DNA from: Arcanobacterium wilhelmae
Lineage (GTDB): Bacteria; Actinomycetota; Actinomycetes; Actinomycetales; Actinomycetaceae
Direction: 5' to 3'
Assembly: GCF_029632765.1 (NCBI RefSeq)
Contig: NZ_CP121247.1
Span: forward strand, 310,001-374,000
Length of the DNA: 64,000 bases
How positions within the stretch are numbered: the first letter of the stretch is position 1; every line of letters begins with the position of its first letter. A program made the translations under genes and the position numbers. This document shows positions 1 to 64,000 of the stretch, in pieces. Under the pieces are notes generated by a model, which saw only the letters and a program-made list of their open reading frames with translations, was not told the DNA's origin and ran no database searches.

Positions 1-1
1 C

Positions 2-253
2 GGTGGTGCGCCAGGTTTCCGGCGGGCGTTCTCGTCCTGGCACGGGGTGATTACGGCGGTTGCCGCTGTTGTTCCGGGGGCCCTGGTGGGCGAGTTTGGT
101 GTGTGGCTGGCGCGTAACCGCATGGAGATTTCGGAGATAGGCTACGAACCGCTTGCAGTTGTGCTGATTGGGGTAGTCATTGTTGCGGTCACAGCGCTAG
201 CTGGCGCGATCTTCCCGCCTGGGCGAGGGGTACTCACCCGCCGCGCCGACTAG
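2..253 (+). CDS. C-terminal fragment of a membrane protein, probably an ABC transporter permease (partial)
   Basis: An open frame enters from before the window and stops at 251-253. The visible 83 residues hold two hydrophobic segments, the first around the stretch ending in LVGEFGVWLA and the second around AVVLIGVVIVAVTALAGAIF, followed by a short basic tail. A final membrane helix near a charged C-terminus resembles the end of FtsX/MacB-type permeases, but no diagnostic motif is present in this fragment, so the family is a guess. The coding frame and composition match the neighbouring high-GC genes. Confidence 0.5.
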   Translation, partial: GGAPGFRRAFSSWHGVITAVAAVVPGALVGEFGVWLARNRMEISEIGYEPLAVVLIGVVIVAVTALAGAIFPPGRGVLTRRAD

Positions 254-260
254 GTGGTGT

Positions 261-292
261 GTGGTGGCGTGCTAATATTACCACGCCACCAC
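261..292. promoter_or_regulatory. Perfect 11-bp-arm palindrome overlapping the promoter of the ATPase gene
   Basis: Arms GTGGTGGCGTG (261-271) and CACGCCACCAC (282-292) are exact reverse complements around an AT-rich loop. A second inverted pair, GCTAATATTA (271-280) and TAATATTAGC (302-311), links the loop to the -10 region. The hairpin could end the upstream gene, but its second arm lies over the predicted -35 region of the next gene, so it could equally be an operator. Confidence 0.55.
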
Positions 293-307
293 ATGTCTTG
301 ATAATAT
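278..307 (+). promoter_or_regulatory. Predicted promoter of the ATPase gene, leaderless
   Basis: TTACCA (278-283) and TAATAT (302-307) are 18 bases apart. The ATG at 315 follows the -10 box by 7 bases and no Shine-Dalgarno sequence precedes it, so the transcript probably starts at or next to the start codon. Confidence 0.5.
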
Positions 308-314
308 TAGCAAT

Positions 315-1577
315 ATGAGAACTCCGCTTGATTCGCCTTTTAGTCCTGGCTCTGATGTTGTGCCGCAGGTATGGGCTGGGCGCGCTCGTTTCCTCGCGGA
401 TTGGCGTGATGTGCTTCGCCCGAGGCGAGTGGCGGGAATCCATGAGCGTGCCCGAACAATCCTCGGTGAGGCTGGTTCGGGTAAATCTGCGCTCGTACGT
501 CGCATTGCGCAAAGTGCACGCGACCAGGGGGATTGGGTCACTGAACAGATTCGGATCCCGGCAGGCGGCGATCCGCTCAAGCGTGTAGCCGAGGCGCTCC
601 TCGGGCTCGCGGCGCAGGCTGGTCTGGTCGTCGCTACCGAAAAGCGAATTTCCGCGGTGCTGGCACGTGTGCAGGCCGTTGCCGTGGGCGGCGCATCAGT
701 CACGTTTCGGGAAGCGGAGGGCGTTGAGGCGTACCGTGCACTCACGGAACTTTTGATTGAGCTCGGGCGTGCTGCGATCGCTCGCGCCAACACGATGGTG
801 GTGGTCCACGTCGATGAAGTTCAAAACATCACGGATACCAATGTGCTTTCGCAGCTCCTTGTCGCCTTCGGGGATGCTCTCGCGTATGAAGAACCAGTGA
901 AAGCTCCTGGCGGTTATGAGGCGTCGCGAGCCTTGCCGATCGCTATCTACCTGACGGGTTTGCCAGAGTTTCTCGATATGGCTGGCGCTCGCGTGGGTGC
1001 AACCTTCGCGCGCCGGTTCCAAACGGGAACTCTCGAATCTTTGGATGTCGAAAGCCTCGTTGAGGCACTCTATCCGTTCATTTTTGACGGGTGGGAGATC
1101 GCGGATCCAGATGGCGGGATTCGGAGAATCTCGATGGAGGTTCCGGCGGCCACGAATATTATTCGGTACTCGTGCGGTGAGCCCTTCTTGTTCCAGCTCG
1201 CCGGCGCGAACGCCTGGTATGCGGGAACAGGTGATGTGATTACGGAAGAGGATGTTGAACGTGGCTGGGCGCATGCCGCACCGGAAGCGGAAGCGCATGT
1301 GCTGAGAATCCTGGAGCGCCTACCTGCGCGTGAACGCGAGTTCCTTGAGGCGATGGCGGCGTTGCCGCCTCAGCAGCGCCAGCTTCTCACCATCGCGAAA
1401 GCGCTGGGTTACGCCACTTCAGCGAAGGTGGGGACAACAGCGCGCAGGCTTGAAACCCAGCGCGGGATCATTGCCCGCGGCACCCAGTACCGTTTCACCA
1501 ACCAGGCGGTGGAAGCGATGCTCAGCTCCGGCTGGCCCTACGAGGCTCCGCCCTTGCGCAATCCGCATGAGCGTTAG
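315..1577 (+). CDS. P-loop ATPase with C-terminal winged-helix-like region (AAA/STAND type)
   Basis: A 420-residue protein. A Walker A motif GEAGSGKS lies at about residues 51-58 and a Walker B strand with acidic pair (VVVHVDEVQ) at about 162-170. The last 80 residues look like a winged helix, as in archaeal-type AAA ATPases and STAND regulators: a helix-rich stretch, then RRLETQRGIIARG and a beta-like end. There is no signal peptide or membrane segment, so it is cytoplasmic. The start at 315 fits a leaderless transcript from the -10 box at 302-307. It stands alone: a strong hairpin follows and the next gene is convergent. Proteins of this type are often annotated only as ATP-binding protein; substrate and partner are unknown. 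Confidence 0.75.
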   Translation: MRTPLDSPFSPGSDVVPQVWAGRARFLADWRDVLRPRRVAGIHERARTILGEAGSGKSALVRRIAQSARDQGDWVTEQIRIPAGGDPLKRVAEALLGLAAQAGLVVATEKRISAVLARVQAVAVGGASVTFREAEGVEAYRALTELLIELGRAAIARANTMVVVHVDEVQNITDTNVLSQLLVAFGDALAYEEPVKAPGGYEASRALPIAIYLTGLPEFLDMAGARVGATFARRFQTGTLESLDVESLVEALYPFIFDGWEIADPDGGIRRISMEVPAATNIIRYSCGEPFLFQLAGANAWYAGTGDVITEEDVERGWAHAAPEAEAHVLRILERLPAREREFLEAMAALPPQQRQLLTIAKALGYATSAKVGTTARRLETQRGIIARGTQYRFTNQAVEAMLSSGWPYEAPPLRNPHER

Positions 1578-1620
1578 CCTTCGCGGAACACTGCGAAAAA
1601 CTGAATCAACCTCGTAAAAT

Positions 1621-1684
1621 AAAAAGTGGAGGCGCCGCCGTCCCACCAGGAAGAAAGCCAGGGAAGGCTGGTGCCTCCGCTTTT
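1621..1684. terminator. Hairpin terminator after the ATPase gene
   Basis: The left arm AAAAGTGGAGGCGCC pairs with GGTGCCTCCGCTTTT with two wobble positions. T residues follow on the plus strand and A residues precede, so it can act in both directions. Confidence 0.7.
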
Positions 1685-1702
1685 GTTGTGGATTGTTGTA
1701 TG

Positions 1703-1755
1703 TAAACGCCGGGTGGGGCGATCGGAAAATTTCCGATCGCCCCACCCGGCGTTTA
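1703..1755. repeat. 53-bp perfect palindrome (26-bp arms, single central base)
   Basis: The arms 1703-1728 and 1730-1755 are exact reverse complements, beginning TAAACGCCGGG and reaching the centre at ATCGGAAA. It has almost no loop and no clear T tract. It may be a bidirectional terminator or a cruciform site. Confidence 0.8.
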
Positions 1756-1806
1756 GGTGAAATTATCTTGCGGCCCTTTGAGTGGATGACCGCGGCTACT
1801 TGCTTA

Positions 1807-1887
1807 AGCTAAAATTTTGGTTCGAAAAATTGACGATCAACGCCATATAGAGTTCCGAGCCTCAAAAAACGAACCAAAATTTTAGCT
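1807..1887. repeat. 18-bp perfect inverted repeat with 45-bp spacer
   Basis: AGCTAAAATTTTGGTTCG (1807-1824) is repeated in reverse complement at 1870-1887. The AT-rich arms differ from the surrounding GC-rich DNA. It ends 10 bases beyond the stop of the minus-strand permease gene, so it may belong to its terminator; a small inserted element is also possible. Confidence 0.7.
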
Positions 1888-1897
1888 GCGCGGAGTA

Positions 1898-3772
1898 TCA
1901 GCTCTGGAACTCTGAGGCGCGGTCCTTTGCTCCGCGCACGAGGATCTCCAAGCGGTCCTGCGTGATCTTGCCGATCTCGGCCAGGGCCATCATGTTCTCA
2001 ACCTCGGGCCAGTTCTCTAGGCGCCGGCGCGCTGCCGCCAAAATACCTGGCATCGAATCATCGGTTCGCAGGTAGGCCACGTACGGCACGCCGAACTTCT
2101 CCTGGTACTTCGCACACAGGGCCTCGAGCTCAGCCAGCTCGCCCTTCGTTGCAGAACCAAGAGCCAGCGAGCCAATGTCGCCGGTCACCGCATCAGGGTT
2201 GGTGAGCAGCTCGTACATGTTCGGGTAATCGGCGAGCAGGGCGTAACGCGAATCCGAATCCGAATGCATGATTGCGAACTGCAACGCCTGCCCAAACTCG
2301 GCAACCGAGCCGAACGGGCGCGATTCCCACACCTTCTCCAGTGGCCACACCTGGCTGTTCACCAGCGGACGGAACGTGGAAACGAAGGTCTCGCGGTCCA
2401 TCGCGGCAACATCGTCGAGCGAAACCCGGGCGACAACGTCGGCCTCGGCCCGACGCCTGCGGCCGGTGTGGAAGAACAACAGATTCAAACCGATCGCCGC
2501 GATCGCGCCGATCGACATTCCCGAGGAGAAGAACACTTGCGCCCACTGTGGGAATACTTGCGCGATCTCGGGGCGGAAGGTCACAAGCATTGCCAGGCCG
2601 AGCGCGGTGGTCACGATCGCGGCGATGCGCGGGTCGGCGAGGTCAGACTTTGCAATCGTCTGCAGTCCAACCCATGCCACATTTGCGAACAGCGCCAGTG
2701 AGGCTCCGCCGAGCACTGGCGACGGGATCGCGGCTACAACCGCGCCTACCTTCGGCAACAGGCCAACGACGATCATCAGGACGCCGGCACCCGCGGCCAC
2801 CCAGCGCGACTTGATGCCAGTCAGGCGCACGAGCCCAACATTCTGCGCAAACATCGTGTACGGGAAGGAGTTGAGCACGCCGCCAAGGGTGGTCGAAGCG
2901 CCGTCGGCGCGGATCGCGGCCGCAACATCGGCGGAGGTGATGCGCTTGCCGACGATCTCACCGGTGGCGAATACGTCGCCCGTGGTCTCCACCATGGTGA
3001 TCAACATGACGATCAGCATGGAAAGAATCGCGGTGAACGAGAACGCCGGCCAGCCGAAGTAGAACGGCGTCGTCACGCCCAGGGCGGGAGCCGTGGCGAC
3101 GGCGTCGAGTTTCTCGGGAGCAACATGGCCGGCGATCAGCGCAACCACCGTGCCGCCAACCAGGCCAATCAGCACCGAAATCGTGCCGAAGAACCCGCGA
3201 ACGAACCGCTGAACGAGCAGGATCGTGGCCAGTGTGCCGAAGCCGTAGGCGAGGTCGCGCACGGAGGGCACGCCCTGCGCGTAGTTCACGAAGTCGTTCG
3301 CGGAAACGGCCAGGAGCGAGGTCCCCATGACGAGCAGAACCGTGCCGGTGACGTGGAAGGGGAAGAAACGCAAAAGCCGCGCAAAGAACGGTGCGGCGAA
3401 GAAGGTGAACAGGCCGGCAACGATAATCGAGCCGTAGATGACGGGCAGGGAGGCAACCCCGCCTGCGCCGTTCGTGGCGGCCAGGCCGATCGCGATGATC
3501 GGGGCAACGGCGGTGGTGGTGACGCCCTGGATGATCGGCAGGCGCACGCCGACTTTGCGGCCTACGCCCACCGACTGGATCAGGGTGGCCAGGCCGCAGG
3601 TGAAGAGGTCGGCGTTGATGAGATGAATCGTGGTGGCCGAATCGAGATTCAGCGAGGATGCGATCAGGAGCGGCACGATCACGGCGCCGGCATAGAACGC
3701 GAGGAGGTGTTGAAGGGACAGGAGCACAAGCTTCGGAGCGGCCGGAACGGCGTCCACTGGGTGTTGTTTCAT
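1898..3772 (-). CDS. NCS2-family purine (urate/xanthine) permease fused to an OHCU-decarboxylase-like domain
   Basis: Residues about 15-445 form a multi-pass membrane protein of the nucleobase:cation symporter-2 family (for example QHLLAFYAGAVIVPLL near the start, and the acidic VETTGDVFATGE stretch of this family). Residues about 451-624 match the 2-oxo-4-hydroxy-4-carboxy-5-ureidoimidazoline decarboxylase family (UraD), the step after uricase, with VWPLEKVWESRPFGS, YQEKFGVPYVAYL and ITQDRLEIL. The position usually held by the catalytic His of the HPdL motif reads DYPNM, so His appears replaced by Tyr; the downstream Glu and Arg seem kept. A longer frame reaches 3931 but runs head-on into the divergent MFS gene; the ATG at 3772, preceded by GAAGG, fits the first membrane helix. 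The fusion suggests coupling of urate uptake to its breakdown, but no uricase gene is nearby. Confidence 0.85.
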   Translation of the reverse strand: MKQHPVDAVPAAPKLVLLSLQHLLAFYAGAVIVPLLIASSLNLDSATTIHLINADLFTCGLATLIQSVGVGRKVGVRLPIIQGVTTTAVAPIIAIGLAATNGAGGVASLPVIYGSIIVAGLFTFFAAPFFARLLRFFPFHVTGTVLLVMGTSLLAVSANDFVNYAQGVPSVRDLAYGFGTLATILLVQRFVRGFFGTISVLIGLVGGTVVALIAGHVAPEKLDAVATAPALGVTTPFYFGWPAFSFTAILSMLIVMLITMVETTGDVFATGEIVGKRITSADVAAAIRADGASTTLGGVLNSFPYTMFAQNVGLVRLTGIKSRWVAAGAGVLMIVVGLLPKVGAVVAAIPSPVLGGASLALFANVAWVGLQTIAKSDLADPRIAAIVTTALGLAMLVTFRPEIAQVFPQWAQVFFSSGMSIGAIAAIGLNLLFFHTGRRRRAEADVVARVSLDDVAAMDRETFVSTFRPLVNSQVWPLEKVWESRPFGSVAEFGQALQFAIMHSDSDSRYALLADYPNMYELLTNPDAVTGDIGSLALGSATKGELAELEALCAKYQEKFGVPYVAYLRTDDSMPGILAAARRRLENWPEVENMMALAEIGKITQDRLEILVRGAKDRASEFQS

Positions 3773-3875
3773 CACCTTCGCTAGTGTAGGCGCTCCCGAC
3801 GCCGGTCTGCCGCAACTCTCGAATAGCGGACAATTTGCGTCCGCATCGTGGGATTTTGTACCCAGTGCCAAAAAG

Positions 3876-3904
3876 TTGAAACGTGAACAAAATGCGCCGA
3901 TACT
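3876..3904 (+). promoter_or_regulatory. Promoter of the MFS exporter gene
   Basis: TTGAAA (3876-3881) and GATACT (3899-3904) are 17 bases apart, close to the sigma-70 consensus. A Shine-Dalgarno GGGAGG follows, 7 bases before the ATG at 3932. Confidence 0.6.
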
Positions 3905-3931
3905 GGGCACAATACGAAAAGGGAGGCCCAC

Positions 3932-5254
3932 ATGGCAGGGAAGTTGCGCGCACTATTTGCGGATACGCGCCCGCTCAAGAGCCCGGATTTCCGCCGGCTC
4001 TGGCTGGCGAACATCATCACCGTGATCGGCGCGCAGCTCACTGTGGTAGCAGTGCCGGCGCAAATCTACGACATCACCGGCTCCTCCGGCATGGTGGGCC
4101 TCGCCGGCGCGTTCGGCCTGGTCCCGCTCGTGATTTTCGGCTTGTACGGCGGCGCGCTCGCCGACTACTTCGACCGCCGTCGCCTCCTCGAGTTCACCAC
4201 CCTCGGCCTGATCGGCACGTCGGCGCTGTTCTGGGCGCAGGCCGCTGCCGGCCTGAATAATGTGTGGGTGCTGCTCCTGATTTTCTCGGCGCAACAGGCG
4301 TTCTTCGCGATCAACCAGCCGACGCGCACGGCGATCCTGCCTACACTCGTTCCCAAATCGCAGATTCCCGCGGCGAACGCCCTGAACATGACGGTGTTCT
4401 CGGCCGGCGCGATCGCCGGCCCGCTCGTGGGAGGCATGCTAATCCCGGTGCTCGGCTATTCCTCCCTCTATCTCGTCGACACTCTCACGCTTTTCGCGAC
4501 GCTTTACGCTGTCTACCGGTTGCCGTCCCTGCCGGCTCCCGCCCACGACGCCGGTGGTACATGCGACGCCGGCGCCCCCGCCAAGCGTTCCGCCCCGGGT
4601 TTCGCTGCGGTGCTCGATGGTTTGAAGTACCTCTCGGTCCACCAGATCGTGCTGCTGTCCTTCGTGGTGGATCTGATCGCGATGATCGCGGGCATGCCCC
4701 GCGCGCTCTATCCGGAGGTGGCGCACGTGAATTTCGGCGGCCCGCTTGAGGGTGGTACCGAGTTTGCCCTGCTCAACGCTGCGCTCCCGATCGGCGCATT
4801 GCTGGGTGGCATGTTCTCGGGCTGGGTGAGCCGCGTGCGCCGATATGGCCTGGCTGTGCTGATCCTGATCGCGATTTGGGGTGGGGCGATGTTTGCGCTC
4901 GGTTTGATGTTCACGTTCGCGCCGTATGCGCCGGGTTGGTTCCTGTTTGGCGCGATGGTGGCGCTCGCGGTGGGCGGTATTGCGGATATGGGGTCGGCGT
5001 CGTTCCGGCAGGGTATCCTGCTCGGCTCCACGAACGACAAGGTTCGTGGCCGCCTCCAGGGCGTGTTTATTGTGGTGGTTGCGGGCGGCCCACGCTTAGC
5101 GGACGTGGTGCATGGCGGCGCGGCCGAGCTTGTTGGCCCGAATGTCACGACCTGGGCTGGTGGCCTGCTGGTGGTGCTCGGCATGGCTGTGATTGCGGTT
5201 GCCTATCCGGCGTTGAGAAAGTTTGAGGCCGCGCCTTCCGACGTCCAACACTAA
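3932..5254 (+). CDS. Major facilitator superfamily transporter, probable exporter
   Basis: A 440-residue, about twelve-helix protein. The N-terminal DFRRLWLANIITVIGAQLT and GGALADYFDRRRLLEFT resemble the EntS-like efflux branch of the MFS, where the second is the loop 2-3 signature. A cytoplasmic loop rich in Ala and Pro (about residues 200-225) separates the two six-helix halves. Its start has a good Shine-Dalgarno (GGGAGG) and a promoter at 3876-3904. It is divergent from the purine permease, sharing a 160-bp control region, and convergent with the ArsR-type regulator. The exported compound cannot be read from sequence. Confidence 0.85.
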   Translation: MAGKLRALFADTRPLKSPDFRRLWLANIITVIGAQLTVVAVPAQIYDITGSSGMVGLAGAFGLVPLVIFGLYGGALADYFDRRRLLEFTTLGLIGTSALFWAQAAAGLNNVWVLLLIFSAQQAFFAINQPTRTAILPTLVPKSQIPAANALNMTVFSAGAIAGPLVGGMLIPVLGYSSLYLVDTLTLFATLYAVYRLPSLPAPAHDAGGTCDAGAPAKRSAPGFAAVLDGLKYLSVHQIVLLSFVVDLIAMIAGMPRALYPEVAHVNFGGPLEGGTEFALLNAALPIGALLGGMFSGWVSRVRRYGLAVLILIAIWGGAMFALGLMFTFAPYAPGWFLFGAMVALAVGGIADMGSASFRQGILLGSTNDKVRGRLQGVFIVVVAGGPRLADVVHGGAAELVGPNVTTWAGGLLVVLGMAVIAVAYPALRKFEAAPSDVQH

Positions 5255-5371
5255 GGCCGACGACGCCGGTGCGGCCGCTTGCGTCCGGTTCTCCGGCTCG
5301 CCTGTGACCAGGCGGTCTATAGCCGTCAGTGGCAGAAAGGCCGCGCAATCGACGTTTGGCGAGTGCCTGAT

Positions 5372-6124
5372 TCAGGCCGTATGGTGTTCGGCGCAGCTTG
5401 GGCACACTGGCCCGCGCTTGTCGCTCACTTGCGTAATGCTCGGCGCACCTTCAGCGTCGGCGTCGGCGGCCCGCTTGCCAACCAGCAAACGGCAGTAGCC
5501 CTCCCCGGCGAATGGCTCGAGCCGGGTGGCGGCGTCGACGCGTCCGGCGAGGTAGCCGGCGTGGACGCGGCAAATGAGTTCCGGGTATTTTTGTGCCGCG
5601 TCGAGTAGCGGGCAGGCGAGGAGCTGGAATGAGCCGTCGTCGTCGTGGTAAGGCGCAAAGCCGACGTCGGTGAGCATCGCCTCCACGTTTTCTTCCGTAA
5701 CCTGCTCGGCCTGTGTGCCCCACTTGTGGCCGGCCTCGTAGGCGAGGTCCTTCGCGGCGGACTGCTCCGCGAGCACAGCCGCCATCAGTTCCAACGCTGA
5801 GATGCGCGTGCGTGCCACATGCGAGCTTGCCTCCGCAATCCGGCCAGCCTTCGTGATCGTGAAGCATTTCGCCGGCCGCCCGACCCCGCACGAAGAGCAC
5901 GTCAGCTCATGCACGTAACCGAGTTCGGAGAGCGCTGTGAGATGGTGGCGGGTGGTGTTCGGGTGCCCGTCGAGGTGTTTGACGAGCGTGTCGAGCCGAA
6001 CCTGCGGCCCGAGATCGGCAACCGCGCGCAACACGCGCAGGCGTGGCTCGCTGAGCGTGGCGACCTCTTTCCGCCCGCTCTTCGGGTGTGATCCACCCTT
6101 CGCTGGATTTGTTTTGCGTGGCAT
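5372..6124 (-). CDS. ArsR/SufR-like winged-helix regulator with cysteine-rich effector domain
   Basis: A 250-residue protein. Residues about 20-110 form a winged helix: RLRVLRAVADLG, then DGHPNTTRHHLTALSELGY as recognition helix, then a Cys pair CSSCGVGRPAKCF. The C-terminal half has CPLLDAAQKYPELIC followed by GEGYCRLLV, the three-cysteine layout of COG2345 regulators related to SufR, where cysteines can bind an iron-sulfur cluster or metal. A further CPSC lies at the extreme C-terminus. Sensing iron, redox state or a metal is therefore likely, but which one is not shown. It stands alone between the MFS gene (convergent) and the methyltransferase gene (divergent), so either could be a target. 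Confidence 0.75.
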   Translation of the reverse strand: MPRKTNPAKGGSHPKSGRKEVATLSEPRLRVLRAVADLGPQVRLDTLVKHLDGHPNTTRHHLTALSELGYVHELTCSSCGVGRPAKCFTITKAGRIAEASSHVARTRISALELMAAVLAEQSAAKDLAYEAGHKWGTQAEQVTEENVEAMLTDVGFAPYHDDDGSFQLLACPLLDAAQKYPELICRVHAGYLAGRVDAATRLEPFAGEGYCRLLVGKRAADADAEGAPSITQVSDKRGPVCPSCAEHHTA

Positions 6125-6245
6125 ATCCCCAGTCTAGGAGGTCAAACCAGCCGTTTTTAGCGGCGGAAGTCCCACCTTAGGGCGATTTTTTACAAAGCGC
6201 CTTCCCGACGCCGGTGCGCGGCGCTCAATCCGGTAGATTTTGCGT

Positions 6246-7487
6246 ATGACCTCATTTTCGCCCGCACCCTCCGCTTTGGATCGGCTTATTTGCGACGTTG
6301 CCGGTGCCGAGGCGCCGGCGGCGCGCGCCTTCGTTGTTGCCTCAGATCCAGATGGCTCACTCCTGAGCTGGGCGAATGCCCACGGAACGGCCGTTGTTGT
6401 GGCTAGTGACTATCGCGAATATGCGCGCGCGCAGGCCCACGGCACCGCCGCCCACGCCCTCACGCAACTCGCGCCAGGGAGCGCACCGGGTGCGGTCGGC
6501 GTCGGGCATCTGCCGAAATCGCTCGCCGGGATCCGCTACCTCGCACGTCAACTCGCGCGCGCCGGCGTCGAAACCTTGGTGCTCGGCGCGAACACGAAAC
6601 ACATGAGCCGCTCGATGAATGCCGAACTCGCCCGCTCCTACGCGAACGTGCACGCCTCGCGCGGCCGCGGAAAGTTCCGCTGCCTTGTCGCGAGCGGGCC
6701 GCTCCCGAACCTGCCAGAGCTCGAACCGTCTACCGGCGGGCCTGGCGGACGCCTGCACGCTGTCGGTGGCGTGTTCGGCGGCGCGTCCGACGACGCCGGT
6801 GGCCGCCTCCTCGCCGAGGCGTTCTTGAATGACTATTTGGTTCGTGTCACAGATACTGAACAGAGAGATTTCAAGGGGAAAACGCCAGTGACGAAAGGGA
6901 AAGTTGTCACTGTGTCCCGAGAAGAGTGCTCCAATGGTCCTTTCATTCTCGTAGATCTTGGATGTGGAAATGGATCTGTGTCACGCCGAGTCCTCGACAC
7001 TACCGGTGGTTTGATAGCAGGTTTTCCCCAAGACAAAGCGGATTCTGAGCCAACGTCGCAGGTGCGACACGAAAAATTTGATTCCATCGATAAGGATCGA
7101 TTCCGATTTCGTGTACTTGCGACCGACGTCGACGCGGCTGCAGTCGCCTCGGCTCGCCTCACTCTCGCGAGCTATGCGAACGCCGGTTTAGTGAGTGTTT
7201 CTTGGGATGACGCTGGGGAGCAGATCCCTGATTCGTCGGCCGATGTAGTGCTTCTTAACCCGCCGTTCCATGATGGCGCGGGGATCGACACAAGCCTCGT
7301 GGAGCATCTCCTCGATAACGCCGACCGTCTCCTTGCATCCGGCGGCGAGCTCTACCTCGTCTACAACTCGCACCTGGCTTATTTACCCGCGGTGCGACGA
7401 CAATTCGGTATTGTCCAACAAATCGTAAGAGACCGTCGTTTTACAGTGCTCAAAGCTTGGCAAAACCAGGGAAATAGAGATTTGTAA
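6246..7487 (+). CDS. RsmC/RlmG-like class I SAM-dependent methyltransferase with unusual inserts
   Basis: The C-terminal half carries the SAM motif VDLGCGNGS and the catalytic motif NPPFHDG, which mark the RsmC/RlmG family of 23S/16S rRNA guanine-N2 methyltransferases; the N-terminal half (about 1-190) corresponds to the duplicated inactive domain of that family. The ATG at 6246 follows TAGATT (6234-6239) by 6 bases without Shine-Dalgarno, so it is probably leaderless; a TTG two codons earlier is less likely. Two stretches have no counterpart in a typical protein of this family: about 30 residues before motif I, and about 40 residues after it (GGLIAGFPQDKADSEPTSQV and onwards). Both fall in a stretch of clearly lower GC (about 6840-7130). 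Confidence 0.75.
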   Translation: MTSFSPAPSALDRLICDVAGAEAPAARAFVVASDPDGSLLSWANAHGTAVVVASDYREYARAQAHGTAAHALTQLAPGSAPGAVGVGHLPKSLAGIRYLARQLARAGVETLVLGANTKHMSRSMNAELARSYANVHASRGRGKFRCLVASGPLPNLPELEPSTGGPGGRLHAVGGVFGGASDDAGGRLLAEAFLNDYLVRVTDTEQRDFKGKTPVTKGKVVTVSREECSNGPFILVDLGCGNGSVSRRVLDTTGGLIAGFPQDKADSEPTSQVRHEKFDSIDKDRFRFRVLATDVDAAAVASARLTLASYANAGLVSVSWDDAGEQIPDSSADVVLLNPPFHDGAGIDTSLVEHLLDNADRLLASGGELYLVYNSHLAYLPAVRRQFGIVQQIVRDRRFTVLKAWQNQGNRDL

Positions 7488-7618
7488 GTCTCTCGATGTA
7501 GTTCCGTGTCAGCGTTAAAATCTCGGGATACTTGAAACAGCGAGACATGTGTCCTTGTGTGATTCTCTGTGTCTGGTATATTTGAGGTATTCAATCAATT
7601 CACACCGGCGGAGGCGAC

Positions 7619-8227
7619 TTGGATCTTCGAAAAGCGGCAGAGCTGTTAGGTACGGCCGAGGTTGAAATCCGCGCGCAAATTGGGCGAGGAGACCCGGGAG
7701 ATTCGTACGAGCTTTTGTCCTCACTTCTTGAACTCGGGAAGCGTGTCCGTTCCCTCCGTGACGAAGTGCTGACACTTGGGCAGCTGGAAAGCACGGACAT
7801 TCAATCCGTTGAACCGCAAATGTTGGAACCTGGTGAACCTAGCGGAGCTGAGTCTTCCGAATTTCCCCTGTACTTCATCGATGAGGACACGTTGTACAAA
7901 GTCGGAGAGGCAACCGATGGACACAAAGTTTATGTCAAGCGGGTAACCCTCGATGACGCGTCACAAGTTGTGGCAACTATTCAGAAGTTTTACGGAGAGA
8001 GCGAACAGGGTTTCACGATTAACGGGCTGATGAGTGAAAACCCCGGCCCCGCAAAAAGCAAGGTTCAGGTTTTGGTGATGGCGCTTGTTGAAGCAACGTT
8101 GATTGAGCGCCGTGGGCGTGGGGAATACACCCTCTCCGGAAGTCTGCGGCGTTGGCGATATCACCTTGACCAACTACCGAAGCATCCCGAGATGCTCGCC
8201 AAAGATTTTGTTCTCGACAAAGCTTGA
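7619..8227 (+). CDS. Hypothetical protein, 202 residues
   Basis: No recognised family. The protein has a helical N-terminus (residues 1-50), an acidic Pro/Glu-rich linker (about 62-82) and a compact C-terminal part with a basic end (RRGRGEYTLSGSLRRWRYHL), reminiscent of a small winged fold but not diagnostic. The TTG start at 7619 is supported by GGAGG five bases upstream and a TATATT box near 7577. It has lower GC than its neighbours and precedes the possible toxin-immunity pair, separated by a strong hairpin (8236-8267), so co-transcription is uncertain. It looks horizontally acquired. Confidence 0.55.
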   Translation: MDLRKAAELLGTAEVEIRAQIGRGDPGDSYELLSSLLELGKRVRSLRDEVLTLGQLESTDIQSVEPQMLEPGEPSGAESSEFPLYFIDEDTLYKVGEATDGHKVYVKRVTLDDASQVVATIQKFYGESEQGFTINGLMSENPGPAKSKVQVLVMALVEATLIERRGRGEYTLSGSLRRWRYHLDQLPKHPEMLAKDFVLDKA

Positions 8228-8235
8228 GAATGAAT

Positions 8236-8267
8236 CTGGTGGCAGGAGCTGGAACTCCTGCCACCAG
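8236..8267. terminator. 13-bp perfect hairpin after the 202-residue gene
   Basis: CTGGTGGCAGGAG (8236-8248) pairs exactly with 8255-8267 across a six-base loop. No T tract follows. A second small hairpin, CAGTAG/CTACTG, lies just downstream. Confidence 0.6.
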
Positions 8268-8381
8268 GAAAATCAGTAGTTGGAGCTACTGAAAATAATC
8301 ACACCGACCGCTAAGAACGGAGGATCTAATTTATGTTAAAACATTTCAACGCCCGCGCGTCTGTGTTTTTCACTAAACGCG

Positions 8382-8783
8382 ATGGACGACTCACTTTCCG
8401 TGCGGGGGTGGCCCGTGTCTGATGCGAAAGCGGAATATTCATCTAGCGCAAAGCGGTACATCGACCATACGGAGGGAAATCCGATCGATATTGGGAGAGT
8501 CGCCAGGGCTCGCGACCGTGAACGTCGCTACAACAGTCAATGGCTTGCTCTAGCGGTTGATATTAATCAGGTTGTCGAAAAATACACACCTGGCGTGCGT
8601 GGGAAACCGAACGGATACAAGTGGGTGTATCGGGGTGAGCGGTATGAAATTCGTGCAGACATGATTGTCGGGTATTTGCGTGTTTATGACCTTCATGCGC
8701 ACTCATTCCTCAATCGAATGGGTGTCCCGTCGTCGGTTGAGCAGGATACGCATTTTAAGATCCTGAAGCGAGAGGAGATGTGA
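8382..8783 (+). CDS. Small basic protein, possible stand-alone polymorphic-toxin domain
   Basis: A 133-residue protein (122 if the GTG at 8415 is the start). The C-terminal 70 residues, with YKWVYRGERYEIRADMIVGY, LRVYDLHA and the end HFKILKREEM, look like the compact nuclease-type modules found at the tips of polymorphic and contact-dependent toxins, where a basic beta-rich core ends in a His-x-Phe motif. This is a resemblance by eye, not a family assignment. No signal peptide is present. Its stop overlaps the start of the next gene (ATGTGATG), typical of toxin-immunity pairs. Lower GC than the surroundings suggests transfer. Confidence 0.45.
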   Translation: MDDSLSVRGWPVSDAKAEYSSSAKRYIDHTEGNPIDIGRVARARDRERRYNSQWLALAVDINQVVEKYTPGVRGKPNGYKWVYRGERYEIRADMIVGYLRVYDLHAHSFLNRMGVPSSVEQDTHFKILKREEM

Positions 8784-9124
8784 TGTTCTTTGCGTTGATT
8801 TTGAAGCGTGGCTTGCCGGGGGTATATGGAGATATTCCTCGTCTGACAAGCGACGTTGCGGAAAAATTTTCGTTCGACTACGACGTCGCTGAGGAATTCG
8901 CGAACTGGTTCGCAAATGACGCCTATGAGCTTGTTGGGGGAGCAGTCGATTTCTTCGAGATCGACATGTACGACACCGATCAGTGCGCGCGATTGATTCC
9001 GTGGCTTGATGTTCAAATTCAGAGATCCGATATGCCTGATGATATTCGGAGGCTTTTCGTCAAGCTTCGCGAGTTTGCTGGGCGGGCGGTCGAGCTCGGC
9101 ACTGGGGTGGTGATCGAGCTCTAG
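8783..9124 (+). CDS. Small acidic protein, possible immunity partner of the upstream gene
   Basis: A 113-residue acidic protein (Asp/Glu clusters such as DVAEEFANWFANDAY and VDFFEIDMYDTD). It starts with the ATG at 8783 overlapping the upstream stop; AGAGGAG lies a few bases before. The acidic character complements the basic upstream product, as expected for an immunity protein that blocks a nuclease, but no immunity family is recognised. A two-gene unit of unknown function is the cautious reading. Confidence 0.5.
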   Translation: MFFALILKRGLPGVYGDIPRLTSDVAEKFSFDYDVAEEFANWFANDAYELVGGAVDFFEIDMYDTDQCARLIPWLDVQIQRSDMPDDIRRLFVKLREFAGRAVELGTGVVIEL

Positions 9125-9546
9125 TGAGAGCGATGTGTTTGGGTGCGTCCTTAGAGGTGCGTTCTCCTTCGTGCTCTGCCCGCGTGAGGCTTCTCTCGGA
9201 ATGGCATGAATTTTCTTCCACGCCTTGTAAATATTCCTTGCGCGCCACTAACATCGCTGGCATGACGATTTTTGCTCACACCTGCTGCTGTGCGTGTTCC
9301 TGACACGTACAGTCTTGTTGCGCGTAAAAACGTTGACGCATGAAAAACAACGAGGCTGGTTCGGCCTCGTTTTTTGTTGCCCGAAAACAGTGAGCGAGCG
9401 CCGACGCCGAACCCCCGACTCCCAGCCGAACCTCCGGCGAACCAGGCCCCGGCAACCAGCCGAGCCACCGGCTCCCAGCCGCAGCATCGGCGTCGTCGGA
9501 AAACCGGAGCCCGCTAAGCCAGCCTCACCGAGAAGAAAGAACACTG
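9125..9546. other. Upstream region of the peptide ABC operon with two hairpins
   Basis: No convincing gene is visible. An imperfect hairpin GTGCGTGT/ACACGTAC lies near 9289-9310. A terminator-like hairpin with T run lies at 9343-9379. From 9380 to the start codon the plus strand is C- and A-rich with little structure. The terminator could end the small gene pair, or attenuate the following operon. Confidence 0.5.
9343..9379 (+). terminator. Intrinsic terminator with T tract
   Basis: AACGAGGC (9349-9356) pairs with GCCTCGTT followed by TTTT and a U-rich tail. It lies about 220 bases after the acidic gene and about 170 before the first binding-protein gene. Confidence 0.65.
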
Positions 9547-11163
9547 ATGAAACTGAAACTCGTATCGCTCGCACTCGCTACCCTCACCGTGCTGGCTGCA
9601 TGCGCAACGACCGCAACGCCTAGCGGTGCGGGTTCAGCTGCGGGCGCGAACGCGATCCAGATCGGAACCACGGACAAGGTCTCGGCGCTGGACCCGGCCG
9701 GCTCGTGGGATAACGGCTCGGCGAACGTGGAAAACCAGGTCTACCCCTACCTCGTGGGTATCTTGCCGGGTGCGAAAACGAACGAGCCGCAGCCTCTGCT
9801 TGGCGATTCGGCAAAATTCACCTCGCCCACCGAGTACACGGTCACCCTCAAGGATGGCCTGACGTTCGCGAATGGCCACAAGCTCACCGCTTCGGACGTG
9901 AAGTTCTCCTTCGATCGGCAGCTCAAAATTGCAGACCCTCACGGGCCGTCGTCGATGCTGGCCTCACTGAAGGAAGTGAAAACGCCCAACGAGAACACGG
10001 TGGTGTTCGTGCTCAAGGAGCCGGACCAAACCTTCCCGCAGGTCCTGACCACGGTGGCGTCGCTGATTGTGGACGAAGAAGTATTCCCGGCGGATAAGAT
10101 CCTGCCCGATACCGAGATCGTGAAGGCCAAGCCGTTCGGCGGCCAGTACACGATCGCTGATTACCAGCCCGGTTCGCTCATCAACTTCGCGCCGAACGCC
10201 GCCTACACAGGCAACCTGGAGCCGGTGAAGAACGACGGCGTGGTGATGCGCGTGTATGCGGACGCCTCGAATCTGCGCCTGGATCTGGAAAACGGCACGC
10301 TCGACGTCGGCTACCGCCAGCTCGCGGCTACCGACATCGAGGCGCTGTCGAAGAACGAGAACCTCAAGCTCGAGAAGGGCGCGGGCGGCGAGATGCGCTA
10401 CATTACCTTCAACATGGATACGATGCCGTTCGGCGCGAAAACTGCGCAGGCTGACCCTGCAAAGGCAAAGGCTGTGCGCGCGGCGATTGCGGATCTTGTG
10501 GATCGCGAGGCGCTCTCGCGCGACGTTTACAAGGGCACCTACACTCCGCTCCTTTCCTACCTTCCGAAGGGTTTCGACGGCTCGAAGGACACGCTCGCGA
10601 AGGCGTACGGCAACGGTTCGGGCGCGCCCGACGCGGCCCGCGCGGCAAAGCGCCTCGCCGACGCCGGCGTCGCCACTCCCGTCACGATCGCCTTGCAGTA
10701 CAACCCGGATCACTACGGCAAGAACTCGGGTGATGAGTATGCGGCGATTAAGACCCAGCTGGAGAAGTCCGGCCTGTTCACAGTGAACCTGGCGTCCACG
10801 GAGTGGGTGCAGTACTCCAAGGAGCGCATCGCGGACGCCTACCCGGTCTACCAGCTCGGCTGGTTCCCGGACTACGTGGATCCGGACAACTATCTCGCGC
10901 CGTTCTTCGGTACGGACACGTTCGTGCAGAACCACTACGCGAATAAGGCCGTGCAGGAGAAGGTTGCGGCCCAGCGCACCGAGGCTGATCGGGCCAAGCG
11001 CGCGGCGATTATCGACGAGATCCAGGCGCAGGTGACGGCCGATCTGCCCACGCTCCCGTTGCTCCAAGGCCAGCAGGTCGTGGTGATGAAGAAGGACGTG
11101 TCCGGTTTCGAACTGGGTGCCTCCTACAAGCTGTACTACGCGCCGGTTGCGAAGGGTAAGTAA
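9547..11163 (+). CDS. Peptide ABC transporter substrate-binding lipoprotein, first copy
   Basis: A 538-residue SBP of the dipeptide/oligopeptide family (DppA/OppA, cluster C). The N-terminus is a lipoprotein signal ending in LAACATT, so Cys is the lipidated residue and the mature protein sits on the outside of the membrane. The Ser/Gly/Ala-rich linker is followed by the periplasmic-binding fold with FANGHKLTASDVKFSFDR, a motif of the family. It is clearly paralogous to the next gene, sharing long identical stretches such as YNPDHYGKNSGDEYAA. A 286-bp gap and a possible separate promoter lie between the two copies. Confidence 0.9.
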   Translation: MKLKLVSLALATLTVLAACATTATPSGAGSAAGANAIQIGTTDKVSALDPAGSWDNGSANVENQVYPYLVGILPGAKTNEPQPLLGDSAKFTSPTEYTVTLKDGLTFANGHKLTASDVKFSFDRQLKIADPHGPSSMLASLKEVKTPNENTVVFVLKEPDQTFPQVLTTVASLIVDEEVFPADKILPDTEIVKAKPFGGQYTIADYQPGSLINFAPNAAYTGNLEPVKNDGVVMRVYADASNLRLDLENGTLDVGYRQLAATDIEALSKNENLKLEKGAGGEMRYITFNMDTMPFGAKTAQADPAKAKAVRAAIADLVDREALSRDVYKGTYTPLLSYLPKGFDGSKDTLAKAYGNGSGAPDAARAAKRLADAGVATPVTIALQYNPDHYGKNSGDEYAAIKTQLEKSGLFTVNLASTEWVQYSKERIADAYPVYQLGWFPDYVDPDNYLAPFFGTDTFVQNHYANKAVQEKVAAQRTEADRAKRAAIIDEIQAQVTADLPTLPLLQGQQVVVMKKDVSGFELGASYKLYYAPVAKGK

Positions 11164-11449
11164 GGCGTTCCCGACGCCGGTGCGGGGCTTGCGTGATCGC
11201 ACCGGCGTCGCGTCCATGACAGCTGATGGGCCGAAAGTGGCGCGTTTACACCGAAAACTGGTGATGGGAATGAAACCGGTTCGCAGGTGGAAGTCGCGCC
11301 CAATATGTCAGTCTGGACCACAGTCCGCAAAATGACCAGAGCCGTCTCGAATCGTGGATGCATAAATTCCCAATTTGATGAATAGTCCTAGTATCCCTCT
11401 CATCGCTTCAAAACCGGAGCGGGTCCGCAACACTTCCAAAAGGACAAAC

Positions 11450-13069
11450 ATGGCAAAGAAACTCCAGCTTGCAGCGCTCGCCGTCGCCAGCGCAACCGTC
11501 CTCGCCGCGTGCGCAACCACCTCGGCCCCGCAAGGAGGCGGCGCTTCGGCGTCGGGAAACACGATCACCGTGGGCACAACCGACAAGATCACGTCGCTTG
11601 ACCCGGCCGGCATGTACGACAACGGTTCGTTCCAGGCGCTCGTGCAGGTCTACCCGTTCCTCGTGGACGTGAAGCCTGGCGCCACGGAGCCCACTCCGGT
11701 GCCGAATATTGTGACGTCGGCGGAGTTTACCTCGCCCAACGAGTACACGGTGAAGCTCAAGGACGGCCTGACGTTCGCCAACGGCCACAAGCTCACCTCC
11801 TCGGACGTGAAGTTCTCCTTCGATCGCGACGTGAAGATCGCGGACGAGAACGGCCCGTCCTCGCTACTCGCGAACCTCGAGTCGGTGTCCGCTCCGGACG
11901 ATTCGACGGTAGTTTTTAAGCTCAAGCAGCCCAACGATCAGACCTTCCCACAGATCCTCGGCTCGCCTGCGGGGCTGATCGTGGACGAAGAAGTGTTCCC
12001 GGCAGACAAGATCCTCCCCGACGCGGACATCGTCAAGGCGAAGCCGTTCGCCGGACAGTACGAGATCGCCTCATATAACCCGGGCGAACTCATGTCGCTC
12101 ACCCCGTTCGCTGGCTATAAGGGCGAGATCGGCAAGGTAGAGAACGGCTCGGTGACGGTCAAGTACTACGCCGACGCCAACAACCTGCGCCTCGACACCG
12201 AAAACGGCGCCGTGGACGTGGCCTGGCGCCAGCTCACTGCCACCGACGTGCAGTCGATGGCGAAGAACGACAAGCTCAAGGTGGTCAACGGCCCGGGCGG
12301 CGAGATCCGCTACATGGTGTTCAACTTCGACACGATGCCGTTCGGTGCGAAGGCCGACGGTGCGGACCCGAAGAAGGCGCAGGCCGTGCGCGCCGCCGTC
12401 GCGCATCTCGTGGACCGCGCCGCGATCGCCAAGGACGTCTACAAGGACACCTACACCCCGCTGTACTCCTACGTTCCGGACGGGCTCGCAACCGCAACCC
12501 CAACTCTCAAGGACGCCTACGGCGACGGCTCGGGCAAGCCAGACGCCGAGAAGGCGAAGAAGGTGCTCGCCGACGCCGGTGTGCAGGTTCCCGTTGCGCT
12601 CAACTTGCAGTACAACCCGGATCACTACGGCAAGAACTCGGGCGACGAGTACGCGGCCGTGAAGAGCCAGCTGGAGGCCTCGGGCCTGTTTACAGTGAAC
12701 CTGCAGTCCACCGAGTGGGTGCAGTACTCGAAGGACCGCACGAACGACGTCTACCCGGTCTACCAGCTCGGCTGGTTCCCGGACATCTCGGATCCGGACA
12801 ACTACCTCGCCCCGTTCTTCGGCAAGGACAACTTCGTGGCTAACCACTACGAGAACCCCACCGTGCAGGATCTCGTGGCGAAGGAAGTGGCCACGCCGGA
12901 TAAGGCGGCCCGCGAGAAGATGCTCGTGGACATCCAAAAGCAGGTGACCGCGGATCTGCCTACCCTCCCGCTGCTCCAGGGCAGCCAGATTGCTGTGACC
13001 GGCAAGGACGTTTCCGGAGTGGTTCTGGACGGAAGCTTCAAGCTTCGATACGCCTCGATTAAGAAGTAG
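11450..13069 (+). CDS. Peptide ABC transporter substrate-binding lipoprotein, second copy
   Basis: A 539-residue paralogue of the preceding gene. The start at 11450 (AAGGA upstream) places the signal and lipobox LAACATT correctly; an upstream in-frame ATG would add 25 non-signal residues. The same FANGHKLTSSDVKFSFDR motif and the same C-terminal ending (TLPLLQGSQIAVTGKDVSG) are present. Differences are spread over the ligand-binding lobes, so the copies may differ in peptide preference while sharing one permease. Only 8 bases separate it from the permease gene. Confidence 0.9.
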   Translation: MAKKLQLAALAVASATVLAACATTSAPQGGGASASGNTITVGTTDKITSLDPAGMYDNGSFQALVQVYPFLVDVKPGATEPTPVPNIVTSAEFTSPNEYTVKLKDGLTFANGHKLTSSDVKFSFDRDVKIADENGPSSLLANLESVSAPDDSTVVFKLKQPNDQTFPQILGSPAGLIVDEEVFPADKILPDADIVKAKPFAGQYEIASYNPGELMSLTPFAGYKGEIGKVENGSVTVKYYADANNLRLDTENGAVDVAWRQLTATDVQSMAKNDKLKVVNGPGGEIRYMVFNFDTMPFGAKADGADPKKAQAVRAAVAHLVDRAAIAKDVYKDTYTPLYSYVPDGLATATPTLKDAYGDGSGKPDAEKAKKVLADAGVQVPVALNLQYNPDHYGKNSGDEYAAVKSQLEASGLFTVNLQSTEWVQYSKDRTNDVYPVYQLGWFPDISDPDNYLAPFFGKDNFVANHYENPTVQDLVAKEVATPDKAAREKMLVDIQKQVTADLPTLPLLQGSQIAVTGKDVSGVVLDGSFKLRYASIKK

Positions 13070-13077
13070 GTAATTTC

Positions 13078-14193
13078 GTGTCAGATATGACGACGAGCGC
13101 GGGCGCCGACACTGCAACAGTGTCGGCGCCCGGCGCGCTTGAAAGCAAGAAAAAGAAGGACAAACGCTCGGGCGGATCATTCGGGCGGTATGCGCTCACG
13201 CGCTTCCTGCTGATTTTCCCCACGATCTTCATCCTGGTGACCGTGGTGTTCTTCCTGATGCGCTCCACGGGCGATCCGATCACGGCTGCGCTCGGCGGGC
13301 GTCTCCCTGCTGATCAGCTGGCGCAGCGCGTGCATAGCGCCGGCTACGACCGCCCGCTCGTGGTGCAGTACCTGGATTACTTGGGTGGCGTATTCACCGG
13401 CGACTTCGGGACCACCTTTACCGACAACCGGCCGGTGACCGAGGTGCTGGGAACGTACGGTTTGGCGACGGCGGAGCTCGTGTTCTACTCGCTGATCGTT
13501 GCACTGTTGCTCGGCGTGCCGCTGGGCATGGCTGCAGCCCGTTTCCGCGACCGCTGGCCGGATGCGGTGTTGCGTATTTTTGCGATCCTGTCTTACGCCA
13601 CCCCGGTGTTCTTCGTGGGCCTCATGCTCAAGCTGGTGTTCTCGGTGCAAGCCGGGTTGCTGCCGGCGTCGGGCCGCGCCTCGAATGCGGGGGAGCTGAC
13701 GATGGCCTCGATCCAGAACCCCACCGGCTTGTACCTGTTGGACGCGATTCGCCTGGGTAACGCGGGGCTGATCGTGGACGTGCTCACCCACGCAATCCTT
13801 CCTGCGATCGCACTCGGCCTGCTCACCGGTGGCGTGTTCTTGCGGCTCGTTCGCACGAACCTGATCGGCACGCTCGAGGCTCCCTACATCGAGTCGGCGC
13901 GCTCGCGCGGCGTGAGCGAAACCCGCCTCGCCACCTCGCACGCGTTGCGCCCCGCGCTGATCCCCGTGATCACCGTGATGGGCATGCAGATCGCGATGTC
14001 GCTCGGCGGCGCCGTGCTCACCGAAACCACGTTCGAGTGGAAGGGCCTGGGCTTCAAGCTCGCCGAATACATGACCGCCCGTGATTATGTGGCCGTCCAA
14101 GGCATCGTGATGCTCATGGCCGTGATCGTGGCGCTCGTGAACTTCATCGTGGATATCATCGCAGCCCTGATCGACCCGAGAGTGAGGTACTGA
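13078..14193 (+). CDS. Peptide ABC transporter permease, DppB type
   Basis: A 371-residue inner-membrane protein with a GTG start. An unusually charged, Lys-rich N-terminal extension (residues 1-35) precedes the first helix at FLLIFPTIFILVTVVFFLM. The binding-protein-dependent transport signature near the C-terminal third reads YIESARSRGVSETRLATSHALRP in its usual place, which contacts the ATPase. It pairs with the following permease gene one base downstream. Confidence 0.92.
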   Translation: MSDMTTSAGADTATVSAPGALESKKKKDKRSGGSFGRYALTRFLLIFPTIFILVTVVFFLMRSTGDPITAALGGRLPADQLAQRVHSAGYDRPLVVQYLDYLGGVFTGDFGTTFTDNRPVTEVLGTYGLATAELVFYSLIVALLLGVPLGMAAARFRDRWPDAVLRIFAILSYATPVFFVGLMLKLVFSVQAGLLPASGRASNAGELTMASIQNPTGLYLLDAIRLGNAGLIVDVLTHAILPAIALGLLTGGVFLRLVRTNLIGTLEAPYIESARSRGVSETRLATSHALRPALIPVITVMGMQIAMSLGGAVLTETTFEWKGLGFKLAEYMTARDYVAVQGIVMLMAVIVALVNFIVDIIAALIDPRVRY

Positions 14194-14194
14194 C

Positions 14195-15301
14195 ATGAGC
14201 GCAACTGAAACTCGCACCGTAACTCGCGGCTCCGGCGTCGGCAGGCGCAACTGGGCCGACCGGCTACCGCTCGTGAAGGATGTGCGCCGCTCGTACGGGA
14301 TCCAGCGCGGAATGCTGGTCACGGGCCTAGTGCTGACTGGGCTGCTGCTACTCGTGGCGCTGCTCGCGCCCGTGCTCGCGCCATACTCGTGGGCACAGCA
14401 AGGCGACGACGCCGGGGCGTTCGGCCCGCAACAGGCGCCGTCGGCGCGCAACTGGCTCGGCACCACGGTTTCCGGGTTCGACGTACTCTCCCGCGTGATC
14501 TGGGGATCGCAGACGGCGGTGGCCGTGATCATTTTGGCAGTGCTGTTCTCCTCCGTGATCGGCGTGCTCCTTGGCCTGGTCTCTGGATATGTGGGCGGCT
14601 GGCTTGACCGCATCCTCGTGGTGATCGCCGACGCCGTGTACGCATTCCCGTCGCTGCTGCTCGCGATCGTTCTCTCGATCGTGATTTCGGGCGGGCAGTC
14701 GAGCGCGTTCGGCGGAATCGTGGCCGCAGCCGGCTCAATCACCGTGGTGTTCATCCCGCAATACTTCCGCGTGATCCGCGCCGAAGCAGTGCGACTGAAG
14801 GCCGAACCGTTCGTGGAAAGCGCGAAAGTTTTGGGTGTGTCGACCACGCGGATCATGTTCCGGCACGTTCTGCGCAACTCCACGCGCACCCTGCCGCTGA
14901 TCATTACGCTCAACTGCTCGGAGGCGATCTTGACGTTGGCGGGCCTGGGATTCGTGGGTTTCGGCATCGAGCAAACCGCGGCTGCCGAATGGGGCTACGA
15001 CCTGAACCGCGCCCTGTCCGACGTCACCTCCGGCATCTGGTGGACGAGCGTTTTCCCAGGTGTTGCGATCGTTTTGGCGGTTTTGGGGATCACGCTGGTT
15101 GGCGAATCCCTCAACGACCTCGCCGACCCGCGCCTCCGCACCCGCAAGGGCGTACGCCGCGGCAGCACGAACGTTGCGGCTGCATCGGCGGGTTCAGCTG
15201 GCTCACTCGCCGACGCCGACGGCGCAACTCGCGCTTCGGCGTCGGGTGACGCAACCGGCCAGCCGGCGTCGGGACTCGAGAAGGAAGGGGGTGCGCGATG
15301 A
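14195..15301 (+). CDS. Peptide ABC transporter permease, DppC type
   Basis: A 368-residue protein. Helix 1 follows an N-terminal cytoplasmic stretch (GLVLTGLLLLVALLAPVLAPYSW). The permease signature VESAKVLGVSTTRIMFRHVL lies in the last third. The C-terminus is extended by about 45 low-complexity Ser/Ala/Gly residues after the usual DPRLRTRKG ending; these contain several GCGTCGG-type repeats of the window-wide motif. It overlaps the ATPase gene by four bases (ATGA). Confidence 0.92.
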   Translation: MSATETRTVTRGSGVGRRNWADRLPLVKDVRRSYGIQRGMLVTGLVLTGLLLLVALLAPVLAPYSWAQQGDDAGAFGPQQAPSARNWLGTTVSGFDVLSRVIWGSQTAVAVIILAVLFSSVIGVLLGLVSGYVGGWLDRILVVIADAVYAFPSLLLAIVLSIVISGGQSSAFGGIVAAAGSITVVFIPQYFRVIRAEAVRLKAEPFVESAKVLGVSTTRIMFRHVLRNSTRTLPLIITLNCSEAILTLAGLGFVGFGIEQTAAAEWGYDLNRALSDVTSGIWWTSVFPGVAIVLAVLGITLVGESLNDLADPRLRTRKGVRRGSTNVAAASAGSAGSLADADGATRASASGDATGQPASGLEKEGGAR

Positions 15302-17037
15302 GCAACCCATGGGAAAAGCCGGAAGCCTACACAGGCGAGCTGTACACGCGCGAAGCGTTCGAGGCCGAGCTCCAGGGCGACAACCGGCTGACGATCAAAG
15401 ATCTGGCAGTCACGTTCGCAACCGACGGCGGCGACGTTGAGGCCGTGCGCGGGGTGTCGCTGTTCCTCGAACCGGGGGAGATCCTCGCACTCGTGGGCGA
15501 ATCGGGATCGGGAAAGTCCGTGACCTCGCGCGCGATCCTCTCGCTCCTGCCCGAAAGCGCCCGCGCCACCGGCGCGATCCTCATCGAGGGCGAAAACGTG
15601 ATCGGGCTACGCGGAGCCGAGCTGCGAAAACTTCGCGGCGAGAAAGCCGCGATGGTGTTCCAGGAGCCGAGCGCGTCGCTCAACCCCGTGTTCCCGATCT
15701 GGTGGCAGATCGGGGAAGGCCTGCGCGCGCACAACCCGAAAATCACGAAGAAAGAGATCAAGGCGCGCGCCGTCGAAGCCCTGAAAACCGTGGGCATTCC
15801 CGACGCCGAAGCGCGAATCGCGTACTATCCTCACGAATTCTCCGGCGGGCAAAAACAGCGCATCATGATCGCGATGGCGCTCGCGATGGGGGCGAAGCTG
15901 ATCATCGCCGACGAGCCGACCACCGCGCTCGACGTGACCGTGCAGGCCGAGATCCTCGACCTGTTGCGCTCGATCCGCGACCGCTACAACACGTCAATCC
16001 TGCTCATCACACACAACATGGGTGTGGTGGCGGATCTGGCCGATTCGGTGGCTGTGATGTACCAGGGCGAGATCGTGGAGCGCGCGCCAGCGAAGGAGCT
16101 GTTCTACCGGCCCCAGCGTGAGTACACGAAGAAACTGTTGGCTAGCGTGCCGCACCTCGGGCGCGAGTCCGCTTCGGCGGGGTTGAGCTCGGCGGCTATT
16201 GCCGAGATCGATTCGCGTGAAGTAGTTGTTGCGGCTTCGGGCATGGAGGTGACGTACCCCGGGCGCTTGGGCGCGCCGGCGTTCCGTGCCGTGCGCGGTG
16301 TGGATTTCGAGATCCACGCGGGCGAAGTGTTCGGGCTCGTGGGCGAATCTGGCTCGGGCAAGACCACAATCGGGCGGTCCATGGCCGGGCTCGAGAAGGT
16401 CACCGGCGGTTCGCTGCGCGTACTCGGCCACGAGATGAATGGCTACCGCGAGCGGGATTTTAAGCCAGTGCGCAAGGATATTGGGTTCGTGTTCCAAGAT
16501 CCGTCCACGTCGTTCAACCCGCAGCTCACGATCGGTGAGGCCATTGGCGAGCCGATGGCCGTGCATCGGCGGGAAATGAGTGCGGCTGAGCGGCGGGCAC
16601 GCGTGGCGGAGCTGTTGGAAGCCGTGCGGCTACCGGCGTCGTTCGCGGATCGGTTCCCGCACGAGCTCTCCGGCGGGCAAAGGCAGCGCGTCTCGTTCGC
16701 GCGGGCGCTCGCGCTCGAGCCGAAGCTCGTGATCGCAGACGAGCCGACGTCGGCGCTGGACGTGTCCGTGCAGGCCACCGTGCTCGAGCTGTTCAAGGAG
16801 CTGCAGCGCGAATACGGGTTCGCGTGCCTGTTCATCACGCACGATCTTGCCGTGGTGGATATTGTGGCGCACCGGATTGGTGTGCTGTCCAAGGGGGAGA
16901 TGGTTGAAAGTGGTGTGGGCGCTCAGATCCTGAGTAATCCGCAGCACCCATACACTCAGCGCCTGATTGCCTCGCTGCCGGTGCCCGACCCGCAGGAGCA
17001 GGCCCGCCGCCGTCAAGCCCTCGCGCAGAGCCGCTGA
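15298..17037 (+). CDS. Fused double ABC ATPase of the peptide transporter (DppD-DppF in one chain)
   Basis: A 579-residue protein with two complete nucleotide-binding domains. The first has GESGSGKSV (Walker A) and FSGGQKQRIM (signature); the second has GESGSGKTT and LSGGQRQRVSFAR. Each ends in the peptide-transporter C-terminal extension (for example NPQHPYTQRLIASLPVPDP). Usually these are two separate proteins; here one polypeptide serves both. It is the last gene of the operon and is followed by a 46-bp near-perfect palindrome. Confidence 0.93.
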   Translation: MSNPWEKPEAYTGELYTREAFEAELQGDNRLTIKDLAVTFATDGGDVEAVRGVSLFLEPGEILALVGESGSGKSVTSRAILSLLPESARATGAILIEGENVIGLRGAELRKLRGEKAAMVFQEPSASLNPVFPIWWQIGEGLRAHNPKITKKEIKARAVEALKTVGIPDAEARIAYYPHEFSGGQKQRIMIAMALAMGAKLIIADEPTTALDVTVQAEILDLLRSIRDRYNTSILLITHNMGVVADLADSVAVMYQGEIVERAPAKELFYRPQREYTKKLLASVPHLGRESASAGLSSAAIAEIDSREVVVAASGMEVTYPGRLGAPAFRAVRGVDFEIHAGEVFGLVGESGSGKTTIGRSMAGLEKVTGGSLRVLGHEMNGYRERDFKPVRKDIGFVFQDPSTSFNPQLTIGEAIGEPMAVHRREMSAAERRARVAELLEAVRLPASFADRFPHELSGGQRQRVSFARALALEPKLVIADEPTSALDVSVQATVLELFKELQREYGFACLFITHDLAVVDIVAHRIGVLSKGEMVESGVGAQILSNPQHPYTQRLIASLPVPDPQEQARRRQALAQSR

Positions 17038-17047
17038 ACGCGCGACG

Positions 17048-17093
17048 AACAATGGCGGTTGCCGCGAAAGGTTTCGCGGCAACCGCCATTGTT
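17048..17093. terminator. Bidirectional terminator palindrome, 22-bp arms, 2-base centre
   Basis: AACAATGGCGGTTGCCGCGA and onwards (17048-17069) is the exact reverse complement of 17072-17093. It lies between the convergent peptide ABC operon and pmt, so it can serve both. Confidence 0.8.
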
Positions 17094-17112
17094 TGATGAA
17101 TAAAAGTGGCGC

Positions 17113-19254
17113 CTAGATCCACGAGGGGAGCCACATGTGGGCCTGCCAGAACCAGTGCGGCACCGGCATTCCCACCCACAGCGGTAGCCAGAACAGTGAG
17201 AACGCCACAATCACGGCCGCCACGATCCCAATGAAGAACTTCGACGCACGGTTCGGGAACCCCGTGCCGTACATGATCTTTGGCGCCTGGGCGGCAGGCT
17301 CGGCGTCTGGCGTGCCGGAACCCTCAGGAACGCCCGACGCCGGTGTGCGACCGGCGTCGTCGGTTTCGCTAGTGACACGACCGGCGTCGTCGGCGCCGAA
17401 ACGGAGCCCGAGGCGCTTCAAGACGCCGGCAAACCTGCCCGTGCCCGCAGAAGCTGGCAGGCGTGCGGGGAGCATGTCCGTCATCCAGGCCAGCCCGTAC
17501 ACCAGTGCAAGTACCACGAACGGCACAAACGCCACCGCGTAGAACTGGAAAATCGTGCGGTTCGTGTAGTTCAACCACGGCGCCCACAGCGCCAGATATC
17601 CCGCCAGAATCGCCCACGCGCGCCAATCCCGGCGGATAAACGCCATCGCAACCACCACGAATAGCGCCGCTAGCGCAGCCCACCACATCACCGGATTCCC
17701 GATCGACGTGATCGCGCCAACACAATCCCCGCCCCAGCACGCATCCTTTGGCATCGCATCCGTGCCCTTCCAGTAGAAGCTCACCGGCCTCCACTGCACG
17801 AGCCACTCCCATGCCTGCGACTGATACGTGTGCGGCGAGGAAAGCCCCGTGTGGAATGTGTACGACTCAATATGCCAATGCAGCCACGAGTTCACCACGT
17901 CCGGCGCCCAGCTCAGCGGCATCGCCACCTGCTCGCTCGCCGGGAGCGTCGCATTCTGTGCGATCTGGTTCGTGGCCCACTGGCGATCCCAACCATTCGG
18001 GTTCACGAACCACGGAATGAACGCCACAATATACGTGACCAGCGCCGGCGGGACCAGTTGCACAAACGCCGGCAGCCCCTCGCGGAACGTGCCAGCGCCA
18101 ATCCACAAGCGCGCACCCACAGCCTTCCGAGCCGCCAGACCCCACGCGAAAATCGCCAGACCAAACACAGCGATCGCGTACAGGCCCGACCACTTCACCG
18201 AGGTTGTCAGCCCCAAGAACACTGCGGCAACCAAGATCCAGGGGCGATAGAACACACCCGGCCCCCACGGATCCGCGGGGGCTAGCCCAGTGAAATCCGT
18301 GCCAAACTGAGCAGTTGGCTCGTTCGGATCGCTGTGCTTTGCCGCTTCTGGCTCCAGCTCCACGCCGTTCTCACTGATCGGCGTTTCTTCAGAACGCGCC
18401 CGCGACACCATCAACTCCGCCAAGGATCGCCTCGGCGCCTCGCCACCCAGATCGCCGAGAACCTCGGCGTTTCGGGCAGAACTCTCAGCCCCGGCATCGG
18501 CATCCGACGTCGCCGGCTCCTCTGCCTCGGGCGTAACCCGCCGCAGCTTCCCATGCGCCACGCGGTGAGCGAGCCGCGCGCGCGACCACTCGCGATCCTT
18601 GAGCACCGCCCAGAAACCCGCCAACACAAACAGGGCCAGCATGTTATCGAGCAGCCCCGTGCGCGACATCGTGAGCGCCAGGCCATCCAGCGCCAAAAAC
18701 ACGCCCGCGATCCCTGCCAGCGGGATCGAACGGAACAGCTTCAGCGCGATCCGCACCGTCAGCATCACCATCAAAACCCCGCACACTGCCGTCGTGAAAC
18801 GCCAGCCATAGCCCGTAGAATCGCCTGCGATCCGCATTCCCTCGCAGATGAGCCACTTGCCGAACGGCGGATGCACCCAACGATCCGGGTTGTCCTTCAA
18901 AATATCGCCAAACGGCGTGCCATTCTGCACCGCAGAAATGAAGCGCTCATTCAGATCCTTCGCATCCGACCAATCGCGCTCATACCCCCAGTGCAGCATG
19001 GAATAGCCGCCCTTGACGTAATACGTCTCGTCGAAAATCAGCTCGTTGGGATGATCCAGGCGCACAAACCGCACGATCGCTGCGAGCAGGCCGACCACCG
19101 CCGTCAGGATCCAGCCATACAGGCGCACCTGGGCGTCCAAGATCGCGCCACGCGGATCGAGCCCGAGCCGCGCGCGCAATACATTCTCAAACCGATTCGC
19201 CTCCGCCTCAGGCAGAGTGAACTTGCGCGTTGTGTTTTCTTGTTTCGTGGTCAC
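17113..19254 (-). CDS. pmt: Protein O-mannosyltransferase, PMT family
   Basis: A polytopic glycosyltransferase that moves mannose from polyprenyl-phosphate-mannose to Ser/Thr of exported proteins. The diagnostic first loop reads HPNELIFDETYYVKGGYSML, with the catalytic Asp-Glu; ten or more membrane helices follow, ending in the C-terminal WHWFWQAHMW-like cap. About residues 225-320 form an acidic, Ser/Glu-rich cytoplasmic insert longer than usual, and another low-complexity insert precedes the final helix. The GTG at 19254 follows a TACACT box (minus strand 19267-19262) by 7 bases: a leaderless start. Divergent pmt and rsmI are a conserved actinobacterial pair, with an element family and a small gene placed in between here. 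Confidence 0.9.
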   Translation of the reverse strand: MTTKQENTTRKFTLPEAEANRFENVLRARLGLDPRGAILDAQVRLYGWILTAVVGLLAAIVRFVRLDHPNELIFDETYYVKGGYSMLHWGYERDWSDAKDLNERFISAVQNGTPFGDILKDNPDRWVHPPFGKWLICEGMRIAGDSTGYGWRFTTAVCGVLMVMLTVRIALKLFRSIPLAGIAGVFLALDGLALTMSRTGLLDNMLALFVLAGFWAVLKDREWSRARLAHRVAHGKLRRVTPEAEEPATSDADAGAESSARNAEVLGDLGGEAPRRSLAELMVSRARSEETPISENGVELEPEAAKHSDPNEPTAQFGTDFTGLAPADPWGPGVFYRPWILVAAVFLGLTTSVKWSGLYAIAVFGLAIFAWGLAARKAVGARLWIGAGTFREGLPAFVQLVPPALVTYIVAFIPWFVNPNGWDRQWATNQIAQNATLPASEQVAMPLSWAPDVVNSWLHWHIESYTFHTGLSSPHTYQSQAWEWLVQWRPVSFYWKGTDAMPKDACWGGDCVGAITSIGNPVMWWAALAALFVVVAMAFIRRDWRAWAILAGYLALWAPWLNYTNRTIFQFYAVAFVPFVVLALVYGLAWMTDMLPARLPASAGTGRFAGVLKRLGLRFGADDAGRVTSETDDAGRTPASGVPEGSGTPDAEPAAQAPKIMYGTGFPNRASKFFIGIVAAVIVAFSLFWLPLWVGMPVPHWFWQAHMWLPSWI

Positions 19255-19300
19255 GAATAAAAGTGTACCGGGCGGGTACGACAAAAAACGCGGTGCAGGC

Positions 19301-19473
19301 GGTGTGCAGAACTCAATCAGTTGGGCGGGGCCGGTGTGCAGAACTCAATCAGTGGGGCGGGGCTGGTGTGCAGAACTCAATCAGTGGGGCGGGGCTGGTG
19401 TGCAGAACTCAATCAGTTGAGCTAGGCGTTGCTGATATAGCAACGCCTAGCTGGATTGATAGAGTTGCGCACC
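19301..19473 (+). repeat. 32-bp tandem repeats plus 77-bp palindromic element (copy A)
   Basis: GGTGTGCAGAACTCAATCAG is repeated four times with 12-base spacers (units at 19301, 19333, 19365, 19397). The last unit continues into an inner stem GCTAGGCGTTGC / GCAACGCCTAGC and a right arm ATTGATAGAGTT, so the left arm of a dispersed element has been amplified here. Confidence 0.8.
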
Positions 19474-19515
19474 GGCTCGCCGGCATGCTGGCGGCCCGCC
19501 CGGTAAACTGGGCCC

Positions 19516-19860
19516 ATGGTAGAGATGAGCGAGGAAGAATTCGAAGAACTCGTGGCGGACGCGCTGGACGAAATCCCCGAAGCGTTCCTCGAGCGCCTGT
19601 ACAACGTTGTCTTCCTGGTAGAAGATGAGCCCGACGGCGACGAAGAGGACCTCCTCGGCGTCTACGACGGCTTCGCTCAAACCGACGGCGATTTCGAATT
19701 CGCCGAACCCAACCGCATCATTATCTTCCGCGGGCCAACGCTACGCATGTGCGATAGTCCGCAGGAGGTAGCCGAGGAAGTGCGGGTGACGGTGTTCCAC
19801 GAGGTCGCGCACCACTTCGGCATCGAAGACGACGAACTCCACGAGCTCGGCTGGGCGTGA
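19516..19860 (+). CDS. Minimal zincin-like metallopeptidase-family protein
   Basis: A 114-residue acidic protein carrying HEVAHHFGI, an HExxH zinc-binding motif typical of the zincin_1 (PF06262) family, with Asp/Glu residues downstream (DDELHELGW) that may complete the metal site. No signal peptide is present; cytosolic. TAAACT (19504-19509) lies 6 bases before the ATG, so the gene is probably leaderless. Its function is unknown in all bacteria that have it; proteolysis is predicted from the motif only. It sits directly after the tandem repeats and before rsmI. Confidence 0.8.
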   Translation: MVEMSEEEFEELVADALDEIPEAFLERLYNVVFLVEDEPDGDEEDLLGVYDGFAQTDGDFEFAEPNRIIIFRGPTLRMCDSPQEVAEEVRVTVFHEVAHHFGIEDDELHELGWA

Positions 19861-20018
19861 GGCATCGCGCGTCCGACGTCGGAGCGCAAGGCACGTCCTG
19901 CGCACGCCTGCGCAGGTAAATGGGCTCGGGTCCGGCGTCGGCTGGCTACCGGGCACCCAGTACAAGCCTGGGAGTCGGCGTCGCGCGCGTGCCGGGACGT
20001 CCGCGTAGAATCAGCCCC

Positions 20019-20834
20019 ATGATCGTACTTGCCGCAACACCGCTCGGAAACGATGCCGACGCCTCCCCGCGCCTGCGGGCCGAACTCGAAGGCGCCAGCC
20101 TCATCGCTGCCGAAGACACGCGCCGCCTGCGCGCCCTCGCCGCCCGGCTCGGCCTGAACATCACGGCACCAGTGATCGCCTACCACGACCATAACGAAGC
20201 CGAAAAAGCGCCCGGCCTGATTGAGGAAGCGAAGGCAGGCGCGCGAATCGTGATGGTCTCCGACGCGGGCATGCCTTCCGTTTCCGACCCGGGTTACCGG
20301 CTTGTGTCGCTGGCCGCCGACGCCGGTGTCCCAGTGACCGTCGTGCCTGGGCCTTCTGCTGTGCTGACGGCACTTGCGATTTCGGGGCTTGCGTCGGATC
20401 GCTTCACGTTCGAAGGGTTTTTGCCGCGCAAACCTGGGCAGCTCGCCGAGGCGTTGGAAGCTCTCGCGGATGAGCCACGGACGATGGTGTTCTTTGAATC
20501 ACCACGTCGGTTGGCGGCGTCGCTGGCGGCCGCCCAGAGTGCCTTCGGCTCAGATCGGCGCGCGGCCGTGTGTCGCGAACTGACGAAAACTCACGAGGAA
20601 GTGATCCGTGGAACGCTCGCTGAGCTCAACGAGTGGGCGAAAGGCGAGATCCTGGGAGAGATTGCGCTGGTCGTGGAGGGTGCGCCGGCGGCGGAGTTCT
20701 CGGCCGCCGCGGTGGACGAGGTGCTCGAACTGACTCGCCTCGGCCTGCGCATGAAAGAAGCCGCCGGGCACGTGGCCGCGCGCGAAGGCTTACGTAAAAA
20801 GGAGCTCTACGAAGCGGCGCTCGCGCGCAAATAG
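20019..20834 (+). CDS. rsmI: 16S rRNA (cytidine-1402-2'-O)-methyltransferase RsmI
   Basis: A 271-residue tetrapyrrole-methylase-fold enzyme that methylates the ribose of C1402 in the ribosomal P site. The N-terminus [16 protein letters not shown] and [11 protein letters not shown], then [13 protein letters not shown] and [12 protein letters not shown] are the family motifs. The ATG at 20019 follows TAGAAT (20006-20011) by 7 bases without Shine-Dalgarno, so it is leaderless; the longer frame from 19920 is not supported. It is tail-to-tail with the nicotinamidase-like gene, whose stop is immediately adjacent. Confidence 0.92.
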
Positions 20835-21911
20835 CTACCGAAGATCGGAGAAATCGAAGTCATCGTCGTCGGCCTCGCCGGAGAAGTCAATGTATTCATC
20901 GATACCGAGATCGTCCAGGTCGAAATCGTCCAGGTCGTAGCCGCTGAGATCTTCAGCATCCGCCCCCAGCGCAATATTCGACAGTTCCTCATCCTCGCCA
21001 TCCGACGTGAGCTCGGTATCGTCGTCGTCCTCGTAGCGATCTTCGTCGAAGGCGTCGTATCCGATCGCGCTGCCGCGCATCTCGGAGGGGTCGTAATCCG
21101 CAGCGCCCCACTCGTCGCCCTCGAGATCGTCCGGAACGCCGTCGCCGTTCAAATCGTCGTCGTCCGCATCGTACTCGTCGCGACCGAACGGCGCGTCCAG
21201 CCGCCCGCCAACGAACGCGCTAGCACCAGCTGCGGCGGCAACCCCGCTACGAATCGCGCTACCGCCGAAGCCGTCGTCCTCATATTCGTCCGACCACGGC
21301 AACTCTGACTCGTCCTCCTCGTAGAACCCGAACGCCTCGCCAGATTTCACCTGTTCAACGCCGGCCTCATCCATCACAGCGCGGGCCTGTGCGCCGAGCT
21401 CGGCACTCACCGGCACAGTCAGGTCCGAGAAAACGCGCGTCGGCCAGCCCAAACGCAACGAATCCAGCGCGGTTTCCTTCACACAGTGTGATTCGGCAAT
21501 GCCAACCACGTCCACAGCCTGGATATCCGCCCCGCGCAGGATCTGCTCCAGCGACGTACCTTCTTTATCCAGGCCTTCGAACCCGGAGTAAGCTGCCTTG
21601 TATTCGCCTTTCTTTACCGACACGTCGATCGGTAGCGACGCGATCGCCTCGTGCAACTCCGCTTCCGCTGTGCCAGCCACGCCGTGCGGCGGCCAGGTAT
21701 CGACGAAATCGGGGTTGTCGGAGAAGTGCTCGCCGGGATCTACATGCCAGTCTTGCGTGGTAACGATCAGCTCGTACTCGTCCGCATGTTCGGTCACAAA
21801 GTCCGCGATCCGCTCGGCAACCGCGTTACCGCCGTCGACTCCGAGCGCCCCGCCTTCCGTGAATGTCGGCTGAACGTCGACAATCACTAGCGCGCGAGTG
21901 GGGTTTTCCAT
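20835..21911 (-). CDS. Isochorismatase-family amidohydrolase (nicotinamidase-like) with long acidic tail
   Basis: Residues 1-195 are a complete cysteine-hydrolase domain: catalytic Asp12 (VIVDVQ), Lys100/101, Cys143 (GIAESHCVKE), and metal ligands Asp54, His56 and His62 (TTQDWHVDPGEHF), as in PncA, which hydrolyses nicotinamide to nicotinate for NAD salvage. Residues 197-358 form an extremely acidic extension absent from normal nicotinamidases, with a DLNGDGVPDDLEGDE loop like a calcium-binding repeat and many Asp-Asp runs. The start at 21911 is preceded by AGGCAGG; the upstream extension is non-coding. It is convergent with rsmI. Confidence 0.85.
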   Translation of the reverse strand: MENPTRALVIVDVQPTFTEGGALGVDGGNAVAERIADFVTEHADEYELIVTTQDWHVDPGEHFSDNPDFVDTWPPHGVAGTAEAELHEAIASLPIDVSVKKGEYKAAYSGFEGLDKEGTSLEQILRGADIQAVDVVGIAESHCVKETALDSLRLGWPTRVFSDLTVPVSAELGAQARAVMDEAGVEQVKSGEAFGFYEEDESELPWSDEYEDDGFGGSAIRSGVAAAAGASAFVGGRLDAPFGRDEYDADDDDLNGDGVPDDLEGDEWGAADYDPSEMRGSAIGYDAFDEDRYEDDDDTELTSDGEDEELSNIALGADAEDLSGYDLDDFDLDDLGIDEYIDFSGEADDDDFDFSDLR

Positions 21912-22011
21912 GGCGACCTGCCTTTCTGCTGGGTGTGGGCGGCGGCGTCGGCGCCCGGTTGTCTGCCTCCAGTTTAGGCCGGCAAGCGCTCCGAGCGCAC
22001 CCCTCGGTTGT

Positions 22012-22100
22012 GTGCGTGCAGTACTCAATCAGTTGCGTGAGGGGTTGCGTATAGAGCAACGCCTGGCCCGATTGATGGAGTTGTGCACGGGCTCCCGACG
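22012..22100 (+). repeat. Dispersed palindromic element, copy B
   Basis: The outer left arm ACTCAATCAG (22023) pairs with ATTGATGGAGT across an inner stem GGGTTGC/GCAACGCC. The outer ends are GTGCGTGCA and TGTGCAC. It is nearly identical to copy C. Confidence 0.75.
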
Positions 22101-22136
22101 CGGGGGCGCAACCTGTGCGGACGCCGGGGCTGGCTT

Positions 22137-22222
22137 GCGTGCAGTGCTCAATCAGTTGCGTGAGGGGTTGCGTATAGAGCAACGCCTGGCCCGATTGACG
22201 GAGTTGCGCACGGGCTCCCGAC
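22137..22222 (+). repeat. Dispersed palindromic element, copy C
   Basis: It repeats copy B almost base for base (left arm GCTCAATCAG, loop GCGTATAGA, right arm ATTGACGGAGT), including the trailing GGGCTCCCGACGC. Confidence 0.75.
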
Positions 22223-22293
22223 GCCGGTGCGCGGGTTGTGCCCGCCTGCCGCCGAAAGTCGCGCTTCGTGCGCGCGGGTTCTAAACTTGAGGC

Positions 22294-24105
22294 ATGTCAA
22301 AAATCCTTTCTGCAGTTGCATGGCCCTACGCCAACGGCCCGCGTCATATCGGACACGTGGCTGGTTTTGGCGTCCCTTCGGACGTTTTTTCGCGCTACAT
22401 GCGAATGCGCGGGCACGATGTGCTGATGGTCTCGGGCACGGACGAGCACGGCACCCCAATCCTCGTGGCTGCGGATAAAGAAGGCGTCACGCCGCAGGAG
22501 CTGGCGGATAAGAACAACCGGATCATCGTTGAGGATCTGGTGAATCTGGGCCTGTCCTACGATCTGTTCACGCGCACTACCACCGCCAATCACGAGCAGG
22601 TGGTCCAGGATCTGTTCCGTGGCTGCCGCGATAACGGCTACATGGTGGTGCAGGAAACCCCGGTCGCGATCGATCCGCAAACCGGCAACACGCTCCCGGA
22701 TCGGTACATTGAGGGAACCTGCCCGATCTGTGGCGCAGCCGGTGCACGTGGCGACCAGTGTGATACGTGCGGCAACCAGCTCGATCCGCAGGATCTGATC
22801 AACCCGATTTCGAAGGTTTCTGGCCTTCCGCCGGAGTTCAAGACCACGGAGCACTACTTCCTCGATCTTCCGCAGCTTGCTGGCGCGCTGGGTGAGTGGC
22901 TGGATTCTGTAGAGGAAGAGGGTAAGTGGCGTCCGAACGTGATTTCGTTCTCGAAGCACCTGCTCGAGGATGTGCGTCCGCGCGCAATGAGCCGTGATAT
23001 TTCGTGGGGTATTCCGGTTCCGGGCTGGGAAGACAAGCCCAACAAGCGCCTGTACGTGTGGTTCGACGCCGTCGTCGGGTACCTTTCTGCGTCGATCGAG
23101 TGGGCCCGACGTCGGGCCGCAGCTGGCGAGGGAAGCCCGGAGGATTGGAGCGAGTGGTGGACGAACCCGGAAGCGTTGTCCTACTACTTCATGGGGAAGG
23201 ACAATATTGTGTTCCATTCCCAGATTTGGCCGGCGGAGCTTCTTGCCTACAACGGTGAGGGTGCGAAGGGCGGCGAGCCGGGTGCGTTTGGGCGCCTGAA
23301 CCTGCCCACCCAGGTGGTGGCTTCGGAGTTCCTGACGATGGAGGGCAAGAAGTTCTCCTCGTCGAAGAACGTGGTGATTTACGTGCGCGATCTGCTGTCG
23401 CGCTACCAGGCGGATGCGCTGCGCTACTTCATTTCGATCGCCGGCCCGGAAACCTCCGATTCGGACTTCACCTGGAGTGAGTTCGTGCGCCGTAACAATT
23501 CGGAGCTCGTGGCAGGCTGGGGCAACCTGGTGAACCGTACGGGCGCGATGATTGCGAAGAAGTTCGGCGAGATCCCGGCGGCGGGCGAGCGCGAAGAGAT
23601 TGACAACGAGCTCTTGGCCAATATTCGCGCCGGTTTCGACACGGTGGGTGATCTGATTGGTTCACACCAGCAGCGCGGCGCGCTCGCGGAGTTGATGCGT
23701 CTGGTGGGCGAGGCAAACGCCTACGTGGCACGCACCGAGCCGTTCAAGCTGAAGGCGCCGGAAGAGCAGCCGCGCCTGGCAACCGTGCTGAACACGCTGA
23801 TCCAGGCGGTGTCGGATCTGAACACGATGATGAGCGTATTCCTGCCGCATTCGTCGAACGTGATCGACAAGATCCTCGGCGGCGATGGCACGATCGCGCC
23901 GATGCCGCAGCTAGTGGAAACCGAGGATCTCGATAATGGCCACCCGTTCCCGATTATTACTGGCGATTATTCGAACGTTCGCCCGTGGGAGCCGCGCGAG
24001 GTTGTGCCAGGCACGCCGATCGCGAAGCCCACGCCGGCGTTCCAGAAGCTGGATGAATCGGTGGTGGGCGAGGAGCTCGCCCGCCTGGGCCTCGTTGAGG
24101 AGTAA
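22294..24105 (+). CDS. metG: Methionyl-tRNA synthetase
   Basis: A 603-residue class I aminoacyl-tRNA synthetase charging tRNA-Met. The HIGH motif reads [13 protein letters not shown] at residues 8-20; a zinc knuckle CPICG ... CDTC is near residue 145-160; the KMSKS motif appears as KKFSSSKN near 352-359, the variant common in actinobacteria. The anticodon-binding helical domain makes up the rest; the C-terminal dimerisation domain of some MetRS is absent. TAAACT (22282-22287) lies 6 bases before ATG, so it is leaderless. tatD follows within 5 bases. Confidence 0.95.
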
Positions 24106-24109
24106 AACT

Positions 24110-25072
24110 TTGGGCAATTCGGCCTCGAAGAAGCGCCGGCGGAGCCTCCTTCCGGAGGTTCCGCCGGCGCTTGCGCATTCCATCGTGGACAATCACACTC
24201 ATATTGAGATCGACGGCCCGGGGCGCAGCCTGGATCCCGCCGATCAGCGCGTGAGTGAGGATCCGCCGGGTTGGCGTTATCCGCCCACGCTCGGTAACCA
24301 ACTCGTGGCGATGGAGAGCGCGGGGATTCGTGCGGCGATCACTTCGGGTTGCGAGGTCCCGGCGCTCGATCCCACGCTCGCTCTCGCTCAGCAACAACCG
24401 AACATTTGGGCGGCGCTCGCGATCCACCCAAACGAGGCGGCGATGCACGCGGGCGTGCGCGAGATTGCTCCGGATGGTCTCGAGCCGAACCCTGAGCCGC
24501 ATCACGAACAGTTTTCGCTCGACGAAGCGATCGCGCAGGTCGCGCAGCTGGCGAAGGCTCCCGAGGTCGTTGCCGTCGGCGAGACGGGCCTGGATTATTT
24601 CCGCACCGGCGACGCCGGTAAGGAGGCCCAGATCCGCTCCTTCCGCGAGCATATCGCGCTCGCGAAGGAGCTCGGCAAGCCGATGCAGATTCACGATCGT
24701 GATGCCCACGCCGACGTCGTTGCCACTCTCCTTGCCGACGGCGCGCCTGAGGGTACCGTTTTCCACTGTTTTTCCGGCGACGCCGAGCTGGCGCAGATTC
24801 TCGCGGAAAACGGCTGGTATGCGTCGTTTGCAGGTACCGTTACGTATCCGGCGAACGAGTTTCTGCGCGAGGCGCTAGCCGTGCTGCCGCCCGAGCTCGT
24901 ACTCGTCGAAACCGACGCTCCGTATCTGACGCCTGTCCCGTATCGTGGGCACCCGAACGCCATTTGGGGGAGTGCATACACAGCCCGTGCGCTCGCCGAG
25001 TATCGCGGCGTGAGCGAGGCGGAGTGGTGTGCGCAGCTGGACGCGAACACGCGCCGCGTCTACGGCATCTGA
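24110..25072 (+). CDS. tatD: TatD-family metal-dependent hydrolase/nuclease
   Basis: A 320-residue TIM-barrel hydrolase. Metal-binding motifs: IVDNHTHIEI (HxH), AVGETGLDYF (Glu), MQIHDRDAHAD (His), VFHCFSGD (His) and VETDAPYLTP (Asp). The family acts as DNA exonuclease/deaminase-like quality-control enzyme. The TTG at 24110 follows GAGGAG within the metG end; the longer frame from 23936 overlaps metG and is not supported. Residues 1-30 are a basic Arg/Lys-rich lead. It is the second gene of a metG-tatD operon and is followed by a palindromic terminator. Confidence 0.88.
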   Translation: MGNSASKKRRRSLLPEVPPALAHSIVDNHTHIEIDGPGRSLDPADQRVSEDPPGWRYPPTLGNQLVAMESAGIRAAITSGCEVPALDPTLALAQQQPNIWAALAIHPNEAAMHAGVREIAPDGLEPNPEPHHEQFSLDEAIAQVAQLAKAPEVVAVGETGLDYFRTGDAGKEAQIRSFREHIALAKELGKPMQIHDRDAHADVVATLLADGAPEGTVFHCFSGDAELAQILAENGWYASFAGTVTYPANEFLREALAVLPPELVLVETDAPYLTPVPYRGHPNAIWGSAYTARALAEYRGVSEAEWCAQLDANTRRVYGI

Positions 25073-25080
25073 TTGCTCTT

Positions 25081-25112
25081 AAGCCCCGGTTTTCTGCAGA
25101 AAACCGGGGCTT
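25081..25112 (+). terminator. 32-bp perfect palindrome terminator after tatD
   Basis: AAGCCCCGGTTTTCTG (25081-25096) is followed directly by its reverse complement (25097-25112), then TTCTCTG. Confidence 0.75.
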
Positions 25113-25239
25113 TCTCTGCGTGAGTTGCGTATCGGGTGGTGGTGAGCGAACGAAACTCGGCCACCGGCGTCGGGCGCCGCTGCGGCGTCGTCGGAAACGG
25201 GCGAAACCCGCGCCACTAGTGGGATATCTCCTAAACCAC

Positions 25240-25307
25240 TTGCGTAAGGTCACGATTTGGTTACAATCGGTAACTAGTAAATAACGCACACGTTATAGGA
25301 GTGACCT
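25240..25307 (+). promoter_or_regulatory. rpfB promoter and leader with TAACG hairpin
   Basis: TTGCGT (25240-25245) and TACAAT (25262-25267) are 16 bases apart. The leader contains TAACG-CACA-CGTTA (25282-25295), directly before the Shine-Dalgarno TAGGAG and the GTG start at 25308. GTTAC/GTAAC half-sites lie around the -10 box. Confidence 0.5.
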
Positions 25308-26738
25308 GTGGCAAACGAAAACTCGGTTGAGAGCATCTTCGGCGATCATGCGCTTGATGCGCCGATCCGTCCCGGCTCTCGCAGGGCCCGCCGCGCCGCT
25401 GAGCGCGCCGCCGCCCGGCACGCCCAGGAAGCAGAAGCGCAAGCTAGCGCTCTGCTTGGCGAGGATGTGCCGACGTCGGAGGCTGAACTAGCGCCCGTCG
25501 CGGACGTTGCACCGGCGGAAGAACCCCTGCAGGCCGAAGAGCCAACGGAAGCTGAAACGGACGCCGTCGAGAGCGAGGAGCTCGCAGAAGCTACCGACGT
25601 CGCCGAAGCTACCGACGTCGCCGAAGCTACTGATGCTCCGACGTCGGAGGTTTCCGTTGAAGCCGAGCCTGCTCAAGCGGCGCCCGCCGCCGTTTCTGCA
25701 GACACCGCCGAGATCCCGGCCGTCGTATCGATCGAACAGGTCGAAGCGGCCGAGGCAGAGCTTGAGGATGTGGAGCCCGCCCGTCGCTTCGTCCTATGGC
25801 GCCGCGCAACCGCTGCCGGTATCGTGCTGGCTTCGGTGGGAACGGTGTCGTCATTCATGCTGTCGAACGTGGATCCGAGCGCGCAGGCGCAGGCCGCCGC
25901 GAAGGGTGATCGTGCGGTGCTCGTGCATGCCACGCCGGAAGCTTCTCCGAGCGAGGCAACCGTCGCGTTCACTGTCCACATTGGCGGTAAGGATGTTCCG
26001 GTGCGCGCTCTCCCGGGCCAAACCTATGGTGAGGCGCTCGCCGCCGCCAAGGTTGCGGTGGACGGTGACGATGAGGTCTCGGTTGGCCTTGGAGCGCAGG
26101 TCAAGGATGGCGAGAAGGTTACCGTGGTGAAGGTGGATGTGCGCACCGAGAGCGCCGCGTTTACCGAGAAGTTCTCGACCACGGAGAAGAAGAGCGCCGA
26201 TCTACCCAAGGGTGAGAAGAAGACTGAAACCGAGGGTAAGGATGGCAAGGGCGCCCGCACGCTGCAGGTCGTGTACCGCGATGGCAAGAAGGCCAGCGAG
26301 TCGGTGCTGTTTGAGTCGGTTGCTCAGAAGAAGGTCGACGAAGTCGTTGTAATTGGCACTGGTGAGGCGGAGAAGGCCGCAGCCCAGCAGGGTGGGGCCG
26401 CAGATTTCGCCCCGGCGTCTGGCCCGGCACCGGATCCGGGTAGTGCTCGCGGGATCGCGAAGGCAATGCTCGCCCAGTTCGGCTGGGGCCCAGAGCAGTT
26501 CCCGTACCTTGATTACCTGTGGCAGCGTGAATCGAATTGGCAGTACAACGCCGATAACCCCACATCGAGCGCGTACGGTATCCCACAGGCGTTGCCTGGT
26601 TCGAAGATGGCCTCGGCGGGCGCGGATTGGCGCACCAACCCGGCCACCCAGATCAAGTGGGGCCTGGGCTACATTAAGGGCCGCTACGGTAGTCCGCAGA
26701 ACGCGGCCGCGCACTCGCGCGCAACCGGCTGGTACTGA
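25308..26738 (+). CDS. rpfB: RpfB-type wall protein with DUF348/G5 domains and Apf-like C-terminal lysozyme domain
   Basis: A 476-residue envelope protein. Residues 1-160 are a cytoplasmic-looking acidic, repeat-rich region (TDVAEATDVAEATD), then one membrane helix at about 165-187, DUF348 (about 215-265), a G5 domain (about 275-350) and a C-terminal domain (about 380-476). That last domain matches the aggregation-promoting-factor C-terminal type (LWQRESNWQYN, SAYGIPQALPGSKM, GLGYIKGRYG, ending HSRATGWY) rather than the canonical Rpf domain; the Glu of RESNW is the expected catalytic acid. Its place between tatD and rsmA is that of rpfB in mycobacteria. The unusually long N-terminus means the membrane helix is internal, a type II anchor. 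Confidence 0.88.
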   Translation: MANENSVESIFGDHALDAPIRPGSRRARRAAERAAARHAQEAEAQASALLGEDVPTSEAELAPVADVAPAEEPLQAEEPTEAETDAVESEELAEATDVAEATDVAEATDAPTSEVSVEAEPAQAAPAAVSADTAEIPAVVSIEQVEAAEAELEDVEPARRFVLWRRATAAGIVLASVGTVSSFMLSNVDPSAQAQAAAKGDRAVLVHATPEASPSEATVAFTVHIGGKDVPVRALPGQTYGEALAAAKVAVDGDDEVSVGLGAQVKDGEKVTVVKVDVRTESAAFTEKFSTTEKKSADLPKGEKKTETEGKDGKGARTLQVVYRDGKKASESVLFESVAQKKVDEVVVIGTGEAEKAAAQQGGAADFAPASGPAPDPGSARGIAKAMLAQFGWGPEQFPYLDYLWQRESNWQYNADNPTSSAYGIPQALPGSKMASAGADWRTNPATQIKWGLGYIKGRYGSPQNAAAHSRATGWY

Positions 26739-26794
26739 TCCAGGCTTCCGGCCGGCGGCCCGCGCAAAGCGAGCCCCGGCGTCGGCGGTGCTGA

Positions 26795-26846
26795 AAATGT
26801 GTGGTGTGGTGGGAGAGCGATCGCTCTCCCACCACACCACACATTT
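26795..26846. terminator. 52-bp perfect palindrome, no central spacer
   Basis: AAATGTGTGGTGTGGTGGGA and onwards (26795-26820) is followed immediately by its exact reverse complement (26821-26846). It lies between convergent rpfB and the RelE remnant and may terminate both. Confidence 0.8.
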
Positions 26847-26853
26847 GGCAAAG

Positions 26854-26988
26854 TCACTCGTAAATTCGGCTCCTGTGGTCGACCTCAATCACCAAAATTA
26901 ACAGTTTGTCCTCATAGATATCGCAGATAATCCGGTAGTCGCCAACGCGGTATCGCCAGAGCCCAGCGAGATTCCCGGTGAGGGATTT
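26854..26988 (-). pseudogene. RelE/ParE-type toxin remnant (5' part deleted)
   Basis: This frame encodes the last 44 residues of a RelE-family mRNA interferase ([20 protein letters not shown], then [17 protein letters not shown]). The family needs about 85-90 residues, and nothing upstream in this frame looks like the missing N-terminus. The preceding frame (antitoxin) runs into it around 26984-26992, which looks like a deletion junction. The toxin is therefore dead. Confidence 0.75.
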
Positions 26989-27218
26989 TCGTCGTCGAGT
27001 TCGGCAAGAGAAACGGCGCTTCGTTCGCCGGCACGCGCAGCCATTGCCTTCGCTGCGATGTGTTGCTCCCACTCGAGCTGATCGACAATTCGTTCCATTG
27101 CCTCACGAAGCACGTCGCCACGGGAGCGGCGAGAACTTTCAGCAATCGCTTCAACCCGTTTTTGTAGAGATTCTGGTAGGCGTACGGAGACCGGCCGCCC
27201 TAAAGTTTCGGTAGCCAT
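26898..27218 (-). CDS. RelB-like antitoxin with ribbon-helix-helix start, C-terminus scrambled by deletion
   Basis: A 106-residue reading frame. Residues 1-60 ([40 protein letters not shown]) are a ribbon-helix-helix DNA-binding antitoxin of the RelB/DUF6290 type. After ELDDEN the sequence leaves the family and reads the toxin remnant out of frame, so the C-terminal 25 residues are an artefact of the deletion. The ATG at 27218 is preceded on its own strand by two ACAATGT copies, a likely autoregulatory operator. It may still bind DNA. Confidence 0.7.
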
Positions 27219-27222
27219 GTGC

Positions 27223-27238
27223 ACATTGTTTACATTGT
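27223..27238 (-). promoter_or_regulatory. Direct repeats upstream of the RelB-like gene
   Basis: ACATTGT occurs at 27223-27229 and 27232-27238, 9 bases apart, just before the antitoxin start on the minus strand. Ribbon-helix-helix antitoxins bind such repeats. Confidence 0.45.
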
Positions 27239-27305
27239 GTACGGCTGGGTAAAGACTCTGGTTTCACCGCGTCGATTCGGCGAGTTGGCCGGTATACTGC
27301 CAATT

Positions 27306-28181
27306 ATGCAGTTACTTGGTCCGGTTCAGATCCGCGAGCTCGCCGAGCGCCTCGGCGTTTCCCCCACGAAAGTTTTGGGGCAGAACTTTGTGCACGATTC
27401 GGGTTCGGTGCGCAAGATCGCTCGCGACGCCGCAGTGACGGCGTCCAGCCGCGTGCTCGAGGTCGGCCCCGGGCTGGGTTCGCTCACGCTCGCGTTGCTA
27501 GAAACGGGCGCGCAAGTTTCCGCAGTGGAGATCGATCCGCCGCTCGCGGCTGCCCTCCCGACGACGGTCGCCGAGTTTGCCCCGGAAGCGCGCGAAAACT
27601 TTGCTGTGGTGTTGCGTGATGCGATGACGATCGCTGGGCCGCAGTCGCTGGCCGTGCCGCCGGCGTCGTCGGAAGCGGGAGTGTTTGAGCCGACGCATCT
27701 GGTGGCGAACCTACCGTACAACGTGGCTGTTCCGATTCTGCTCACCGCGCTCGAGGCGCTGCCGAGCCTGGAATCGGTCACAGTGATGGTGCAGCTCGAG
27801 GTGGCGGACCGCCTGGCAGCCAAGCCCGGGTCACGCGTGTATGGCGTGCCGAGCGTGAAGGCCGCCTGGTATGCGGATGTGAGCCGTGGTGCGAAGATCT
27901 CGCGCAACGTGTTTTGGCCGGTGCCGAACGTGGATTCAGCGCTCGTGCACATGGAGCGGCGAGCGGAGCCGGAGGGTGCACGACGTGAGGACGTGTTCGA
28001 AGTGATCGACGCGGCTTTTGCACAGCGCCGGAAAACTTTGCGCGCTGCGCTCGGGGCTTGGGCGGGGAGTCCGGCCGCTGCCGAGGAGATTCTTGTGCGC
28101 GCTGGGATCGATCCGAAGCAGCGCGGCGAGAAGCTCGAAATCGGCGATTTCGTGAAGATCGTTGCTGCCCGCGGGATCTAG
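27306..28181 (+). CDS. rsmA: 16S rRNA adenine dimethyltransferase KsgA/RsmA
   Basis: A 291-residue enzyme that dimethylates A1518 and A1519 of 16S rRNA late in 30S assembly. Motifs: [10 protein letters not shown] near the start, [11 protein letters not shown] (SAM motif I), AVEIDPPLA, and the catalytic [11 protein letters not shown]. The ATG at 27306 follows TATACT (27293-27298) by 7 bases, a leaderless start; the frame from 27219 lies over the divergent antitoxin promoter. It precedes ispE by 205 bases, which hold short GC-rich repeats of TCGGCGCACGA type. Confidence 0.93.
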
Positions 28182-28386
28182 TCGGCACACGATCGTTGGC
28201 GCGCGGGGCGAGTAGTCGGCGCACGAGGTAGGTAACGAGCGTCGGCGTGGTCGGCGCACTGCCGTGAGCCAGGCACCGGCGTCGGGCGGGGTGCCGGCGT
28301 CGTGCCCGCAACCAGGCGTTTGGGAAAATTCCCAGATTGCGAAACTAAGGTGAACAAACACATCATTTCGCCGTAGAATATGTGCC

Positions 28387-29298
28387 ATGCGCTACGTTTC
28401 AGTTACTGTCCCGGCAAAGATCAACTTGGCTTTGCGCGTGGGTGGCGTGCGCGACAATGGCTACCACGCACTCGATACGATCTATGAAGCAGTGGACGTA
28501 CGCGATGTGGTGGAGGCCTGGGCGGCGGATGAACTTTCGCTGGAAATGAGCGGGCTCGGCGCGGATCTTCCCACAGATGAAACGAACCTTGCGATGAAGG
28601 CTGCGCTGTTGATGAAGCGCGAATTCGGCGCGAAAAAGGGAGATCCGGCGTGCGGGCTGGGCGCGCGCATGAAGGTCACGAAGAAGATTCCGCTGGCTGG
28701 TGGCATGGCCGGCGGCAGCGCAGATGCCGCCGGCGCGCTGGTTGCGCTCAATGCTTTGTGGGAGATTGGCGCCCCGCTGTCCCAGTTGGAAAAGCTCGCG
28801 GCGGAACTTGGTTCGGATGTGCCGTTCGCAGTGCGTGGCTTTGTGGCTCACGGGACGGGGCGCGGTGAGAAGATTTCGCCGGTGCGTGCGGGAACGAAGC
28901 ACACGTGGGTGATCCTCTCGCAGAACGAAGGCCTACCCACCCCCGCGGTTTTCCGCCATTTCGATGTGCTCAACCCTGATGCCGCAGATCCTGCCTCCAC
29001 GGAGGAACTGCGCCGCGCGCTCAACTCGTCACAGCCGCAGGATTTTGCTCGCCTGCTGATCAACGATCTGGAGGCCCCGGCTCGCGCCCTGCGCCCAGAT
29101 GTCGCGGCGCTCCTGGACGATCTCAAGCACGCTGGTTACGCAGTGCTCCTTTCCGGTTCTGGCCCCACAGTTTTGATTTTGTCGGATATGGATGCGGCGC
29201 CGGAGCTCGCTGAGGGCCTGCGCCACGATTTCCCGAACTACACGATTACGGTGGCGCGCGGCCCGGTCCGCGGCGCTCACGTGACTCACGCGGAGTAA
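28387..29298 (+). CDS. ispE: 4-diphosphocytidyl-2-C-methyl-D-erythritol kinase
   Basis: A 303-residue GHMP kinase of the MEP isoprenoid pathway; it phosphorylates CDP-ME. Motifs: VPAKINLALRVGGVRDNGYH at the start, PLAGGMAGGSADAAGAL (ATP-binding glycine loop) and VLLSGSGPTVLIL near the end. TAGAAT (28374-28379) lies 7 bases before ATG, a leaderless start. The ABC-F gene follows 4 bases after the stop. Confidence 0.95.
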   Translation: MRYVSVTVPAKINLALRVGGVRDNGYHALDTIYEAVDVRDVVEAWAADELSLEMSGLGADLPTDETNLAMKAALLMKREFGAKKGDPACGLGARMKVTKKIPLAGGMAGGSADAAGALVALNALWEIGAPLSQLEKLAAELGSDVPFAVRGFVAHGTGRGEKISPVRAGTKHTWVILSQNEGLPTPAVFRHFDVLNPDAADPASTEELRRALNSSQPQDFARLLINDLEAPARALRPDVAALLDDLKHAGYAVLLSGSGPTVLILSDMDAAPELAEGLRHDFPNYTITVARGPVRGAHVTHAE

Positions 29299-29302
29299 AA
29301 TT

Positions 29303-31228
29303 TTGGCTCATATTCTCGGTTTCGAGGGCGTTAGTGTGTCCCTCGGCTCGCGCCCGATCCTGGGCGATTTGAACGTGTCTTTTGGCGACGGCGCCCGCAT
29401 CGGTATTGTTGGCCCGAACGGCGGCGGCAAGTCCACGCTCCTGAAACTGATGACGCATGCCCTCGAGCCCGACGTCGGGCAGGTCACGATGGTGTCCGGC
29501 ACGCGTTTCGCTGTGCTCACGCAGGCGGATTCGCTTGATCCGCTCGCTGAGGTTGCGCAGGCGATCCACGGTGATTCGGAGCGTTTCGAGTGGGCGTCGG
29601 ACGCGGCGATGCGCGCCCTCCACGACGGCCTCATCCCGGATATTCCGCTCGATAAGCGCGTGGGTGAGCTTTCGGGCGGCCAGCGCCGCCGCGTTGCGCT
29701 TGCCGCAACGCTCGCCGCGCCCTCCGACGTCGTCGTCCTCGACGAGCCCACCAACCACCTGGACATCGAGGGCATCACGTACCTCGCGCGCTACCTCAAC
29801 GAGCGGTTCGGCCGCGGCGAGGGCGCGCTCGTGGTGGTCACGCACGACCGCTGGTTCCTCGACGCCGTCTGTGACCGCTTGTGGGAAGTGGTGCCCGGCA
29901 ACGACGGCGCAGGTGGGCGTGATCCGCAGCCCGGCCACGTTGAAGAATACGAGGGTGGCTACGCGGCGTACGTGTTGCAACGCGCCGAGCGTGCACGGCT
30001 TGCGCAGGCGGCCGCTGAAAAGCGCGCGAATTTGTTGCGCAAGGAGCTTGCATGGTTGCGCCGTGGCGCCCCGGCGCGCACCTCGAAGCCGCGTTTCCGT
30101 ATCGAGGCGGCGAACGAGCTGATCGCGAACGAGCCACCTCCGCGCGACACGATCGAGCTCGCGAAGATGACCACTTCACGCCTGGGCAAGCAGGTTGTGG
30201 ATCTGGAGGACGTGTGGTTTTCCTACGACGCCGGTGCGCGAGAAGCGATCGAAGCGGGCGAGCAGCCGGCGCAGGTAAGCGCGGAGTTCACGCTTCAGGA
30301 TGTGACGTTGCGTCTGGCTCCGGGCGAACGTATCGGCATTCTTGGCGGGAACGGCGCAGGTAAATCCTCGTTGCTGGGCCTGCTTAACGGCACGTTTGAG
30401 CCGACGGCTGGGCGGATCAAGCGTGGAAAAACCGTTGTGCTGGCAACGCTTTCGCAGGAGACGCGCGAACTCGACGAAATCGGTGAGCGCCGCGTGGTTG
30501 AGGCTGTGCATGACATTGCCTCGCATGTCATGGTGGGAAAGAAGGAGCTCACGGCAGCGCAACTCGTGGAAATGATGGGTTTCACGCGTGAGCGCGCGTG
30601 GACGAAGGTCAGCGAGCTTTCGGGCGGTGAGCGCCGGCGTTTGCAGCTGATGCGTCTGATGATTGGCGAGCCGAACGTTCTTCTCCTCGACGAGCCCACG
30701 AACGATCTCGATACTGATACCCTCGCCGCGGTGGAGGACCTGCTCGATTCGTGGCCGGGCACCCTCGTGGTGGTCTCGCACGATCGATACTTCCTCGAGC
30801 GCACCACCGACCATCAGGTGGCCGTGATGCACCACCGCGTGCGTGATCTGCCTGGGGGAGTGGACCAGTACCTCGAGTTGCGTGAGGCGGAGATCGCCGA
30901 CGCCGGTGCGCAAGGCGCGGGATCGGCGTCGGGAAGCACTGGCTCGGGTGAGGTGTCGGAGCCAACCGCGAAGAAAACCTCCGATCCTGCCAAGGAACGC
31001 GCCGCGAAGAAAACGATGGCGCGGCTTGAACGTCAGATGGGCAAGCTGACCGAGAAGATCGAAAAGCTCGGCGTGACACTCGGCGATGTGAGCGCGAGCG
31101 TTGCCGAAACCGGCGCCTACGATCAGCTCGCGGAGCTTGGCCGAGAGATCGCAGAACTGAAAGATGAACACGAGGCGCTCGAGCTGGAATGGCTCGAGGC
31201 CGCGGAAGAAGTCGAACGCTGGGGCTGA
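29303..31228 (+). CDS. ABC-F family ribosome-associated ATPase
   Basis: A 641-residue soluble protein with two ABC domains and no membrane part. Walker A motifs GPNGGGKST and GGNGAGKSS, signatures LSGGQRRRVA and LSGGERRRLQ, and Walker B ending VLDEPTNHLD and LLDEPTNDLD are all complete. The interdomain linker and C-terminal coiled coil (Lys/Glu/Leu-rich, about 565-640) are those of the Uup-like branch, which acts on stalled ribosomes or branched DNA. The TTG start overlaps the ispE end region, with GGAG just before. ispE and an ABC-F gene are adjacent in many actinobacteria. Confidence 0.88.
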   Translation: MAHILGFEGVSVSLGSRPILGDLNVSFGDGARIGIVGPNGGGKSTLLKLMTHALEPDVGQVTMVSGTRFAVLTQADSLDPLAEVAQAIHGDSERFEWASDAAMRALHDGLIPDIPLDKRVGELSGGQRRRVALAATLAAPSDVVVLDEPTNHLDIEGITYLARYLNERFGRGEGALVVVTHDRWFLDAVCDRLWEVVPGNDGAGGRDPQPGHVEEYEGGYAAYVLQRAERARLAQAAAEKRANLLRKELAWLRRGAPARTSKPRFRIEAANELIANEPPPRDTIELAKMTTSRLGKQVVDLEDVWFSYDAGAREAIEAGEQPAQVSAEFTLQDVTLRLAPGERIGILGGNGAGKSSLLGLLNGTFEPTAGRIKRGKTVVLATLSQETRELDEIGERRVVEAVHDIASHVMVGKKELTAAQLVEMMGFTRERAWTKVSELSGGERRRLQLMRLMIGEPNVLLLDEPTNDLDTDTLAAVEDLLDSWPGTLVVVSHDRYFLERTTDHQVAVMHHRVRDLPGGVDQYLELREAEIADAGAQGAGSASGSTGSGEVSEPTAKKTSDPAKERAAKKTMARLERQMGKLTEKIEKLGVTLGDVSASVAETGAYDQLAELGREIAELKDEHEALELEWLEAAEEVERWG

Positions 31229-31239
31229 ACGCTCGAGGT

Positions 31240-31560
31240 TTACGCCGGAATTTCCTTCCGGTTGCGAGCTGGAGCCGGCGTGCCAAATTGCGCCCCGGCG
31301 TCGCTCACCATGAATTGAATTTCTTTTCCGACCGCTTCGGCATAGTCGCGAAGGAAATCGAGCCGCGGATAGGTGACGAAATTTTCGAAGCGTGAGATCG
31401 TTGCCTGATCCACCTCGAGTTCCGCAGCCATGTCGATTTGGGTGATCTTCATGTCCTTGCGAGCCTTGACGAGCTCTGCCACAAGATCTCGTGCCCGATT
31501 GTTCTGTGCACGTAGGCGTGCAATTTTTGCGCGCCGATTCTTTGACAACTCCACAAACAT
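31240..31560 (-). CDS. XRE-family HTH protein, probable antitoxin
   Basis: A 106-residue protein. Residues about 35-90 form a Cro/C1-type helix-turn-helix (MKITQIDMAAELEVDQATIS, RFENFVTYPRLDFLRDYAEA), preceded by a basic helix. GGAGG lies 4 bases before ATG. It is encoded 50 bases after the possible toxin gene on the same strand, the toxin-first order of HigBA loci. It is tail-to-tail with the ABC-F gene. Composition differs from the core genes. Confidence 0.75.
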   Translation of the reverse strand: MFVELSKNRRAKIARLRAQNNRARDLVAELVKARKDMKITQIDMAAELEVDQATISRFENFVTYPRLDFLRDYAEAVGKEIQFMVSDAGAQFGTPAPARNRKEIPA

Positions 31561-31609
31561 GCACCTCCTGCATATGTAGAATAAGCATATTGAAACACCT
31601 ATCGCTGGG

Positions 31610-32137
31610 TCAAGATCGCTTGTGGATGAGCGACTCCCAATGAGGGAGCCGTGTGCATGCGGCGTGTTCCATAAACGTATTTTGGAGTTCGTCCAACCCT
31701 GCGATTGAGTGTTCCTTGACGTGGAAAAGAAGCATGACAACACCGTCAAAATTTTCTTCTCGAGGCTCGTGCATATAGATTCTCCCTTTCACACGTCGTC
31801 CGTTAGTTTGGCGCGGTTTCGGAAGTCGGAGTTCGTAGAGCCCTTTTTGAGATTTGACCGCAACGACGTCACGAGGAACCGACTCAGCATAGACCAAGCT
31901 GCCATCTGAGGCACGATCGACGGCGGTGCCGATCTCTGCGTAAAGACGGTCGTTCTCGCGTTCAGAGAGGGAAAGTATTTCGGCAGCTGATTCCAAGTCG
32001 GTCAAAAGCCATGAATCGTCGGGAAGATCATCGCCGTGAAAGAGGATATGGCGTTCGGAGATTCCCGGAAGGTCGATCGGATTGCTTCCGGTGAGATTTC
32101 TATTCGTACAACGCAGGCTTTCCATATCTCCCAACAT
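31610..32137 (-). CDS. Possible type II toxin partner of the XRE antitoxin
   Basis: A 175-residue protein (171 if the second ATG is used). The C-terminal half (QKGLYELRLPKPRQTNGRRV, GRIYMHEPREENFDGVVMLL, FHVKEHSIAGLDELQ) resembles HigB/Gp49-type ribosome-dependent RNases, where a beta-sheet with basic residues is followed by a helical tail, but it is longer than usual. The N-terminal 75 residues (DDLPDDSWLLTDLESAAEIL) are unassigned. It is followed by an XRE protein, and lower GC supports a mobile unit. Confidence in the toxin role is limited. Confidence 0.5.
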   Translation of the reverse strand: MLGDMESLRCTNRNLTGSNPIDLPGISERHILFHGDDLPDDSWLLTDLESAAEILSLSERENDRLYAEIGTAVDRASDGSLVYAESVPRDVVAVKSQKGLYELRLPKPRQTNGRRVKGRIYMHEPREENFDGVVMLLFHVKEHSIAGLDELQNTFMEHAACTRLPHWESLIHKRS

Positions 32138-32319
32138 TTCTCTATTTGTCGTATGTTCCAGAGCGTCTGGTTTCTATTTTGGTGAGTGTGAGCTGGACAT
32201 GTCAGCCGCCAATATAGCGTTGTGGAAAGTAGTGGCAGTGAGGAGATTTGTGGAAAAATTCTGCCCTCGGTCAGCGCAGTGCTGGGGTTAAGCGGGCTCG
32301 GTGCCTAGTTGCAAAGCGA

Positions 32320-32359
32320 GGGGCGGATGGCCAACCAAAAACGGTTGGTCACCCGCCCC
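32320..32359 (-). terminator. Hairpin terminator after the ABC permease gene
   Basis: Arms GGGGCGGATGGCCAACC (32320-32336) and 32343-32359 pair with two mismatches around the loop AAAAAC. Confidence 0.65.
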
Positions 32360-32384
32360 TTAGCTGAGCGAACAGGGCGCTGAA

Positions 32385-33611
32385 TTACTTCGCGCGGAAA
32401 GCGTCTGTGAGCTTGATGCGCTTACCCGTGCGCAGTACCGACCCCTTGTAGATGCGGCCCGCAACCCATGCGAGCAGCGGGAACACTGCGATCGACACGA
32501 GTGCGGACAGTATCTGGCTCCACAGCGGCACCGCGCCGAACGCCTCGCGCATCGGCATCATGAACGGCGAAAGGAACGGCACGTAGGACAGCGCCGTGGT
32601 GACGGGCCCGTCTGGCGACGCCGGGACCAGGTACAACGCCACATAGAAGCCAACAAGCGCGGTGAGCGTGAGCGGCATATTCGCCTGTGCCAGATCCTCT
32701 TGGCGAGAAACCGTTGCGGCGATTGCGGCCGTGAGCGTGGCGTATGTGAAGAACCCGATCACCACCCAGATCAGCGACCAGCTCAGCAGCGACGTCACCG
32801 AAATGTACGAGCCCAGACCCGCGATATACACGGCGGCGATGATCGACGCCATCGTCGCCGTATAGTACAGAAGCGCGTACGCGCCGATTCCAAGGATCTT
32901 CCCCGTAAGCAGCTGGTTCGGCTTCACGGATGAGAGCAGGATCTCCACCACGCGCGACTGCTTCTCCTGTACCACGCCGGCGCCGATCTGCGATATCCCC
33001 ATCACGATCGCCATCATCAGCAACGTGAGAGTGACGAACGCGGGGATCATTTTCGACGGGTCGTCGAAAATGTTTGCGATTCCGCCGTTGCTCACCTGCG
33101 TTGAGGGGAGTGCCGACGCCGAAGCGAGGGCTGCGATCTGCTCCGGAGTTGCGGGGTTGCCTGTTGCCTTCTCAACCACCCAAGCTGCTGCCACCTGAGA
33201 GAGGAACGCGCGCGGGCCAGCGTTACGCCCGTCCTGCCCAATCTGGATCGTCTCCGGCGCACCCGGCTTACCTGCGAGAACAATGCCAATCGTATTATCG
33301 GCGTCGTCCTTCTCCTTCAGCCACGCTTTAGCCTTTTCGGCCGTGACCGATTCGAACGTGAGCGGACCAGCCGCCATCTGCTTCGGATAGCTTTCCGCGA
33401 CCTTCTGGTACTCGGCCATCTGAGGTTCGACGCCGACCACCAACACGGTCTCATCCTTCGGCTTTTCCGCGTTCTCGCTGAAATCCGGCAGGAAAATTCG
33501 GCCCACGACGCCCAGGATCAGGATAATTCCGATCGTCACGCCCAGCATCACCTTGGATGCCTTGGCACCCGCAACAGCGGCGAACTCGTGCTTCGTAATT
33601 GTGGCGATCAT
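32385..33611 (-). CDS. ABC-2 type exporter permease, NatB-like
   Basis: A 408-residue membrane protein: one helix near residue 25, a large extracellular domain (about 45-190) and five or six helices in the C-terminal half (FVTLTLLMMAIVMGISQIGA, VVQEKQSRVVEILLSSVKP). QEKQSRVVEILLSS is a family landmark. This is the layout of sodium or drug exporters of the NatB group. Its ATG overlaps the stop of the ATPase gene by 4 bases. Confidence 0.85.
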   Translation of the reverse strand: MIATITKHEFAAVAGAKASKVMLGVTIGIILILGVVGRIFLPDFSENAEKPKDETVLVVGVEPQMAEYQKVAESYPKQMAAGPLTFESVTAEKAKAWLKEKDDADNTIGIVLAGKPGAPETIQIGQDGRNAGPRAFLSQVAAAWVVEKATGNPATPEQIAALASASALPSTQVSNGGIANIFDDPSKMIPAFVTLTLLMMAIVMGISQIGAGVVQEKQSRVVEILLSSVKPNQLLTGKILGIGAYALLYYTATMASIIAAVYIAGLGSYISVTSLLSWSLIWVVIGFFTYATLTAAIAATVSRQEDLAQANMPLTLTALVGFYVALYLVPASPDGPVTTALSYVPFLSPFMMPMREAFGAVPLWSQILSALVSIAVFPLLAWVAGRIYKGSVLRTGKRIKLTDAFRAK

Positions 33612-34570
33612 TTGCGGCCTCCAAACAGAGCCGCGAGGCCCTTCTTTTTCTTCTGCGGTTTCGGGGGAGCGGGCGGCGGAACGGTGACCAGGTGCGAGAA
33701 CAGTTCGGTCAGGTGCGGACGGTACGGCGTGAACGACTCCACCGGACCCGCCCCAAGCAGGGCCCGCAGAACGTCCTGATCCGAAACGCCACCCTTGAGC
33801 GCCACGCGAAGCGCGCCACCGGCGTCGGTGACCTCCACCCCGAGCGGCAGCAAAGCCGCCCGCGCGGCAGACTCGCCCGCACCGGAGACGACGTCGACGA
33901 AGGGGACGTCGGTGGTGCGCAGCTCGTCGAGCGTGCCGCTGGCGACGATCTTTCCGAGCGACGCGATCGCCACCCGGTTACACAGCCTCTCCACCAAATC
34001 CAACTGGTGGGAGGAGAAAATCACGGTGGCACCGGCGTCGGCCTTCTCGCGCAGAACCGAGCTCATATCCTCAACCGCAAGCGGATCCAGGCCGGAGAAC
34101 GGCTCGTCCAAAACCAGCACCTGGGGATCGTGAATCAGCGCCGCCGCAAGCTGCACGCGCTGCTGGTTACCGAGCGAGAGCGCCTCGACGGCATCGCCGC
34201 GGCGGGCGGAGACGCCCAGGCGGTCGGTCCAGTACTCCATCGACGCCGTGGCATCTGCTTTGCTCATGCCCTGCAATTCGCCCAGGTAAACGAGTTGCTC
34301 GCCGACCTTGAGTTTCGGGTAAAGCCCCCGTTCCTCCGGCATGTAGCCGAAGCCGTGGCGCGCATCGAAATCCAGTGGGTGCCCATCGAGGCGAACCTCG
34401 CCGGAATCCGTGGAAAGTACGCCGAGCATAATGCGCATCGTTGTGGTTTTGCCCGCGCCGTTCGAGCCCACGAAGCCGAACACGTCACCGCGTTCCACCG
34501 TGAAACTCATCCCGTCAAGCGCCTGCGTGCGCCCAAAGCGCTTGCGCAGGTTATCGATTTCTAAGGTCAT
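33608..34570 (-). CDS. ABC exporter ATP-binding protein, NatA-like
   Basis: A 320-residue ATPase: GSNGAGKTTTM (Walker A), LSLGNQQRVQLA (signature, Leu-Ser-Leu-Gly variant) and LVLDEPFSGLDPLA (Walker B). The C-terminal DUF4162-type extension and a Pro/Lys-rich tail (PPPAPPKPQKKKKG) follow. The ATG at 34570 has GAGGAAGG upstream; the longer frame adds 12 residues without a ribosome site. Together with the permease it forms a heterologous exporter of unknown substrate; the TetR gene upstream may control it. Confidence 0.88.
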   Translation of the reverse strand: MTLEIDNLRKRFGRTQALDGMSFTVERGDVFGFVGSNGAGKTTTMRIMLGVLSTDSGEVRLDGHPLDFDARHGFGYMPEERGLYPKLKVGEQLVYLGELQGMSKADATASMEYWTDRLGVSARRGDAVEALSLGNQQRVQLAAALIHDPQVLVLDEPFSGLDPLAVEDMSSVLREKADAGATVIFSSHQLDLVERLCNRVAIASLGKIVASGTLDELRTTDVPFVDVVSGAGESAARAALLPLGVEVTDAGGALRVALKGGVSDQDVLRALLGAGPVESFTPYRPHLTELFSHLVTVPPPAPPKPQKKKKGLAALFGGRK

Positions 34571-34671
34571 GAAGAGGCCTTCCTCGTTGAGGGTCATTCT
34601 CTCCAAGGCTACCCCAGGGCGCTGGCCAGGAGAAAGCCCGCGCCCGGCGTCGGCGTGCGGCTCGGCGAGTA

Positions 34672-34747
34672 CGTGCGTAACTCAATCAGATCCGTGAGAC
34701 GTTGCTATATGCGCAACGCCTGAGCGGATTGACGGAGTTGTGCACGC
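34672..34747 (+). repeat. Dispersed palindromic element, copy D
   Basis: GCGTAACTCAATCAGATCCG leads into an inner stem GACGTTGC/GCAACGCC with loop TATATGC, then the right arm ATTGACGGAGTTGTGCAC. Confidence 0.7.
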
Positions 34748-34813
34748 GTCAAGTCGTGGCGTCGGTACCGTGTCGTCGGCGCAACTTGCGCCCCGGCGTC
34801 GGGAGCCCGCGCG

Positions 34814-35437
34814 CTACTCGATCGTGCCCAGGCGTGGCTCGCGCTCGAGCGCGTGCAATCCGTTCCAAATCAAATTGACGACGTGGGCCGCCAGCTCGCG
34901 CTTGCCCGGCTCACGCACGCTCGCCCAACGCTGGCCCGTGAGCCCCACGAGCCCGGCGAGCATCTGCGCGTAGAGTGGCGCGGCGTCGTCATTCAAGCCG
35001 AGCTGCGTGAAATACGGGGTGAGGAGGGACGTGAGATAGTCGCCGATATCGGAGAGGATCGTGGAGAAACCGGCGCCGTCGCGCGCGTTCGGCGACTGAT
35101 GAATCAGGAGGGAGAAGCCGTCGGGGTTGGCGTCGATGTAATCGAACAAGCCGTAGATTGCGCGTTCGAGCGCGGCCCGCGGCGCGATGTCCGGCCCGAG
35201 CGAATCCGCGAGGAGCGCGCCAACGGCTTGCGTTTCGCGGTCCACGATCACCTGGTAGAGGCCTTCTTTGCCGCCGAAGTGCTCGTAGATCACAGGCTTG
35301 GATACTCCTGCGTTCGCGGCGATTTCCTCGATCGACACGGCGTCGTAGCCGTGGCCCGCGAAGAGGGCGCGTGCGATACCGATGAGCTGTTCGCGGCGCT
35401 CGAGCCGCGACATCCGTTGGCGTTTCTTTTCCGTCAT
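34814..35437 (-). CDS. TetR-family transcriptional regulator
   Basis: A 207-residue protein. The N-terminal HTH (RREQLIGIARALFAGHGYDA, VSIEEIAANAGVSKPVIYEH, FGGKEGLY) is classical TetR; the rest is an all-helical ligand domain. The ATG at 35437 follows CATAAT on its strand by 6 bases, a leaderless start. In mycobacteria a TetR gene occupies the same neighbourhood of glmU and mfd. The nearest target is the NatAB-like exporter operon just downstream on the same strand, but this is inference. Confidence 0.85.
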   Translation of the reverse strand: MTEKKRQRMSRLERREQLIGIARALFAGHGYDAVSIEEIAANAGVSKPVIYEHFGGKEGLYQVIVDRETQAVGALLADSLGPDIAPRAALERAIYGLFDYIDANPDGFSLLIHQSPNARDGAGFSTILSDIGDYLTSLLTPYFTQLGLNDDAAPLYAQMLAGLVGLTGQRWASVREPGKRELAAHVVNLIWNGLHALEREPRLGTIE

Positions 35438-35470
35438 GCCTCTATTATGCCAGCGCGGGTGTGCACAAGG

Positions 35471-35530
35471 GGTTGCCGACGCCGGGGTGGGGTTGCCGAC
35501 GCCGGGGTGGGGTTGCCGACGCCGGGGCGG
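35471..35530 (+). repeat. 20-bp tandem repeat, three copies
   Basis: GGGTTGCCGACGCCGGGGTG repeats at 35471, 35491 and 35511 (last copy one base different). Each unit holds the window-wide CCGACGCCGG motif. Confidence 0.85.
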
Positions 35531-35553
35531 GGGTTGTGTGTGAGTACGGGCTT

Positions 35554-35630
35554 GGTGCGTAACTCTGTCAGTTCGCTTGGACGTTGCGTATACAGCAACG
35601 CCTGGCCCGATTGACAGAGTTCTGCACGGG
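35554..35630 (+). repeat. Dispersed palindromic element, copy E, with compensatory arms
   Basis: AACTCTGTCAG pairs fully with TTGACAGAGTT; the change from the CAATCA form of other copies is matched on the opposite arm. The inner stem ACGTTGC/GCAACGCC is kept. Confidence 0.75.
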
Positions 35631-35687
35631 TGTGATTGTGCTGGGGTGGCGCGGCGGGCCGAGTTTTGGCACAATAGTGGGGTGCTT

Positions 35688-35758
35688 TCCCCCATGGTGT
35701 AACGGCAGCACACGGGTCTTTGGAACCCTTAGTCGAGGTTCGAATCCTTGTGGGGGAA
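35688..35758 (+). tRNA. tRNA-Gln (anticodon TTG)
   Basis: A 71-base cloverleaf without encoded CCA. Acceptor arms TCCCCCA (35688-35694) and TGGGGGA (35751-35757) pair fully; the D arm contains GGTGTAACGGCAGCAC; the anticodon loop is CTTTGGA with TTG; the T arm contains GTTCGAAT. One mismatch lies at the outer pair of the anticodon stem. glmU starts 55 bases later, so the tRNA may be processed from a common transcript. Confidence 0.92.
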
Positions 35759-35812
35759 CTGCGGCGCAGGTGTACGCCTAGCGCCGCACACGCCTATTTA
35801 CTGGGAGGAAAA

Positions 35813-36874
35813 GTGGCAAAGCTCAGCGCCGCGATCGTGTTGGCCGCAGGTAAAGGTACTCGTATCAAGTCCTCGATCCCGAAGGTTTTGCTTCGCATGA
35901 ATGGGCGTTCCCTTGTGGGGCACATGCATCACGCGGTTGCAGGGTTGGAGCCAGATCACGAGGTGTTCGTGGTGCGTCACGAACGCGAGCGCGTGGTGGA
36001 GCACCTGGGCGAGATCGCGCCGAATGCGCTGATTGCCGATCAGGATGACGTGAAGGGTACGGGCCGCGCCGCCTGGTGCGGTTTGCAGGCTCTCCCGGCA
36101 GATCTTGAGGGCGCGGTGCTGATCGTTGCTGGCGATTCGCCGATGTTTACCACCGAAGCGCTCGCGGATCTTCTTGCGGCTCACGGCGAGAACGCCGTCA
36201 CTGTTCTGTCCACTCGCGTCCCGGATCCGGACGGTTACGGCCGTATCATGCGTGATTCCTTCCCGGGCTCGAGCGAAGTTGCGGGTACTCCGGAGGCTAC
36301 GGGCCCGATCGTCGGGATCGTGGAAGAGAAGGATGCCACGGATCTTCAGCGCACGATCAACGAAATTGGCACCTCCACCTATATTTTCGATGCGAAGTTC
36401 CTCCGCGAATCGCTCGGTACGCTTGGCACGGATAACGCGCAGGGTGAGATGTATTTGACGGACCTGATTGCGAAGGCGGCGGAAACCGGCGTCGGCGTCG
36501 GCTCATTTGTGCTCGAGGATTCCATCCAGGCCGAGGGCGTGAACGATCTCGTGCAGCTCGCTACGCTCCGTGCGGAGAAGAACCGCCGCATTCTCGAGCA
36601 CTGGATGCGCACCGGCGTCCACATTATCGACCCGGCCACAACGCACGTTGGTTGCGAGGTCACGCTTGAGCCCGACGCCGTCGTCGAGCCTGGCACCGTG
36701 CTTTCGGGCACTACCCATATTGGCGCTTTTGCGCATGTGGGCCCTCATTCTCAGCTGGAAAATGTGGAGGTCGGCGCAGGTGCGCGGCTTGCGCATGTGG
36801 TTGCGAGCAACGTCACCGTGAAGGAATCGGAGCAAGTTCCGCCTTTCACAGTGCTAGGCGGTGCAACCGAGTAG
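35813..36874 (+). CDS. glmU: GlmU-like UDP-GlcNAc pyrophosphorylase with short left-handed beta-helix
   Basis: A 353-residue protein. The N-terminal 230 residues are the uridylyltransferase domain with IVLAAGKGTRIKSSIPKVLL and later DSPMFTTEA and VPDPDGYGRIMRD. The C-terminal part starts a left-handed beta-helix (PDAVVEPGTVLSGTTHIGAF) but stops after about four or five coils, where a normal bifunctional GlmU runs to about 450-490 residues. The acetyltransferase active site of the last coils is thus missing. The GTG start at 35813 has GGGAGG upstream. prs follows 49 bases after its stop. Confidence 0.85.
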   Translation: MAKLSAAIVLAAGKGTRIKSSIPKVLLRMNGRSLVGHMHHAVAGLEPDHEVFVVRHERERVVEHLGEIAPNALIADQDDVKGTGRAAWCGLQALPADLEGAVLIVAGDSPMFTTEALADLLAAHGENAVTVLSTRVPDPDGYGRIMRDSFPGSSEVAGTPEATGPIVGIVEEKDATDLQRTINEIGTSTYIFDAKFLRESLGTLGTDNAQGEMYLTDLIAKAAETGVGVGSFVLEDSIQAEGVNDLVQLATLRAEKNRRILEHWMRTGVHIIDPATTHVGCEVTLEPDAVVEPGTVLSGTTHIGAFAHVGPHSQLENVEVGAGARLAHVVASNVTVKESEQVPPFTVLGGATE

Positions 36875-36923
36875 GCTGAGGGTTGAGGTAACAATCGCCG
36901 GCGATTCCCAAGGGAGAAGTTTC

Positions 36924-37961
36924 GTGACCAACGCGGAAGAGACAACCGAAAGCCCCTACGACGTCCATGTGACGGGTATTCACAAGAAAGGCGAGAAGCA
37001 CCTGGTGGTGGCCGCAGGCCGCGGTCATCAGGCGCTTGCGCACGATGTAGCGAAGGCGCTCGGGACTGATCTGGTTCCCGTTACGGCGTATGACTTCGCG
37101 AATGGCGAGATTTATGTGCGTTTCGAGGAGTCGCTGCGCGGAACGGACGTGTTTATTATTCAGTCCTTCGAAGGGCTGATTAACCAGCAGATCATGGAAG
37201 CGCTGATCATGCTGGATGCGGCGAAGCGCGCCTCGGCGAAGCGCATCACGATTGTAGTGCCGTCCTACCCGTACGCTCGCCAGGATAAGAAGCACAAGGG
37301 CCGCGAGCCGATTTCGGCGCGTCTGATGGCGGATTTGTTCACGACGGCGGGCGCGGACCGCATCATGTCGGTGGATTTGCACGCTTCGCAGACCCAGGGC
37401 TTCTTCGATGGCCCGGTGGATCACCTCGTTGCGATGCCGACTTTGTGCGATTACGTGCATACCAAGGTGGATGCGTCGAATGCTGTGATCGTTTCGCCGG
37501 ATGCTGGCCGTATTAAGGTGGCGGAGCAGTGGGCTGCGCGCCTGGGCGGTGCGCCTCTGGCGTTCGTGCATAAGACGCGCGATATTACGCGTCCGAACGA
37601 GACTGCTTCGAACCGTGTGGTTGGCGATGTTGCTGGCCGTACCGCGGTGATTGTGGACGATCTGATTGATACTGCGGGCACGATCGCGGGTGCTGTGCGC
37701 GTGGTGAAGGACGCTGGCGCGAAGGACGTGATTATCGCGGCCACGCACGGTGTGCTTTCTGGGCAGGCGCGTGAGCGTTTGGCGAACTCGGGTGCGTGTG
37801 AGGTGATTTTGACCGACACGGTGCCGATCCCGGAGGAGAAGCGTTTCGATACGCTCACGGTGCTGTCGATCGCCCCGGTGATCGCGAAGGCCATCGCGGC
37901 AGTGTTCAATGACGGTTCTGTGACCAAGCTCTTCGAGGAGCAGGGCGCCGAGAAGAAGTAA
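36924..37961 (+). CDS. prs: Ribose-phosphate pyrophosphokinase
   Basis: A 345-residue enzyme making PRPP from ribose-5-phosphate and ATP for nucleotide, His and Trp synthesis. Motifs: NGEIYVRFEESLRG, YPYARQDKKHKGREP (ATP flexible loop), SVDLHASQTQGFF and VIVDDLIDTAGTIAGAV (PRPP-binding loop). The GTG at 36924 has AAGGGAGAAG upstream; the 36861 start lies inside glmU. glmU-prs is a conserved actinobacterial pair. Confidence 0.95.
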   Translation: MTNAEETTESPYDVHVTGIHKKGEKHLVVAAGRGHQALAHDVAKALGTDLVPVTAYDFANGEIYVRFEESLRGTDVFIIQSFEGLINQQIMEALIMLDAAKRASAKRITIVVPSYPYARQDKKHKGREPISARLMADLFTTAGADRIMSVDLHASQTQGFFDGPVDHLVAMPTLCDYVHTKVDASNAVIVSPDAGRIKVAEQWAARLGGAPLAFVHKTRDITRPNETASNRVVGDVAGRTAVIVDDLIDTAGTIAGAVRVVKDAGAKDVIIAATHGVLSGQARERLANSGACEVILTDTVPIPEEKRFDTLTVLSIAPVIAKAIAAVFNDGSVTKLFEEQGAEKK

Positions 37962-37980
37962 ACACTCGGGGTTTTAGCGT

Positions 37981-38018
37981 GGGGAAGGCCGCGGCGGGAA
38001 GCCGCGGCCTTCCCCTTT
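37981..38018 (+). terminator. Terminator after prs
   Basis: GGGGAAGGCCGCGGC (37981-37995) pairs exactly with 38001-38015 across loop GGGAA, then TTT. Confidence 0.8.
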
Positions 38019-38071
38019 GCTCGAGCGAGATACGCGGGGGCGGGCTCCGAGGAGTGAGTTTCAAGCCTCTA

Positions 38072-38163
38072 CAAAACCCCAAATAGAACCCCTGCAAATT
38101 CATCAATAGAGTGCCAACAATTTCCTAAATAGAGAGCTGATATTGTCCTGAATAGGGGCTCGC
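38072..38163 (+). promoter_or_regulatory. Four degenerate 23-bp direct repeats (iteron-like operator)
   Basis: AATAG occurs at 38082, 38105, 38128 and 38151, spaced exactly 23 bases. Aligned units share the pattern CAAWTTCCTNAATAGAG. The array ends about 30 bases before the -10 box of the following leaderless gene. Confidence 0.7.
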
Positions 38164-38207
38164 GCAAGCGCAGGACGTTCCGCGTGTTTGCGCGGTAGGC
38201 TTTTGGT

Positions 38208-39728
38208 ATGCACAGTGATGATTTTCCACGTACTGATGGGCCTGAAGAGGGTCCGAAGTTTGTTAATGATGGGCCGGTTGAGGGTTCGAATTCGCCGGCC
38301 GTCGAATTAGGGACGGGCGTAATCCTGCCAGTCCCGCCTACACAGTCTGTCCCGCCCGTCCTGCCCACCCAGCCGGCTCCTGCAGACCTGCAGGTTCCGC
38401 CTACCGCGCGCGAGGGGCGCGGGAGTGTGTTGTGGTTGAAGGTTGTGGCCTCGCTCTTGGCTGTTGTGCTGGTTGTGCTGGTTGGTTTGTTGGTGTGGCG
38501 CTTGTCGGGTTCGGGTTCGCAGTCGGGCGCGACGGCGGGGTCGGTAAGTTCGGCGACGCCGGTGGCGCAGCCGACGTCGGGTGGTGCTGCGAACGCAACG
38601 CCGGTGGTGGAGCAGTCTACGCAAGCTCAAGTGCCAACATCCCAGTTCCCGGACGCGAACAAAGACGCAGCGGCAGCCTTTAGCAAGGTGCTGGATAAAA
38701 TTGATCCATCTCGGTTTAATCACAGCGTGCTGGGGACGTACGACGAGAATCCAGAACCGCCGCACGAATTTGCGTACGCGCTTGTCGATATTAATGGCGA
38801 TAGCTTGCCTGAGTTGTTGATCAATGCTGGCTACGGTGGCGGTGACCGTCTGAAAGAATCTGGTGATTACGGTGTGCAGGTCTACCAGTTTTCGCCTGAG
38901 AGTGGGCGCGTTAACCGACTTAAGGGTGATGCAATCTTCGGATCGCAACCTGACGGAATGAGGTATGTACTCTATGGCAACAAGGATCACAACAAACTTG
39001 TAGAGATCGCGGAGGTTGCAAAGAATCCCGATCAGCCGAAGCACTATGGCCAGTACGCAGTGAATGCGGGGAATCTTGAACGTGATCGCCTGTTCGCTAT
39101 TGAGTTTCCTGAATTAACGCCTGAGGTTCAGGCGAAACTGGTGAAGCTGACGTGGCATGATCGTGCAGATCGTGGAGCTGTGAAGGAACTCGGCTCGAAG
39201 CTGTCCGAGTACGTGGCGGTAGAACCAGATCTGGGGATCAGTGGGAACCGGTTGCTGGGCCATTTGAAGGGGAAGCTCTTCCAGAACAACGAGGGTTTCC
39301 CGGTTCGTAGAGAAATAACTTTCGGTGACGATGGGAAAGCTTCAGGCACCTATTTCGGTGTTTATAACATTGAACGAGACGATATTACCAATTTCGATAT
39401 TGATGTGAAGTTTGGGTCGCCGCGGAAGATAGATGAGGATAGCTACGAATTGACCCTAGAATCAGCGAAGGTGCACGACGCGCGAAATGGGGAGAAGCCC
39501 GCCAATGAAGTGGCACTTGGGTCTCTTGCTAACGTTGGGAGTAAATGGATCTTGTTGCTTCCAGAGACTCCGATCCGAAAACTTCCGCAAGACGCAATCC
39601 AATCATTGCTTCCCGGAGATGCTGTAGACCCACATGCGGAAGCGATTGAGAGCTATATGTTGTACCAAAAAGAATTCCCTTCAGCTGTGCTGCATGGTCA
39701 TACAACGAGCGTGGACGGCGGGAACTGA
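38208..39728 (+). CDS. Membrane-anchored protein with calcium-type DxNGD motif, unknown function
   Basis: A 506-residue protein: a Pro-rich cytoplasmic part (1-70), one membrane helix at about 76-98 (VVASLLAVVLVVLVGLLVW), a Ser/Thr/Gly-rich linker, then a folded extracellular region (150-506). Within it ALVDINGDSLPELLI is a calcium-binding FG-GAP/VCBS-like loop followed by GYGGGDR, seen in surface and integrin-like proteins. The rest is unassigned. TAGGCT (38196-38201) lies 6 bases before ATG, a leaderless start. The four 23-bp repeats just upstream suggest tight control. The last two thirds are lower in GC than the neighbours. Confidence 0.65.
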   Translation: MHSDDFPRTDGPEEGPKFVNDGPVEGSNSPAVELGTGVILPVPPTQSVPPVLPTQPAPADLQVPPTAREGRGSVLWLKVVASLLAVVLVVLVGLLVWRLSGSGSQSGATAGSVSSATPVAQPTSGGAANATPVVEQSTQAQVPTSQFPDANKDAAAAFSKVLDKIDPSRFNHSVLGTYDENPEPPHEFAYALVDINGDSLPELLINAGYGGGDRLKESGDYGVQVYQFSPESGRVNRLKGDAIFGSQPDGMRYVLYGNKDHNKLVEIAEVAKNPDQPKHYGQYAVNAGNLERDRLFAIEFPELTPEVQAKLVKLTWHDRADRGAVKELGSKLSEYVAVEPDLGISGNRLLGHLKGKLFQNNEGFPVRREITFGDDGKASGTYFGVYNIERDDITNFDIDVKFGSPRKIDEDSYELTLESAKVHDARNGEKPANEVALGSLANVGSKWILLLPETPIRKLPQDAIQSLLPGDAVDPHAEAIESYMLYQKEFPSAVLHGHTTSVDGGN

Positions 39729-40119
39729 TCTTTCTGTGTGAGCATTCGCTTCGGCCGTGTGATTGTCCTTGGCCTGGGGCCGCGGCGGAAGCCACAGCTC
39801 CTCCCGGTTCATTTCGGACAGACGGTTTCGTGTGTGCGGCGGTGATCTGCCGTAGTGGGGCGAATTGGGGTGTTGCACGGGCTGGGCCGTGTCACGCCTC
39901 GCGGCCCCTTCCGTGCCCGACGTCGGTGTTCCGGCTCACGCTCCGCGGCCAGGCTTTCGCTTTACTTGCGCGCCTGTAGGCGGGTAAACTAAACAAGTTG
40001 CCTCGGCGAGGGAGCTCACGCTCCGTTATCGACGCGGTGTCTATGTTCCTTCGGGGGCCTAGCCCGTACTGGGGCCGTTTCGCCGCCCGCCGGGTGGCCC
40101 GATTTGAAGGAGAGTAATT
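39729..40119. other. rplY upstream region with probable structured leader
   Basis: A TAAACT box lies at 39989-39994 and the ATG at 40120, giving a leader of about 120 bases. It contains CCTCGGCGAGG, GGAGCTCACGCTCC and a GGGCC-rich part, three possible stems, then GGAGAG as ribosome site. The 250 bases before the promoter show no gene. Confidence 0.5.
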
Positions 40120-40752
40120 ATGGCAGATCGCCTCACGCTCGTTGGTGAGAAGCGCACTGAGTTTGGTAAGGGCTTCGCGCGTCGTATGCGCGTGGCTGGC
40201 AAGGTTCCGGCTGTTGTTTACGGTCACGGTGTGGATCCTCTTCACGTGACCCTCGATTACCACGAGACCTACATGGCTGTGCGCGGCAATGCGAACGCCC
40301 TGATCTCGCTGGAACTCGAGGGCGAGAAGCACCTCGTGCTTCTCAAGGACAAGCAGGTGAACCCGCTGTCGCGCAAGATCGAGCACCTTGATCTTCTTCG
40401 CGTGAATGCGAAGGAGAAGGTTGAGGTTGAAGTTCCGGTTGTTATCGAGGGCGAGCCCTTCGGCGACGCTGTGGCAACCGTTGAGCTCATGCAGATCCTG
40501 GTGAAGGCACCGGTGATCGATATTCCGGAGCAGATCGTGGTTTCGGTTGAGGGCCTCGAGGATGGCACCACCGTTCGTATCGCTGATGTAAAGTTCCCGG
40601 AGGATGTTGAGACCGAGCTGGATCCGGAGGATCCGGTTGTTGTGGTGGCTGTGCCGCAGGTTGATCCGGAGCTCGAGGCTGAGGCTGAGGCGAACGAGGC
40701 TGGCGACGCTGATGCCGAGCCGGCTGCTGAGGCTGAGGGCGACGCCGAGTGA
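40120..40752 (+). CDS. rplY: 50S ribosomal protein L25 (Ctc type)
   Basis: A 210-residue L25/Ctc protein binding 5S rRNA. The N-terminal L25 fold (TEFGKGFARRMRVAGKVPAV, YGHGVDPLHVTLDYHE) is followed by the beta-rich TL5 extension (residues 100-185) and an acidic Glu/Ala tail. The Shine-Dalgarno GGAGAG is 6 bases before ATG. It is followed by pth, as in other actinobacteria. Confidence 0.95.
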   Translation: MADRLTLVGEKRTEFGKGFARRMRVAGKVPAVVYGHGVDPLHVTLDYHETYMAVRGNANALISLELEGEKHLVLLKDKQVNPLSRKIEHLDLLRVNAKEKVEVEVPVVIEGEPFGDAVATVELMQILVKAPVIDIPEQIVVSVEGLEDGTTVRIADVKFPEDVETELDPEDPVVVVAVPQVDPELEAEAEANEAGDADAEPAAEAEGDAE

Positions 40753-40804
40753 TTTTGTGATCTGCGAGCTACCCGCATGATTGTGGTGTAGTAGTGGATT
40801 GTTC

Positions 40805-40838
40805 GGGTGGGCGGAAAGCGAACGCTTTCCGCCCACCC
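40805..40838 (+). terminator. Palindrome terminator after rplY, 16-bp arms
   Basis: GGGTGGGCGGAAAGCG (40805-40820) pairs exactly with 40823-40838 around two bases; CCATTTT follows. Confidence 0.75.
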
Positions 40839-41046
40839 CCATTTTCCCCGCTAGAATTGACCCCGGTTCGGCCGTTCCTCAAACCGTAGGGGAAGGCACC
40901 TGCGGCGGCAATGGAGGATGCGCCAGGTCCGGCGAGTGAGGATGGTTCATTCTTCTCGTGGTGAGGCGTGGTTCCAACCGGTTTCGGAGTGAGAGTGGTT
41001 TCGGCTGGGCAGGGTGTGGTTCCGCCACAAGACTAAGGATTGGACA

Positions 41047-41631
41047 ATGTTTGCAGTGGTTGGCCTGGGTAATCCGGGCGTGAAGTATGAGGGTACGCGG
41101 CACAATGCGGGCCATATGGTGATCGAGGCGTTGGCGAAGCGTGCTGGGGCCACGCTTTCGGCGCACAAGCAGACCCAAACGTTGCAGGCCACCACCCGTA
41201 TCGGCGTTGGCCCGGGCCGCGACGGTGAACAGGTGGTTTTCGCGACCCTCATGAGTTACATGAACACCTCGGGCGGCCCCACGTCTTCATTGCTCAAGTA
41301 CTACAACATCCCGCCGGAGAATCTGATCGTGGTGCACGACGAGCTGGATATCGATTTCGGCACTCTCCGCTTGAAGCGTGGTGGCGGCGAGGGAGGCCAT
41401 AACGGCCTGAAGTCGATCACGGCCTCGCTCGGCTCGAAGCAGTACATCCGTATGCGTTTCGGCATTGGCCGCCCGCCGGGCCGCCAGGATCCTGCCGATT
41501 ATGTGCTGTCGCGTTTCGCGGCGTCCCAGCGGCCCGAGCTCGAGATCCTGATCGAAGAAGCAGCCGACGCTGTCACTGACGTGATCGAGAACGGCCTGGA
41601 GAAGGCCACGATGCGCCTCCACACCCGCTGA
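41047..41631 (+). CDS. pth: Peptidyl-tRNA hydrolase
   Basis: A 194-residue hydrolase that frees tRNA from stalled peptides. Motifs: VVGLGNPGVKYEGTRHNAGH (with catalytic His), LMSYMNTSGG, VVHDELDIDFG and GGGEGGHNGLKSI. The ATG at 41047 has CTAAGGA upstream; the ATG at 41014 would add 11 residues absent from the family. Confidence 0.95.
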   Translation: MFAVVGLGNPGVKYEGTRHNAGHMVIEALAKRAGATLSAHKQTQTLQATTRIGVGPGRDGEQVVFATLMSYMNTSGGPTSSLLKYYNIPPENLIVVHDELDIDFGTLRLKRGGGEGGHNGLKSITASLGSKQYIRMRFGIGRPPGRQDPADYVLSRFAASQRPELEILIEEAADAVTDVIENGLEKATMRLHTR

Positions 41632-41694
41632 GCGTGTTCTTCGGCGGGGGCGCACCCTGCCTTGTCATCGTTCAAGCGCGTTGATACTTGATCC

Positions 41695-41769
41695 ATCTGC
41701 TTTTTCGCCAACCTAAATTGCGCGATAGCGCTATATACGCCTAAAGATCGATTGAGGTTGGCGAAATTG
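41695..41769. repeat. 15-bp inverted repeat between pth and mfd
   Basis: TTCGCCAACCTAAAT and ATTGAGGTTGGCGAA are inverted with one mismatch, separated by about 30 bases. It resembles in layout the AT-rich repeat at 1807-1887 and may be the pth terminator or a small element. Confidence 0.5.
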
Positions 41770-41881
41770 TCACCGCGGCGAGTAGCCCATCCGTCAGCGG
41801 CGAGCGCCGCCGCTGACGAGTGTGATGCTCGCCCGCCGGTTTTCCGAAAACGTCCCGATTACCTGCTGAAATGAGTGTTCG

Positions 41882-44800
41882 ATGGATTTGCGTCCGATTT
41901 TGCCTCTGATTGATTCTGGCGAGTTAGCGAGCGTCGCCGCCCAGAAGGCGATCGACATTGCTGCTCCCCGTGGCGCCGCGGTGCCGATCCTTGCCTCCGT
42001 GGCGACCCCGGACCGCCTCGAAGTGATCGTGACGGCTTCGGGCCGCGACGCCGATGAGTTGGCTCGCGCTCTACGCGCCTTCGCTCCAGCCGAAGCGATC
42101 GACGTGTTCCCCGCGTGGGAGACTCTTCCGCACGAGCGGCTTTCGCCGCGTTCGGATACGGTGGCGAACCGCCTGCGGGTGCTTCGCCGCTTGGCCCACC
42201 CGAGCGAGTTCTCCCCGCTTCAGTACCTGTTGATTCCGATCCGTTCGCTGCTTCAGCCGATCGCCCCGGGCCTGGGTGATTTGGAGCCGGTGCGCGTGCG
42301 CGGGGGCGATTTTGCGGACATGGAAGAACTGACGAAAGCCCTGGTAGCGGCCGCGTATTCGCGTGTGGATATGGTCGAATCGCGCGGCGAGTTCGCGGTG
42401 CGCGGCGATATTCTCGATATTTTTCCGCCGACGGAGCAGCATCCGCTGCGCGTGGAATTTTTCGGTGATGAGGTGGAGGAGATTCGCCAGTTTTCGGTGG
42501 CGGATCAGCGTTCGATGGACGGCGTGGACGAACTCTACGCGCCCCCGTGCCGCGAGCTCCTGATCACTTCTGATGTGCGCGAACGCGCCCTTGCGGCGAT
42601 CCCGCAGCTCCCGGGAGCAACGGATATGCTCGAGCGGATTGCAAATGGCATCGCGGTGGAGGGCATGGAATCCCTGGCCCCAATCCTGCTGGAGCGCTTG
42701 GTTCCTGTGGTGAGCCAGCTTCCGCCGGCCTCCCGCATTACCTTGGTGGAGCCGGAGCGGATCGCGGCTCGTGCCGAGTCGCTGATTGAAACAACGCAGG
42801 AGTTTCTTGCGGCGGCGTGGACGTCGGCGGCGGCGGGCGGCGAGGTGCCGATCCAGGTGGATGCTGCGTCTTTCTCCACGATCGAGGACACGCGCGCCCG
42901 TGCCACGAAGGCGGGCCATGCTTGGTGGACTCTCGGCGGCTTCGCCACCGATTCGTCTGTCACGCTCGGCATGCGCGAGCCGCAGAAGTTCGCGGGAAAG
43001 GTAGACGACGCCGTTGCGGCTCTTGGCGCCCTCGCGCGCGAAAACTACACGCTGGTTCTGACGGTGGAGGGCGCTGGCCTGGCCCGCCGCCTCCTGGATG
43101 TGATGTCCGACGCCGAGGTCCCGGCTCGCACCGCGGATCACCTGGACACTCCTCCCGCATCCGGCGTCGTGCATATCGTCACCGCCCCGATCGCAACCGG
43201 CTTTATTAACGAGAAAACACGCCTCGCCGTTGTCGGTGCGCAAGACCTGCTTGGTCGGGTGCGCGGCTCCGGAGCCGAAGCCCGTAAGATGCCGAAGCGT
43301 CGCAAGAACGCGGTGGATCCGCTGGCGTTGAAGCCGGGGGATTACGTGGTGCATGAGCGTCATGGCGTGGCGCAGTTCGTGAAGATGGCGAAGCGTAGCC
43401 TCGGCGGCCCGGGCGGCACGCAGCGCGAGTATGTGGTGCTGGAGTATGCCTCGTCGAAGCGTGGTGCGCCGCGCGACCAGCTGTGGGTGCCTACGGATCA
43501 GCTCGATCAGGTCACGCGCTACGCGGGCGGGGATTCGCCGTCGCTGAACAAGATGGGCGGCGCCGATTGGGCGAAAACGAAGGCGAAGGCGAAGGCCGCG
43601 ATCCGCACGATCGCGAAGGAGCTGGTGCGTTTGTATGCGCAGCGCCGGGCGACGAAGGGGCATGCGTTCGCTCCGGATACTCCGTGGCAGCGTGAGCTGG
43701 AGGACGCGTTCGAGTTCGTGGAGACGCCGGATCAGCTGTCCACGATTGAGGATGTGAAGCGGGATATGGAATCCCCGGAGCCGATGGATCGTCTGATTTC
43801 GGGCGATGTGGGCTATGGCAAAACGGAGATTGCGATCCGTGCCGCGTTTAAGGCTGTGCAGGACGGCATGCAGGTGGCGGTTCTCGTGCCCACAACCCTC
43901 TTGGTCCAGCAGCACTTGGAGACGTTCGAGGAGCGTTACGCGGGTTTCCCGGTGAAGGTGGCGGGCCTGTCTCGTTTCCAGTCGGAGAAGGAGTCTGAGG
44001 AGATTAAGGACGGCATCCGCAACGGCAAAATCGACGTGGTGGTGGGCACGCACCGGCTGATCACGGGGGATGTGCGTTTCAAGAACCTTGGGCTGGTGGT
44101 GATCGACGAGGAGCAGCGTTTTGGCGTGGAGCATAAGGAGGCGCTCAAGCAGCTCTACCCGAGCGTGGACGTGCTGTCGATGAGCGCTACCCCGATTCCG
44201 CGCACGCTCGAGATGGCGGTGACGGGCTTGCGCCAGATGAGCCAGCTGGCCACCCCGCCGGAGGAGCGTCACCCGATCCTTACGTATGTGGGCCGGGAGG
44301 AGAATAAGCAGATCGCGGCGGCGATTAAGCGTGAGCTTCTGCGCGATGGCCAGGTGTTCTTTATCCATAACCGCACGTCCACGATCAATAAGAAGGCGGC
44401 GCAGCTGGCCGAGCTGGTGCCGGAGGCCCGCGTGGGCGTGGCTCATGGCAAGATGAGTGAGCATCAGCTTGAGAGCGTGATCCAGCAGTTTTGGGATAAA
44501 GAGATTGACGTGTTGGTGTGTACCACGATTGTGGAGACGGGGCTGGATATTCAGAACGCGAATACGCTGATTGTGGAGGATGCGCAGAAGCTGGGCTTGT
44601 CGCAGTTGCATCAGTTGCGTGGGCGTGTGGGGCGTGGGCGTGAGCGTGCGTACGCGTATTTCTTGTATCCGCCGGATAAGGCGATGACGGAGACGGCGAT
44701 CGAGCGGCTGCGCACGATTGCTCAGCATACCGAGTTGGGCGCAGGTTTCCAGGTGGCACTGAAGGATTTGGAGATTCGCGGCGCGGGTAATTTGTTGGGC

Positions 44801-45388
44801 GGCGAGCAGAGTGGCCATATTGCGGGTGTGGGTTTTGACCTGTATTTGCGTATGGTGGGTGAGGCTGTTGCGGAGATTACGGGGCAGGCGCCCAAGGAGG
44901 AGGCGTCGGCTCGCGACGTGCGTATTGAGCTTCCGGTGGATGCTTATGTTCCGACGGAGTGGATTTCTTCGGAGCGGCTTCGGTTGGAGGCGTATCAGAA
45001 GATTGCGGCGGCGCGTGGGGATTCTCAGCGGGCGGATGTGCGTGCGGAGTTGGTGGATCGTTATGGCGAGTTGCCGGCGACGGCGGAGCGCTTGTTCGCG
45101 ATTGCGCGTTTGCGGGATCTTGCGCGGAGTGTGGGTTTGGAGGAGATTACGGTGATGGGGTGGAATGTGCGGTTCGCGCCGGTTCAGTTGCCGGATTCGC
45201 GCCAGGCGCGTTTGAAGCGTTTGTATCCGCGGGCGTTGTCGAAGCCGGCTACTCGCGTGTTGTTGGTTCCGTTGCCCGACGACTGTGGTGCACGGCTTGG
45301 CGCGCAGGTTGCGGTGGAGAATGAGGAGATTGTGGAGTTTGTGCGCACAGTGATTTCCCAGATTTTGGTGGCGGGGAGCGAAGCCTGA
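41882..45388 (+). CDS. mfd: Transcription-repair coupling factor
   Basis: An 1168-residue DNA translocase that removes stalled RNA polymerase and recruits UvrA. It has the UvrB-like N-terminal domain (residues 1-350, VDMVESRGEFAVRGDILDIF), the RNA-polymerase-interacting domain (PGDYVVHERHGVAQFV near 480), helicase motifs GDVGYGKTEIA, VLVPTTLLVQQH, DEEQRFGVEHKE, SATPIPRTLEM and GRVGRGRERAYAYF, and a TRCF C-terminal domain. Length is normal. The minus-strand frame of 1138 codons across it is a shadow. Confidence 0.96.
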   Translation: MDLRPILPLIDSGELASVAAQKAIDIAAPRGAAVPILASVATPDRLEVIVTASGRDADELARALRAFAPAEAIDVFPAWETLPHERLSPRSDTVANRLRVLRRLAHPSEFSPLQYLLIPIRSLLQPIAPGLGDLEPVRVRGGDFADMEELTKALVAAAYSRVDMVESRGEFAVRGDILDIFPPTEQHPLRVEFFGDEVEEIRQFSVADQRSMDGVDELYAPPCRELLITSDVRERALAAIPQLPGATDMLERIANGIAVEGMESLAPILLERLVPVVSQLPPASRITLVEPERIAARAESLIETTQEFLAAAWTSAAAGGEVPIQVDAASFSTIEDTRARATKAGHAWWTLGGFATDSSVTLGMREPQKFAGKVDDAVAALGALARENYTLVLTVEGAGLARRLLDVMSDAEVPARTADHLDTPPASGVVHIVTAPIATGFINEKTRLAVVGAQDLLGRVRGSGAEARKMPKRRKNAVDPLALKPGDYVVHERHGVAQFVKMAKRSLGGPGGTQREYVVLEYASSKRGAPRDQLWVPTDQLDQVTRYAGGDSPSLNKMGGADWAKTKAKAKAAIRTIAKELVRLYAQRRATKGHAFAPDTPWQRELEDAFEFVETPDQLSTIEDVKRDMESPEPMDRLISGDVGYGKTEIAIRAAFKAVQDGMQVAVLVPTTLLVQQHLETFEERYAGFPVKVAGLSRFQSEKESEEIKDGIRNGKIDVVVGTHRLITGDVRFKNLGLVVIDEEQRFGVEHKEALKQLYPSVDVLSMSATPIPRTLEMAVTGLRQMSQLATPPEERHPILTYVGREENKQIAAAIKRELLRDGQVFFIHNRTSTINKKAAQLAELVPEARVGVAHGKMSEHQLESVIQQFWDKEIDVLVCTTIVETGLDIQNANTLIVEDAQKLGLSQLHQLRGRVGRGRERAYAYFLYPPDKAMTETAIERLRTIAQHTELGAGFQVALKDLEIRGAGNLLGGEQSGHIAGVGFDLYLRMVGEAVAEITGQAPKEEASARDVRIELPVDAYVPTEWISSERLRLEAYQKIAAARGDSQRADVRAELVDRYGELPATAERLFAIARLRDLARSVGLEEITVMGWNVRFAPVQLPDSRQARLKRLYPRALSKPATRVLLVPLPDDCGARLGAQVAVENEEIVEFVRTVISQILVAGSEA

Positions 45389-45624
45389 ATGCCGTGATTG
45401 TGAAGTGTGCCACTGATGTGTAATTTGTTGCATTTGATGTCGCAAAGTTTCATGGCGCCATAGCGCGTGCATGGGTAGTTTTCCCATGTGATTCCTGGCA
45501 TTCTTCTCAAACTGGAATTACTCTACGTAACGGATGTGCCCAATTCGGCTACGGTGGGCGTCGCCAAAAGTTTAAAAAGAGGTAAAAAGTTCGCTGGGAA
45601 TTTAATGAATGCGCGCCTATAGTT

Positions 45625-45808
45625 GTTGGTGCGGATGTAACGCACACTTCTTTCCAAGAGGCGTCTCCTCGCACGTGTGGACGCATCAAAGAGGGCACAA
45701 CTCCGATTGGGTAGATCGCAGAATTTACTGGCGCGATGATTTGCGACAGGCGCCGAGAGCAATCCTCACCGGCGGGCGCAGTGGGGGCTGCGCCCGCCAA
45801 CTTTTTAC
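45625..45808 (+). ncRNA. Candidate small RNA, about 180 bases
   Basis: It starts after TATAGT (45619-45624). The 5' part can fold: GATG pairs with CATC, CACAC with GTGTG, enclosing GAGG-CGTCT-CCTC. It ends in GGCGGGCGCAG-loop-TGCGCCCGCC followed by AACTTTTT, a good intrinsic terminator. No known RNA family is recognised, and a short peptide cannot be excluded. Confidence 0.4.
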
Positions 45809-45870
45809 TCAGTTCGGTTTTTTCTCACCGGTGCGTGAGTTGTTGCGTGTGCGACATGAGTGTCCGAAAT

Positions 45871-45966
45871 ACTATCGAACCGTATCGAACGGTGGGCGTG
45901 TGCTGATATAGTGAACGGTTGTCAGGAGCTCTCCTCGCTTTCTTGGGGCCTGATGTAACGCACACT
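45871..45966 (+). promoter_or_regulatory. LCP gene promoter region with tandem TATCGAAC and TAACGCACAC motif
   Basis: Two TATCGAAC copies lie in tandem at 45873-45890, then TATAGT (45907-45912), then GATGTAACGCACACT (45952-45966) and a CTGGT/ACCAG hairpin just before the Shine-Dalgarno AAGGAAG. Confidence 0.45.
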
Positions 45967-45992
45967 GGTTGGTTTACCAGGAAGGAAGAATT

Positions 45993-47039
45993 ATGAGCGA
46001 AACGGGTGCTGCCGTCGAAGTGGAGTTTGAATCGCCGAAAGAGGGGCGTAAGAAAACTCGTCGCGTGCTTGCGGTTGTGGGTGCGCTGTTTCTAGTCCTT
46101 TTCCTTGTCGCGGCTGGCGCGTTCGCATGGTTGTCGAACAAGCTTGGCGCGTTGCACACGTTGGGCAATCCGTTCGCTGATGTTTCGAATATTGAGGGTG
46201 CGAGCGAGCGCCCGCAGCATCAGGATGAGGATTCGGCGAAGCCCACCACGTTCCTTGTGCTTGGTTCGGATTCGCGTATTTCGGCTGGTGATCCGAAGGC
46301 GTGGAAGGCTGGTGCTCAGCGTACGGACGCTTTCATGATTGCCCAGATCGCCGGTGACGGGAAGTCGCTGAACATCATGTCGATCCCGCGTGATTCGTGG
46401 GTTCCGATCCCGGGTTACGATAACGCGAAGATTAATGCCGCGTTCTCGTATGGTGGCCCGGCGTTGACGATCGCCACGGTGGAGCAGCTGACGAAGATTC
46501 CGATCGATCATGTGGCGGTTGTGGATTTCACGTCGTTCTCGAAGATCACGGATGTGGTTGGCGGCGTTGAGATGACGTCGAAGGAGGGAACGAAGAAGTA
46601 CAACGGCGAGGAGGCGCTGGCGTTTGTGCGTGAGCGTAAGCATCTGCCGGGTGGCGATTTTGATCGTGTGCGCCGCCAGCAACTGTGGCTTTCTTCGGTG
46701 ATGAAGCAGACTCTGGCATCGGGCGCGTTCTCGAGCCCGTCGAAGGCGTTGGATCTGTACACGCAGATTTCGCCGTATGTAGCGATTGACGATAAGTTCG
46801 GTACCACGGACGCGGTGAGTTTTGCGCTCTCGCTTCGTGGGATGGATTCGTCGAAGATTAACTTTGTGACTGCTCCGGTGACGGGTGTTGGCCGTTCGGC
46901 GGATGGGCAGTCGATCGTGAATCTGGATAAGCCGAAGTTTGATGAGATTTCGAAGGCGTTCGCGTCGGATAAGGCAGCGGAGTATATCGAATCTCATAAA
47001 GCGGATTTGAAGACTTTGGATTCGGCGCCGGTGAACTGA
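45993..47039 (+). CDS. LytR-CpsA-Psr family cell-wall glycopolymer ligase
   Basis: A 348-residue protein with one N-terminal membrane helix (about 24-46, VLAVVGALFLVLFLVAAGAF) and an extracellular LCP domain: TTFLVLGSDSR, QRTDAFMIAQI, LNIMSIPRDSWVPIPG, KINAAFSYGG, EALAFVRERKHLPGGDFDR. The conserved Arg and Asp residues that bind the polyprenyl-pyrophosphate substrate are present. These enzymes attach teichoic-acid-like polymers to peptidoglycan. The ATG at 45993 has AAGGAAG upstream. It is convergent with the export genes. Confidence 0.92.
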   Translation: MSETGAAVEVEFESPKEGRKKTRRVLAVVGALFLVLFLVAAGAFAWLSNKLGALHTLGNPFADVSNIEGASERPQHQDEDSAKPTTFLVLGSDSRISAGDPKAWKAGAQRTDAFMIAQIAGDGKSLNIMSIPRDSWVPIPGYDNAKINAAFSYGGPALTIATVEQLTKIPIDHVAVVDFTSFSKITDVVGGVEMTSKEGTKKYNGEEALAFVRERKHLPGGDFDRVRRQQLWLSSVMKQTLASGAFSSPSKALDLYTQISPYVAIDDKFGTTDAVSFALSLRGMDSSKINFVTAPVTGVGRSADGQSIVNLDKPKFDEISKAFASDKAAEYIESHKADLKTLDSAPVN

Positions 47040-47067
47040 TCGCGGTCCCAGGCTCATTTTTGCTCTG

Positions 47068-47096
47068 GCGGGGCACCCGAGAGGGTGCCCCGCTTG
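47068..47096 (+). terminator. Terminator after the LCP gene
   Basis: GCGGGGCACCC (47068-47078) pairs with 47083-47093 around GAGA, then TTGTTTG. Confidence 0.85.
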
Positions 47097-47201
47097 TTTG
47101 TGCTACAGCGTGCACGTTTTCGCTACAGCGTGCGCGGGGTGGGGCGTCACTGGAGTGAAAGTGCGCGAGTGCAATTTGACCTGTGACGCCATGAATATGC
47201 G

Positions 47202-47231
47202 GTGGTGGACCGCCCAAAGGCGGTCCACCAC
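47202..47231 (-). terminator. Terminator of the polymer-export operon
   Basis: GTGGTGGACCGCC (47202-47214) pairs exactly with 47219-47231 around CAAA, just beyond the stop of the minus-strand ATPase gene. Confidence 0.75.
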
Positions 47232-47234
47232 TCG

Positions 47235-48212
47235 TTACTTGCCGGTGAGGTGGCGCGGCTGGTAGCCGCGTGGTGCGGCGTGAGCTGCTTGCTCGAGGGC
47301 TTTCTTTTCTTTTTTCTTCTTCTTTTTCTTCTTCTTGTCTTTGTGCGAGACCTCGAGGGGGACGAAGCCGGTTCGAGCATTGTCGAGGATCTTCTGGGCT
47401 TCCTCGGGCTTCTTATCTGCTACCGCTTTTGCCCATGCCTGATAGGCCTTGGAGACGGGGCCTGCGGGGCCGTCGGTGACGATTTGGCCTTGGTTGAGCC
47501 AGATCGCACGGTTGCACATTTTTTCGATGAGGCCGGCGGAGTGGGAGACGAGGAAGATGGTTCCGGCGTCGGAGAGCATTTCGCTCATGCGTTCTTCGGA
47601 TTTTTGCTGGAATGTGGAATCGCCTGTGGAGAGGGCTTCGTCGATGAGGAGGATCTCGGGGCGGGCTGCCGTGGAGATTGCGAAGCGTAGGCGTGCTCCC
47701 ATGCCGGATGAGTAGGTTTTCATCGGGCGGTAGATGGCGTCGCCGATTGCGCAGAAATCGAGGATTTCTGGGATTCGGGCTTCGGCCTCTTCGGGGGAAA
47801 AGCCGAGGGCGAGGAGGCCGAGTTTGGCGTTTTCGATGCCGGAGAGTTCGGGCATGAGTGCACCGTTCACGCCGAGCAACGATGGGCGTGTGGCAGTGTA
47901 GACGGCGCCTTTCGACGGCGGCTCGGAGCCGGCGAGTACGCGCAGGAGCGTGGATTTTCCGGCGCCGTTTTGGCCAAGGAGCCCGATGAAGTCGCCTTCG
48001 TAGGCGATGAATGAGACGTCTTTGACGGCCGGCACGTACATTTTGGGTGGGCGGCCGAGGAGCGCTCCGAGGATGCGTTGCATGAGCGGGGCGTTCTTTT
48101 TGTCTTCGGGTTTTGCCGACGGGGTGAGGTAGTTGACCGAGACATGCTCGATCACCATCGACGGCGTGCGCCCGGCTTCGGGGATGGAGGGGTTGTTCAT
48201 TGTTTCACTCAT
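47235..48212 (-). CDS. Polysaccharide/teichoic-acid export ATP-binding protein, Wzt/TagH type
   Basis: A 325-residue ATPase: GQNGAGKSTLLRVL (Walker A), TYSSGMGARLRFAIS (signature with the SSGM form of polymer exporters) and EILLIDEALSTGD (Walker B). The C-terminus ends in a run of about ten Lys between Asp-Lys and Glu-Lys, then a Gln/Ala/His stretch; this replaces the carbohydrate-binding domain of some Wzt proteins. It overlaps the permease gene by 4 bases. Confidence 0.9.
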   Translation of the reverse strand: MSETMNNPSIPEAGRTPSMVIEHVSVNYLTPSAKPEDKKNAPLMQRILGALLGRPPKMYVPAVKDVSFIAYEGDFIGLLGQNGAGKSTLLRVLAGSEPPSKGAVYTATRPSLLGVNGALMPELSGIENAKLGLLALGFSPEEAEARIPEILDFCAIGDAIYRPMKTYSSGMGARLRFAISTAARPEILLIDEALSTGDSTFQQKSEERMSEMLSDAGTIFLVSHSAGLIEKMCNRAIWLNQGQIVTDGPAGPVSKAYQAWAKAVADKKPEEAQKILDNARTGFVPLEVSHKDKKKKKKKKKEKKALEQAAHAAPRGYQPRHLTGK

Positions 48213-49108
48213 CGGCTCATTGCCTTACTCATCTTTTCTTCGTTGCGCCACATCACGAAGAAGCCAATTGCGAACATGCCCAGTGAGCAGATCCCGAGGT
48301 AGATGAACTGATCCAGGGCGGGGGTGTTGTTATAGACGATCACGTCGCGTAATAGGTTGAGGTACACCCAGCCAGGGTTGAGGAGCATGACGTCCTGGAG
48401 CGTGGGCTGGCCAGCGAACTGTTCGATTGTCCAAAAAATGCCAGAGGCGTAGAACCAAAAGCGTGAAATGAGACCGATAATGAAACGAATATCGGGGATA
48501 AGGGTAGTAAGAGTTGCGACGATCGAGGCCATACCCACACAGAAAGGCGCTACCAACAGGTAGATCAACGGGATGTAGAGCCAGTTCAGTGTTGGATACG
48601 AGTGGGGTGGCATCAGGATCACGAAGAAAAGCATGGCCACCAAAGTGGGGAGAAAATCGATGTAGGTGCGCAGTGTGTAGGCAGCTACGAGTGAGAATTT
48701 GGGGAAATGGAAGGTTCGGACCAGATCGCGCCCTGCGCCCATCACAGAAGCTGCTGAATCGAGGTTTTTTGAGAGCAGCGTGAACGAGATAATGCCGACG
48801 ACAAGGTAACCAACGAAGTTCGAGTGGCCTCGGGAGAAACCAAGCACGACGGCGAAGATGAAGTAGTACACCGCCGCCTGGAGGAATGGGTCCACGATGA
48901 GCCACGCCTGCCCGAGGAAGGTATCTTTAATGGTGCCGTACGCGCGAGCGTTGGATTCCATGATAATGAAATGCCTGCGTGCAAGTACTTGCTGAATATA
49001 TTCGCCGAAAGATGGGCGAATGCCAAGCTTTTGAAAGTTTTTCGCAGTCACTCGCTTTGGCTCTGAGGCTCCACTGTTCAAAGTGCCCGGGTGTTGCTCG
49101 GATTCCAT
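48209..49108 (-). CDS. Polysaccharide/teichoic-acid export permease, Wzm/TagG type
   Basis: A 299-residue ABC-2 membrane protein. NARAYGTIKDTFLGQAWLIV with the following hydrophobic segments, and FHFPKFSLVAAYTLRTYIDF, are landmarks of Wzm/TagG. About six helices are predicted. Its start at 49108 has GAAGGGAAC upstream. Together with the ATPase it flips lipid-linked polymer across the membrane. It is divergent from the SDR gene, 203 bases apart. Confidence 0.9.
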   Translation of the reverse strand: MESEQHPGTLNSGASEPKRVTAKNFQKLGIRPSFGEYIQQVLARRHFIIMESNARAYGTIKDTFLGQAWLIVDPFLQAAVYYFIFAVVLGFSRGHSNFVGYLVVGIISFTLLSKNLDSAASVMGAGRDLVRTFHFPKFSLVAAYTLRTYIDFLPTLVAMLFFVILMPPHSYPTLNWLYIPLIYLLVAPFCVGMASIVATLTTLIPDIRFIIGLISRFWFYASGIFWTIEQFAGQPTLQDVMLLNPGWVYLNLLRDVIVYNNTPALDQFIYLGICSLGMFAIGFFVMWRNEEKMSKAMSR

Positions 49109-49287
49109 GCAATGTTCCCTTCGTTCAATCTGAACAGATTCTACCGAATTGCCTGCACGGATTTTGTATTCGGTAACGAGGTAGTTACCTGCATAAACGA
49201 AGCGCTTGCTCTAGAAGGAGAGACGGTCCCTGCAGTGCGGGCAATTCATCGCCTGCATCGTCGCCACGAATTCCAGTATTCTTGGAA

Positions 49288-49297
49288 TAACGCACAG
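49288..49297 (+). promoter_or_regulatory. TAACGCACAG motif in the leader of the SDR gene
   Basis: TATTCT (49276-49281) lies just before TAACGCACA, 24 bases upstream of the GTG start. The same 9-mer is found in the rpfB and LCP leaders. Confidence 0.4.
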
Positions 49298-49311
49298 AAG
49301 GGAACACTGAA

Positions 49312-50037
49312 GTGGAATACGCACTCGTCACCGGTGGGTCGAAGGGCATTGGGTACGCGGTTGCTCGCATGCTCGCGAGCCGGGGTTATTCCCTGCTTGT
49401 CACCTACGGCCATGATGTAGCCCGCGCTATGGAGAGTAAAACACTACTTGAGGAAGCGGGTTCTCCCTCGGTGGAGATGTTTGAAGTTGACCAAACCTCG
49501 CCTACGGCGGCGAACGATCTCGTAGGCCTGATCGGTGGTCGTGTCTCGGAGTTGTGTGCAGTTGTGCTCAATGCCGGTGTTACTCTGCGTGAGAATTTTG
49601 GGCAAATTGATCCGAAGCATTGGGAGGATGTTTTCGCGGCAAATATCCACTTTCCCACGTTTTTCCTCCAGGAGATCGCGCCGCAACTGCCGAAGGGTGC
49701 ATCGGTGGTCTTCACCGGTTCTCTCATGGGAGTTCACCCACACGGAACTTCTCTCGCATATGGCGTGACGAAATCCGCCACACATGCGCTTGTGAAGAAT
49801 CTCGTGAAATTCCTTTCCCCGTTTGGGGTTCGCGTGAACGGTGTTGCCCCGGGTTTTGTTGATACCGAGTGGCAGAAGGATAAGCCAGCCGAAATCCGAG
49901 CAAGTATTGAATCGAAAACGGCACTCGGGCGTTTCTGCACTCCGGAGGAAGTTGCTGGTGCCTATGCTTTCTTGCTTGAAAACCCGTACATGAACGGGGA
50001 GATACTTGTGATCGATGGCGGGTATTCTTACAAGTAG
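49312..50037 (+). CDS. Short-chain dehydrogenase/reductase
   Basis: A 241-residue classical SDR. TGGSKGIGYAVARML binds the cofactor, LNAGVTL is the structural Asn motif, catalytic Ser lies in FTGSLMG and Tyr-Lys in AYGVTKSA; the end MNGEILVIDGGY is typical. The GTG start has GAAGGG upstream. The substrate is unknown; position beside the cytidylyltransferase-oxidoreductase suggests reduction of a sugar or polyol precursor of the wall polymer. Confidence 0.85.
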   Translation: MEYALVTGGSKGIGYAVARMLASRGYSLLVTYGHDVARAMESKTLLEEAGSPSVEMFEVDQTSPTAANDLVGLIGGRVSELCAVVLNAGVTLRENFGQIDPKHWEDVFAANIHFPTFFLQEIAPQLPKGASVVFTGSLMGVHPHGTSLAYGVTKSATHALVKNLVKFLSPFGVRVNGVAPGFVDTEWQKDKPAEIRASIESKTALGRFCTPEEVAGAYAFLLENPYMNGEILVIDGGYSYK

Positions 50038-50090
50038 AAACTTTTCCATTGGAGAAATTCGACATCCGATTCACGCACGAGGAGTAATTA

Positions 50091-51425
50091 ATGACCACGG
50101 TCATCACGTACGGAACTTACGATCTGCTTCATGAGGGGCACCGTCGCCTCTTGGAGCGGGCTAAGGCGCTCGGTGACAAGTTGATCGTTGGCGTCACCTC
50201 AGATTCGTACGATCGCCAGCGTGGCAAGCTCAATGTTCACGATAAGCTTCTCCAGCGTGTGGCGAATGTGCGTGCAACCGGCCTGGCTGATGAGATCGTG
50301 GTGGAGGAATACGAGGGGCAGAAGATCCACGACATCGAGAAGTACGATGTGGATATTTTTGCCATCGGCTCAGATTGGCGTGGAAAGTTCGATTACTTGG
50401 GTGACTACTGCGAGGTGGTCTATCTTGAGCGCACGAAGGGCATTTCTTCCACTCAGCTTCGTAGCGTGGAAGATGGAATGCTTGCGCTCGGCATTATCGG
50501 TGCTGGGCGTAGCGCACGTCGTATGGTGAAAGAATCGTGGCGAGTTTCGGGCGTGCAGATCCTCGGCTTGTATTCTCGCGATATTGAGCAAGCGCTCGAG
50601 CTTTCTCAGGAGATGGAGCTCGCGCAGCCCGCGTCGAGTGCGCAACAGATCATCGAAGAATCTGATGCGGTCTACATCGCCTCGCCCCACGGCACTCATT
50701 ACGAGTATGCCAAAGAAGCTATCGAAGCAGGTAAGGATGTGCTGGTGGAGAATCCGATCACGCTCCACGGTGACGAAGCAGTAGAGCTTTACAATTTGGC
50801 GAAAGATCGTGGAGTCGTACTTCTTGAGGCTGCAAAAACTGCCTATTTCACTGGCTTCCGTCGCATGGTGGAGATGGCCCGCAGTGGTGGCATTGGAAAA
50901 ATCAAAGCCGTTGACGCCACGTTTACGAAACTCATTCATGATGGCCGTGAGGTTGAGGCACCCGACGGCGGGGCCCTTTCTGAGATGGGCACCTATCCGT
51001 TGATGGCAATCTTCAAGTTGCTAGGTCTTGAATACGAATCAGCGAGCTGGGATGTGTTCCGGGAGAGCGAATCGGGTGTTGATACGTTCGCGCGCATCTC
51101 ACTGAAGTATCCACACGCTATCGCGACGGCGACTGTCGGAATTGGCGTGAAATCGGAAGGTGATCTGGTGGTCTCTGGAACACAGGGCTATCTGTATATG
51201 CCAGCACCATGGTGGCTCACGGATAACTTTGAACTTCGGTATGAGGATACGCGGCGTAATCGCCACTTCTTCTATCCATTCGAAGATTCCGGGTACCGGT
51301 ACGAATTGGCGGAGTTTGTGAAGGCGATCCGTGCTGGCAAACTAACGTCGTTCAAATGGAAGCCGGAGGAGTCGATTGCCACAGTGAAGTTATTAGAGCA
51401 GGCGCGAAAATCCGATTTGTTGTGA
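50091..51425 (+). CDS. Cytidylyltransferase fused to Gfo/Idh/MocA oxidoreductase
   Basis: A 444-residue fusion. Residues 1-130 are a TagD/GCT-type nucleotidyltransferase (ITYGTYDLLHEGHRRLLERA with HxGH, GSDWRGKFDYL, TKGISSTQLRS) that activates a polyol phosphate as CDP derivative. Residues 133-444 are an NAD(P)-dependent sugar oxidoreductase (LGIIGAGRSARRMVKESW, VLVENPITLHGDEAV with the EKP-like motif changed to ENP). CDP-ribitol synthesis uses separate cytidylyltransferase and reductase; a single chain carrying both activities would make a CDP-polyol directly. The product is inferred. The gene starts 53 bases after the SDR, and the next gene follows within 50 bases. Confidence 0.85.
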   Translation: MTTVITYGTYDLLHEGHRRLLERAKALGDKLIVGVTSDSYDRQRGKLNVHDKLLQRVANVRATGLADEIVVEEYEGQKIHDIEKYDVDIFAIGSDWRGKFDYLGDYCEVVYLERTKGISSTQLRSVEDGMLALGIIGAGRSARRMVKESWRVSGVQILGLYSRDIEQALELSQEMELAQPASSAQQIIEESDAVYIASPHGTHYEYAKEAIEAGKDVLVENPITLHGDEAVELYNLAKDRGVVLLEAAKTAYFTGFRRMVEMARSGGIGKIKAVDATFTKLIHDGREVEAPDGGALSEMGTYPLMAIFKLLGLEYESASWDVFRESESGVDTFARISLKYPHAIATATVGIGVKSEGDLVVSGTQGYLYMPAPWWLTDNFELRYEDTRRNRHFFYPFEDSGYRYELAEFVKAIRAGKLTSFKWKPEESIATVKLLEQARKSDLL

Positions 51426-51474
51426 CCGTTGTTTCGGCCAGTAGCTTGTGTGAGATCTAGAGAAAGAGACTGTT

Positions 51475-54400
51475 GTGATGAGTACGAAGCGATTGCTTGG
51501 TGGTTTGGCACGCGCCATTGGCGCTAGCGGTGGTGATGCTGCCCTGATCCGAGAAGCGAATATCAAGTTTGACGCCCGTGCATATGAGGATGCGGCGCAG
51601 GCGCTCGAGTCGATCGTTCCTTCGAGGCGTACCGTACCTGTCAATTTGAAACTCGCTGAGTCCTACGCTTCTGCAGAAAATTATGAACGCGCATATGAGG
51701 TTTTGTCGACGATCGAAGATGTCGATTCTTTGGGTGCAAATCGGGAATGGTATGAGTATCTGAATAAGATGATTTGCCGTCGTATCGACGAAGCTACCAA
51801 GTTGAAGGAAAGAGCCCATCCAGTTCCATCAATGAGCCTAGAACAGTTAAAGTTGGCTACCGGGGCTGGCTATTTTTCGATAATTCTCCGTAATTCTTTC
51901 GTCGAAACTGCGGAAGTTACTGATGAGGCTATTCTTTTCAAGGAGATTGTCGATAATTTGAAGCTCGATGACGAGCTACTTGGAGATTACATTGAACGTT
52001 GGAACAAGCATGACGCCCGCCTGATCGCAAATTCTGCGCTGAAGCTTGTTGGCTCTCTTGATGCGCCGCTGACACATTATGAACTTGCGGTAGCGAATTT
52101 CAATAATGGGCACCCGATTGCGGCTTTGAAAGAGCTACACTCGCTCGCGAGCACGAAAATCTCTAAGCTGGCGGTATATTCTGATTTTAAGACAGAGGTG
52201 CTAGAAGAGCTTGTTCGGCTCGATATCGATGCTGCGGAAATGCTTGCTCCGCACTTACTCGAAATCAGTGAAATTCGCTCCGAAAGAACTGCAGGGTTGA
52301 ACCCGGTCAGTTTGTTGACCAAAGCTGATCTCGTAACTGAAATGAAGCAGCTATCCTTGCTTTCCAATTCAAACCTTGCTCAGCTGATTCAGCTTGCAGC
52401 CGATGCTCGAGATTTTCGCCTGATCCTTGATCTGGCAGACGACCCCAATGTGTTTGATCGCCTCAACGAAACAAGTCTAAAAGATCTAGCTCGCGCAGAA
52501 ATTGAATTGCTTGGTGGCGTCCGAGAACAGACATTCGAATCCATCAACTTGAAGTTGGATGCGCGTAAAGCGAAAACATTGTCTTTGCGTGACCTTCTCA
52601 ACGATTTGGGATACTCCCAGCTCGCTTTTGAGCAATCGATGAAGGATATGAGTAGTGGGAATTCAGACTGGAAATGGTGGGACCGGACGGAACGCGTTGC
52701 TGTCACTCAGGGAGTTCCTGACGTTGCCATGGAAACTGCGGTCGTTGCTGCCGCACTCGCTGATCAGACGCACCCCCACTTCCGTGCTGGAATTGTGGCT
52801 GAACAGATGGGCAACCCAAAGTTAGCGCTCTATGAGTACATCGAATCTGGAGCGTTGGATGGTGGACAGACGATCGCGAGATTGCGTACGGGGCTTCTTC
52901 AATGGAAGGTTTTCCAAGATCGTCAAGAATGCCTTAGAACACTCGCTCCGTTTTGGGAAAAATTTGACTACGACAATTTTCTCGCCCGAGAGCTTGGCTT
53001 GACTGGTAGGGATAATGAAGACGGCATCGGGGACGAGCCCTCCGAAAAGTCGGCGCTCCGGACGACGGTCGATTCAGAGGGGCTAAGTTTTCTTTCGAAA
53101 GCTAGGAAGAGGATCATGCATACTTCTGACCCCGTCAAATCCGAAGCTCAAGAAGTGAAAGTTTCTTTCCGTGAGCTCCGAATAGCTATCGAAAGTCAGG
53201 ATTGGGATCAATCACTCAGGATTCTCTGGTCGATGGCACTTTCGATGGTGGAGTTTCGCGCTGATGTTTTCCATGGGTTGGGTTACGTATATGCGGCAAA
53301 AGGCGATGACAATCTTGCCTTTGAGTGTTTTAATGCATCTCAACAGATTCCTTCGCAATTTTTGTATGAGACTGCCAAAGCTGGTAAGCGCCAGCTGAAG
53401 GTGTTCCGTTATCTTGAGTTGTTCGAGCGGCTCCCTATCCTTAAGAATGTCTGGCTTTGGGAATCGCATTTTGGAAAGAAACTCGACGGCAATCCGCTCG
53501 CCATGTTCTCGGAAGCTATTTCGCGTCCTGAATGTGAGGAAGCGATCCATGTTTGGGTTGCGAACCAAGGCGCGGAAATCCCTTTGGTTGTTCGCCAGGA
53601 TCCGAATACAGTTGTCACTCCTCGCGAATCGTTCGGCTACTGGCTTGCTCTCGCGTGTGCTGAGTATTTGACGAACAATGCATCATTCTCGTTTGAGTAC
53701 ATGCACCGCGAAGGACAGGTGTCAGTGAACACATGGCATGGTACTCCGCTAAAAGCTCTCGGCAAGGATGATAAAGATTCGCCGTACGATTACGGAAACG
53801 TGGCCCGTAACTTTATTCATTCGACTCACCTGTTTATGCCGAATGATTTCACAAGTGAAATTATGACTAAGCGCTATCAGGTATCGAATCTTATTGGGTT
53901 GGGTGTAGCGGAAACGGTCGGGTACCCTCGAAACGATATGCTTTCGCCGACGCCAGAAAATACTCAAAACCGGGTTGTGCTCCGTACGCGGCTTGGCATT
54001 CCGGATGATGGTAAGCCTGTTGTGCTTTACGCTCCAACATGGCGCGGTAGTTCGAAGTCAAAGAAATTTGACGGAGCAAAACTGGTGTCTGATCTTGATC
54101 GGCTACAAGCTTCTAGTAGTTGGCATTTAATTTTCCGTGGGCATCCCTTGACACAGGAAATCCTTTCTGATTCGATTCTCGACGTTCACGCGCCGTCTTC
54201 AGACATTTCAACATACGAGTTGATGAACATGGCCGATGTCGTCATCACTGATTACTCAAGTCTCGGCGTGGATTTCTTAGCTACTGGACGTCCGGTTATT
54301 TACTACACCTATGATGCTGAGGAATATGCTGAAGAGCGTGGCCTCAATATGAAGGTTGAGGAATTCCCCGGGCTAGTGGTCTATTCGATCACCGACCTGC

Positions 54401-55644
54401 TCAATACTCTTGAGCAGTATGTAGATGGTGAGTTGTTCAAGCAACCAGATTGGGATGAACTGCAGCGCCGGTATGTGCCACAAGATGACGGCAACGTGTC
54501 AGAACGTCTGATTTCGAAAATGCTTGAAAGTCAGGGGGTGAATACAGCGCCAAGTGTGGGGAAGAAGAAGGTATTGATCCATTCCACATTCTCAAAGATC
54601 GACGAATCCGAAAATCTGAAGCGGCTTCTGGAAGATCTTGATTATTCAAAGCTTGATGTAACGCTTGTTTTCGACCACTTTGAAGTGGGGCTTGATAAAA
54701 CTCTCGCGTCTGTGATTGATTCTCTTCCGCAAGAGGTTTCCGTGTATCCACGAAAGGGCGCCTTGGTTGCCAAACCGGAAGAGCAGCTCGTCGTCAAGCG
54801 GCTGTATTCTGCGGGGGATCAAATTCTGAATGATTTCCAGCGTTCTCGATACTCAAATGCTCTTTTGCGTGAAAAGAGGCGCCTGTTTGCCGATAATGAT
54901 TTTGACATCGTTATTGAGTGGCAGCCGGAGTCAATATTCTGGACTGCATTCATGGCTCTCGGATTCCGAAATTCCCGCAGGGTTCTGGTCCTGAATCGAG
55001 ATGTGAACCCTAAATGGGCGCAACAACAATGTAATCTCCTGACGTCAGCGCAGTTCTGGAGTGAATATGATGTAATCGTCACGCCATCTCCAGCGGGGAT
55101 AGACGAAGCAGTTACTGAAATCCATTCTGCAATGCTCCTCACTGGGGACAGTCCGTTACCGGTCGAGCGTAAGAACGGCTCTGATGGGCACCTTGATTTT
55201 TATGCCTTCGGCGGGGTTCGCGATAGTATTGATTTGGCCAAAGTCGATCAAGCTTTGTCGATACTCAATTCCGATCATGATCGTCAGATTCGGCTTACAG
55301 TGGTAGGCGCTGGGGCCGCCATGCAGCGGTTGCGGCGATACCCACAGCCTGATCTTCAGTATTTGACGATCGAAGAGACGAATATGCCTTTTACTCATGA
55401 AATAGTGCATGCTGATGCAATCGTGAACCTGAGCGATGGAAATTCCCATACAGTTGCTTCGTATTGGGCGGGATTACAGGGATTGCCAGTTGTGGATTTA
55501 TCGATGCTCAGTTCTGACGATCCTGAAATAATCGCTCAGGCTTTGAAAGCTGCTATGAGTGATGCTCATGCATCGACACCGGAGTTTACAGAGACAAGCA
55601 CGCTGTCCGATTTGATTCAGTATGTGACAGGAGTGGAGAAATGA
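51475..55644 (+). CDS. Giant TagF-like protein: helical N-terminus, CDP-glycerol glycerophosphotransferase domain, GT-like C-terminus
   Basis: A 1389-residue protein. Residues about 1-690 are helical and repeat-like with no assigned family. Residues about 700-1040 are a CDP-glycerol/ribitol glycerophosphotransferase domain: TWHGTPLKALG near 752, FIHSTHLFMPNDFTS, VLYAPTWRGS, FRGHPL and MNMADVVITDYSSLGVDFLA, the active-site and substrate motifs of TagB/TagF. Residues about 1060-1389 resemble a GT4 fold with an EETNMPFTHEIVHADAIVNL-like end. A GTG at 51475 is followed by ATG at 51478; AGAAAGAG precedes. It probably polymerises or primes a polyol-phosphate chain. GC is lower than the core. Confidence 0.82.
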   Translation: MMSTKRLLGGLARAIGASGGDAALIREANIKFDARAYEDAAQALESIVPSRRTVPVNLKLAESYASAENYERAYEVLSTIEDVDSLGANREWYEYLNKMICRRIDEATKLKERAHPVPSMSLEQLKLATGAGYFSIILRNSFVETAEVTDEAILFKEIVDNLKLDDELLGDYIERWNKHDARLIANSALKLVGSLDAPLTHYELAVANFNNGHPIAALKELHSLASTKISKLAVYSDFKTEVLEELVRLDIDAAEMLAPHLLEISEIRSERTAGLNPVSLLTKADLVTEMKQLSLLSNSNLAQLIQLAADARDFRLILDLADDPNVFDRLNETSLKDLARAEIELLGGVREQTFESINLKLDARKAKTLSLRDLLNDLGYSQLAFEQSMKDMSSGNSDWKWWDRTERVAVTQGVPDVAMETAVVAAALADQTHPHFRAGIVAEQMGNPKLALYEYIESGALDGGQTIARLRTGLLQWKVFQDRQECLRTLAPFWEKFDYDNFLARELGLTGRDNEDGIGDEPSEKSALRTTVDSEGLSFLSKARKRIMHTSDPVKSEAQEVKVSFRELRIAIESQDWDQSLRILWSMALSMVEFRADVFHGLGYVYAAKGDDNLAFECFNASQQIPSQFLYETAKAGKRQLKVFRYLELFERLPILKNVWLWESHFGKKLDGNPLAMFSEAISRPECEEAIHVWVANQGAEIPLVVRQDPNTVVTPRESFGYWLALACAEYLTNNASFSFEYMHREGQVSVNTWHGTPLKALGKDDKDSPYDYGNVARNFIHSTHLFMPNDFTSEIMTKRYQVSNLIGLGVAETVGYPRNDMLSPTPENTQNRVVLRTRLGIPDDGKPVVLYAPTWRGSSKSKKFDGAKLVSDLDRLQASSSWHLIFRGHPLTQEILSDSILDVHAPSSDISTYELMNMADVVITDYSSLGVDFLATGRPVIYYTYDAEEYAEERGLNMKVEEFPGLVVYSITDLLNTLEQYVDGELFKQPDWDELQRRYVPQDDGNVSERLISKMLESQGVNTAPSVGKKKVLIHSTFSKIDESENLKRLLEDLDYSKLDVTLVFDHFEVGLDKTLASVIDSLPQEVSVYPRKGALVAKPEEQLVVKRLYSAGDQILNDFQRSRYSNALLREKRRLFADNDFDIVIEWQPESIFWTAFMALGFRNSRRVLVLNRDVNPKWAQQQCNLLTSAQFWSEYDVIVTPSPAGIDEAVTEIHSAMLLTGDSPLPVERKNGSDGHLDFYAFGGVRDSIDLAKVDQALSILNSDHDRQIRLTVVGAGAAMQRLRRYPQPDLQYLTIEETNMPFTHEIVHADAIVNLSDGNSHTVASYWAGLQGLPVVDLSMLSSDDPEIIAQALKAAMSDAHASTPEFTETSTLSDLIQYVTGVEK

Positions 55645-56621
55645 CTGAATTTCCTAGCCTTGCTGTAATTGTTCCTGCATACAAGGTTGAAGCATATCTT
55701 CGCGATTGTGTGGAGTCCTTACTCACATCTGACTACCCAAATTTCGAAGTTGTCATTGTCGATGATGGCTCACCGGATGACACTGGCATGATCGCAGATC
55801 AACTTGCAACTGAAGACCCTCGAGTCCGAGTCATCCATAAGGAAAATGGTGGCCTTGGTGCGGCTCGTAATACGGGTGTCGAACAGACTGACTCTGATTT
55901 GATCGCTTTCGTCGATTCGGATGATCAAGTTCCGTCGCATGCGTATTCGCGAATGTACGAAGCCATGCAAAAGTCTGGTTCGGGCATGGTTGTTGGCGGT
56001 GTTGAACGCTTCAACTCAACGCGTCGGTGGGCCCCGTGGTTCGTTGAGGAAGCGCATTCTGTTGAGCGCCTCGGTATTACGGGGCAGCAGTTCCCGTCGA
56101 TTCTCTGGAATGTTTTCGCATGGAGCAAGCTGTTTACTCGTGATTACTTCAAGCGTGTGGTTGGAGAGTTTCCAGTCGGCGTTTTGTACGAAGATCAAGA
56201 AGTTTCCGCCAAGATGTACCTCGGTGGGGAACCGTTTGACGTGATCCCAGATATTATTTATCGCTGGCGCGAGCGCGATGACGCTAGCTCGATTACTCAA
56301 AATAAGACGAGCCTGGATGATCTGGGGCAACGGCTCCACGTGATGAAAGAAACCGAAAAAGTTATTCAAGCGTCTGGCGACGAAGCAACCAAAGAATATT
56401 GGTACCGCAAGGCGCTCAACGAAGATCTATGGTGGTACTATCGGGTTGTCCCGCAAGCGTCATGGGCGTTTTGGCTAATTCTCTGTGAAGGCGTCCGCGA
56501 TATTGCCGCAAATGCGCCGAGCTCATCGATCGCTGGTGGGCCAGCGAAGCGGCACGACTTAATTAGACTCGCGATTCGTGGCGATCGGCAAAAATTTAAC
56601 ATGCGGTTGAGGAAGGCGTAG
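55641..56621 (+). CDS. Family 2 glycosyltransferase
   Basis: A 326-residue GT-A enzyme: VIVPAYKVEAYLRDCVESLL at the start, IVDDGSPDDTG, GGLGAARNTGVEQ and the catalytic/metal Asp motif FVDSDDQVPS, then YEDQEV. The C-terminal third is helical. It overlaps the giant gene by 4 bases (ATGA), so they are translated together. It likely adds a sugar to the polymer or its linkage unit. Confidence 0.9.
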   Translation: MTEFPSLAVIVPAYKVEAYLRDCVESLLTSDYPNFEVVIVDDGSPDDTGMIADQLATEDPRVRVIHKENGGLGAARNTGVEQTDSDLIAFVDSDDQVPSHAYSRMYEAMQKSGSGMVVGGVERFNSTRRWAPWFVEEAHSVERLGITGQQFPSILWNVFAWSKLFTRDYFKRVVGEFPVGVLYEDQEVSAKMYLGGEPFDVIPDIIYRWRERDDASSITQNKTSLDDLGQRLHVMKETEKVIQASGDEATKEYWYRKALNEDLWWYYRVVPQASWAFWLILCEGVRDIAANAPSSSIAGGPAKRHDLIRLAIRGDRQKFNMRLRKA

Positions 56622-56624
56622 CTC

Positions 56625-58169
56625 GTGGCAATTGTTCAATTGATGGATTCGGTCGGGTATGGTCGTGGCGGTCTAACTCGGGTTATGTATCAGCGGCTTG
56701 AAGTTTTGAAAGAATACACCGATGAAGAGATTTGGGTAGTTATTACTGGATTGCAGTTTGATGCCTGTTCGGTGTTTTCAAGCTTGCAACGGGATGGGTT
56801 TATTCCTGAGGGGGTGAAGGTTCATGCGCTTTTTGATGATGATTATGTTGGGTACTCAATACGCGGGCGAGATCCCGAGTTCTCCTTTGATCCAGGTGAC
56901 GGCGCATTAGTTGCAGAGGAAAAGGAAGGTCTCGTTCGTCGTTACTACGACATCTCCGGAAAATTCCTGGGGCTGACAAAATACCGGAAGAACGGAACGA
57001 GGATTTCGTCGGATATTCATTCGCATGAATCGCCTCAACTATGTTTGAAGACGGTTGAGTACGATGCTCTTTCTCGGCCACGACGAGCTGTTTATCGTGA
57101 CAGTGAGTGGAACGAGAAGTTCGAGACTGTGCTGACAACACGCGGCGAACTCTTGTATAGTGCGTGGAAGACAGTGTCGAATTATTCATATCGATGCACC
57201 TTGTTTAATAATGATACAGGAAAAGCTCAACTGTTTTCGGGATTTCATGAGATGCGTGCCTGGATGTTGCGCGAGTTTTTGCGGGGACTCCCCGGAGAAG
57301 TAACAGTGATTTCTGATGAACCCGCAACGGTTCCAATGATCACATTGATGCCCGATTCCAATGGTATAAACGGTATTGGGATGATACATAACACTCACTT
57401 TGTCGGAGATGGTTCTGGGGATTCCAAGAACCAACTTCGGGGATGGGCTAAATATTATTCAGAGCCTCGAGGCGCACTACAGAAGATTGCGTGTCTAACT
57501 AATGCCCAATTGGGTGATCTCAGGAGCTTGTATCCTGCATGGACTGACAGAAACTCTAGGGCGATCACGAATATGGTGGATATTCGTGATGTAAAAGCTC
57601 GGCATGATTTTTTCTACGAAGTGTTATTCGTGGGGAGACTGGCCCCTGTGAAAGGTGTGGGGACGTTAATTCTGGGTGTAGAAAAGGCGCTTGAAACTCT
57701 GCCGAACCTAAAGTTCAACATTGTTGGCGGTGGACCGGAAGACTCCAGTTTGCGGGCAATGGTCGAACAGCGGGGGCTCGGCGACTCGGTCATTTTCCGT
57801 GGTTGGGACGAAGACGTGTATTCATGGTATGACAGATCTGATTGCTTACTGGCGAATTCAGAATTCGAGGGGGTTCCTCTGACGATGTTGGAGTCATTCT
57901 CTTCAGGAATTCCGATTATTACGCGTCCCACACTCTATGGTCCTGTCGAGATAGTTGATGATGGAGTGAATGGATTTATCACCGACGGTACGCCGGAGGG
58001 GATCGCGGATAAAATTTGCTCCCTTTATTCGGACGTTAGTGAATTTAGTCGACTCTCACAGGCGGCGATTGACGCTTCGCATCGATTTTCACCCAAAGTG
58101 TGGAGAAATAAGTGGCTATCTTTGATTGCTTTGGATATTACTGATGATAATGAAGCGAGTGCACAATGA
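56625..58169 (+). CDS. Family 4 glycosyltransferase, TagE/GtfA-like
   Basis: A 514-residue GT-B enzyme. The N-terminus (MDSVGYGRGGLTRVMYQRLE) and the C-terminal domain (EVLFVGRLAPVKGVGTLILG, FRGWDEDVYSWYDRSDCLLA, NSEFEGVPLTMLESFSSGIP) fit TagE-type enzymes, which put glucose on polyglycerol phosphate. The middle contains beta-rich sequence (about 110-200) typical of this group. The GTG start at 56625 follows the previous stop by 3 bases. Confidence 0.88.
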   Translation: MAIVQLMDSVGYGRGGLTRVMYQRLEVLKEYTDEEIWVVITGLQFDACSVFSSLQRDGFIPEGVKVHALFDDDYVGYSIRGRDPEFSFDPGDGALVAEEKEGLVRRYYDISGKFLGLTKYRKNGTRISSDIHSHESPQLCLKTVEYDALSRPRRAVYRDSEWNEKFETVLTTRGELLYSAWKTVSNYSYRCTLFNNDTGKAQLFSGFHEMRAWMLREFLRGLPGEVTVISDEPATVPMITLMPDSNGINGIGMIHNTHFVGDGSGDSKNQLRGWAKYYSEPRGALQKIACLTNAQLGDLRSLYPAWTDRNSRAITNMVDIRDVKARHDFFYEVLFVGRLAPVKGVGTLILGVEKALETLPNLKFNIVGGGPEDSSLRAMVEQRGLGDSVIFRGWDEDVYSWYDRSDCLLANSEFEGVPLTMLESFSSGIPIITRPTLYGPVEIVDDGVNGFITDGTPEGIADKICSLYSDVSEFSRLSQAAIDASHRFSPKVWRNKWLSLIALDITDDNEASAQ

Positions 58170-58368
58170 GCTGCGGTATCGACTGATTTTTGTGGTAGTT
58201 TAAGTGATCTTGAAGGTTTGCAGTGGGAATCTGTCATTCTTTCAAGGAATTTTGGGGACATTGCATTGTGTATGTCAATCTTAGAGTTTGTGAAGTTTTG
58301 AGTGGTAGACTCCGAGTTTTTACATTCCTAATTTCAGTGGCCGACACTGGCATCTTGAGGAGACCTGA

Positions 58369-60285
58369 ATGACGAGCGCGCAAGAAGTGATAGCGTTTGC
58401 GCGGAAAGCTGCGTGGCATTTCCGCCGATACGGCATGGCTGGTGCGCGGCGTTATCTGAAGGGGCGAGGCATTAATATTCCGAGCTTCGAGCAACTCGGT
58501 TGGAACGTTAAGCCCAATCCGGTCAAGCTGAATGAATGGGCGGTGCCTCCCGTAGATCAGCCCACTCACAAGATCACCGTTGGAGTAATCGCCGACGAAT
58601 TCTTCCGTTTTGCCTTCGCTTACGAGTGGGATGCCCTCTATCTCGATTCTTCCTCCTGGCTTGCCCAACTTGAAGAAACGACAATCGATTTCTTGTTCGT
58701 GGATTCCGCCTGGCAGATGGAACGCGGTGAAACCTGGAAATACCAGATCCTCGGGGAAAGTGCGCCACGCGCCGAACTGCGTGAGCTCGTTGCCTACTGT
58801 AAAGAGCGCGGCATTCCGACCGTGTTCTGGAACCGTGAAGATCCGCCGCATTACGGCGACGCTATCGAAACGGCGAAACTCTTCGACTACGTCTACACCA
58901 CCGATTCCACGCGCGTACCTTTCTACAAGAACGATCTCGGGCACGATCGAGTAGCGGCATTGCCGTTTGCGGCGCAGGTCGCCATTCACAACCCGATGGC
59001 AGTGATGGACGGATACGAGGTTGCGAAGAAGCGTGACGTCGCATTCGCTGGCGCGTATTACGGAATGAAGTATCCAGAGCGCAAAGAACAGATGGATCTC
59101 CTACTTGGCGCGGCCTTGGATCCGGAAAAGAAAATGGCCACAGGGCTTGATATTTTCGCGCGTGATATGGGCGGCGGTAAAGACTACCGTTTCCCGCGCA
59201 AATTCCGTGCGAAAATCCGTGGCTCGCTCACATACCGTCAAACACTTTCGGCGTACCGCCATTACAAGGCGTTCATCAATGTGAACTCGGTGGTGACCAG
59301 CCCAACGATGGCGTCAATGCGGCTTTTTGAGGTGCCAGCGTGTGGCACGCCGATCGTCTCCACACCCACACCTGCAACCGCCAACTTCTTTTCCCCGCAG
59401 ATGGTGGCGATGGTAGAAACACCGGAGCAAGCGCAATTCCAGATCGAGGCTCTCACACGGAATAAGAACTATTCTGATCGGATGGCGTACCTTGCACAGG
59501 GGGAGATTTGGAAGAAGCACACATACACCCACCGTGTGGATCAGATCCTGCGTGATCTGGGGCTAGAGTCCAAGCTCTACACCCCACCTACTGTTGCGCC
59601 AATGATTTCAACAGTTCGCCCTGCACAGCTTGAACACGTGCTCGAAACACTTGCTGCACAACGTGACGTGCAGATGCAGCCGATTGTCGGTACCCACGGC
59701 TTCGCTGCATCCGATGAGATACAGGCGAAGGCTCGGGAACTCGGGCTTGACGTGATGTGGATTGAAAACAGCCGAGAGCTTTCGCTCGGTGATGTCTATA
59801 ACCGGCTGATCGAACGAGTAGACGCTGACTACATCGCCAAGATGGACGACGACGATTTCTATGGAGCCGACTATCTCTTTGATTCACTCCTCGCGGCTCG
59901 CTACTCGCGTGCTGAGCTCGTCGGCAAGCAGGCGCACTTTATGTATCTTGAGGACGAAGACGTGACTGTTCTGCGATTCCCCACGTGGGAAAACCGTTAC
60001 ACGTCCTGGATCTCCGGCCCGACGATGGTGGCGCGTGCCGACGTCATGAAAGAACTTGGCTTTGCTTCAATGACGCTTGGAGAGGACTCTGACTTCCTCC
60101 AGCGCGTCATCAAATCAGGTGGAAAGGTCTACTCGGCCCAGCGCTTCGGGTTTGCCCAAATGCGTAAAGCGCGTGCCAACCATACGTGGGAGATCTCAAG
60201 CGCAGAAGTGATCTCCACCGGAAAGATCTCCCACTGGGGTCGCCCGAACGAAACGGAGATGCCGAGCCGCGAACCGTGGGAATAG
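58369..60285 (+). CDS. CgeB-like glycosyltransferase with second GT2-type domain
   Basis: A 638-residue protein. Residues about 60-400 fit the CgeB/glycosyltransferase-1 group (GVIADEFFRFAFAYEWDALY, FWNREDPPHYGDAIE, VFAGAYY-type middle, FINVNSVVTSPTMASMRLFE and VPACGTPIVSTPTP). Residues about 430-600 are a GT2-like catalytic domain (ADYIAKMDDDDFYGADYLFD). GC is back near the core level. It has its own 199-base upstream gap. Confidence 0.8.
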   Translation: MTSAQEVIAFARKAAWHFRRYGMAGARRYLKGRGINIPSFEQLGWNVKPNPVKLNEWAVPPVDQPTHKITVGVIADEFFRFAFAYEWDALYLDSSSWLAQLEETTIDFLFVDSAWQMERGETWKYQILGESAPRAELRELVAYCKERGIPTVFWNREDPPHYGDAIETAKLFDYVYTTDSTRVPFYKNDLGHDRVAALPFAAQVAIHNPMAVMDGYEVAKKRDVAFAGAYYGMKYPERKEQMDLLLGAALDPEKKMATGLDIFARDMGGGKDYRFPRKFRAKIRGSLTYRQTLSAYRHYKAFINVNSVVTSPTMASMRLFEVPACGTPIVSTPTPATANFFSPQMVAMVETPEQAQFQIEALTRNKNYSDRMAYLAQGEIWKKHTYTHRVDQILRDLGLESKLYTPPTVAPMISTVRPAQLEHVLETLAAQRDVQMQPIVGTHGFAASDEIQAKARELGLDVMWIENSRELSLGDVYNRLIERVDADYIAKMDDDDFYGADYLFDSLLAARYSRAELVGKQAHFMYLEDEDVTVLRFPTWENRYTSWISGPTMVARADVMKELGFASMTLGEDSDFLQRVIKSGGKVYSAQRFGFAQMRKARANHTWEISSAEVISTGKISHWGRPNETEMPSREPWE

Positions 60286-60379
60286 TCGCCGGGCGACTCT
60301 CCGGTAACTATGCGATGAATACGTGACGCTGATTCACGCAACTGAATCCCACACCACCCGAGAAACAAAAGGAGAGAGC

Positions 60380-63300
60380 ATGGGACCACTCTTGCAACTA
60401 GTGATCGTGAACGACATGCCGGAATATTTCCGGGCCAGCTTTAACTCTCTCCAAAAAGCTGTGCTCCGTGCCCCCATGGTGGTTGATACGCAGGTGTGCG
60501 AACTCGCCGACGTCTCGTCGGTGATTGAACGTTCCGACGCCGACTGGTTCGTCTTTGCGAAAGGGCGCGACGAAGTCGATCCGGACTTCTTCGAGAAGCT
60601 CGAGCCTTTCCTCGATCAGCCGCGTGTGATCGCCACGCAGGTACTTCGCAAGCGTGCAGACAACGGTACGGTCTGGGACAACGCGCCGTTCCGCGAGCGG
60701 TTTCCCACGCTTCGTCGGGAGGTGGATCTCAACGAGAACCCGTGGGATATGTGGGATTCGTGGTGGGGCGTATGCGTACACCGTTCGCTCATCGACGGTG
60801 TGGGCGAACTCGGAGCCGAAGGTGAAGGCCTCCTCGTACACGCGCTGGCGAAAACCGGCGGCCATGCAACGTTCACTGCGGAAGCGAAATACTTAAAGCG
60901 CTACTACTTTGAAACACCCACCGAGCCCTTCGAAGACTACACGCCACGCCTGGCCGCCATGGAACACTGGCTTTCCCAGCCCGACGTGCCCACATGGGTC
61001 TGGCAACTTGTGATCTGCGAGCTTCAGACCATGATGGAGCGCGATCGCCAGCTCTTCTTCCGCTCACGCTACCTTGAGCCCGAGCAACGCGCCGAGATTG
61101 GGCAGCGGCTCCTTTCGATCGCGGCGCAAATCCCGGATGAGCAGATCGAGCAATACGCACTCACACCACTTTCGCTCCATGTCTCTAAAGCGCTCCAAGC
61201 CGCTGGAGAAAGCGGGATCGTCTCCGACTACATCGTGCGAGCGAACCCGCGCGAATACCTGCCAGGTTACCGGGTGAGCTACTTCTACTACGGGGAAGTC
61301 CCCGAGGAAGAATTTTTCTCAGGCAGTGAGCGAATCGAACCGCTCCAAACCAAGATTATCGACCACTCCTACTACGAGCTCCCATTTGTCTGCGAGCGGG
61401 TACTCTGGCTCCCCAAGCGGCCGCGGCTCTCAGCGAAGCTGAACGGGAAGAAGCTCGAGGTTAAATCTTTCACTGGCTACCATCCTCGGCCGAGTTCGGC
61501 GCCGATTTCATGGAAGGGTGCGCTCAAGCGCGATCTCACAAACGCAATGAAATCAGCGGTAAAGACTGCAAAGTCACTTGTCCCCGAGCAAGCGCTTGAC
61601 CGTGTGCGAAATGCCCGTGCGGAAGGTGCGGGAACGGGCGAGATGCTCGCCGCTGCTCTCGGGAAAAATCCGAAACCGGCGTCGGGGGAGAGACACTGGC
61701 TTTACCTTGACCGTGAAATGTCCGTGGGCGACGGCGCGATCCAGCTCTACCGATACGCGGCCCCTCGCGTTCCCGGCACCCACTCGTTCGCGCTCTCACT
61801 CGATTCCCCACAGTGGGCCGAGCTCGAAGCCGAGGGCGTGAACCTCGTGGCCACGGGCACCCGCGATTTTGACGAAGCGGTACTTTCTGCCGACACGCTC
61901 CTGATCGCGGATATCGGCGATTATGCACTGACCGACGTGTGGAGCAAAATCAAGGACCGCAACATTCGCACGGTCTTTCTCCAACACGGAATCACGCTTC
62001 GGCAGATGTGGCGCTGGATGAACCGCACCGATTTCACCTATCTTGTCACGTCGCTCGAGGAAGAATACGAGGAGATCGCGCGCGATCACTCGAGCTATTG
62101 GCTCATGCCTGGTCAGCTCCTTCACGCCCAGATGCCGCGCTTCGACGACCTCGCCGGGCTGCTCGGGAGAGAATCGCGCTACGTTCTCCTCGCGCCCACC
62201 TGGCAAATCGAGGTGCAAAAGCGCCTCCGAGCTGGCGAGGATGTTCACCCGGAAGATACGCACCTGGGCCAGTGGCTCGATCTCGCGCTCAACGCCGACT
62301 GGGGCGATCTGCAGCCCGTGATGTTCGTTCACCCGGTGTACGCACGCTGGATGAACCGCGATTACTTCCCACTTCCCACTGTCACAGGTACAGAGGTGCC
62401 TGAGGTGCTGGCGCAGTCTGCAGCGGTGCTTTCCGACAAGTCCTCGTTGATCGACGACGGTCACATGATGGGGATCCCTGGAATCATCTGGAATCCCGAT
62501 AACCTTCCCGATTTCGATCGTTATCGTGATATGCACGTTAAAGCCGGCGCCCACATCGCCACCTCGCGCGAAGAAGCCCTTGCGCTCGCGGACAAGGTTC
62601 GCACAGGAGAGATTTCCCGTGAAAAGCCGATCGTGGATGGGCGCGCGCGAGAACGGCTTGTGAATATGCTGCTTGGGAGCGAATACTGGCGTCCTGCGGA
62701 ACCCGTTGCGTTGCTTGAGCCGACGTCGCAGGAGTTACCGACGTCGGCGAACGAACCGGCGCAACTCCCTGTTCCTCCGAACCAACTGAGCATCACTGCG
62801 TCGGCCGAGCTACCGACGCCGATCCGCGCCTCACTTATTTCGCCCGTATACGGGGTGGGCGAGTTCCTTCCGGAGTTCTTCGATTCCCTCGACGCGCAGA
62901 CGCTTCCGCACGACCAATTCGAGGTGATTCTCGTATGCGATGGCCGGGTGGATTCCTCGCCTGAGCAGTGCCACGAATGGGCTGCGAAGACGGATATCCC
63001 AGTTCGCGTGATCGAGATCGAGAACTCTGGCCAGGGCGCCGCCAGGAACGTTGGGCTCACTGAGGCTCGCGGTGAATGGGTCGGGTTCCCGGACCCTGAT
63101 GACGTGCTTTCCGCGAACTACCTCGCGGAGCTGCTCGGCGCCGCCGATCGATATGCCGCCTACGAGCCGTCCACAGTGACGGCACACATCACGCTCTTCG
63201 GCATGAAGAAACCGCGTCGCCACGCGCTCGAGTTCCGCTTTGCGCGCGGGGAGCGGGTGGTCGATCCGCGCGAAGAACCAGCAGCAGTGCAGCTTTCGGC

Positions 63301-64000
63301 GTCGGATTCGCTGTTTAAGCGTTCCGTGGTCGACGCCGGCAATGCAAAGTTTGCTGAAGATCGCGAGGCCGCAACATTCGAAGATGCCATGTTTGTTGGT
63401 GACGTTCGAGAGGTGAATCCGGTCAGCGTTCTCGTGCCTGGCGCGAACTATTTCTACCGCCAGCGAGAAACGTCCACTGTCGGAAGTTCCTGGGCGAACC
63501 CCAAGCGGTTCACGCCGCAAATGCTTCGCCGCTACTTGCCGTATTTGAAAGCCCACCCGCATCCGTGGGCGGTTCAGGCGGTTCTCTACGACGTCGCGTG
63601 GTATTTCGTGGCTGCTTCCGAGGGTAGTATTCCGAGGAACCTCACTGACAAAAAGTTTATGAGTGCTTTCCGCCAGGTGCTCCGCCAGATGAGCACGGAC
63701 GATATCGTCGCGTGTCCGTGGGCTCACTTCCGCGGCGGACATCGTGCGGTCGCTTTGATGATGATGGACGTGCGAAAGATCGAAGTGGTTCGTGGAGGGA
63801 CACTAGTTCGCGACGACGCCGGTGTCCGGCTTATCGGTGGGCGAGCAACTCACCGCAGAGCGTCGCGTAAAGGTCCGAAGTGGATGAAGGTCACACCTGC
63901 ACGCTTTAACGGACAGTTTGTTAGCTGGAATGTCGTGCGTGGCGGGAAGCTGTGGAAACGGTCGGAGGTTGTTCGTGTTCCCATCAATGTTCCCCAACCT
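60380..64000 (+). CDS. Giant TagF-like and GT2 fusion protein, cut by the window end
   Basis: The frame from ATG 60380 (GGAGAGAG upstream) stays open to the last base: 1207 residues and more. Residues about 1-410 are of unknown type (FVFAKGRDEVDPDFFEKLEP). Residues about 440-780 are TagF-like: LLIADIGDYALTDVW, RTVFLQHGITLRQMWRWMN, YVLLAPTWQIEVQ, VMFVHPVYARW and LSDKSSLIDDGHMMGIPGII; His of the QHGI motif is kept, but the usual TDYSS reads SDKSS. Residues about 815-1010 are a GT2 domain (ASLISPVYGVGEFLPEFFDS, VCDGRVDSS, SGQGAARNVGLTEARGEWVG, FPDPDDVLS). It may polymerise and glycosylate the wall polymer. The rest lies outside the window. Confidence 0.85.
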   Translation, partial: MGPLLQLVIVNDMPEYFRASFNSLQKAVLRAPMVVDTQVCELADVSSVIERSDADWFVFAKGRDEVDPDFFEKLEPFLDQPRVIATQVLRKRADNGTVWDNAPFRERFPTLRREVDLNENPWDMWDSWWGVCVHRSLIDGVGELGAEGEGLLVHALAKTGGHATFTAEAKYLKRYYFETPTEPFEDYTPRLAAMEHWLSQPDVPTWVWQLVICELQTMMERDRQLFFRSRYLEPEQRAEIGQRLLSIAAQIPDEQIEQYALTPLSLHVSKALQAAGESGIVSDYIVRANPREYLPGYRVSYFYYGEVPEEEFFSGSERIEPLQTKIIDHSYYELPFVCERVLWLPKRPRLSAKLNGKKLEVKSFTGYHPRPSSAPISWKGALKRDLTNAMKSAVKTAKSLVPEQALDRVRNARAEGAGTGEMLAAALGKNPKPASGERHWLYLDREMSVGDGAIQLYRYAAPRVPGTHSFALSLDSPQWAELEAEGVNLVATGTRDFDEAVLSADTLLIADIGDYALTDVWSKIKDRNIRTVFLQHGITLRQMWRWMNRTDFTYLVTSLEEEYEEIARDHSSYWLMPGQLLHAQMPRFDDLAGLLGRESRYVLLAPTWQIEVQKRLRAGEDVHPEDTHLGQWLDLALNADWGDLQPVMFVHPVYARWMNRDYFPLPTVTGTEVPEVLAQSAAVLSDKSSLIDDGHMMGIPGIIWNPDNLPDFDRYRDMHVKAGAHIATSREEALALADKVRTGEISREKPIVDGRARERLVNMLLGSEYWRPAEPVALLEPTSQELPTSANEPAQLPVPPNQLSITASAELPTPIRASLISPVYGVGEFLPEFFDSLDAQTLPHDQFEVILVCDGRVDSSPEQCHEWAAKTDIPVRVIEIENSGQGAARNVGLTEARGEWVGFPDPDDVLSANYLAELLGAADRYAAYEPSTVTAHITLFGMKKPRRHALEFRFARGERVVDPREEPAAVQLSASDSLFKRSVVDAGNAKFAEDREAATFEDAMFVGDVREVNPVSVLVPGANYFYRQRETSTVGSSWANPKRFTPQMLRRYLPYLKAHPHPWAVQAVLYDVAWYFVAASEGSIPRNLTDKKFMSAFRQVLRQMSTDDIVACPWAHFRGGHRAVALMMMDVRKIEVVRGGTLVRDDAGVRLIGGRATHRRASRKGPKWMKVTPARFNGQFVSWNVVRGGKLWKRSEVVRVPINVPQP

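Follow-up and report, generated by a model that had tools for sequence, protein, structure and literature searches.

The locus described here raises the question of whether two giant proteins, each encoded in a single frame and acting as one chain, produce an alternating glycosyl-polyol-phosphate polymer in one pass, as the original prediction had proposed. The window, that is, the whole stretch of 64,000 nucleotides that was analysed, corresponds to positions 310001-374000 of contig C1 of a 2.0 Mb genome assembled as a single contig. The domain anatomy of both giants agreed with the proposal that they join TagF-like and glycosyltransferase-like domains, and when the sequence was extended past the window, as had been suggested, the frame of the second giant ended 15 bases beyond it. 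An artificial joining of separate genes in the window was ruled out by the one-contig genome and by the similar fusion in protein P0002. The idea that such a system would be undescribed did not stand, because a 2018 paper (PMC5974469) had already described single-chain TagF/glycosyltransferase polymerases that produce poly(glycosylpolyol phosphate).

The window encodes an LCP family glycopolymer transferase (45969..47039, plus strand), an ABC transporter ATPase (47235..48212, minus strand, PF00005) and an ABC-2 type membrane protein (48209..49108, minus strand, PF01061), the last two being called TagH-like and TagG-like by eye. Homologues of this pair also adjoin related loci. On the plus strand follow an SDR family oxidoreductase (49312..50037), a TagD-like cytidylyltransferase fused to a Gfo/Idh/MocA part (50091..51425), which may supply CDP-glycerol, giant 1 (51475..55644, 1389 aa, with its ATG at 51478), a stand-alone GT2 of 326 aa (55641..56621), a GT4-type glycosyltransferase of 514 aa (56625..58169), a two-part glycosyltransferase of 638 aa with Glyco_trans_1_2 (58369..60285), which is conserved in the locus of relatives, and giant 2 (60380..64000, running on to 64015), whose length is 1211 aa from the ATG at 60380 or 1230 aa from a GTG at 60323. 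Giant 2 is followed, just beyond the window, by a third TagF protein of 937 aa and then by an LRR surface-type protein. With its ABC pair, LCP protein and TagD-type domain, this is a TagF/glycosyltransferase wall- or capsule-polymer locus, so the wall-polymer cluster first predicted was retained in this wider form. The whole genome contains two PF00953 proteins and three LCP proteins, and no TagA/WecG family protein (PF03808) was found in it (0/1; the control was positive in 7/14).

The GC content of the giant 1, GT2 and GT4 genes was 47-51%, compared with 54-60% in the flanking genes for the SDR, TagD, the 638-aa enzyme and giant 2 and 52% in the TagG-like gene, as if the three had arrived together. 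Of eight further genomes from the genus to which the window belongs, none contained giant 1. The third TagF protein, the 638-aa enzyme, the N-terminal part of giant 2, its GT2, TagD and giant 1 co-occurred in 9/20 loci, all nine belonging to one other genus. The TagD/Gfo fusion is common, since at least 8000 scored candidates matched it; relatives were 56-64% identical (119 among the matches listed), and in genome G085 the match covered the TagD part alone, not Gfo/Idh/MocA. No stated role was found for the Gfo/Idh/MocA part of the fusion at 50091-51425.

Several other features were observed around the locus. The LRR protein (L005:16001-18097), whose gene comes directly behind that of the third TagF protein, may serve as an acceptor of the polymer, because in Actinomyces oris a surface protein is glycosylated by an LCP enzyme, according to the part available of that report. 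After the LRR gene there is a 918-aa protein (L005:18193 to L006:949), whose two pieces, scanned apart, gave no Pfam match, and further downstream a transposase-like gene with HTH_38 and an rve integrase core, IS30-type by eye (L006:13600-14796). A second envelope-polymer locus at 902-923 kb of C1 (L007, L008) encodes another TagGH-like pair, a GT2-type protein of 726 aa, a TagF protein of 601 aa and a GT2/TagF protein some 946 aa long. The C-terminal part of the 918-aa protein was 42% identical to a 624-aa protein of this second locus (GASKG motif, hydrolase-like by eye), and its N-terminal part matched the spacer region of the GT2/TagF protein there at 26% identity.

Giant 1 consists of a helical, TPR-like N-terminal region (51475..53390, plus strand), a TagF domain (53392..54534, plus strand) and, C-terminal to it, a GT-B fold (54547..55641, plus strand). 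The tentative TPR assignment comes from one sub-threshold TPR_2 match and from the TPR families in the precomputed lists of several relatives. In the TagF domain, the two catalytic histidines and the motifs WHGTP, APTWR, RGH and TDYSS of its active site are intact. The GT-B domain lacks both the catalytic R/K (GRxSPEK) and the EX7E of retaining GT-B enzymes, so giant 1 was not classed as a bifunctional polymerase. The same motif loss was seen in 9/9 members of the giant 1 clade, compared with 0/6 comparators, and a filter that dropped proteins covering less than 85% of the model left 86 TagF/GT-B proteins, of which only giant 1 and the G085 relative showed it. The mean pairwise identity of the donor half was 19.0% in the nine dead proteins versus 41.2% in the six live ones, that of the GT-B N half was 35.3% versus 35.7%, and that of TagF was 53.1% versus 42.5%; the decay of the dead GT-B falls on its donor half. 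Loss of these motifs predicts an inactive domain and does not prove one.

In the tree, from which 9/67 TagF rows left uncut by the cutting model had been dropped and 7 further cut rows omitted, ten dead-GT-B proteins formed one clade (SH-aLRT 100) nested in the live group (93). The dead-GT-B giant is known in its genomic context from two genomes, the other eight clade members being database proteins. No relative emerged from the contig search made with giant 1 only. A second contig scan yielded 79 loci, in which all the coverage-passing proteins (74/74) kept both GT-B motifs. At the order level, 14/396 genomes matched at E 1e-90 and, the window genome apart, the eight full proteins with a GT-B region were all intact, the other matches being without that region. 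Giant-1-like frames of 1200 aa or less at the related loci, including two broken L133 pieces, were dropped from the counts. In PLSDB the best place reached just 27% over 53%.

Giant 1 resembles Cps3D and Cps7D (PMC5974469 and PMC11666461, in the sections available; structure 8qoy) in the order of TagF and then GT-B, with a putative TPR-like region before them, in both catalytic histidines and TDYSS, and in sequence (E 9.7e-87). Unlike them, giant 1 has a GT-B devoid of both the R/K site and EX7E, is adjoined by a separately encoded GT2, and lies in a Gram-positive-type locus with an LCP protein. It also has the TagF fold and motifs in common with TagF/TarL of type I wall teichoic acid (3l7i, E 1.6e-24), but differs from those systems in its fused domains and in a genome without a TagA/WecG family protein.

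Which enzyme could then add the sugar? Homologues of the 326-aa GT2 were present in 8/213 family genomes at E 1e-45. In two of the eight (the window genome and G085) the GT2 was free-standing, each time directly after the dead-GT-B giant 1, and in the other six it formed the N-terminal part of a protein of 1223-1381 aa with a TagF domain. These TagF domains carried WHG (6/6) and TDYSS (6/6), and PTW was missing in four, whose TagF domains are near-identical (G074, G101, G065 and G011). In the tree, the six fusions fell next to the third TagF protein and apart from giant 1. No homologue of the 326-aa GT2 occurred in any of ten genomes in which the giant-1 GT-B is intact (Fisher p 0.015, with related rows). 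A 1452-aa triple fusion of GT2, TagF and Glyco_trans_1_2 was observed in another genus of the family (L117:8227-12582, G032).

Judging from the sequences, the stand-alone GT2 and giant 1 may form a split backbone polymerase, of which the GT2 would be the sugar-adding half. In the parts available of the papers concerned, trans-complementation works between single-domain mutants of Cps1B and Cps7D (PMC5974469), the separated parts of Bcs3 work in trans, and CroT of E. coli K18 is a separate frame (both PMC10299916), which makes a split polymerase workable. Hib Bcs3 and the split K18 system share with the window locus a TagF-like phosphotransferase that acts together with further domains, either fused to it or supplied in trans, but there the partners, as far as the same source describes them, are a phosphatase and a ribose-transferring domain. 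Both single-chain TagF/glycosyltransferase polymerases and working in trans are already known (PMC5974469, PMC11666461, PMC10299916, in the sections available). The product of the 326-aa GT2 could instead be a linker or a branch; the role of backbone transferase could instead fall to the GT4 or the 638-aa enzyme. Giant 1 might even make plain poly(glycerol phosphate), as in type I wall teichoic acid, with the GT2, GT4 and 638-aa enzymes making the linker or side chains or serving giant 2. The fully intact TagF domain of giant 1 and the several separate glycosyltransferases within the locus would suit this reading, as would the poly(Gro3P) made by CpsA/C in a related capsule system, reported in the part of the source available; nevertheless we consider it rather unlikely, because the fusion of the GT2 to a WHG TagF in six other family genomes points to direct cooperation of GT2 and TagF, and because the genome is without the TagA/WecG family protein.

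Giant 2 has a different anatomy. Its N-terminus (60380..61342, plus strand), thought at first to be of an unassigned kind, aligned with 34 live GT-A regions at 97.6%, and at 99.3% when two relatives were added, versus 0.1% for a shuffled control. The AlphaFold model also had a GT-A fold; the AlphaFold models were built from alignments that include live relatives, which biases them toward the folds of those relatives. Absence of a known fold was ruled out by the GT-A match. The motifs DDG, NAGQGAARN, DPDD and ED are absent from this region, which is a decayed GT-A. The N-terminal part of P0002 alone reached just 55.4% against the live GT-A profile, and the N-terminus of the third TagF protein gave 0.2% with hhalign alone and 12.6-15.2% with relatives, values that yielded no assignment.

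The TagF-like domain of giant 2 (61640..62692, plus strand) keeps H555, H670 and the serine pair, with QHG, HP and SDKSS present and APTWQ in place of APTWR. It was unlisted for PF04464 (Glyphos_transf) at E 0.01, below the curated cut-off; the G085 counterpart scored 22.0 versus the cut-off of 22.1, and P0002 has PF04464 in its precomputed list. The replacement of the usual TDYSS by SDKSS (62432..62446, plus strand) was seen correctly at the outset, but it is no oddity: [ST]D[RK]SS occurred in 21/21 rows covering the site and is, as judged from these sequences, a conserved clade signature and not a defect. Its conservation across the clade ruled out damage. The proposed transfer of polyol phosphate by giant 2 was not upheld, since QHG together with [KR]SS suggests that the donor is probably hexose-phosphate. 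In the parts available of a 2024 structural paper (PMC11666461), WHG marks glycerol-phosphate polymerases and QHG variants are hexose-phosphate transferases; by analogy, the QHG of giant 2 points to hexose-phosphate transfer under a rule that rests on few characterised enzymes. QHG was common to 34 GT2/TagF relatives.

The C-terminal GT2 of giant 2 (62807..64000, plus strand) is an intact GT-A domain with DPDD and FED, predicted to be active. In relatives it is a separate neighbouring gene, so that the giant 2 gene is a fusion: the GT2 partner of the N-terminal part was a separate adjacent frame in 14/20 related loci, and in the other six (L134, L138, L143, L145, L146 and L151) no GT2 partner was found beside it within the fetched stretch. 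P0002 is a similar fusion (35% identity over 87%) and, like L150, keeps PTWR. In the class sample, the N-terminal part matched 12/394 genomes at E 1e-40, including that of the window, and the others reached only 1.5e-51. Some individual relatives diverged further. The one at L146:8518-10959 (G098) has FLQNG for FLQHG, an asparagine thus replacing the catalytic histidine; a distant row at L151:10720-13320 (G126) has TDRSS and an apparently intact DADD in its GT-A and is a possible intermediate; and at L150 (G183) a long match to the giant 2 model crosses several stops, with an N-terminal part and a short GT2 frame adjoining, so this region is probably in decay. Cps1B, CslB and Ccs2, as described in the sections available of PMC5974469, also have a GT-A region before a TagF-like domain; unlike them, giant 2 has a decayed N-terminal GT-A, an intact GT2 fused at the C-terminus and [KR] within the DYSS motif.

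Both giants could still be ordinary bifunctional TagF-like polymerases, each a single chain that makes a polymer of alternating glycosyl and polyol-phosphate units, given that the architecture fits the known TPR/TagF/GT-B kind and that giant 2 retains its GT2, both histidines and the serines. We hold this to be improbable, because the GT-B of giant 1 has neither donor motif and an eroded donor half, which also speaks against synthesis in one pass, and because giant 2 has QHG, no PTWR and a decayed GT-A of its own. More improbable still is a reading of the giants as relics or as regulatory pseudoenzymes, with the real work left to the second locus; the motif losses in both giants and the existence of a second locus with a GT2/TagF protein would agree with it, but the open frames are intact in a complete genome, the TagF motifs are conserved and the gene set is conserved in another genus.

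The explanation that we favour, with moderate confidence, is a split polymerase with dead domains, two phosphotransferase units, TagGH-type export and LCP attachment. What is observed is the domain anatomy, the loss of motifs, the structure of the clades, the order of the genes, and the fusion and the split; the activities, donors, linkages, export, attachment and order of steps are what we infer from them. The locus would be a cell-envelope phosphate-glycopolymer locus, in which the ancestor of giant 1 would be a Cps3D-type bifunctional polymerase (TPR/TagF/GT-B), of which giant 1 would have kept the TagF activity alone, transferring glycerol phosphate from CDP-glycerol supplied by the TagD domain. 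Its GT-B may persist as an acceptor-side or structural remnant, and the alternating sugar would be added in trans by the GT2 directly downstream. As an inverting GT2 would replace a retaining GT-B, a beta linkage is predicted in place of an alpha one, in line with the association of GT-B domains with alpha linkages and GT-A domains with beta in the available part of the 2018 work (PMC5974469). Giant 2 would form the second unit. This phosphotransferase, TagF-like and belonging to the clade with QHG and [ST]D[RK]SS, would probably use hexose-phosphate or another non-polyol donor; its own GT-A has decayed, and it carries by fusion the GT2 that is a neighbouring gene in relatives. The polymer would be exported by the TagGH-type transporter and then attached by the LCP protein. 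In the open-access literature, subscription papers being outside the scope of the search, we found no description of dead glycosyltransferase halves with replacement in trans or of the [ST]D[RK]SS clade.

A more general rule is offered tentatively, as one that may well fail: the glycosyltransferase half of a single-chain polymerase would die yet stay as a scaffold for a partner or the acceptor, its role passing in trans to an inverting enzyme encoded alongside. It would apply to both giants (GT-B in one, GT-A in the other), the replacement in giant 2 having later been re-fused at the other end, and the phosphotransferases of the [ST]D[RK]SS clade would use an as yet undescribed donor. The label "CDP-glycerol glycerophosphotransferase family protein", carried by several relatives, can hide a dead glycosyltransferase half as well as a donor that is probably other than CDP-glycerol. 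The locus provides a small, defined set of proteins for study in a Gram-positive. A dead domain in cis with a live enzyme in trans is a suggested route by which such polymers diversify and, if the rule is true, the polymer linkage, and with it the serotype, would switch while the phosphotransferase stays unchanged.
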